Source: a virus. Taken from it: DNA of 25,848 bases. The notes beneath the pieces are model-generated. The model had not been told where the DNA came from, did not search any database, and saw nothing but the letters and a program-made list of their open reading frames with translations. Below, in pieces: positions 1 to 25,848 of the stretch. The stretch lies in IMG/VR virus record IMGVR_UViG_3300025120_008508, positions 1 through 25,848 of that record, one strand, 5' to 3'. A program made the position numbers and the translations under genes. Positions within the stretch are counted from its first letter, which is position 1. Every line of letters begins with the position of its first letter.

Positions 1-443
1 TCATGTGCTTTAGTATCTACTCCTCTGCGGCCGCTGTTACCACGATAAAAGTCATCTGGGGTCATTCCATCTAAATAACTTTTCCTTAGAGAGTCACTAC
101 GTGTGCCATAACTAAATGCGTAGAAGTAGCCTTCGCTAATTTTTGCATTCCAGTGATCGTGTACAGTTGGACAAGGTCGTTCAGAATTCCAACCCACAAA
201 GTGATTACCATATTTGTGGATACCATGACAGGCAGATAGCCATTCTTTCTCATTGACTCCTATCCAGTCAAATATATTTTTTAGTGGAGGAATAGTAGAT
301 TCCCCAACTCCTAAGGTTGGGACCTTTGGTGATTCAACCAAAGTAATATCTAAGTCAGGATGCTTTTTCTTCAGCGCAGATGCAGTTAGCCAGCCGACTG
401 CACCCCCTCCAACAACTAAGACACTTTTTACTTTTGATTTCAT
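1..443 (-). CDS. Flavin-dependent halogenase, tryptophan-halogenase family (3' part outside window)
   Basis: Only the first 147 codons are present; the gene runs off the left edge. The N-terminus has an FAD-binding Rossmann motif, VVGGGAVGW (residues 10-18), then VGESTIP (46-52), a hallmark of the PrnA/RebH family. GIHKYGNHFVGW (74-85) aligns with the family segment carrying the catalytic lysine (Lys79 in PrnA and RebH), here Lys77. Family members use FADH2, O2 and halide to make an enzyme-bound halogenating species; a separate flavin reductase is normally needed and none is seen here. The WxWxIP motif that separates halogenases from monooxygenases would lie outside the window. The ATG (441-443) overlaps the TGA of gp44 (440-442), so translation is coupled to a replication gene. 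A marine viral halogenase, VirX1 of cyanophage Syn10, is known; this is probably a relative. Its substrate is unknown. Confidence 0.85.
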   Translation of the reverse strand, partial: MKSKVKSVLVVGGGAVGWLTASALKKKHPDLDITLVESPKVPTLGVGESTIPPLKNIFDWIGVNEKEWLSACHGIHKYGNHFVGWNSERPCPTVHDHWNAKISEGYFYAFSYGTRSDSLRKSYLDGMTPDDFYRGNSGRRGVDTKAH

Positions 444-1375
444 TTAAACTGTACTCCAGCCATTATCTCAGTTAAGCACGCTACGGTATTTAGTTCGTGG
501 TCAGCAACAAAGGAATCTTTGTATTGATAATCAGCCAGAATAAGAACAAGTTGAGGTATAGAATGAGGTTCAACATACTCATTCATATGATCGTATAAGC
601 CACGGAAGATGGCAACAGTATCAATATCCATACTATCGACTACCCATCTTCTCATACCTTTAAAGTTTTTAGCCTTTAAGTGTTTTACAAGATCGCTGAA
701 GTTATCTGATCCTCCGGTTGATTGATCACTAGTAATGACACCTGCACCAAGTGCTTGTCGTTGACACTCGTTTAAAACTCTACGCCAGTCTGGAGCATGT
801 TTCATTATAATATCAGCTGTACCTTTTTGATCAGCTGTTATGCCTTCTGTCTCTAATATACTAGACAGTTTTTTATGAAACTGCGCAGCTAAGGCAGCCA
901 TATCTTTCTTTGATGTATTGAACTCATATACACCACATCGTGAATGTAGAGGTTCAATAATTCTATTCTTGAAGTTACATGTAAGTATAAACCTACAGTT
1001 ATTTGCAAACTCTTCAATGAATCCCCGTAAAGCTGGTTGTGTAGATTGGGGGTTAAGATAGTCAGCCTCATCGAGGATAACTACCTTAACGCCACCGGTC
1101 AACGATACACTCGAAGCAAACTGTTTGATCTTGCCTCTTAGTGTATCGATGTTGCCTTCCTCTGAGCCGTTAATAATAATATGATCTAACTCAAGTTCAT
1201 TACAAAGAGCCTTAGCCACAGTAGTCTTACCCAGACCAGCTGTACCTGTCAGCAACATATTAGGTAATTCACCTTTGTCAACAATTTGCAGAAACGTCTG
1301 CTTTAAGGAGGGAGGAAGGATCGTTTCTTCTATTGTCTTCGGACGATACCTTTCGACCCAGAGAAAGTCATTCAT
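440..1375 (-). CDS. 44: Clamp loader large subunit gp44 (AAA+ ATPase)
   Basis: 311 aa, close to T4 gp44. It is the ATPase subunit of the sliding-clamp loader, which opens the gp45 ring and places it on primer-template DNA. Visible motifs: an RFC-type N-terminus (VERYRP, 7-12), Walker A GTAGLGKT (44-51), Walker B VVILDEAD (98-105), sensor 1 LTCNFKNRI (131-139) and the SRC arginine-finger motif (145-147) typical of RFC-like loaders. The ATG is at 1373-1375, 15 nt after the stop of the 79-aa ORF. The stop overlaps the start of the halogenase gene. The partner subunit gp62, which follows gp44 in T4, is not found in the window. Confidence 0.96.
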   Translation of the reverse strand: MNDFLWVERYRPKTIEETILPPSLKQTFLQIVDKGELPNMLLTGTAGLGKTTVAKALCNELELDHIIINGSEEGNIDTLRGKIKQFASSVSLTGGVKVVILDEADYLNPQSTQPALRGFIEEFANNCRFILTCNFKNRIIEPLHSRCGVYEFNTSKKDMAALAAQFHKKLSSILETEGITADQKGTADIIMKHAPDWRRVLNECQRQALGAGVITSDQSTGGSDNFSDLVKHLKAKNFKGMRRWVVDSMDIDTVAIFRGLYDHMNEYVEPHSIPQLVLILADYQYKDSFVADHELNTVACLTEIMAGVQFK

Positions 1376-1390
1376 AATATAATATATCCT

Positions 1391-1630
1391 TTAATCGGAG
1401 TTTGCAGCTTCGTCCTGTTGATACGTTTCACACATTTGGATCATCTGCGTAGCTTGATCTCGTAGCTGGCCTAGAGTAGTTAGCTCTTCACCTTTTATGG
1501 CCCCACGTTGGACCATTGTATCAACTACTGCTACAGTAGAACGACTGATACGGTTTGCAAGATCATATACTGGACCATGGGACTCATGAGCCAACTGAAC
1601 CGCTTCTGCTTTATTATCTTCTTTAGCCAT
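1391..1630 (-). CDS. Small helical protein between clamp and clamp loader, function unknown
   Basis: 79 aa starting MAKEDNKAEA. This ATG (1628-1630) is preceded by GGAG (1637-1640 on the plus coordinates) at 6 nt spacing, and the start lies 1 nt past the gp45 stop. An upstream in-frame ATG at 1660 would add ten residues and overlap gp45, and it lacks a comparable ribosome site. The sequence has no cysteine-rich, membrane or nucleotide-binding motif. It looks mostly alpha-helical, with an acidic tail and one internal Cys. It sits between gp45 and gp44, which are adjacent in T4. It is too short for, and does not resemble, gp62 or RpbA. I do not recognise the family; position suggests a replisome-associated accessory, which is inference only. 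Confidence 0.75.
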   Translation of the reverse strand: MAKEDNKAEAVQLAHESHGPVYDLANRISRSTVAVVDTMVQRGAIKGEELTTLGQLRDQATQMIQMCETYQQDEAANSD

Positions 1631-1631
1631 T

Positions 1632-2306
1632 TTATTCTCCATATTGTGATGACTTTTCAAGGGCGACCCAATACGTCAGGTCTTCACCTTCATTAGTAAA
1701 TTGTGAAATTAGTTTTGATGAAATCTTAACCTGATAGGTATCTGATACCATTTTAAGGTTAGAGATATTTAGTATGAATTTAAACGCGTCGTTATTGTAT
1801 CCTCCATCAACTTGAATAGAATATTCATTAGCAGTACTATTCTCAGGATCTACTATTGAGAGCTTTATAGTACCACCATCAGGTTCAATAGACAACTGTC
1901 CATGGCCAAACACTGAAGCCGCTCTTTTTAATCCTAGTAAAGTAGTTTCGTCTAGTGTAAACCATACATCAGCTTCAGGCATATCAATTGGTTTAGCTGG
2001 ATTGGTTAACATCTCTGTGTCAGCATAATAATACTTCATTTGCTCACGACCAGATTGGCCCCCAATGTTCATATACTTTTCTTCAAACCGTACTCGCGGT
2101 TTATCTACTAAGCCTAGAACATTAAGAAATTCGTTAAGATCATATATGCCGACAACACTACTGAACTCTTCTGGTACTGTCGCTTGGGCCAAGACATTCT
2201 TAGCCTCTGATATAGTCATTAACTTGTTACCAGGTTTGATAACAATATTACCATTAATAGCAGCAAAGTTCTTTAGAACACCCACTGTACTCGCACTTAT
2301 TTCCAT
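1632..2306 (-). CDS. 45: Sliding clamp gp45 (DNA polymerase processivity factor)
   Basis: 224 aa, the usual length for the T4 clamp (228 aa). It forms a trimeric ring that tethers the DNA polymerase and, in T4, also activates late transcription by contacting gp55 and gp33 on RNA polymerase. Family features visible are the N-terminal MEISASTVGVLKNFAAIN strand-helix start, the repeated two-domain clamp pattern, and the YDLNEFLNVL segment. The gene has its own sigma70-type promoter (2337-2365) and a GGAGG ribosome site just upstream of the ATG. It is followed immediately by the 79-aa ORF and gp44. The identity is secure from sequence and context. Confidence 0.95.
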   Translation of the reverse strand: MEISASTVGVLKNFAAINGNIVIKPGNKLMTISEAKNVLAQATVPEEFSSVVGIYDLNEFLNVLGLVDKPRVRFEEKYMNIGGQSGREQMKYYYADTEMLTNPAKPIDMPEADVWFTLDETTLLGLKRAASVFGHGQLSIEPDGGTIKLSIVDPENSTANEYSIQVDGGYNNDAFKFILNISNLKMVSDTYQVKISSKLISQFTNEGEDLTYWVALEKSSQYGE

Positions 2307-2336
2307 TATATACGTCCTCCATTATATATTCATTAT

Positions 2337-2365
2337 ATTATACTAGTTTTATTCAGCAGAGTCAA
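2337..2365 (-). promoter_or_regulatory. Sigma70-type promoter for gp45
   Basis: Read on the minus strand: TTGACT (2360-2365), a 17-nt spacer, then TATAAT (2337-2342). The -10 is perfect and the -35 matches at five of six positions. It overlaps the 3' end of the oxygenase gene, so clamp and clamp loader can be transcribed early, independently of upstream genes. The predicted start is near 2330, giving a leader of about 25 nt. Confidence 0.75.
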
Positions 2366-3863
2366 GAGCGGTAAGTTTGTCGATGTATGCCTGACCTTCT
2401 TGTATAGATTGTTTCAAATGTGGGTAATCACTATCACCCATAGTAACAACTTGTGTAGAAAGTCCTATAAAATGCTTATGTCGGACATTGCGAATTCCAA
2501 AGTTTCTGACAAAAATTCGACTAGTGTCTGTTCCATTTGAATCTTGAGCTAATGATTCTAAAACACTCCAACCATCTGCTGAATCATAAGCAAATCGCGG
2601 AACCCAGCCACGCTGTTGTGCATCTTTTACTACGTTTGGCCATTCTGCATATGGTGGCCAATGTTCAGGTATTCGTCTTTGCCTAATACGTTTTAACCCC
2701 AATTTCAACATATCTTGAGTTACTGGATCAAATTTACCGGCACCAGGCTCTTCATTTATCATTGCCAAAACATCCAGCATTTTAAACGATGTGCCGCTAT
2801 CGGAGGATACCCACGAAGCCGGCCGGAACCCATTGGGTTGCTGCCGTAACGCATCCGCGGAGTCTACCAGAGAACCAGAGTAAGGTCCTTTCACCACATT
2901 GTCATTGGGGGTATGGCGAAGTGTGACTTCCCTCATGGGCCAGACCTGCCCTTCGACGAGGTTTGCCGAATCAGATCCAAACACTCCCAATTGACGTGTC
3001 CTTGCCAAAGTTTCTGGAGGAAGTTTAAGACCGCCAACAACTAGACTAGCTGGTTTTTTTTTACCTTCTTTTTCTGGATCTCTATTATTAGGTCCATGCA
3101 TGACTCGATTTTTACCACTCCAGAATTTATCAATAATTTGTTCAGTATTAAAATGGTCAAATCTATCCGGATCCCGCTTTGCACTCTTTTTTTCATCTTG
3201 AACAGAATCTGGGTTCATCTGCTCCATTTGTTCTTTATAATTGTGGGTGCCCATATGGGCAAATGCACCATCACGATTGACCCAATGGAAAAATCCTTGG
3301 TAACACCTGTGAAATTCCAACTCTAGTCTCTCATGTTCGTAGTCCATACCTAGATACGTTACACCATCACCCTGTTCCATAAAATGTTCATAAATTGTTG
3401 GATACTTCTTGCCTGTTACTTCATAGATATCATTCGAGACCATTTCGGTAGATATACCACCCTCTAGCATGCTGGCCATTCTGAAGCCCCAACTATTTTT
3501 TGTTGCAGTTGCCACACCATCTTGTTTTTTATATTCTGGATCATTCCTAAAATTTATAGACATGCTATATTCACAATGTGGAGCATCAATGTGTTTTCTA
3601 AGGGTTGATCCATGAGCATATATTCTATGAAAATTTGTTGTTGGCCAAAGTCTTTTACCATACAATTCTTCCATATGTTTGGTTAACCTGAAATGAATAT
3701 TTTGAAAAATATTCATAAACGATACTGTTCCAGATTTGGTTATTTGAATGTCGCGAGGGCCATAGCCATACGAGAAGGCCTTGTTCTGCCAAGCTAGACG
3801 ATTCATTTTATCTGCCGCTGCATTGCACATATCTTTTGTTAATACGTTTTTAATTATATGCAT
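2349..3863 (-). CDS. 2OG-Fe(II) oxygenase domain protein with long C-terminal extension
   Basis: 504 aa from the ATG at 3861-3863, chosen because AGAGG lies 7 nt upstream. An earlier in-frame ATG at 3890 has no such site and overlaps the previous gene more. The N-terminal ~210 residues match the prolyl-hydroxylase-like fold of phage 2OG oxygenases. HRIYAHG is followed by the HxD iron motif KHIDAPHCEYSMSINF (His91, Asp93). GDGVTYLGMDYEHER then supplies the distal His177, with Arg179 placed to bind 2-oxoglutarate. The remaining ~290 residues are unfamiliar. A lysine-rich linker leads to a segment encoded by markedly GC-rich DNA (about 2781-2990), then a basic helical stretch (KRIRQRRIPEHW). The family hydroxylates or oxidises proteins, nucleic acids or small molecules; the substrate here is unknown. 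It lies between a methyltransferase and gp45. Confidence 0.82.
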   Translation of the reverse strand: MHIIKNVLTKDMCNAAADKMNRLAWQNKAFSYGYGPRDIQITKSGTVSFMNIFQNIHFRLTKHMEELYGKRLWPTTNFHRIYAHGSTLRKHIDAPHCEYSMSINFRNDPEYKKQDGVATATKNSWGFRMASMLEGGISTEMVSNDIYEVTGKKYPTIYEHFMEQGDGVTYLGMDYEHERLELEFHRCYQGFFHWVNRDGAFAHMGTHNYKEQMEQMNPDSVQDEKKSAKRDPDRFDHFNTEQIIDKFWSGKNRVMHGPNNRDPEKEGKKKPASLVVGGLKLPPETLARTRQLGVFGSDSANLVEGQVWPMREVTLRHTPNDNVVKGPYSGSLVDSADALRQQPNGFRPASWVSSDSGTSFKMLDVLAMINEEPGAGKFDPVTQDMLKLGLKRIRQRRIPEHWPPYAEWPNVVKDAQQRGWVPRFAYDSADGWSVLESLAQDSNGTDTSRIFVRNFGIRNVRHKHFIGLSTQVVTMGDSDYPHLKQSIQEGQAYIDKLTALDSAE

Positions 3864-4468
3864 ATGTTTTCCTCTTTCTTCCAAACCCATTCTGCACCAA
3901 ATACACTCAATGGACTTGTAATCAAATTATCTTCTCTAAACCTATTTATTGGTTCAGACACTCCTTTATATACATAATCATGCCCTGCAAAATATCCACC
4001 CTTCTTTACCTTATTGTAATAAAGATAGCAACCCTCTTCAACATCAGAACTGTTTATATAATGATCAAGAAATAAAAAATCAATAGATTCATTTTTTATT
4101 GAAGGCGCTACTTTTCTTGTATGTTCTAAAATAAGTTCTACTTTATCTTTGTGGCCACTTGCTCTTATTCTATGTTTAGCCCTATCGAAAGCGTGTATAA
4201 CTTTTTCTTTTGTTATTTCTTGCAGATGTTTCTTTTCAAATTCGTCAATGTGTGGTTCATAAAAATCTATACCTATGGCGTATGCAATGTTAGGACATCG
4301 TTGAAGAATTGCTGATATGGACGATCCTTTGTTAACTCCAGTCTCAAGATATATAATATTTTTACCCATCATATTAATTAAATGTGTCATACTATAGTTG
4401 GCGGTCATACCTGTTATAATTTCAGTAGGTAGCGGTTTATAATCTTTAAATGAAAGCCGGTGTGTCAT
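3854..4468 (-). CDS. Class I SAM-dependent methyltransferase (Methyltransf_24-like)
   Basis: 204 aa. Motif I appears as YLETGVNKGSSISAIL (about residues 40-55), binding S-adenosylmethionine. IGIDFYEPH supplies the acidic residue after strand 2. IDFLFLDHYINSSDVEEGCYLYYN is the motif IV region with the D-H pair typical of Methyltransf_24 proteins, followed by VKKGGYFAGHDY. This family occurs in sugar or cell-surface modification clusters and in phages. No DNA-methylase motif (DPPY or NPPY) is present, so DNA methylation is not favoured. It begins 1 nt past the 72-aa ORF and ends inside the start of the 2OG oxygenase gene (10-nt overlap), so the two are probably co-translated. The substrate is unknown. 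Confidence 0.75.
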   Translation of the reverse strand: MTHRLSFKDYKPLPTEIITGMTANYSMTHLINMMGKNIIYLETGVNKGSSISAILQRCPNIAYAIGIDFYEPHIDEFEKKHLQEITKEKVIHAFDRAKHRIRASGHKDKVELILEHTRKVAPSIKNESIDFLFLDHYINSSDVEEGCYLYYNKVKKGGYFAGHDYVYKGVSEPINRFREDNLITSPLSVFGAEWVWKKEENICI

Positions 4469-4469
4469 T

Positions 4470-4688
4470 TTATCCTGCTGCAGACTCTAATAAACTTTCA
4501 GACGAGCAATCAAATTGAAGTCTGTAATATTCGTTGGACATATGTTCCAACCACTTTCCTTCTGATCTCATCAATTCACATTCTGTTTGAGTCATTGGAT
4601 AGTTTAAGACATACTGATTGCCAATATATAGCCATTCATTCATTTCTGACTTGCCCCACATGCTTAATACCAAGAAAAACATTTCCAT
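4470..4688 (-). CDS. 72-aa hypothetical protein between gp46 and methyltransferase
   Basis: The ATG (4686-4688) overlaps the gp46 stop as TAATG. The N-terminus MEMFFLVLSMWG is hydrophobic. The rest is rich in aromatic and acidic residues (NEWLYIGNQYVL, ECELMRSEGKWLEHM) and ends EYYRLQFDC. The W/Y pattern looks constrained, and small ORFs of this kind are common beside gp46 in marine T4-like phages. That is my recollection, not something the sequence shows. No function can be assigned. Confidence 0.72.
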   Translation of the reverse strand: MEMFFLVLSMWGKSEMNEWLYIGNQYVLNYPMTQTECELMRSEGKWLEHMSNEYYRLQFDCSSESLLESAAG

Positions 4689-6400
4689 TATTTTATCCTA
4701 CTAAAGTTTTTTTCTTTAATCACTTCTAACTTGTTTGCAAACTTACCTTCAACCATCTCACCTTTATGTGATATAACAAATACATTAGTATCTTCACCTA
4801 AACTGTAAATAATCTTCATTAGATTATCAACACCATCAACATCTAAAGAACTATCAAATGTCTCATCTAATATTAATAAATTAGTTGCGACACTATTCTT
4901 CATCTTTGCAATCTGCCTCCATGTGAACAACAGCGCTAAATCAATACGTTGTTTTTCACCTTCAGAGAATGAATCATATGTAAAATTATCACGAAAGCGG
5001 GACTTAATAGTTTCTTGGAACGCTTCGTCAAGATTAAATGATACAAAAAAGTCTAATATCTGCAGATGTTGGTTTACGAGCTTATTTATAACAGGAAGAT
5101 ATTGCTTAACTATCTTTGTTTTGATGCCAGTATCCTTGAGCATTGTACTCATAGTCATGTTATAATTTAGTTGATCATTGAATGTTAATCTCTCTTCTAC
5201 CAACAAGTCGGATGATTGGGTTAAACTATCGAGGTCACTATTAGCTTGATCCATATCAACATTGTTATCCAGCTTATCAATCCCACCTTGGGTCCTATCA
5301 ATAGCTGATTGAAATTGAGATATCGATTGGTTATTAGCATGCATCTCTGATTGCTTTTGCTGACAATCTTCTAATATAACATCAATATTTGATATTGCTG
5401 CTATGTGCGATGCAATAGAAGTTGTAGCTGTCTCAAGTGCTTCCTGTAATTCCTTTGCCTTGCCTTTTCCTTCCAAGATATGCTCTTGTTTGGTTTCTTC
5501 TGTGATGGGCTGCGAACAACGGGGACAAATATCGTTCGTTTCAAAAAACTTAACGTCTGTAACGAGTTTCCTAATATCGCTCTCAAACTTGGTTTTAAAC
5601 CCACTGAGCTCTTGCCTTTTACCTTCGCGATCTTTTTTCTCATCTGTCGCTGGAGATAGGGCCTCATCCACGAAGGTGGATAGTTTGGAGTTCGCTGTAT
5701 TAAGAGTCGAGATCTCATCGCGGTAATCATTAATGAGTTTGACCTTTTCTTCTTTAGCTTCTTTATTGATTGCTTTGATGTCTTTAATGTACTTCCTTTG
5801 AGCCTCGATCTTAGTCTGGTTAACGGTGCCTTTGTGTACAACATCTTTTATTTGTTCCTTGAGTAAGCTGGTCTTTTCTTTGAGAATACCATTCATCTTT
5901 GAAAAGACATTAATGTCCAGAAGATCCTCAATCACATCTCTTCGATTCTGAGCACTTAGTTGCATGAAAGGAATGAAAGAAGAGGATCCAAGTACCACAA
6001 TCTGATGAAAGCTCTTATGATTGAGCTTTAAGATGTTTTGTTCAAGGATCTTCTGGTACTCTTTAGCATGAGAGTCTTGGTTCAGCATAGTATCGCCACG
6101 CCAGATCTCAAACGTATTTGGTTTAATACATCTAATAATTTTAAAGTCAGAGCCTAAAACGTTAAACTGTACTTCTACTTTACAGCCTTTGTTATTAATA
6201 CTATTAACTAATTGTGCTTTACTAATATTACGATGAGCTTTTCCAAACAAAGCAAACGATAATGCATCAAGAAGTGTTGACTTGCCAGCACCATTCTGGC
6301 CCACCACAAGGGTTGTCTTTGCAGCCTGAAAGTCTAACTCGGACCAGTTATTACCGGTCGACAGGAAATTCTTCCAGCGCAATCGTTTAAATGTAATCAT
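4688..6400 (-). CDS. 46: Recombination endonuclease subunit gp46 (Rad50/SbcC-like SMC ATPase)
   Basis: 570 aa, near T4 gp46 (560 aa). With gp47 it forms the Mre11-Rad50-type nuclease that resects DNA ends for recombination-dependent replication and degrades host DNA. Motifs: Walker A GQNGAGKS (34-41), a Q-loop region near FIPFMQL, a central coiled coil interrupted by the zinc-hook CPRC (292-295), ABC signature SEGEKQ (479-484), Walker B LLILDE (508-513) and H-loop ISHKG (543-547). The ATG overlaps the gp47 stop as ATGA (6397-6400), so the two subunits are made together. The gene looks intact. Confidence 0.96.
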   Translation of the reverse strand: MITFKRLRWKNFLSTGNNWSELDFQAAKTTLVVGQNGAGKSTLLDALSFALFGKAHRNISKAQLVNSINNKGCKVEVQFNVLGSDFKIIRCIKPNTFEIWRGDTMLNQDSHAKEYQKILEQNILKLNHKSFHQIVVLGSSSFIPFMQLSAQNRRDVIEDLLDINVFSKMNGILKEKTSLLKEQIKDVVHKGTVNQTKIEAQRKYIKDIKAINKEAKEEKVKLINDYRDEISTLNTANSKLSTFVDEALSPATDEKKDREGKRQELSGFKTKFESDIRKLVTDVKFFETNDICPRCSQPITEETKQEHILEGKGKAKELQEALETATTSIASHIAAISNIDVILEDCQQKQSEMHANNQSISQFQSAIDRTQGGIDKLDNNVDMDQANSDLDSLTQSSDLLVEERLTFNDQLNYNMTMSTMLKDTGIKTKIVKQYLPVINKLVNQHLQILDFFVSFNLDEAFQETIKSRFRDNFTYDSFSEGEKQRIDLALLFTWRQIAKMKNSVATNLLILDETFDSSLDVDGVDNLMKIIYSLGEDTNVFVISHKGEMVEGKFANKLEVIKEKNFSRIK

Positions 6401-7458
6401 ACTACTTCTAACGCCTGAGCTTCAATCATGAGATTAGACATCTCAACTTTGATACGATCCTTATCAAGATCAGTATCAACTGCATCAATATAACTATTTA
6501 ACAGTGTAGGAGTATCATCCACCGAAACACTCTCATCGTCAACAGAAGATCCCATAAACTCATTAAAGTTTTCTGCTATCTTTAATTCAATGATCTCTCT
6601 ATTATTAATACGATCAATGAATCGATCAAATGTAAAAGAATCGGCTTTGTTAATCACTACAACCTTGACAAACTTATTTTCAACTTCGTCTATATTATAG
6701 TGAAGATAATCATGCTTACTATCATCATAGTAAATACGATGGTATAGAGTATAAGGATTTCGAATAGCCTCAAGATTACGAGTCTCCGTATCCAAGACAT
6801 GAAAGAACTTATCGTCGTGAGCATCATTCCAGAAGAACTCCATTTGTGATCCAAGGTACTTGATATTACCTTGCTCTGACTTAGTGTGAAAATGTCCTGA
6901 TAGGACTTGTTCAAATCGACTAAAGACCTTTGGGTCTAAACCATGCTCACACTTAATACCTTTAAGCATTTCATATCCTAAGATATCAAAATGACCGCCA
7001 ATCCAATCACACTTGGCATTAGCCAAGAAGTCCATAGATTCTTTTTCATTATCAACGTCAATCCATGGTACAAGACCCATCTTCATAGATCCATATTCCA
7101 TTACTGTTGGCTTCTGAATGATAGTAACTTCATTCATATAATGTCCCAACAGTTCTTTCAGACTGTTCAGATCTGATGTATTCTTATAATACACATCATG
7201 ATTACCACAGATAATATCCATGGTCATTCCATTTTCTCTTAACGGTTTAAGAAATTGATAACGGTTCCTGTTAAGAGCACGGAAGTTAATAAACTTCCTG
7301 TTATCATAGTAATCGCCAAGGTGCAAGATATGGCTAATGTTGTGTTCCAGAAGATAAGGAAAAAATAGATCCCTATAGAATTTCTCTGCGTTATCGAGAA
7401 AGATGTCAGAACTATTGCGAGTGCCACAATGGGTATCATTTATAATACAAACTTTCAT
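6397..7458 (-). CDS. 47: Recombination endonuclease subunit gp47 (Mre11/SbcD-like)
   Basis: 353 aa, close to T4 gp47 (339 aa). It is the metallophosphoesterase nuclease partner of gp46. Metal-binding residues of the Mre11 family are visible in order: Asp8 and His10 (INDTHCG), Asp49 (HLGDYYDNR), Asn86-His87-Asp88 (CGNHD), His156 (GGHFD), and His189/His191 (SGHFH). All expected motifs are present, so the enzyme should be active. The ATG overlaps the TGA of the upstream 65-aa ORF (ATGA at 7455-7458), and the stop overlaps the gp46 start, indicating translational coupling along this group. Confidence 0.96.
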   Translation of the reverse strand: MKVCIINDTHCGTRNSSDIFLDNAEKFYRDLFFPYLLEHNISHILHLGDYYDNRKFINFRALNRNRYQFLKPLRENGMTMDIICGNHDVYYKNTSDLNSLKELLGHYMNEVTIIQKPTVMEYGSMKMGLVPWIDVDNEKESMDFLANAKCDWIGGHFDILGYEMLKGIKCEHGLDPKVFSRFEQVLSGHFHTKSEQGNIKYLGSQMEFFWNDAHDDKFFHVLDTETRNLEAIRNPYTLYHRIYYDDSKHDYLHYNIDEVENKFVKVVVINKADSFTFDRFIDRINNREIIELKIAENFNEFMGSSVDDESVSVDDTPTLLNSYIDAVDTDLDKDRIKVEMSNLMIEAQALEVV

Positions 7459-7652
7459 TTACTAAAATCTCTGTCCAAGTCAATTAAGCCACGATCAATT
7501 TCTCTTGCTAATGATCTTACATCATCTAAAAGGAATTGACAACGGATTTTATCGTATGTACCTTGGACCCGATATCTTTCCCTATGAAGCTCTATAGCTC
7601 TTTCATGCAATACTTTTGCTTTTGTATAAAGCTCTTCAACACTGTGCGACAT
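7455..7652 (-). CDS. 65-aa charged helical protein upstream of gp47
   Basis: Starts MSHSVEELYT at the ATG 7650-7652, only 4 nt after the stop of the 55-aa membrane protein. Its TGA overlaps the gp47 ATG. Longer in-frame starts up to 7709 would run over the membrane-protein gene and use codons that read sensibly only in that other frame, so I prefer the short form. The protein is highly charged with heptad-like spacing (KAKVLHERAIELHRERY, LLDDVRSLAREIDRGL), probably a small helical hairpin. Function unknown. Coupling to gp47/gp46 hints at a link with the nuclease. Confidence 0.75.
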   Translation of the reverse strand: MSHSVEELYTKAKVLHERAIELHRERYRVQGTYDKIRCQFLLDDVRSLAREIDRGLIDLDRDFSK

Positions 7653-7656
7653 AGAT

Positions 7657-7824
7657 TTAATCTTTGCGCCACATAGTCCAAGCGCCATAAGCAATTGCTG
7701 CATAAGCAATTAATTTTGTAAAAGGTGAGAATAAAATAATTGCTGCTCCAGCAACAACCATTATTACTCCATCGAATGTACTTCGTTCTTCTAACCGGTT
7801 CATCACCCATTGTTTTAGTATCAT
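7657..7824 (-). CDS. 55-aa small membrane protein downstream of gp55
   Basis: This ORF is easily missed for its length. The ATG (7822-7824) overlaps the gp55 stop as ATGA, and AGGAG lies about 9 nt upstream. It reads MILKQWVMNRLEERSTFDGV, then hydrophobic VIMVVAGAAIILF (about 21-33), a short SPFTK turn, and LIAYAAIAYGAWTMW (about 38-52), ending in RKD and TAA at 7657. This predicts one or two short membrane segments with a positively charged C-terminus. An 83-aa reading frame covering the same bases is not credible (Cys/Trp-rich, no ribosome site). Function is unknown. It is small enough to be holin-like, but nothing else supports lysis. Confidence 0.82.
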   Translation of the reverse strand: MILKQWVMNRLEERSTFDGVIMVVAGAAIILFSPFTKLIAYAAIAYGAWTMWRKD

Positions 7825-8447
7825 TGTGTATTCTCCTTTTCATTACCTACTAAAAAATTACTTAGATCGCTGTCGGTAGAAGCATCAAACTTTTTTAATC
7901 TTTTTTGTTTTTTCTTTTCTTCAGCAGCAAATTCCTTGATACCTTGATCTTTATCTTTTATCTTATCAATTCGGTCACGAAGTGTATCAACAAATGCCTG
8001 GACAACTTGTTGTGAAGCTGCGTCACCATTCTGTGTCATTATAAATTCTTCAATACCTGATGACGTCATATACTTTTGTTTAATTTCAAACTGCTTCTTT
8101 TCTTTTGCTATACGACGAAGAAAGGCATACCAGCTGATCTGAGTAAAATATGCAAATGCATTTGGTAATCCTGTTCGTGTTGCTGTTTCTACATTATAAT
8201 TCTTAATGGCTTTAAGACAATTCTCTACTGCATCCATTACCATTTCTTCGCGATATGTGTAACGAATAAAATTAGACTTGTGGGAAAGTCCCTCAGATAT
8301 TTTTAAAAAGCATTGTGCTATGTAATCAGGAACAATCGGAATTTCTTTTTCTGCAGCTCGATACTCATTAGCTAAGGTGCAATAATCAACTACTGCTTGA
8401 GAGAACTGTTTATTATTCACATAATGGATGTTAACTTTTTTAGCCAT
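7821..8447 (-). CDS. 55: Late-transcription sigma factor gp55
   Basis: 208 aa (T4 gp55 is 185 aa). It is a minimal sigma-70-family factor that directs host RNA polymerase to late promoters of the TATAAATA type, several of which occur in this window. The N-terminal INIHYVNNKQF-like start, ISEGLSHKSNFIRYTYREEMVMDA and the region-2-like NAFAYFTQISWYAFLRRIAKEKKQ agree with the T4 family. The C-terminus (SDLSNFLVGN) resembles the clamp-binding tail by which gp55 contacts gp45; this is inference from position and hydrophobicity. It has its own sigma70-like promoter at 8472-8500. The stop overlaps the 55-aa membrane-protein start. Confidence 0.92.
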   Translation of the reverse strand: MAKKVNIHYVNNKQFSQAVVDYCTLANEYRAAEKEIPIVPDYIAQCFLKISEGLSHKSNFIRYTYREEMVMDAVENCLKAIKNYNVETATRTGLPNAFAYFTQISWYAFLRRIAKEKKQFEIKQKYMTSSGIEEFIMTQNGDAASQQVVQAFVDTLRDRIDKIKDKDQGIKEFAAEEKKKQKRLKKFDASTDSDLSNFLVGNEKENTQ

Positions 8448-8471
8448 AATAAAACCTTTTATGTTTCTTTT

Positions 8472-8500
8472 ATAATATATGAAAATTTAGTTTTAGACAA
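8472..8500 (-). promoter_or_regulatory. Sigma70-type promoter for gp55
   Basis: On the minus strand, TTGTCT (8495-8500), a 17-nt AT-rich spacer and TATTAT (8472-8477). The ATG of gp55 lies about 25 nt beyond the -10. It is back to back with a plus-strand promoter at 8516-8543, making an early divergent promoter region. Placing the late sigma factor under a host-type promoter fits its need to be made before late transcription. Confidence 0.6.
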
Positions 8501-8515
8501 CTACAAAAAAAGCTG

Positions 8516-8543
8516 TTGACTATATTTAAATTCTGGGTATAAT
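8516..8543 (+). promoter_or_regulatory. Plus-strand sigma70 promoter without an obvious gene
   Basis: TTGACT (8516-8521), a 16-nt spacer and a perfect TATAAT (8538-8543), preceded by an A-rich tract. Its AGCTGTTGACT and downstream GCAT resemble the two plus-strand promoters near 12.2 and 12.5 kb. Transcription would enter the 3' end of the 218-aa gene in antisense. No plus-strand ORF with a ribosome site follows. Confidence 0.6.
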
Positions 8544-8557
8544 AAGGCATCAGCCTT
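8544..8557. other. Small hairpin at 3' end of 218-aa gene and at start of antisense transcript
   Basis: AAGGC (8544-8548), loop ATCA, GCCTT (8553-8557). On the minus strand it follows the 218-aa gene and is trailed by ATTATA, a weak terminator candidate lacking a true U-run. On the plus strand it falls exactly at the predicted start of the 8516 promoter transcript. Confidence 0.4.
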
Positions 8558-8573
8558 GCGGGGGGCAGTATAT

Positions 8574-9230
8574 CTATTTCACAAGAAAACCTATACGTGG
8601 ATCTTCTAAATGACCATCTGCATCGTCGTAATCTTCGATAAACTCAAAACCGTGGAGTTCCATATGTTCTCTTTTAGGACCTAGGTCAGACGTCCACACC
8701 GGAATAAGATGATCGTATGTAGGATCTGTAGATACTCTTAAATGAACTTCAATTGGCTTGTCTCCAATAAACTCAACATTAATTTTACCAACATCTCTTA
8801 ATGGTACTAATTCATCTGGAACTCTAGGTATATAGACAGATCTTTTCCACTCTACAAACTTAGTAAGATTCATAGGCATATTAGTACCTTCCCAACAAGA
8901 AATACCTCTCCATGGTAGTCTCCACGTTCCGTCAACATTATTTCTATCAGTATACCATTTGTAATTTGCTGAATAGTGAATACCATCAAAGTACTCACAC
9001 CAAAAGTATCCAGGAGGAGTTGTATTAAAATCACCAGCCTTCATTTGTTTTACAGTAGCACCAACACCCATACCACTTAGATTGTAGATAGGTCTTACTA
9101 CATACGTCCCATCTTTAGTAGGAGCAGATCCACAGGGACCACAATCATATCCTAACAATTCAGATAAGTATAACTTGTTAAACCATTTTCTATGATGAGG
9201 ATATTTTAGATATGCGTCATCATCATCCAT
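8574..9230 (-). CDS. 218-aa conserved-looking protein, possibly ATP-grasp-like
   Basis: The ATG (9228-9230) overlaps the stop of the Sm-like gene as TAATG. The N-terminus is very acidic (MDDDD), followed by LKYPHHRKWFNKLYLSELLGY and a Cys pair in YDCGPCG (30-33). GTYVVRPIYNLSGMGVGA (41-58) resembles the glycine-rich nucleotide-binding strand-loop of ATP-grasp enzymes. FWCEYFDGIHYSANYKW then looks like a following beta-hairpin. The protein is shorter than classic ATP-grasp enzymes and I cannot identify all metal ligands, so the family assignment is tentative. Its place between uvsW and gp55 says little about function. Confidence 0.6.
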   Translation of the reverse strand: MDDDDAYLKYPHHRKWFNKLYLSELLGYDCGPCGSAPTKDGTYVVRPIYNLSGMGVGATVKQMKAGDFNTTPPGYFWCEYFDGIHYSANYKWYTDRNNVDGTWRLPWRGISCWEGTNMPMNLTKFVEWKRSVYIPRVPDELVPLRDVGKINVEFIGDKPIEVHLRVSTDPTYDHLIPVWTSDLGPKREHMELHGFEFIEDYDDADGHLEDPRIGFLVK

Positions 9231-9649
9231 TAGTGTATCTTATCACTTCCTGGAAACAAAATAATATTTTCAAAATCTGAGTCTTCTCCATCAAACTTAT
9301 CTTTCATTTTAGAAATATACTCATCTATCTTTGAATTTAATTCGTCTTCTGACATGTTTGAGTGGTTAACAACATTCCAGAATTGTTTTTCTATCTTACC
9401 ACAGGGTTTAGCTTGGCCCACAACATTCATAATATTAAGAGTCATGAATGCATCATCACCTTCTTGCATTGTCATCCAAGGTCTAATATTATAGTATCGA
9501 TATCCTTTATCATCACCCATAGGCGAAGATGTGTAGATTCCATACACATGTCTTACAACAAGATCTCCAGCTTCTTCATCTGCCCAATCCAAAATCTGAC
9601 ATATAAGCTCTTCTCCTGAAGATAATTTTAACTGTCTAATATCATTCAT
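9230..9649 (-). CDS. 139-aa protein with Sm-like N-terminal fold (tentative)
   Basis: The ATG (9647-9649) overlaps the end of uvsW by 8 nt. The N-terminus RQLKLSSGEELICQILDW followed by LVVRHVYGIY has the strand pattern of an Sm/Lsm domain (sequence-GE-x-I-x-G/C-x-I). A middle segment (YNIRPWMTM, AFMTLNIMNVV) would complete the barrel. The last ~40 residues are an acidic helix plus tail (MSEDELNSKIDEYISKMK). Sm-like phage proteins could bind RNA, which would fit a phage carrying a large structured RNA, but this link is speculation. No catalytic motif is seen. Confidence 0.55.
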   Translation of the reverse strand: MNDIRQLKLSSGEELICQILDWADEEAGDLVVRHVYGIYTSSPMGDDKGYRYYNIRPWMTMQEGDDAFMTLNIMNVVGQAKPCGKIEKQFWNVVNHSNMSEDELNSKIDEYISKMKDKFDGEDSDFENIILFPGSDKIH

Positions 9650-11129
9650 TTAGTTGTACCTGTGCTATTTTATATTTAAATTGTTCTTTATTATATATTT
9701 TTACTCGTTCTGCTGAATGTAACAATGTAAAGTTGTTACGCTTTCCCCAATGTAGATCATCGGCTATATCATAGAGCGTAGTGATCTGACCATTATCCGA
9801 CTTTCGTAAACCACGTCCAATAGACTGAAGAACTCTAATCTGGGATTTTGAAGGTGACGCGAAAATAATGTTATGAAGATTTCGTATATTAATACCAGTA
9901 CTAAAAGTACCAAGGCTAGCAACGATAATAGCATTACTTTGTTTCTCCACAATCTTACGTATCGATTCTCTATCTGATGTATCAACATCTCCTGAAATAA
10001 AGAAAACTTTACGTCCCTGTTCTACTCTTGTATTTATAATGTCGTATAAAGGTTTTCCGTGAGCATCTACCCGATGATATAAAATTAGAGTATTACCGGC
10101 ACATGATAAAGATAAGTTTCTAATAAATCTATTCCTTGCCTCATTGGAAATAATCCAATCTATTTCTTCTTGATAAGTCTTCTTTCCAAAGTCTTTTCTA
10201 ATTTCTTTTGAATAGTTCATTAGAAGCACTTTTATATCTAATGGTGCAAGTGTATCATTATCCTGCAGTGCTTTAGTGGTTGTCACGTGATATACGGGGC
10301 CAAAGAGCCCCTCAAGAACTAACTTATGCGTCTGAGTACCATCAAGTGTTCCTGTAAGTCCGTAACGATACTTAGCTACTGTAGCTTTGTTCATTATAGA
10401 CGACAGCGACTTAGACTTGAATCCGTGACACTCATCCCCCAGAACCATACCAAACTTTTGGAACCAAGGCTTGGGGTTTTTATATATGCTCTGCCATGTA
10501 GATATTATTATTGGTTTGGATGTTACCTTTTCTTTGCCTGAATATATTCTATGTACATATTTTTCAATATCCATACCATAGTCTGCAAAGTCTGTTGTTA
10601 GTTGTTCAACAAGGGATGTTGTAGGAACAATGATTAGAACTTTTTTATTATCATTATTTTTATATGCTAGAAAGTACTGCATAATAATGTACATAATAAA
10701 CGACTTACCAGATCCTGTAGGAGATAATAGAATTGCATTCTTACGTTCAATTGCAGTCACAATAGCATCATATTGATATTCTCTAAGATCGAAAGGTAGA
10801 TTTAAAAATTCAAGAAACTTATTAAGATGGAGTGTATCAATTTTTGGATCAGGGACTGGCAGTCCAAAAGATGTTTCTTCTGTGTCAACTGTATAAGATC
10901 GTTCAGCAGCAAACTTCAATAAGTAAACATATAGACCGGCAGACAATTCTCCATTCATTCGATTGAATAGCTTAATCTTGCCATCCCATACTTTGTTCTT
11001 ATATGCAGGCATAAACTTATACCCTGGCACATAAAAAGAAAAGTAGTCACTGATCTCAGCTGCTAAGCCAGGATCAACATCTACTTCTAACATAGAATAA
11101 TCTTTTAGTCTACATATTATATCAGCCAC
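9642..11129 (-). CDS. uvsW: UvsW helicase (SF2 RNA-DNA / branch-migration helicase)
   Basis: 495 aa if started at GTG 11127-11129, which overlaps the uvsY stop (GTGGCTGA). This start makes the N-terminus (ADIICRLKDYSMLEV) align in register with T4 UvsW (MDIKVHFHDFSHVRI). A TTG at 11138 is the alternative, and no ATG fits. In T4 the enzyme unwinds R-loops and D-loops, moves Holliday junctions and shuts off origin replication late in infection. SF2 motifs: Walker A SPTGSGKS (136-143), DECH box (232-235), LTGTLDG motif III (258-264), ASLGTFSTGINI and QSIGRGLRKS motif VI (435-444). The gene looks intact. Confidence 0.94.
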   Translation of the reverse strand: MADIICRLKDYSMLEVDVDPGLAAEISDYFSFYVPGYKFMPAYKNKVWDGKIKLFNRMNGELSAGLYVYLLKFAAERSYTVDTEETSFGLPVPDPKIDTLHLNKFLEFLNLPFDLREYQYDAIVTAIERKNAILLSPTGSGKSFIMYIIMQYFLAYKNNDNKKVLIIVPTTSLVEQLTTDFADYGMDIEKYVHRIYSGKEKVTSKPIIISTWQSIYKNPKPWFQKFGMVLGDECHGFKSKSLSSIMNKATVAKYRYGLTGTLDGTQTHKLVLEGLFGPVYHVTTTKALQDNDTLAPLDIKVLLMNYSKEIRKDFGKKTYQEEIDWIISNEARNRFIRNLSLSCAGNTLILYHRVDAHGKPLYDIINTRVEQGRKVFFISGDVDTSDRESIRKIVEKQSNAIIVASLGTFSTGINIRNLHNIIFASPSKSQIRVLQSIGRGLRKSDNGQITTLYDIADDLHWGKRNNFTLLHSAERVKIYNKEQFKYKIAQVQLNE

Positions 11130-11565
11130 CGGCTTCAAAAACCTTCCACTTAATCATATTACCAATGCTTTGGTGTCTCCAATTGAGATTATTAACTATC
11201 TCACTAAGTGTATCTATACATGTTTTTAGGTATTGAATTTTTAACTCTGATTCTTGAATCTCTTTATCCGAATCATAATAATAATCCATCTCACCTTTCA
11301 TTACTTTAAGTCCATTGAGAGGATCATAATCCCAACCCAACTCTTTAATTTTCTCTTCGGGCATCTTACCATTATACCATTCCCACTTCAATCGAAGTAA
11401 GGTCTTTTGATCCATCTCAGCTTTCTTCATACGTAACTTAGTTTGAGAAAGCAGTGAAAGATACTTTGCGTGTAAGGTAGGTGTTTGACGAGATGCTTCG
11501 TCAAGATCATTCTGAGGAAGTTTAGAGTCGGTTGCCCACTCTTCCAATACTTGATCTAATGTCAT
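11122..11565 (-). CDS. uvsY: UvsY recombination mediator
   Basis: 147 aa (T4 UvsY is 137 aa). It loads the UvsX recombinase onto gp32-coated single-stranded DNA. The sequence is charged and helical with the family's typical core: HAKYLSLLSQTKLRMKKAEMD, LRLKWEWYNGKM, and the Y/D-rich stretch before LKIQYLKTCIDTLSEIV. It is next to uvsW as in T4. The ATG is at 11563-11565, 15 nt after the gp19-like gene, so it is probably read from the late promoter at 12160 and from any upstream readthrough. Confidence 0.92.
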   Translation of the reverse strand: MTLDQVLEEWATDSKLPQNDLDEASRQTPTLHAKYLSLLSQTKLRMKKAEMDQKTLLRLKWEWYNGKMPEEKIKELGWDYDPLNGLKVMKGEMDYYYDSDKEIQESELKIQYLKTCIDTLSEIVNNLNWRHQSIGNMIKWKVFEAGG

Positions 11566-11580
11566 AATATACTCCAGTCA

Positions 11581-12129
11581 TTATTTTAACTCAAATGATG
11601 AAAATCTAAATGTCGCAGGAAACGTAATATACTGAACATCACCACTAGTAGATTCTAATGTCATATCTCCAAGACTAATAGGTAAGCAATCCAAATATTT
11701 TATAGTCCTAGTAACATTGTTGTGGCTACTTAATATAGACAATGTAAGATCTGCTGTAGTAGCAGGCTTATCTGCTAGTCTGTTTGATGGTATTGTTTCA
11801 TTTGTTTCCACTAGTCTAGTCATCCAGTTAAACATTTCAGTGTATGAATTTAAATTTTCGTCTACTATAATCATACACGTTAATTCAGCAAAGGTCAATT
11901 TATCTCCGGCAAAAGGTACAGAAGAAATCCGTTTAAATGGTACTTCTACAGGATTCATTTGCAAATTGGGATGCAATACTGTCTGTGCAAAGAACTCTAG
12001 GTTAGCATAATGCTTCCTATCGATAGTCAATTTAAAAGCTGATGGCTGCAAATAGTTAAGGTTATTCAACCCAGACGAGCTTGAAGCAGAACTAGCAGCT
12101 ACTGTAATAGTTTGATCTAATGTCGGCAT
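11581..12129 (-). CDS. gp19-like tail tube / baseplate tube paralogue
   Basis: 182 aa. The Ser/Ala-rich N-terminus (ASSASSSSG) precedes a domain that follows the gp19 pattern of this same phage. Segments match in order: AFKLTIDRKHY versus LFKATINFPGY, then EVPFKR..FAGDKLTF versus IVPFRGR..MAGDRTF, then IIVDENLNSYTEMFNWM versus IINDTDFNVRDAMERWM. T4 has gp19 relatives, gp48 and gp54, that cap the baseplate and start the tube; this may be such a protein or another virion component. A consensus late promoter (12160-12167) is about 30 nt upstream of the ATG, supporting a late structural role despite the recombination neighbours. Confidence 0.75.
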   Translation of the reverse strand: MPTLDQTITVAASSASSSSGLNNLNYLQPSAFKLTIDRKHYANLEFFAQTVLHPNLQMNPVEVPFKRISSVPFAGDKLTFAELTCMIIVDENLNSYTEMFNWMTRLVETNETIPSNRLADKPATTADLTLSILSSHNNVTRTIKYLDCLPISLGDMTLESTSGDVQYITFPATFRFSSFELK

Positions 12130-12159
12130 TTTATATGTCCAATGATGTCTAACTATGAG

Positions 12160-12167
12160 TATTTATA
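12160..12167 (-). promoter_or_regulatory. T4-type late promoter for the gp19-like gene and uvsY-uvsW
   Basis: TATAAATA on the minus strand, the exact T4 late -10 consensus recognised by gp55. It is in an intergenic gap about 30 nt from the ATG at 12129, and back to back with the plus-strand promoter at 12202. Confidence 0.8.
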
Positions 12168-12191
12168 TGTTTATTTTATCGTTGTTTTTTA

Positions 12192-12230
12192 AAATTAGCT
12201 GTTGACTTCTGTTCTACAATGTAGTATAAA
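12192..12230 (+). promoter_or_regulatory. Sigma70-type early promoter for the 83-aa ORF
   Basis: TTGACT (12202-12207), 17-nt spacer, TATAAA (12225-12230), with an A/T-rich stretch upstream. The 17 nt AAATTAGCTGTTGACTT (12192-12208) recur with one mismatch at 12533-12549. GCATAGG begins 5 nt after the -10, also as in the second promoter, and would contain the start site (A12237). Confidence 0.8.
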
Positions 12231-12262
12231 AGGGGCATAGGTAGAAAAAAAAGGAACACATT

Positions 12263-12514
12263 ATGAATTTCCAAGAAAAATGCAAAATCGAAGATCAAGT
12301 TATTGATATGTTTCGTACCGCAATTACATCCTGGAGTAACATGGATATTAATGAGGTTGATGGCATTAACTGGAATTATGTAGATTCTGATATTCACATT
12401 GGTGTTAAAGAAGCTGGTATCGAATTGGGTTTTAATCTTGATGATTTTGTAGAAAGTCTAATTAGTGAGTACCTTGAGTTTGGTACAGTCGAGTCAAATA
12501 ACATAGCAGCATAA
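12263..12514 (+). CDS. Acidic 83-aa early protein, function unknown
   Basis: One of only two credible plus-strand ORFs in the window. AAGGA (12251-12255) lies 7 nt before the ATG, and a host-type promoter is just upstream, so expression should begin early. The protein is very acidic: I count 17 Asp/Glu against 4 Lys/Arg. It has no membrane segment, one Cys, and likely mixes helices with a short beta part (INWNYVDSDIHIGVKEAG). I do not recognise a family. Small acidic early phage proteins often bind and inhibit host enzymes or mimic DNA, but this is only a general possibility. Confidence 0.82.
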   Translation: MNFQEKCKIEDQVIDMFRTAITSWSNMDINEVDGINWNYVDSDIHIGVKEAGIELGFNLDDFVESLISEYLEFGTVESNNIAA

Positions 12515-12532
12515 ATTAATTTAAAAAAAACG

Positions 12533-12571
12533 AAATTAACTGTTGACTTTATAATAACAATGGTGTATGTT
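12533..12571 (+). promoter_or_regulatory. Sigma70-type promoter for the structured RNA
   Basis: TTGACT (12543-12548), 17-nt spacer, TATGTT (12566-12571). The -35 neighbourhood is a near-copy of that at 12192-12208, and GCATAGG again starts 5 nt after the -10 (12576-12582). The -10 itself is weak (4 of 6). Predicted start is A12578. Confidence 0.7.
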
Positions 12572-12577
12572 AATAGC

Positions 12578-13122
12578 ATAGGTTGAGGAAATAAGATAAA
12601 TGATTTGATTATATTCTAAGGACATAGACAGTGCTAGTAGGTTCTTCCTAATGAATTGAAAGCTAGGTCCAAACAAGGCGATTAGGAGCATACTAGGGAA
12701 CTGACCCAGACCAATATAAATTCAGGTCATTGTCAGAGTTAATTCCCCCCTAGTGTGACTGGAGTTTGGCTATACATGTAATGGCTGGGGGATGGTTAAT
12801 TGGAGAGAAGGCCATTAAGGTTGGTTGGCGCACAGTGAAGTTCTCGATATATGAGTGTGCGATAGTATCTAGGACAGAAAAGTTCCTAGGCAAGTTGGCC
12901 TTCTCTTCCTTTTAAACTATTTTGATCAGCGTCCGTACAGAGAGAACCGGACTTGAACAGACCACCCAGCGCGCAGGAGCTTCTGTAAGCACGGGTGCTA
13001 GTTTCATCAAACTATACGTAGGCTTTACAATAGGGACCATCCGAAGTAGAGAGTAGATACGACACTGGGGCGATGGAGATACTAGGGGCGCTGATCTAAG
13101 TAGTTTAACAAAGGAGAGAAAA
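12578..13122 (+). ncRNA. Large structured untranslated RNA, unclassified
   Basis: About 545 nt without a credible ORF on either strand, between a promoter and a 33-aa ORF. It holds many complementary pairs. Stems are: CTAGTA 12634-12639/12691-12696; TCCTAAT 12646-12652/12681-12687; GACC 12709-12712/12725-12728 under CTGAC 12701-12705/12732-12736; AGAGAAGGCCA 12804-12814/12896-12906; CGCACA 12829-12834/12856-12861; CTAGGA 12869-12874/12884-12889; TTAAACTA 12912-12919/13101-13108; GATCAGCG 12924-12931/13089-13096; and TAGTTT 12999-13004/13009-13014. The 11-bp stem encloses two hairpins as a three-way junction, and the last long-range stems close a domain of nearly 200 nt. I find no tRNA, tmRNA, RNase P or group I intron signature. 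The size and ornate folding recall phage-borne ROOL and GOLLD RNAs, but I cannot assign it to either. A role as an origin transcript beside uvsY is another option. Confidence 0.7.
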
Positions 13123-13224
13123 ATGAATATGTGGTTTGAAACACAAGGTATGGCAATGGCATTATATAACTATCGTATAAACAGAGAAAAAGAATTAATA
13201 GCATTGTTGAAGTTGATGCAATAA
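13123..13224 (+). CDS. 33-aa peptide ORF at the 3' end of the structured RNA
   Basis: ATG at 13123 with AAGGAG (13111-13116) 6 nt upstream, ending TAA at 13222-13224. It reads MNMWFETQGMAMALYNYRIN, then a charged amphipathic end (REKELIALLKLMQ). The ribosome site lies directly after the 3' strand of the RNA's closing stem (13101-13108), so folding could affect access. It is too short for family recognition. The stop overlaps the U-run of the opposing gp23 terminator. It may be a genuine microprotein or part of the RNA gene; the strong ribosome site favours translation. Confidence 0.6.
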   Translation: MNMWFETQGMAMALYNYRINREKELIALLKLMQ

Positions 13225-13248
13225 AAAAGGGCCACCCGAAGGTAGCCC
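13223..13248 (-). terminator. Rho-independent terminator of the gp23 transcript
   Basis: On the minus strand an 8-bp stem GGGCTACC/GGTGGCCC (one G-U pair) capped by a TTCG tetraloop (13237-13240) is followed by six T. It lies about 60 nt past the gp23 stop, ending the capsid operon before the plus-strand island. Confidence 0.9.
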
Positions 13249-13258
13249 AGTTTAAGTT

Positions 13259-13288
13259 GGGAGAGGTTAAACCCTCTCCCTTTTTTTT
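13259..13288 (+). terminator. Rho-independent terminator of the plus-strand RNA/33-aa unit
   Basis: GGGAGAGG (13259-13266) pairs with CCTCTCCC (13273-13280) and is followed by eight T (13281-13288). It is a textbook intrinsic terminator, placed between the plus-strand unit and the gp23 stop. The opposing transcripts overlap by up to 66 nt here. Confidence 0.92.
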
Positions 13289-13310
13289 ATCTCCGTAAAG
13301 ATACTATATC

Positions 13311-14657
13311 TTATGTTAAGATATTGTCTACGCGGAAGATTCTGTAGTACTGGTTTGTACGAACAGCTGCTAGACCGTCTGCAGGTGCTGCACCTACATA
13401 TGGGTTTGACGCCATGCCATACCGAGTTTTGAACCCGATACGTGGCTGGAAGTCATTCTCACCAACTGCACGGACCATAGTTAATGGTACGTATGGGCAA
13501 TAGAATACACCTGCGTCATATGGGTTTGAACCCTTATAACCTACAGTGATGTAATCTGTGCTTGCATATGGATCGATGTATACCCGAGTCCGACCGTTAA
13601 GAACACCAGCAAATGTATTGCCTGTGTCATCTACGTTCAAGTTTGTTGACAACGCAGGAGCGTAATCCAACATACCAGAAGCTGCAAGTGCTGTTGCAAC
13701 ATCAGACGAACAGATAACCATGTTACCTTTACCACGCCTGGTTTCTTTAGCAATTACGTTTGCTTCGCGGTCAAGTTGTACACCTAGACCTTTGAACTTC
13801 TCAGCGGACCAACGACCATCGGCATCGCTTGACAAGTTAAAGATACCTTTTACAGTTACGTTAGCTTGACGTGCACCAACCTTAGCTTGTGAGTTGATTG
13901 TACGAACAACCTCACGGTTAATTTCAGCCAAGATTTCTGTTGACAAGATATTTGCCAATTCTGTCTCTGCATCCAAACCATGAATTGCTTTCAAGTCTTG
14001 AGCTAACTCAAGTGTGTATTCTGCCTTCAAAGCACGTGACTTAGCTGTCACGGTTGACTTTTCGATGGTGAAACCCATCTCAGCAAATGCTTCACCTGTG
14101 CTACCCAAAGCTTCAGCTTCAGTTGTAGAGTATGCATCACCTGTTGTTGGTACATAGCTTGAACCTGAGTCAACAATTGAACCAGCACCGTCTGTATCAG
14201 CTACACCAGCAAGACCGGATGGTCCTTCTGATCCACCTGAAGAGGTTGCTGAGTCACCTGAGTAGTTGACGAGTGCTTCGTTAAACAACGCTTCAGTGTT
14301 TGTGTCTGCACCAGCTTTAGATGATTTGTAACGTGATTTCATTGCAAAGATCAGGCCTGTTGGACCTGACATTGGCTGAACACCACAAATGTCGTATGCC
14401 ATTAGGTTTGGCATTGAACGACGAACGAGTGAGATAAGGATTGGGTTCCAGTTGTCAGCATTACCTGTTGCAACAGTACCGGCTCCGGCAGCGTTAGCTG
14501 CTGTCTCTTGTAAACCTTGCTCACGCAGGGCTTTTTCTGTGTTCTCCAGAACAGCAGCTGTTACTGAACGCTTGTGGGCGTTTTCGATAGTACCAGCTGA
14601 TTCTTCGTTAAGTACTGGAGACCATTTCTCTACGAGACGATCATATGTTTGTTCCAT
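13311..14657 (-). CDS. 23: Major capsid protein gp23
   Basis: 448 aa, shorter than T4 gp23 (521 aa) but normal for marine relatives. It forms the hexamers of the prolate or isometric head. The N-terminus (MEQTYDRLVEKWSPVLN) is the scaffold-binding pro-region. A match to the gp21 cleavage rule (L/I-x-E) is LQE at 49-51, so the mature protein probably starts at Thr52. The HK97-type core includes WNPILISLVRRSMPNLMAYDICGVQPM and the C-terminal FKTRYGMASNPY segment typical of the family. A Gly/Ser-rich section (about 130-175) is probably the insertion loop. It is the last gene of the virion block and is closed by a strong terminator. Vertex gene 24, next in T4, is absent here. Confidence 0.97.
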   Translation of the reverse strand: MEQTYDRLVEKWSPVLNEESAGTIENAHKRSVTAAVLENTEKALREQGLQETAANAAGAGTVATGNADNWNPILISLVRRSMPNLMAYDICGVQPMSGPTGLIFAMKSRYKSSKAGADTNTEALFNEALVNYSGDSATSSGGSEGPSGLAGVADTDGAGSIVDSGSSYVPTTGDAYSTTEAEALGSTGEAFAEMGFTIEKSTVTAKSRALKAEYTLELAQDLKAIHGLDAETELANILSTEILAEINREVVRTINSQAKVGARQANVTVKGIFNLSSDADGRWSAEKFKGLGVQLDREANVIAKETRRGKGNMVICSSDVATALAASGMLDYAPALSTNLNVDDTGNTFAGVLNGRTRVYIDPYASTDYITVGYKGSNPYDAGVFYCPYVPLTMVRAVGENDFQPRIGFKTRYGMASNPYVGAAPADGLAAVRTNQYYRIFRVDNILT

Positions 14658-14669
14658 TTAAGGATCCCC

Positions 14670-14677
14670 TATTTCTA
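14670..14677 (-). promoter_or_regulatory. Degenerate late promoter before gp23
   Basis: TAGAAATA on the minus strand differs at one position from the late consensus TATAAATA. It lies 12 nt from the gp23 ATG and just past the gp22 stop. The short leader and mismatch make it uncertain. Confidence 0.35.
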
Positions 14678-14678
14678 G

Positions 14679-15626
14679 TTATGTTTTTATTGTTGAACGT
14701 AAAGCGTTGACATAATCTGCCATATTGCCAGATATTTCTACAGTGTCGTCTGCTGTATCATCTTCTGTTGCTTCTGCAATAGGTGATGTAGCAGTCTTAG
14801 CTGCAAAGTATGATTCTTTCAAAGTTGCAACTTTAGCTGCAAAATCTTCTTCAGATTCAAAGTCAATGCTCTCTGCGAGTTTGGTGAGCTTTTCCACTTG
14901 AGTGTCTGCTAGATCTTTAGACGCTTCTGCAATAATTGCACTGCGCTTATAACCATTTAGCTCTTCAGAAATGGACATGCTCTTGGCTACTGCTTCGTTG
15001 AACTGTTCTTCTAGTTCTTCGTTAGCAGTCGCTAGTTCGTCTACTAGGTCAACTTTGGACTCAGGAATTTCGATATAAGATTCAGTAAAGATGTCTTTCA
15101 ACTTCTCCATGAAACCTTCTGCAATCTCAGCACGTAGGCCTGATTGTATTGCTATCTTATTCTCTTCCATCCAACCTTCAACCACATAGTTGAGGTAGCT
15201 GTCAACTTTCTCTACAAGATCAGCTTTTGTTGTAGTAACTTCTTCTGCTAATTGCTCAGCATATTCAGTTTCTAAACGATTGATCTCTTCAGAAAGTTTG
15301 GATTTAACCGCTGCTTCAAAGATTACTGCTGTTTTGGCTTTAAACTCATCAGAGAGAGTAGCCTCAGATTCCACCAGAGCGTCAAGGTCTTCACTAAAGT
15401 CCCCATCAATCTGTACATCTTCTGCCTTCATTGCTGCTGGTGCAGCAGGTGCTTTTTGCATTGGTTCGCTGGAACCCTTGTCACCTTTACGCTTCTTAGC
15501 GACAGGTGCTTTTTTCTCAGCTGCATCAACAGATGCTACTGATTGAGCCTCAGCATTTTTTGGATCGTGAGCTTCTTCGATTTCCTCGTCGAGCTCTACA
15601 TCCTGGTCTTCTACTTGATCAGTCAT
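14679..15626 (-). CDS. 22: Prohead core scaffolding protein gp22
   Basis: 315 aa, above T4 gp22 (269 aa). It is the main internal scaffold on which gp23 assembles, and it is later cut to peptides by gp21. The sequence is strongly acidic and helical throughout. It has an Ala/Lys/Pro-rich linker near residues 35-70 (KKAPVAKKRKGDKG) and long coiled-coil segments such as ELATANEELEEQFNEAVAKS. Several L/I-x-E sites suit cleavage by gp21. It lies directly between gp21 and gp23 as in T4. Confidence 0.93.
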   Translation of the reverse strand: MTDQVEDQDVELDEEIEEAHDPKNAEAQSVASVDAAEKKAPVAKKRKGDKGSSEPMQKAPAAPAAMKAEDVQIDGDFSEDLDALVESEATLSDEFKAKTAVIFEAAVKSKLSEEINRLETEYAEQLAEEVTTTKADLVEKVDSYLNYVVEGWMEENKIAIQSGLRAEIAEGFMEKLKDIFTESYIEIPESKVDLVDELATANEELEEQFNEAVAKSMSISEELNGYKRSAIIAEASKDLADTQVEKLTKLAESIDFESEEDFAAKVATLKESYFAAKTATSPIAEATEDDTADDTVEISGNMADYVNALRSTIKT

Positions 15627-15639
15627 GTTTGACTCCTTA

Positions 15640-16293
15640 TTAAGATTTCATTAACGAGAGGAAATTTTTGAACTCACGTACTTGCGTTTCGTATAGATCC
15701 GCACGCGGCGCACGTTTAATTTCAGTCTCTATTTTTTCAATTTCTCGAGCTTCAATGATGCCATTATTCCAGACCCAGTCTACACCTTCCATTATTCCAT
15801 TAACAAAAGCGTTTGGCGCAGAAGGATCTTGTACGATATCAACCGTATTAAGCATAAAATCATCCTTGACGTACATAGTACCGTTACGTTGCTCGAGGCT
15901 ACCCATACCACGAGTTGAGACACCTAGTTGAACACCACCCTCAAGCAAACCTTTAACAATATTGCCCATTGGAGTATCCAAGATTCGTGCCTTCCCCATA
16001 ACATCATTTCCCTCAAAATTGAGGTCCGTGATCATATGGGAAACTTTATCCAAGTTTACAGTTGGTCCTTCTGGGTGATTTAATTCACCGACCGCTCTGT
16101 TCTTGGAAACTTGTTCATCGACATATTTATTAACAGCAGATTCCATAATCGCCTTTGGATAAACACGTCCATTTCTATTCTTTGACTCAGCTTGCATGAA
16201 GACGCCCTCAATGACATGGGTCTTTGATCCATCTTCTTTCTTCTCAACAATGCACTGAACATCTGTTTCAGTATATTCTGTAATCAGCTTCAT
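15640..16293 (-). CDS. 21: Prohead maturation protease gp21
   Basis: 217 aa, matching T4 gp21 (212 aa). This serine protease of the herpesvirus-assemblin-like family cuts gp22, gp23 and core proteins during head maturation. The pattern ESKNRNGRVYP (36-46) opens the protease domain. GELNHP (69-74) carries the catalytic His73, and GVSTRGMG (124-131) the catalytic Ser126. VDIVQDPSAPNAFV completes the conserved core. The start is 3 nt past the stop of the gp68-like gene. Confidence 0.96.
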   Translation of the reverse strand: MKLITEYTETDVQCIVEKKEDGSKTHVIEGVFMQAESKNRNGRVYPKAIMESAVNKYVDEQVSKNRAVGELNHPEGPTVNLDKVSHMITDLNFEGNDVMGKARILDTPMGNIVKGLLEGGVQLGVSTRGMGSLEQRNGTMYVKDDFMLNTVDIVQDPSAPNAFVNGIMEGVDWVWNNGIIEAREIEKIETEIKRAPRADLYETQVREFKNFLSLMKS

Positions 16294-16296
16294 CTG

Positions 16297-16512
16297 TTAT
16301 CCCTTGTACTGTTTAACAAACTCTTTTGCCATTCTTTCAGCTTCTCGCTGATTAACATAATGATCGAGTCTGTCACCATCAATATAAACAACAAACTTAT
16401 TCATTTCTTTATGTATCTTGACCGGTACTCGATTGATCTTCTTATTGAAGACCATCTGTCCTGTTGGCTTTCTACCAGCCAATTCTCTGATACTTTTAAA
16501 TACTTTTGTCAT
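16297..16512 (-). CDS. 68: Prohead core protein, gp68-like by position
   Basis: 71 aa, basic (KSIRELAGRKP, KKINRVPVKIHKE). It lies between a gp67-like gene and gp21, exactly where T4 has gene 68 (141 aa). The central VPVKIHKEMNKFVVYIDGDRLDHY looks like a small beta domain, followed by a helix (REAERMAKEFVKQY). A perfect late promoter lies 16 nt upstream. Assignment rests mainly on synteny; the sequence itself is too short and divergent to be sure. Confidence 0.65.
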   Translation of the reverse strand: MTKVFKSIRELAGRKPTGQMVFNKKINRVPVKIHKEMNKFVVYIDGDRLDHYVNQREAERMAKEFVKQYKG

Positions 16513-16527
16513 CTTTGTTCTAACTTC

Positions 16528-16535
16528 TATTTATA
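16528..16535 (-). promoter_or_regulatory. T4-type late promoter before gp68-like/gp21
   Basis: TATAAATA on the minus strand in the 68-nt gap after the gp67-like gene. It lies 15 nt before the ATG at 16512, enough for a very short leader. It would drive gp68-like, gp21, gp22 and gp23. Confidence 0.75.
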
Positions 16536-16580
16536 ATATTTTAAATTTAGGCTTATTTCTGAAACAATCTTAATAATATT

Positions 16581-16895
16581 TTATGCAGCTTCAGCTTCTT
16601 CTTCTTCAGCTTCTTGATCATCGTCAACTTCTTCAATAGCATCATCCAATTCTTCATCAGATATATCATCGTCATTTTCTTCAGCTTCAGCATCTGGTTC
16701 TTCTGCATTATTAAAAATAGCATCTGCTTGGCCAATTTTTTCTTGTTCAAGAGCATCATCCATTTTTGTTTTCATAAGCTCTGCAAAAGTTGGTGCTGCA
16801 CCTGCAAAGTCTTGATCTACTACACTATTAACAAGTTTGTCTGCTAATGATTGATTATCTACTATTTTATCATCTAAGTTATCTTCAATTTCCAT
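16581..16895 (-). CDS. 67: Prohead core protein gp67-like
   Basis: 104 aa (T4 gp67 is 80 aa). It begins MEIEDNLDDKIVDNQSLADK and ends in a long run of Glu, Asp and Ala (about residues 65-104), matching the acidic nature of gp67. Gp67 is a head-core component processed by gp21 and needed for correct capsid shape. AELMKTKMDDALEQEKIG looks helical. The encoding DNA is a GAA/GCT-rich low-complexity tract. It lies directly after portal gene 20, as in T4. Confidence 0.82.
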   Translation of the reverse strand: MEIEDNLDDKIVDNQSLADKLVNSVVDQDFAGAAPTFAELMKTKMDDALEQEKIGQADAIFNNAEEPDAEAEENDDDISDEELDDAIEEVDDDQEAEEEEAEAA

Positions 16896-16904
16896 TATTC
16901 ACTC

Positions 16905-18422
16905 CTATTGTTGTTGTTCATTATCATCATCTTCTATTTCACCACTAGCTTTTTCCTGAGCCATTTGGTCTTTCATCTCTTTAATATCATCATCGTCTAG
17001 TTGTAACACACTTTTCATTACATATTCTTTAGAGAAAAACTCACCAACGTATTGTTGCATAGTATCTAATGTTTGTAATCTATTTTGTAGTATTTCAGCA
17101 TCTTTTAATTCTGAGAAATGATTATCGCGAGAGAAGTCAACAATTATATCTGCTTGCCATTCTTTCCAATCATCTTCAGTAATTATAGATTTCATTATGA
17201 GTTGTTTTTTCAAAACTTCGGTAAACAACATTGCAAACCGAGTTCTTAAACGATCGATAAACTTTTGGAACTTAACTTCATCTCTGTTAATTTCAGTGGA
17301 CCGTCCAAGTGAAAATTGAGTTTCTTGCTCTAATCTATTGATGGGAACATTAAGGCTTCTGTATAATCTCTTTTGAAAATATACAATGTCATCAATCTGA
17401 CCTAAGTTTTCTCCACCAGGTAGTGTTGATATCTCTGTACCTCTACCACCTTCACGACGAGGTAGCCAGAAGTCTTCGAGCATTGACATATGCTTACGAT
17501 CATCTCTGATTTTACCAGTGTCTGCATCATATACAAGTTTATTACGGTAACGTGCCATAATGTCTTTCATATAGGTTTCGGCTTTACCTCTTGGTAAGTT
17601 GCCTACATCGATATAGAATATCCTACGTTCAGGAGCTCGAGCTAGACGATAAATTACTAGTGAGTCTTCCATCATACGCAATTGATTAATTGGCTTTAAT
17701 GCCTTATGTAAGTGAGATACAACTCTTTTGCGATCAACGTCTAACATTCCAGAAGTAACATAGCTCACAGAATCTGAAGATAACTTAATCCCTTGATTCA
17801 TTCCACCAGGCTTTTCTTGATAGATGTAAAACTCGTTTACATGTTCAACAAGACTAGCTCCAGTTCCTGGATCCTTTTTCTTTTTTACTTCTTTTACTTT
17901 ACGTATTTTTGTCGAGTCTACTGGACGAATCTCTTGAATACCAGCTTTTAAATTCTTTTCATCTACAACTAAATGATGATATATTCTTCCATCAATATAC
18001 CATCGTCTGAAAATGTCATGTCCCAATTCTGTAAATTGTAGCATTGAGCACACATTATCAAATTCTTCGGTCATTGTTTTCTTTAATTGATCACTGAGAC
18101 CTTCAACATGATCTAAGATCAATGATACAGGAGATTCATTCTCACTAGTAACAATTGATTCATTAACAATATCTTCAATTGCAGCATCCACTTCTGGATG
18201 AATAGCAACAGCTCTATACTGTTTAATATTTTGCATATTATCTTTTGCGTAGTCACCCTCACCTAGGTTAACATAAGTTCCATAGTGAGCACCCGCAGCG
18301 GTAACGTAACCTGCTCCATCCTGATCAACAGGAGGAACGATAGACTGCATTTTCTCTGCATTCTTATCTTTGGCACGTTTAATTTCAAACCCGAATAATC
18401 TAAGTCCGCTATCTTCAGCCAT
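16905..18422 (-). CDS. 20: Portal vertex protein gp20
   Basis: 505 aa (T4 gp20 is 524 aa). It forms the dodecameric ring through which DNA enters the head and which nucleates head assembly. Conserved T4-like portal segments include YRAVAIHPEVDAAIEDIVNE, the RWYIDGRIYHHLVVD stretch, APERRIFYIDVGNLPRGKAE and LPRREGGRGTEISTLPGG. The acidic Gln-rich tail (EDDDNEQQQ) follows a long C-terminal helix. The gene follows gp19 and a GC-rich hairpin, with its own late promoter at 18488-18495. Confidence 0.97.
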   Translation of the reverse strand: MAEDSGLRLFGFEIKRAKDKNAEKMQSIVPPVDQDGAGYVTAAGAHYGTYVNLGEGDYAKDNMQNIKQYRAVAIHPEVDAAIEDIVNESIVTSENESPVSLILDHVEGLSDQLKKTMTEEFDNVCSMLQFTELGHDIFRRWYIDGRIYHHLVVDEKNLKAGIQEIRPVDSTKIRKVKEVKKKKDPGTGASLVEHVNEFYIYQEKPGGMNQGIKLSSDSVSYVTSGMLDVDRKRVVSHLHKALKPINQLRMMEDSLVIYRLARAPERRIFYIDVGNLPRGKAETYMKDIMARYRNKLVYDADTGKIRDDRKHMSMLEDFWLPRREGGRGTEISTLPGGENLGQIDDIVYFQKRLYRSLNVPINRLEQETQFSLGRSTEINRDEVKFQKFIDRLRTRFAMLFTEVLKKQLIMKSIITEDDWKEWQADIIVDFSRDNHFSELKDAEILQNRLQTLDTMQQYVGEFFSKEYVMKSVLQLDDDDIKEMKDQMAQEKASGEIEDDDNEQQQ

Positions 18423-18457
18423 TGTAATTCCTAAAATCTCGTTTTACAAGTAGTGTA

Positions 18458-18483
18458 AAGGGGCCACTTCACTGTGGCCCCTT
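18458..18483. terminator. Strong hairpin between gp19 and gp20
   Basis: AAGGGGCCAC (18458-18467), six-base loop, GTGGCCCCTT (18474-18483): a perfect 10-bp stem. No clean U-run follows on either strand, so it may be a partial terminator or an RNA-processing/stability element at the end of the abundant gp19 message. It lies just downstream of the late promoter for gp20, inside that leader. Confidence 0.65.
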
Positions 18484-18487
18484 ATAG

Positions 18488-18495
18488 TATTTATA
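18488..18495 (-). promoter_or_regulatory. T4-type late promoter for gp20
   Basis: TATAAATA on the minus strand, right after the gp19 stop and about 65 nt before the gp20 ATG. The resulting leader contains the 18458-18483 hairpin. Confidence 0.75.
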
Positions 18496-18500
18496 GTCGT

Positions 18501-19028
18501 TTAAGAAGTAGTTGCAGCATCCCAGTATTGCACTTGGAATTCAACAGAGAATCTCTCAATCTCATTTTCTAAGCCATAGCTCAGATCAATTGCTGTGAGA
18601 GCTGTTGGGAAACAACCTCTAAAGTTATAAGACTTTAATGTTGAGCCATCTTTGTCAATTTGATCAACAACTAGATCGGCTTCGTAATCAACAGGATTGG
18701 CTAAACCAGTATTTGCACTATGTGCATTCATACCGTTCATCCAACGCTCCATTGCATCGCGAACATTGAAGTCTGTATCGTTGATTATGGTTGGTGTCCA
18801 TACATCAAATGTACGATCACCTGCCATCTTCAACTGACGACCACGGAAAGGAACAATTATTGTACCCATAGTGGAAGCAGGCAACTGAGCTGCTTCACAC
18901 AAGAATGATGTTAATTCTACATCACCACCAGCATAACCTGGAAAGTTAATCGTAGCTTTAAAGAGGTTCGGTCTTGCACCACCACCACGTAACTTTGCTT
19001 TGAAATCATCGACGCCTAATATTGCCAT
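18501..19028 (-). CDS. 19: Tail tube protein gp19
   Basis: 175 aa (T4 gp19 is 163 aa). It stacks in hexameric rings to form the inner tail tube through which DNA passes. The N-terminus FKAKLRGGGARPNLFKATINFPGY, the VPFRGRQLKMAGDRTFDVWTPTIIND strand pair and the C-terminal FRGCFPTALTAIDLSYGLENEIERFSVEFQVQYW beta-strands are characteristic. It directly follows sheath gene 18 (13-nt gap). A paralogue with the same pattern lies at 11581-12129. Confidence 0.96.
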   Translation of the reverse strand: MAILGVDDFKAKLRGGGARPNLFKATINFPGYAGGDVELTSFLCEAAQLPASTMGTIIVPFRGRQLKMAGDRTFDVWTPTIINDTDFNVRDAMERWMNGMNAHSANTGLANPVDYEADLVVDQIDKDGSTLKSYNFRGCFPTALTAIDLSYGLENEIERFSVEFQVQYWDAATTS

Positions 19029-19041
19029 CTTCTATCTCCCC

Positions 19042-20658
19042 CTATACCTGTCTTCCGGCGACTTCTTCAAAGTCAACACCGGATCTAACTGCTACAAAGT
19101 TCAACGTGATAAAGTTAACAGAGCGCGCAGGCTTAATAAAGATATTAGCCACAAACTCGTTATTATCAACAATTGCAGATGTATTATTTGTCGCGTCGCA
19201 TACTACTCTAAAGTCAGTAATACCACGTCTACCTTTGATTTCTCTCAGGAATGGTCCTACAATATTAACAAATTCCGCTCTAGTAAACTCATCGTTAAGT
19301 TCGAACAATGTGTTTCTAGCTGCGAGAGCAATTGCTCTTTCAATCACGTTAAATAGACGACGAACGTTGATTCTATCAAACGCACTAGGTCTGTTCATGT
19401 GGGTCTTGTCACCATAAAGCAATACACCCTGACCAGGTAAATTTGCAATTGGATTAATACCCGCTTTGTATAATGTATCTCGTTCAGCTTTTGTTGGTGT
19501 GTATGATAGAGAAGTTATACCTAAGTAAGACCCTCTACGTGAACCAGCTGGTGAGAACCAAGGTGCTGCATTTGCATCTGAAGCAGCCATAATACCTGCT
19601 GTAGATGATGCTGCTGGAATAGTTACATATTTGTCACTATACTTGTTGTACACCTTTAAGTAGTTGTTGTCAACAAATAAATATGAGCTAAATGTGTATG
19701 CATTTGCGTCAGTAACACTTGCTGTTACTGGATTAGCATTTCCTACAACTGATGCTCTTGCTGGTGATGTTACAACAACACAATCTTTACGTGCTGCGGC
19801 AGTAGCTACCAGATCATTTACAACAGTAGCCTGATCGCCTGCTGTGACCATATTAGGTGCAATTAAGAAGTCTAGTTGCACTGTATCTTTATCTTCGAGC
19901 AAGTCATGACCTGCTGCAAGAGAAGATACTGTAGATATTGCTCCATTTAAACCACCTGCAAGTGATGTGGATCCTGTTGAATCCCATTCGGTTCCAACCT
20001 GATTAATCCAGATGTAATCAGAAGACCTATCGATAACAGTTTTTAAATAGTTGCTTGAACCATCCGCAAGTGTTGCGGTAGCACTAGTAGATACGAAAGG
20101 AAATCTTTCTAATACTGTTCCAGCAGTACCTGTTACTACTCCATTTTTATCCAACACTAGCATATGTCGCTCTGTGCCTGTAGGCGCGCCATCAAATTGT
20201 GCTTTGTATGATGCGACCCAAGTTGGCCAGTTAGTAGCGTCTGTCCAAACCAATTGCAATGAATTACCCATGTCTCCAGGGAATTTTGCATATAGTGGAC
20301 TTAGTCCTGAATCTGTGTATGTGTCCCATGCATCACGGTTTTTAATCAGTCTTGCTGAAGTTGCTGAATCACCAGCATTCCTAGCAGTGGCATCGGCCAC
20401 CCTGACTGTTTGTAATGCATTGGCGTATTTTAAGAAGTACGCTGCGCTTAAAAAGTCTACAGCAATACTATCGTTAGGTGCCCCAAATGTTTCTGCAAGC
20501 TCCGACTCGTTAGAGACTAGAGTTGCTTTTTCTACAGGACCCCAACGGAAGGCACCAGCAAATCCGCCAGTTGTTGACTGTACATTCGGCACACCGCCTG
20601 TAAGATCAACTTCTTTGACGACAATAGCTGGAGACTCTGATGGTGTACCAATTGCCAT
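19042..20658 (-). CDS. 18: Tail sheath protein gp18
   Basis: 538 aa, shorter than T4 gp18 (659 aa) and typical of marine relatives. It is the contractile sheath subunit. The N-terminus SPAIVVKEVDLTGGVPNVQSTTGG and the C-terminal domain (TFNVIERAIALAARNTLFELN-like helix, RGITDFRVVCDATNNT, SVNFITLNFVAV) are the conserved sheath-sheath contact parts. The outer protruding domain is the variable middle. A late promoter lies 65 nt upstream. A 226-aa frame on the opposite strand is a codon-bias shadow. Confidence 0.97.
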   Translation of the reverse strand: MAIGTPSESPAIVVKEVDLTGGVPNVQSTTGGFAGAFRWGPVEKATLVSNESELAETFGAPNDSIAVDFLSAAYFLKYANALQTVRVADATARNAGDSATSARLIKNRDAWDTYTDSGLSPLYAKFPGDMGNSLQLVWTDATNWPTWVASYKAQFDGAPTGTERHMLVLDKNGVVTGTAGTVLERFPFVSTSATATLADGSSNYLKTVIDRSSDYIWINQVGTEWDSTGSTSLAGGLNGAISTVSSLAAGHDLLEDKDTVQLDFLIAPNMVTAGDQATVVNDLVATAAARKDCVVVTSPARASVVGNANPVTASVTDANAYTFSSYLFVDNNYLKVYNKYSDKYVTIPAASSTAGIMAASDANAAPWFSPAGSRRGSYLGITSLSYTPTKAERDTLYKAGINPIANLPGQGVLLYGDKTHMNRPSAFDRINVRRLFNVIERAIALAARNTLFELNDEFTRAEFVNIVGPFLREIKGRRGITDFRVVCDATNNTSAIVDNNEFVANIFIKPARSVNFITLNFVAVRSGVDFEEVAGRQV

Positions 20659-20722
20659 GTTTTCGTTTCCTTTTCCAGTAATCGAATTATATGTTTATCA
20701 TAATACGGAATTCAATTACTTC

Positions 20723-20730
20723 TATTTATA
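20723..20730 (-). promoter_or_regulatory. T4-type late promoter for gp18-gp19
   Basis: TATAAATA on the minus strand in the 83-nt gap between gp17 and gp18, 65 nt before the gp18 ATG. A second weaker match, CTAAATA, overlaps the end of gp17 (20738-20744). Confidence 0.75.
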
Positions 20731-20741
20731 GTTTCCTATAT

Positions 20742-22340
20742 TTAGTATAATCCACCCCATTCTTCAAAATGTTTTTTTGTATTCCATTCATCACGTAGAT
20801 CTTCAGCTTCTACAGCTGCAATTCCATCATCGTGAAATCCAAAAGGTAGCATATCATCTTCTATTTGTTTCATTTGTTGGTTAAATAACATTGTTCTTAT
20901 ATCAACATCTGTTAATTGTTTAAAGTAGTCACCAGTAGCAAAGTATCCAAACATCACTAAGTTCATCATTAGATCATCATGATTACCATCACTTGCTTCA
21001 TACGATTGACCTCTAGCAGTAAACGTACTGCATTCTAAAATTGTATTTTCATCTACAATATCTAATTTTTTTTCTTCTAATAGATCTTTAATGCCTGAAC
21101 AACCAATACGTTTTATCTTCTTATTCATTTCTACACCTAGTCTATTAGATTTAACTGTAGACTCGACAAATAAATTTTCATACTCTAACTCATGATAAAG
21201 ACCATTACATACTAACGTACCTTGATCGTTTGACTCTACAACTACCCATGATTCGTTGTAGACTTTTGCGTACTTATATATAATATTAGGGAAGAGTAAT
21301 GGAGAGATAAGGTTATTGCGATACACGGCCACCTGTTTAAATGGGCGAGTGCTAATATCGATTACATTAAAAGTAGAATAGTCCTGTCCTCTTCCTTTTG
21401 AAACGTCTACTGTCATCACGTATTGATGATCTTTTTCTGGTTCTTCATAGATCCAGACGCTATTTCCTTCAATCAATCGCATGGGTGGTTTTGCTCTGAA
21501 GCTCATTAAAGTTTCAGCATTTATAAGAGTGTCTCCTGTCCCAAAAAACGTATTTCCAAATTCTTGATCAAATTGCAATTGGCTTGTGTTTGCAATAGTT
21601 TGGACCTTCCAAACATCATCACGTCCTGGAACGTCCCACCAATCAACTCTAAAATGTTTAAACTCATTGACCTTTTGAACAGCACCTTCCCAAATTTTGT
21701 GAAATTGATTACCAATACCATTAGCTGTACTTGTGATTATAACTTTAGTATCTTTACCAGATGAGATAACAGGATATGTAGATGTATAGAATTCTGCAGC
21801 CTTTTCAACAAAAGCAAACTCATCTAAGTATAATAGATTAACAGACATACCACGAATAGATGATCCTGACGTAGCAGCAGATACTATACGACTATTATTA
21901 CTAAAATCAATTGATCTTTTGTTGAGAGCTTTACAACCTGGCTGTAGGAAAAACGGAAGATTCTCTAACATAAGAGTTACACGGCCTAGCATCTCTTGCG
22001 CTGTAGCACCTTTGTTGGCTAAAATAGCGACTACTTTTTCAGGATGAAAAACAGCGTACCATAAAATATAAGCAACAGAACTAATAGACTTCCCTGACTG
22101 CCGGCAAGCAAGAACGATAGTAAATCTGTTAGATGTGAAGTGTTCAAACATATCCTCCTGATATTCATATAGTTCAAAAGGTACTAGACCTTTATCTAAA
22201 TGAATAATCTTACAATAAGTTGATGCAAAATATCCAGGGTCTTTTAAACACTTGGAGTATTCTATTACTTCTTGTTTGGTAAAATTATGTACAACACCGT
22301 CTCGTTTGATATTAGCGTTACCGAGATATGTTTCATTCAT
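20742..22340 (-). CDS. 17: Terminase large subunit gp17
   Basis: 532 aa from the ATG at 22338-22340. A longer frame from a TTG at 22364 exists, but MNETYLGNANIK is the usual start in relatives and overlaps gp16 by only 8 nt. Gp17 is the DNA-packaging motor and headful nuclease. ATPase: Walker A CRQSGKS (79-85), Walker B LLYLDEF (169-175), and coupling motif TSTANG. RNase H-like nuclease: TVDVSKGRGQDYS with Asp312 (and Asp320), VVESNDQG with Glu369, and DGNHDDLMMN with Asp455/456, corresponding to the T4 catalytic triad. All motifs are intact. Confidence 0.97.
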   Translation of the reverse strand: MNETYLGNANIKRDGVVHNFTKQEVIEYSKCLKDPGYFASTYCKIIHLDKGLVPFELYEYQEDMFEHFTSNRFTIVLACRQSGKSISSVAYILWYAVFHPEKVVAILANKGATAQEMLGRVTLMLENLPFFLQPGCKALNKRSIDFSNNSRIVSAATSGSSIRGMSVNLLYLDEFAFVEKAAEFYTSTYPVISSGKDTKVIITSTANGIGNQFHKIWEGAVQKVNEFKHFRVDWWDVPGRDDVWKVQTIANTSQLQFDQEFGNTFFGTGDTLINAETLMSFRAKPPMRLIEGNSVWIYEEPEKDHQYVMTVDVSKGRGQDYSTFNVIDISTRPFKQVAVYRNNLISPLLFPNIIYKYAKVYNESWVVVESNDQGTLVCNGLYHELEYENLFVESTVKSNRLGVEMNKKIKRIGCSGIKDLLEEKKLDIVDENTILECSTFTARGQSYEASDGNHDDLMMNLVMFGYFATGDYFKQLTDVDIRTMLFNQQMKQIEDDMLPFGFHDDGIAAVEAEDLRDEWNTKKHFEEWGGLY

Positions 22341-22695
22341 CTTTCTTGTAATCACTAATGTCAATTACTTTATCGTCCTCATTATCTAAAAGCATACGCT
22401 GCAAGTCACTGGTAGAACCTATAAAAACATTATTGGTTGTTGGGCCAGTGAGCTCAGCTGGCTTGTCATCTTTATTGATATCTTTTTTCTTTTTGTGAAG
22501 ATCCATAAGAGAACCATTAATGTCTCCTACGTTTTTCATCATATTAGATAAGACTTCAAAAGCTCGAGGATGTTCGGTAGCTCGCGCTACTTCCATCATC
22601 TCTTCCATAGCTTCAGATCCTTTGTTTAAAAGATCGTAATATACCCGTCTAGAATATTCAAAATCATCATCTGATACTGTATTATCTTCTGCCAT
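22333..22695 (-). CDS. 16: Terminase small subunit gp16
   Basis: 120 aa (T4 gp16 is 164 aa). It forms a ring that regulates gp17 ATPase and nuclease during packaging. The central coiled coil is visible: RVYYDLLNKGSEAMEEMMEVARATEHPRAFEVLSNMMKN and LMDLHKKKKDINK. A flexible segment then ends in DEDDKVIDISDYKKDE-like acidic residues. It overlaps gp17, as expected for the two terminase genes. It starts 11 nt after the gp15-like gene. Confidence 0.92.
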   Translation of the reverse strand: MAEDNTVSDDDFEYSRRVYYDLLNKGSEAMEEMMEVARATEHPRAFEVLSNMMKNVGDINGSLMDLHKKKKDINKDDKPAELTGPTTNNVFIGSTSDLQRMLLDNEDDKVIDISDYKKDE

Positions 22696-22706
22696 TCTAT
22701 ATGTCC

Positions 22707-24188
22707 TTATGGTGTATTAGCTATCCAACCCATGCCACTGTGTACAGTACAATAGTAATACAGTGTAGGTGCAGACGCTGCTACTGTAATCTGTGTGTAT
22801 GCACCAGCTTGACCAGGTACACCTGATGTTGTAACACCTGTTGTATATTGACTACCACTCTGATGAGTACCGTCTGCTGTAGTGCTAAACCTCAATGGGT
22901 GTCCACTGTTTGTATTATCACTTTGGTCAAATTTGTAAGTTGAACCTTCATTTAGTGTAAGTAGTGGACCAGCACCCGACAACCCAGCAATGTAATACTT
23001 GTTACCAGTACCGTATCCATTTGTGCCACTAGCAACTGTAACCGTGTAAGTCGTCGAAGTGGGTGATAAACTTGTATCATTAATTGTAACTGTACTTGAC
23101 GTTGCAACTATTGATCCACTTACGCTTACTGTTCTTACGCTTGCAGTAAATGTCTCTGCGCCTTCTGTTGTTGTATCAGCAGTTGGAGTAACACTAAACG
23201 ATCCTGCGTTGCTTGAAATTGCAAAGCTACCTGATGTTGTACTAAAGTCACTAGCACTTGTAACAGTCCAATACAATGTAGTTGCATCTGCTACGTTTGC
23301 TGTAGTTACGTTGAATACTAATGCACTACCTTCATTTACGTTATTTGCTGCTGGTGCAACTGCATAAGTTGCAGAGCCCCCTCCTGGAGTGCCACTAGCA
23401 GCATTAAAATCAAATAAGTAATTGTAATCAGCAGAATCCAAGAAGCTGAAGTCACTATCTGCAGATACTGCAAATGGGTCCGGCCTGGTTCTGAATTTAG
23501 CAACTGGCTGGTCTGAGTCTAATAGCCCTCTATTTTGCTCAGATATGTTTGTTATTGCTGTTCTTATAACATTGCTGTTAGTGACAGGTCCATAGAAGTT
23601 TATTTTCATATCAAATGTTAATGTGTATATGATAGTTCTTCTAGTCTCTAAAGGACTTTCATAATCGTCTGAGAAGTCAACGCTTTGTAAAGCAATTGGC
23701 ATATCTTCTTTAATGTTAGGATATCCATCAACTGGTTTAATTGTCACAGTATACTGGGGATTGAAGTATGGCAAAATTTGTTCAACAAGCTGAAGAGCAT
23801 CATCTTGATTTTTAGCAAAAATGCTTAACTGAAATCCAATGTTATATGGAACAAAGCTATAAAACTTTTTACGAGATCCAAAGCTAGTCCCAGCTTGAGT
23901 AAAAGTATTTGTTTTTTGTAGCTGTCTTCCCTGATCATATTGTATAGAGAGAACCTCAAAAGACATTCTAGGTAGTTTTATGGCTACTTTTGTGTCAGTA
24001 TCAAGATCTGGATTTTCTCTAATCCTGGCTAGAAATTTTCTTGCTGGACCATAAGATAGTGGAACTTTAACCTGACTTATAACATTACCAGAAGCGTCTT
24101 TACGTAAGGCATAAAGGTTATTAAACAACGTACCAAATACTGCTACGCTTTTCCTTATTCTTTGATGATAAAAATGAGTACCAAACAT
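22707..24188 (-). CDS. 15: gp15-like tail sheath terminator with Calx-beta and cupredoxin-like extension
   Basis: 493 aa, against 272 aa for T4 gp15. Residues 1 to about 230 match the gp15 tail-terminator domain (MFGTHFYHQRIRKSVAVFGTLFNN, YDQGRQLQKTN, RRTIIYTLTFDMKINFYGP), which caps the tube and sheath at the neck. A Ser/Asp linker leads to a Calx-beta domain at about 273-372 (NEGSALVFNVTT, EGAETFTASVRT, STVTINDTS). A final domain at about 379-493 has His430 in SGHPLRFS and then YYYCTVHSGMGW with Cys480, His483 and Met486, the ligand set of type-1 copper proteins. The extra domains probably decorate the neck. The position between gp14 and gp16 confirms the gp15 identity. Confidence 0.88.
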   Translation of the reverse strand: MFGTHFYHQRIRKSVAVFGTLFNNLYALRKDASGNVISQVKVPLSYGPARKFLARIRENPDLDTDTKVAIKLPRMSFEVLSIQYDQGRQLQKTNTFTQAGTSFGSRKKFYSFVPYNIGFQLSIFAKNQDDALQLVEQILPYFNPQYTVTIKPVDGYPNIKEDMPIALQSVDFSDDYESPLETRRTIIYTLTFDMKINFYGPVTNSNVIRTAITNISEQNRGLLDSDQPVAKFRTRPDPFAVSADSDFSFLDSADYNYLFDFNAASGTPGGGSATYAVAPAANNVNEGSALVFNVTTANVADATTLYWTVTSASDFSTTSGSFAISSNAGSFSVTPTADTTTEGAETFTASVRTVSVSGSIVATSSTVTINDTSLSPTSTTYTVTVASGTNGYGTGNKYYIAGLSGAGPLLTLNEGSTYKFDQSDNTNSGHPLRFSTTADGTHQSGSQYTTGVTTSGVPGQAGAYTQITVAASAPTLYYYCTVHSGMGWIANTP

Positions 24189-24190
24189 GG

Positions 24191-24454
24191 TTAACCTTTA
24201 TAAATTTTCTGTAGGTGAGTTTCAAACGCTTCTACTTTAGCTAACCTATCTGGCCAAAGTATATAATCTTTGCCTGGATTCTTTTTTAAATTATTAAGAA
24301 GAGGAACCATTGCATTATATAGTTTATCTAATTTATCTTTTGTTTCATTTGCTGCTGCAGTTCCTGTATCAGCTTTCTTAGCCGCAGCTTGTACAGCTTC
24401 TAGCTCTTCTTCATCTACAGCAGTAAAGCCAAAATCAAATATATCATCACTCAT
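24191..24454 (-). CDS. 87-aa conserved-looking protein between gp14 and gp15
   Basis: Starts with the ATG overlapping the gp14 stop (TAATG) and ends 2 nt before gp15. Acidic N-terminus MSDDIFDFGFTAVDEEELE, an Ala/Lys helical middle with ETKDKLDKLYNAMVPLLNNLKKNP, then YILWPDRLAKVEAFETHLQKIY. This last part (Y-I-x-W-P-x-R) is a pattern I recall from small ORFs in marine T4-like phages. T4 has no gene here. Tight placement in the neck operon suggests a virion or assembly role; the function is unknown. Confidence 0.8.
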   Translation of the reverse strand: MSDDIFDFGFTAVDEEELEAVQAAAKKADTGTAAANETKDKLDKLYNAMVPLLNNLKKNPGKDYILWPDRLAKVEAFETHLQKIYKG

Positions 24455-25350
24455 TAGTTATTCTCCGGATCGCCAAACGGATTAGCTTCACTAAAGTCAA
24501 GGAAGCCTGCCCCTATGTCACTAAAGTCTGAATTTTGTTCGTTCTGGCTTATCTGATTATCTTCTGTAACTAATGTTGGAGATGTGTATGTCATACCAGT
24601 TAAATCTGGTCTGTCCATAGAAACTTGTCTTCCAGTAACAAAAGTATGATAAAGGCCATCATCCGCACCAACATGAATTAGTCGAAGAACTTTATCTGAG
24701 TCTGACCAACCCGATATTTCACCCGATATCTTAACACCACTAGAGAATGTTTGTGTAGCTGTCTCGCCAATTACATATCCACCACCTGCACTATCCATTG
24801 TTAATAGATACTCATAAGCATAATCTCTTTCGATACTATCAATTGCATCAATATTAGTATCCAAATCTTCGTCATTATATTCAAATAACTCACAACGAAG
24901 TTTGTAAACAGCTAGATTACTTAGTTGATAGAACGGCTGCTCGTGTTCAACTGCCATAATTTGAAACATTGAATTAGATAAAGGAAGATAAACTAAATCC
25001 CCTTCTCTAGGTCTGTCACTATTAATATCGTTATCGTATTTATTTACAGTTGCTGACCATCTACGTCTAGCAACAACAAAAGTTGCTTGGTCTCTAATCT
25101 CTATACCAAATTTGGTAAACAGATCACCTTCACCGTCAAAACCTTCGACGTTTTCTACATACATTTCTACTTTATAAGAAGAGCTAAATCTAGATGGAAC
25201 ATCATCACCAAATACTCTATCTTCATTAACAATTGTTCTTGGAAGATAATAAACATCTTGACCATACATCTTCAAAGATTCTATAACGATATCTTCGTAT
25301 AGATTCTGCTCACCACTTACTTTCTGGCTGAAGTATAAATTAGTAGCCAT
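24454..25350 (-). CDS. 14: Neck protein gp14
   Basis: 298 aa (T4 gp14 is 256 aa). With gp13 it completes the head after packaging and forms the tail-attachment site. Family features: MATNLYFSQKVSGEQNLYEDIVIESLKMYGQDVYYLPR, then FGIEIRDQATFVVARRRW, EGDLVYLPLSNSMFQI and YKLRCELFEYNDEDLDT. The C-terminal third (about 200-298) is Asp/Ser-rich and more divergent. It is 7 nt after gp13 and overlaps the next ORF. Confidence 0.93.
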   Translation of the reverse strand: MATNLYFSQKVSGEQNLYEDIVIESLKMYGQDVYYLPRTIVNEDRVFGDDVPSRFSSSYKVEMYVENVEGFDGEGDLFTKFGIEIRDQATFVVARRRWSATVNKYDNDINSDRPREGDLVYLPLSNSMFQIMAVEHEQPFYQLSNLAVYKLRCELFEYNDEDLDTNIDAIDSIERDYAYEYLLTMDSAGGGYVIGETATQTFSSGVKISGEISGWSDSDKVLRLIHVGADDGLYHTFVTGRQVSMDRPDLTGMTYTSPTLVTEDNQISQNEQNSDFSDIGAGFLDFSEANPFGDPENN

Positions 25351-25357
25351 TTATTAG

Positions 25358-25848
25358 TTATCCTACAAAGAAGTCTACAGGTAATTCGTGATCGTTTCTT
25401 AACTTTTCTCTTAGACGCTCTAACTCTTGCATAGCATCTTCAAAAAGCTGCCGACCATTTAGAGTTACTCCTCCTGGTAATTGCATTCCTTCAAACTTAA
25501 TGAGGTTTGCACCCCATTGTTGTTTTATTAAAGCTGTGGTGTATTCCTTTAACCACATATCATTAAATATAGATGTATGGCTAGTTTCAGATATAACACT
25601 ATAAACTTCAGCTACAAGATACTCGCCTACTTTTACATCTTCATCTTCAAAGTTGCCGTGAATATAAAGTCTATTCATCTTTCGTACATAATCTACTTGT
25701 GGAGTACCATTCAATCGTTGATCAAGAAGGGACATATATTGCATAACTTGTTCATAGTAAGCAAGGTCTCCAAGATATGAACTCATATTTCCAATATCGT
25801 TTAAATGCATTTGATATTTTACACTAAACATATTCCTTGAAAACAAAC
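25358..25848 (-). CDS. 13: Neck protein gp13 (5' part outside window)
   Basis: The frame is open to the right edge, giving about 163 C-terminal residues of a protein that is 309 aa in T4. The TTG near 25846 is an internal codon, not a start. Conserved C-terminal segments: YEQVMQYMSLLDQRLNGTP, IFNDMWLKEYTTALIKQQWG, KFEGMQLPGGVTLNGRQLFEDA and ELPVDFFVG. Gp13 joins gp14 to seal the packaged head. The stop is followed by gp14 after 7 nt. Confidence 0.93.
   Translation of the reverse strand, partial: LFSRNMFSVKYQMHLNDIGNMSSYLGDLAYYEQVMQYMSLLDQRLNGTPQVDYVRKMNRLYIHGNFEDEDVKVGEYLVAEVYSVISETSHTSIFNDMWLKEYTTALIKQQWGANLIKFEGMQLPGGVTLNGRQLFEDAMQELERLREKLRNDHELPVDFFVG

Follow-up and report, generated by a model that had tools for sequence, protein, structure and literature searches.

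RNA-A, a new family of structured RNAs with exchangeable interiors in uncultured marine T4-like phages

The plus-strand island between gp19 and gp23

The window, i.e. the whole stretch of DNA analysed here, belongs to a T4-like myovirus; it is a 25,848-base IMG/VR contig. Its minus strand encodes gp23, the gp19 tail tube, portal, sheath, scaffold, protease, uvsY and a helicase. By gp23, the nearest isolates are phage C48C1 (66%) and Pelagibacter phage HTVC008M (60%). The gap between gp19 and gp23, both on the minus strand, holds a plus-strand island with an ORF, an RNA and a short ORF, in agreement with a sequence-only reading of the window that had described a break in the otherwise all-minus gene order. 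The following features were assigned:

11581-12129, minus: gp19 tail tube (PHROG 45)
12263-12514, plus: 83-aa ORF with its own promoter-like site, in the gp19-gp23 gap
12543-12571, plus: promoter-like site TTGACT-17-TATGTT, 5' of the RNA unit (from sequence)
12578-12912, plus: leader, unsupported as structured or conserved
12913-13107, plus: predicted RNA-A copy
13123-13224, plus: putative 33-aa ORF with AAAGGAG upstream, outside P1 (from sequence)
13229-13280, both directions: two terminator hairpins, one per direction, closing the plus-strand unit and gp23 (from sequence)
13311-14657, minus: gp23 (PHROG 138)

The TGTTGACTT context of the promoter-like site at 12543-12571 also lies 5' of the 83-aa ORF. 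The same reading had given the RNA a promoter of its own, and the site at 12543-12571 fits that description, but promoter-like sites are about as frequent in the window as in shuffled sequence (10 found, 8.5 expected). Relatives of the 83-aa ORF occur in contigs L010 and L011, again at the gp23-gp19 gap, while a search for relatives of the putative 33-aa ORF returned none. Neither ARAGORN nor Rfam detected a tRNA in the window. As the reading had stated, no credible ORF crosses 12578-13122, and 12913-13107 contains no ORF of more than 60 aa.

The reading had further proposed that the 545 nt from 12578 to 13122 form one large structured RNA, a claim that held for the 3' part only. The complete stretch folds with a z-score of -1.66. 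The 195 nt of 12913-13107 reach -3.33, with none of 200 shuffles folding equally well, whereas the 335 nt of 12578-12912 reach only -1.06 and were equalled in stability by 15 of 100 shuffles. Since the two halves fold so differently, the long-range stem 12912-12931/13089-13108, already recognized in that reading, was taken as the true RNA boundary; it corresponds to helix P1 of the conserved family presented below. The 11-bp stem 12804-12814/12896-12906 is present as sequence complementarity, and chance folding is a possible account of 12578-12912. The sole homologue of this leader was found in L093, which belongs to the same phage species (99.96% identity to the window over 14.4 kb). Neither of the RNA models built here, for RNA-A and for RNA-B, matched the leader, and its interpretation as RNA-B or as a second RNA-A was rejected.

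Membership and fold of the RNA-A family

RNA-A was found via a relative on contig L010/L083, located between gp23 and gp19, in which two short conserved strings were recognized. Pattern scans of IMG/VR with these strings yielded 67 distinct RNA-A sequences on about 100 contigs, the carriers being uncultured marine T4-like phages. The covariance model R1, built from an alignment that left out the window copy, matched the window at 12915-13105 with 60.9 bits (E 9e-13; E-values of R1 and R2 are rough). On this sequence evidence, 12913-13107 is almost certainly a member of RNA-A, a structured RNA family not described before. The relatives are 140-220 nt long, the window copy about 195 nt. Its elements on the plus strand are:

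12914-12931: P1 5' arm, pairing with 13089-13106 (covariation; site-specific sequence)
12932-13088: interior (payload), 157 nt, 100% identical to the L086 copy before tRNA-Trp
12998-13002: P4 5' strand CUAGU, pairing with ACUAG at 13081-13085 (covariation)
13005-13008: P5 5' strand CAUC, pairing with GAUG at 13072-13075 (covariation)
13017-13020: P6a CGUA, pairing with UACG at 13058-13061 (window-clade covariation)
13023-13028: P6b CUUUAC, pairing with GUAGAG at 13046-13051 (window-clade covariation)
13072-13075: P5 3' strand GAUG (covariation)
13081-13085: P4 3' strand ACUAG (covariation)
13089-13106: P1 3' arm (covariation)

A seven-helix structure was scored on alignment A2, which comprises 23 of the 67 RNA-A sequences. 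Standard pairs fill 97.5% of the pair cells, and both-side changes occur in 21 of 44 pairs, with 82 such cells; none of 500 shuffles reached any of these values. When the partners were slid, pairing dropped to 31-43%; as the sequences are related, significance is overstated by the shuffles but not by the slid controls. Within P1, both-side changes affect nine pairs, and pairing stands at 99.7%. In the window clade, which consists of four window-type sequences, 99.3% of the positions pair in comparison to 28-53% in the controls, and these four sequences separately support P1, P4, P5, P6a and P6b. The compensatory changes that the sequence-only reading had proposed to look for in homologues are thus present in the terminal stem and in the inner stems of 12913-13107; the loss of these stems, or an origin from a decayed protein gene, was not observed for this part.

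P1 measures 18 bp, usually with a U-U mismatch, and its sequence is specific to the site. P2, whose family form is GUGY/RCAC, is accompanied by a small inner stem and changes from GUGU/GCAC to GAAC/GUUC in L191; in the window it is imperfect (GUAC, one mismatch in the R1 alignment). P3 is an optional hairpin of highly variable length. P4 (UUAGU/ACUAG; core UAGU/ACUA), P5 (CAAUC/GAUUG) and P6 (GCGGC/GCCGU) make up one arm, and in the window type P6 is replaced by the longer P6a/P6b. P5 of the window, CAUC/GAUG, covaries with CAAC/GUUG and CAAUC/GAUUG in relatives. In the main type the arm ends in the fixed loop AAYGUCAAUAAG, and among the unpaired letters UCC, AAA, GGAGAUA and GGG hardly vary. 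The nested P4/P5 was preferred over a hairpin UAGUUU/AAACUA plus pseudoknot, which was considered first and rejected for lack of both-side changes. The fixed loop (A2 columns 99-110) is complementary to TTGACATT, a -35 type element ahead of genes of these phages, which is probably a coincidence. A short form retains P1 and P2 and is missing the P4-P6 arm (L088, L092 and L328); it stands in tandem with a long copy in L121 and L164. Short copies were located at L121:5901-5994 (minus), L164:420-530 (minus) and L329:714-801 (plus).

RNA-A has no match in Rfam 15 at gathering or relaxed thresholds, and no family matched the RNA itself even at E<=10, in line with the earlier view that this untranslated structured RNA belongs to no class that can be named. 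At relaxed thresholds, tRNA and tmRNA were the only families matched in the relatives. The window RNA was not recognized as tRNA or tmRNA by ARAGORN or Rfam, and the Rfam group I and group II introns did not match RNA-A. It was absent from 50,697 phage records (INPHARED, BLAST), had no match among plasmids, and exact-pattern scans of GTDB genomes for hosts found nothing; isolates were searched by BLAST, and R1 was run on three named phages. Several weak signals were discarded: Ysr49-like Rfam matches in the window are located on terminators, a match in HTVC008M (E 1.4) falls inside a coding gene and was attributed to chance, and a match of L084 to the first DNA pattern was judged by eye to be a reversed tRNA T arm that mimics the pattern.

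Genomic sites, gain and loss, and exchange of interiors

Of the 36 contigs positive for R1, 35 have a single RNA-A copy, among them contigs of 275, 204, 183 and 178 kb, although single copies on such fragments represent a lower bound. The exceptional contig among the 36 and L121 have, adjacent to the long copy, a further short one. A multi-copy repeat was therefore rejected, one copy per contig being the rule. RNA-A lies on the strand of its neighbours and starts right behind the upstream stop codon, often 0-7 nt 5' of P1. Its 3' side is occupied by a small gene or tRNA in some copies and by a terminator or new promoter in others; in 10 of 67 cases a tRNA (Trp, Pro or Asn) begins 3-7 nt downstream. 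Eleven distinct copies lie near gp23, always on the other strand from gp23 and gp19. Only 1 of the 80 nearest gp23 loci carries RNA-A, which is therefore dispensable.

The interior of RNA-A is exchanged as a whole between stems. The 157-nt interior of the window is 100% identical to that of L086, which is sited before tRNA-Trp, while 6 and 5 edits (11 of 36 letters) separate the P1 arms of the two copies, whose stems both still pair. The sole match shared by the rest of L086 and the window comprises 64 bp at 75%. Likewise, L131 and L133 have an identical 187-nt interior; their P1 arms still pair despite 5 and 3 edits (8) between them, and a neighbouring stretch shows just 71% identity. Mis-joined assemblies are an unlikely source of these cases because each of the differing P1 stems still pairs. 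In the tree of the interiors, copies from gp23, tRNA and other sites are interleaved, with support limited by its 114 columns. We conclude from the sequences that RNA-A has changed genome sites while its core stayed the same; to our knowledge, no phage RNA has been described in which intact cores are exchanged between differing stems.

Sites without the RNA were also found. L002 is missing the whole P1-to-P1 unit present in L096, and the joined flanks are about 86% alike. L315 keeps a bare hairpin, GACTCTTTTCTGCAGAAAGGAGTT, at 648-671 (plus) where L281 has RNA-A; at this site the RNA may have been either lost or not yet received. Taken together, the sequences show gain and loss of RNA-A, varied sites and the swapping of complete interiors.

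A second unlisted structured RNA, termed RNA-B, is about 136 nt long (...GGTACCG..AACCC..GATAAGGGGAGGGGCACTGCAGAAAGTCCCTCCCACGAAA) and often lies directly 5' of RNA-A. Its copies were located at:

L328:1261-1396, plus: RNA-B
L213:182-316, minus: RNA-B
L086:12457-12591, plus: RNA-B
L187, L222, L239, L317, L323, L329, L339, L164, L095, L133 and L163: further RNA-B copies

Both-side changes occur in 8 of 25 predicted pairs of RNA-B, which has no match in Rfam and was not found in the window. Two contigs with RNA-A also carry a phage-borne permuted tmRNA of the alphaproteobacterial type (L252:1973-2366, plus; L213:6599-6949, minus). A 68-aa protein (MRTVHYVGM...), encoded at L159:2322-2525 (plus) and 73 other loci, is often found directly 3' of RNA-A or tRNAs; it has no Pfam match, and among phage isolates it has one weak relative, in Pseudanabaena phage Pan1.

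Possible role and comparison with known RNAs

The most probable explanation is that RNA-A is an autonomous trans-acting phage RNA, to which we assign a probability of roughly 55%. It would be transcribed together with neighbouring genes or tRNAs, and the 18-bp P1 would insulate and delimit it. P1 is probably also the place of transcript cleavage, in the manner of the long terminal stems of rRNA precursors. P2, the optional P3, the P4-P5-P6 arm and the fixed single-stranded letters together make up the interior, which would be the working part and would target a factor of the host or phage in trans, irrespective of the identity of the adjacent gene. An autonomous, trans-acting unit is the simplest reading because the core stays while neighbours and stem change, and from this we infer release at P1, stability and action in trans. 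The dispensability of RNA-A, the P2 mismatch in the window and the frequent 68-aa neighbour count against it.

Part of the data also suggests a role in cis, in which P1 hides the Shine-Dalgarno sequence (SD) of the following gene and places it close to the upstream stop codon, so that translation is coupled or gated by the fold. GGAG lies within the P1 3' arm of 28 of the 67 copies, and in 25 of these a start codon follows 3-5 nt past P1; among the 39 copies without this GGAG, a start codon is so close in only 5, and several of these are doubtful cases ahead of tRNAs (Fisher 2e-10, uncorrected for relatedness). The P1 5' arm changes in step with the GGAG-containing 3' arm, so the letters that pair with the SD covary and the stem is kept even where the SD is masked. 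The stop codons shortly before P1 and the frequent adjacency of the 68-aa gene point in the same direction. However, the window and most other copies have no GGAG in the P1 3' arm; their SD lies outside P1, or a tRNA, terminator or fresh promoter follows. No constant gene class, as expected of a riboswitch or leader, was found downstream among unrelated genes, tRNAs, terminators and promoters, and even the commonest neighbour, the 68-aa gene, has R1 hits at 30 of its 74 loci and none at 44. A cis element is on balance unlikely. Somewhat more doubtful is a mobile RNA-coding unit lacking its own protein, whose interior inserts into or swaps between GACTnTTT...AAAnAGTC hairpins and persists by transfer from phage to phage, not by service. 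The same interiors in different stems and sites, the empty hairpin GACTCTTTTCTGCAGAAAGGAGTT of L315 as compared to the occupied site of L281, the clean absence from L002 and the tandem long and short versions agree with this proposal. Yet there is one copy per contig as a rule and no copy burst, no target duplication was seen, and the expected type of empty hairpin occurs in L315 only, where a deletion between TGCA repeats would explain it equally well. Homologous recombination between conserved ends could equally swap interiors, and the strong structural conservation argues for selection on RNA-A. Its specific form, in which the site supplies the stem as a socket while the RNA core, as an exchangeable payload, enters pre-existing hairpins and is moved between phages without its own protein, is a little less probable again; such a payload would possibly move by its own catalysis or by hairpin-guided phage recombination.

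A new class of catalytic RNA, self-cleaving or otherwise, that trims phage transcripts for example between genes and tRNAs appears very unlikely. UCC, the loop AAYGUCAAUAAG and GGAGAUACUAG are nearly invariant and unpaired beside variable stems, and RNA-A sites adjoin tRNAs, but Rfam ribozyme and intron families gave no match, and some copies are the last element of a transcript, with a terminator following at once, so that cleavage would be of little use there. We give practically no weight to a decayed protein gene or a chance structure; the latter might apply to the leader, but neither finds support in 12913-13107, with its compensatory changes throughout and its lack of a longer ORF. Membership in ROOL or GOLLD, of which the size, phage location and early-type promoter had reminded the sequence-only reading, and for which the phage location and elaborate fold speak, is equally remote: no Rfam match reached the gathering score, none to these families appeared at E<=10, and about 195 nt stand against several hundred, with a different closing architecture.

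RNA-A is a directly testable candidate for a trans-acting RNA, given that its core is conserved, its boundaries are clear and both loss variants and core transplants occur naturally. According to a 2010 review of post-transcriptional control in T4, no small trans-acting T4 RNA had been characterised, and related genomes were hoped to suggest candidates (PMC3014915); RNA-A is a candidate of this kind.

Among known systems, GOLLD and ROOL resemble RNA-A as structured RNAs of unknown role in phages and uncultured samples but are several times larger. The manA and wcaG motifs occur in T4-like cyanophages and marine metagenomes, in the 5' UTRs of particular gene classes (PMC2864571); RNA-A, in contrast, has no particular gene class downstream, and neither family matched in Rfam. 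RNase III processing stalks are long terminal stems that delimit a mature RNA within the rRNA precursor, and the resemblance of P1 to them is anatomical only. The nearest setting is that of RNAC and RNAD (species 1 and 2 RNA) of T4, stable RNAs whose roles are unknown (PMC3014915; PMC9697503). They are likewise small and structured (139 and 119 nt), occur in a T4-like phage with one copy each and adjoin a tRNA-Arg, as RNA-A often lies beside tRNAs; RNA-A is sometimes next to a second structured RNA, RNA-B. Homology was rejected, since R1 had no match in the whole T4 genome at E<=10. RNAC ends in a tRNA-like T arm that is absent from RNA-A, and RNA-A moves between loci, its window copy lying beside gp23 in a window without a tRNA. 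The relationship to RNAC and RNAD is thus one of likeness, not of membership.
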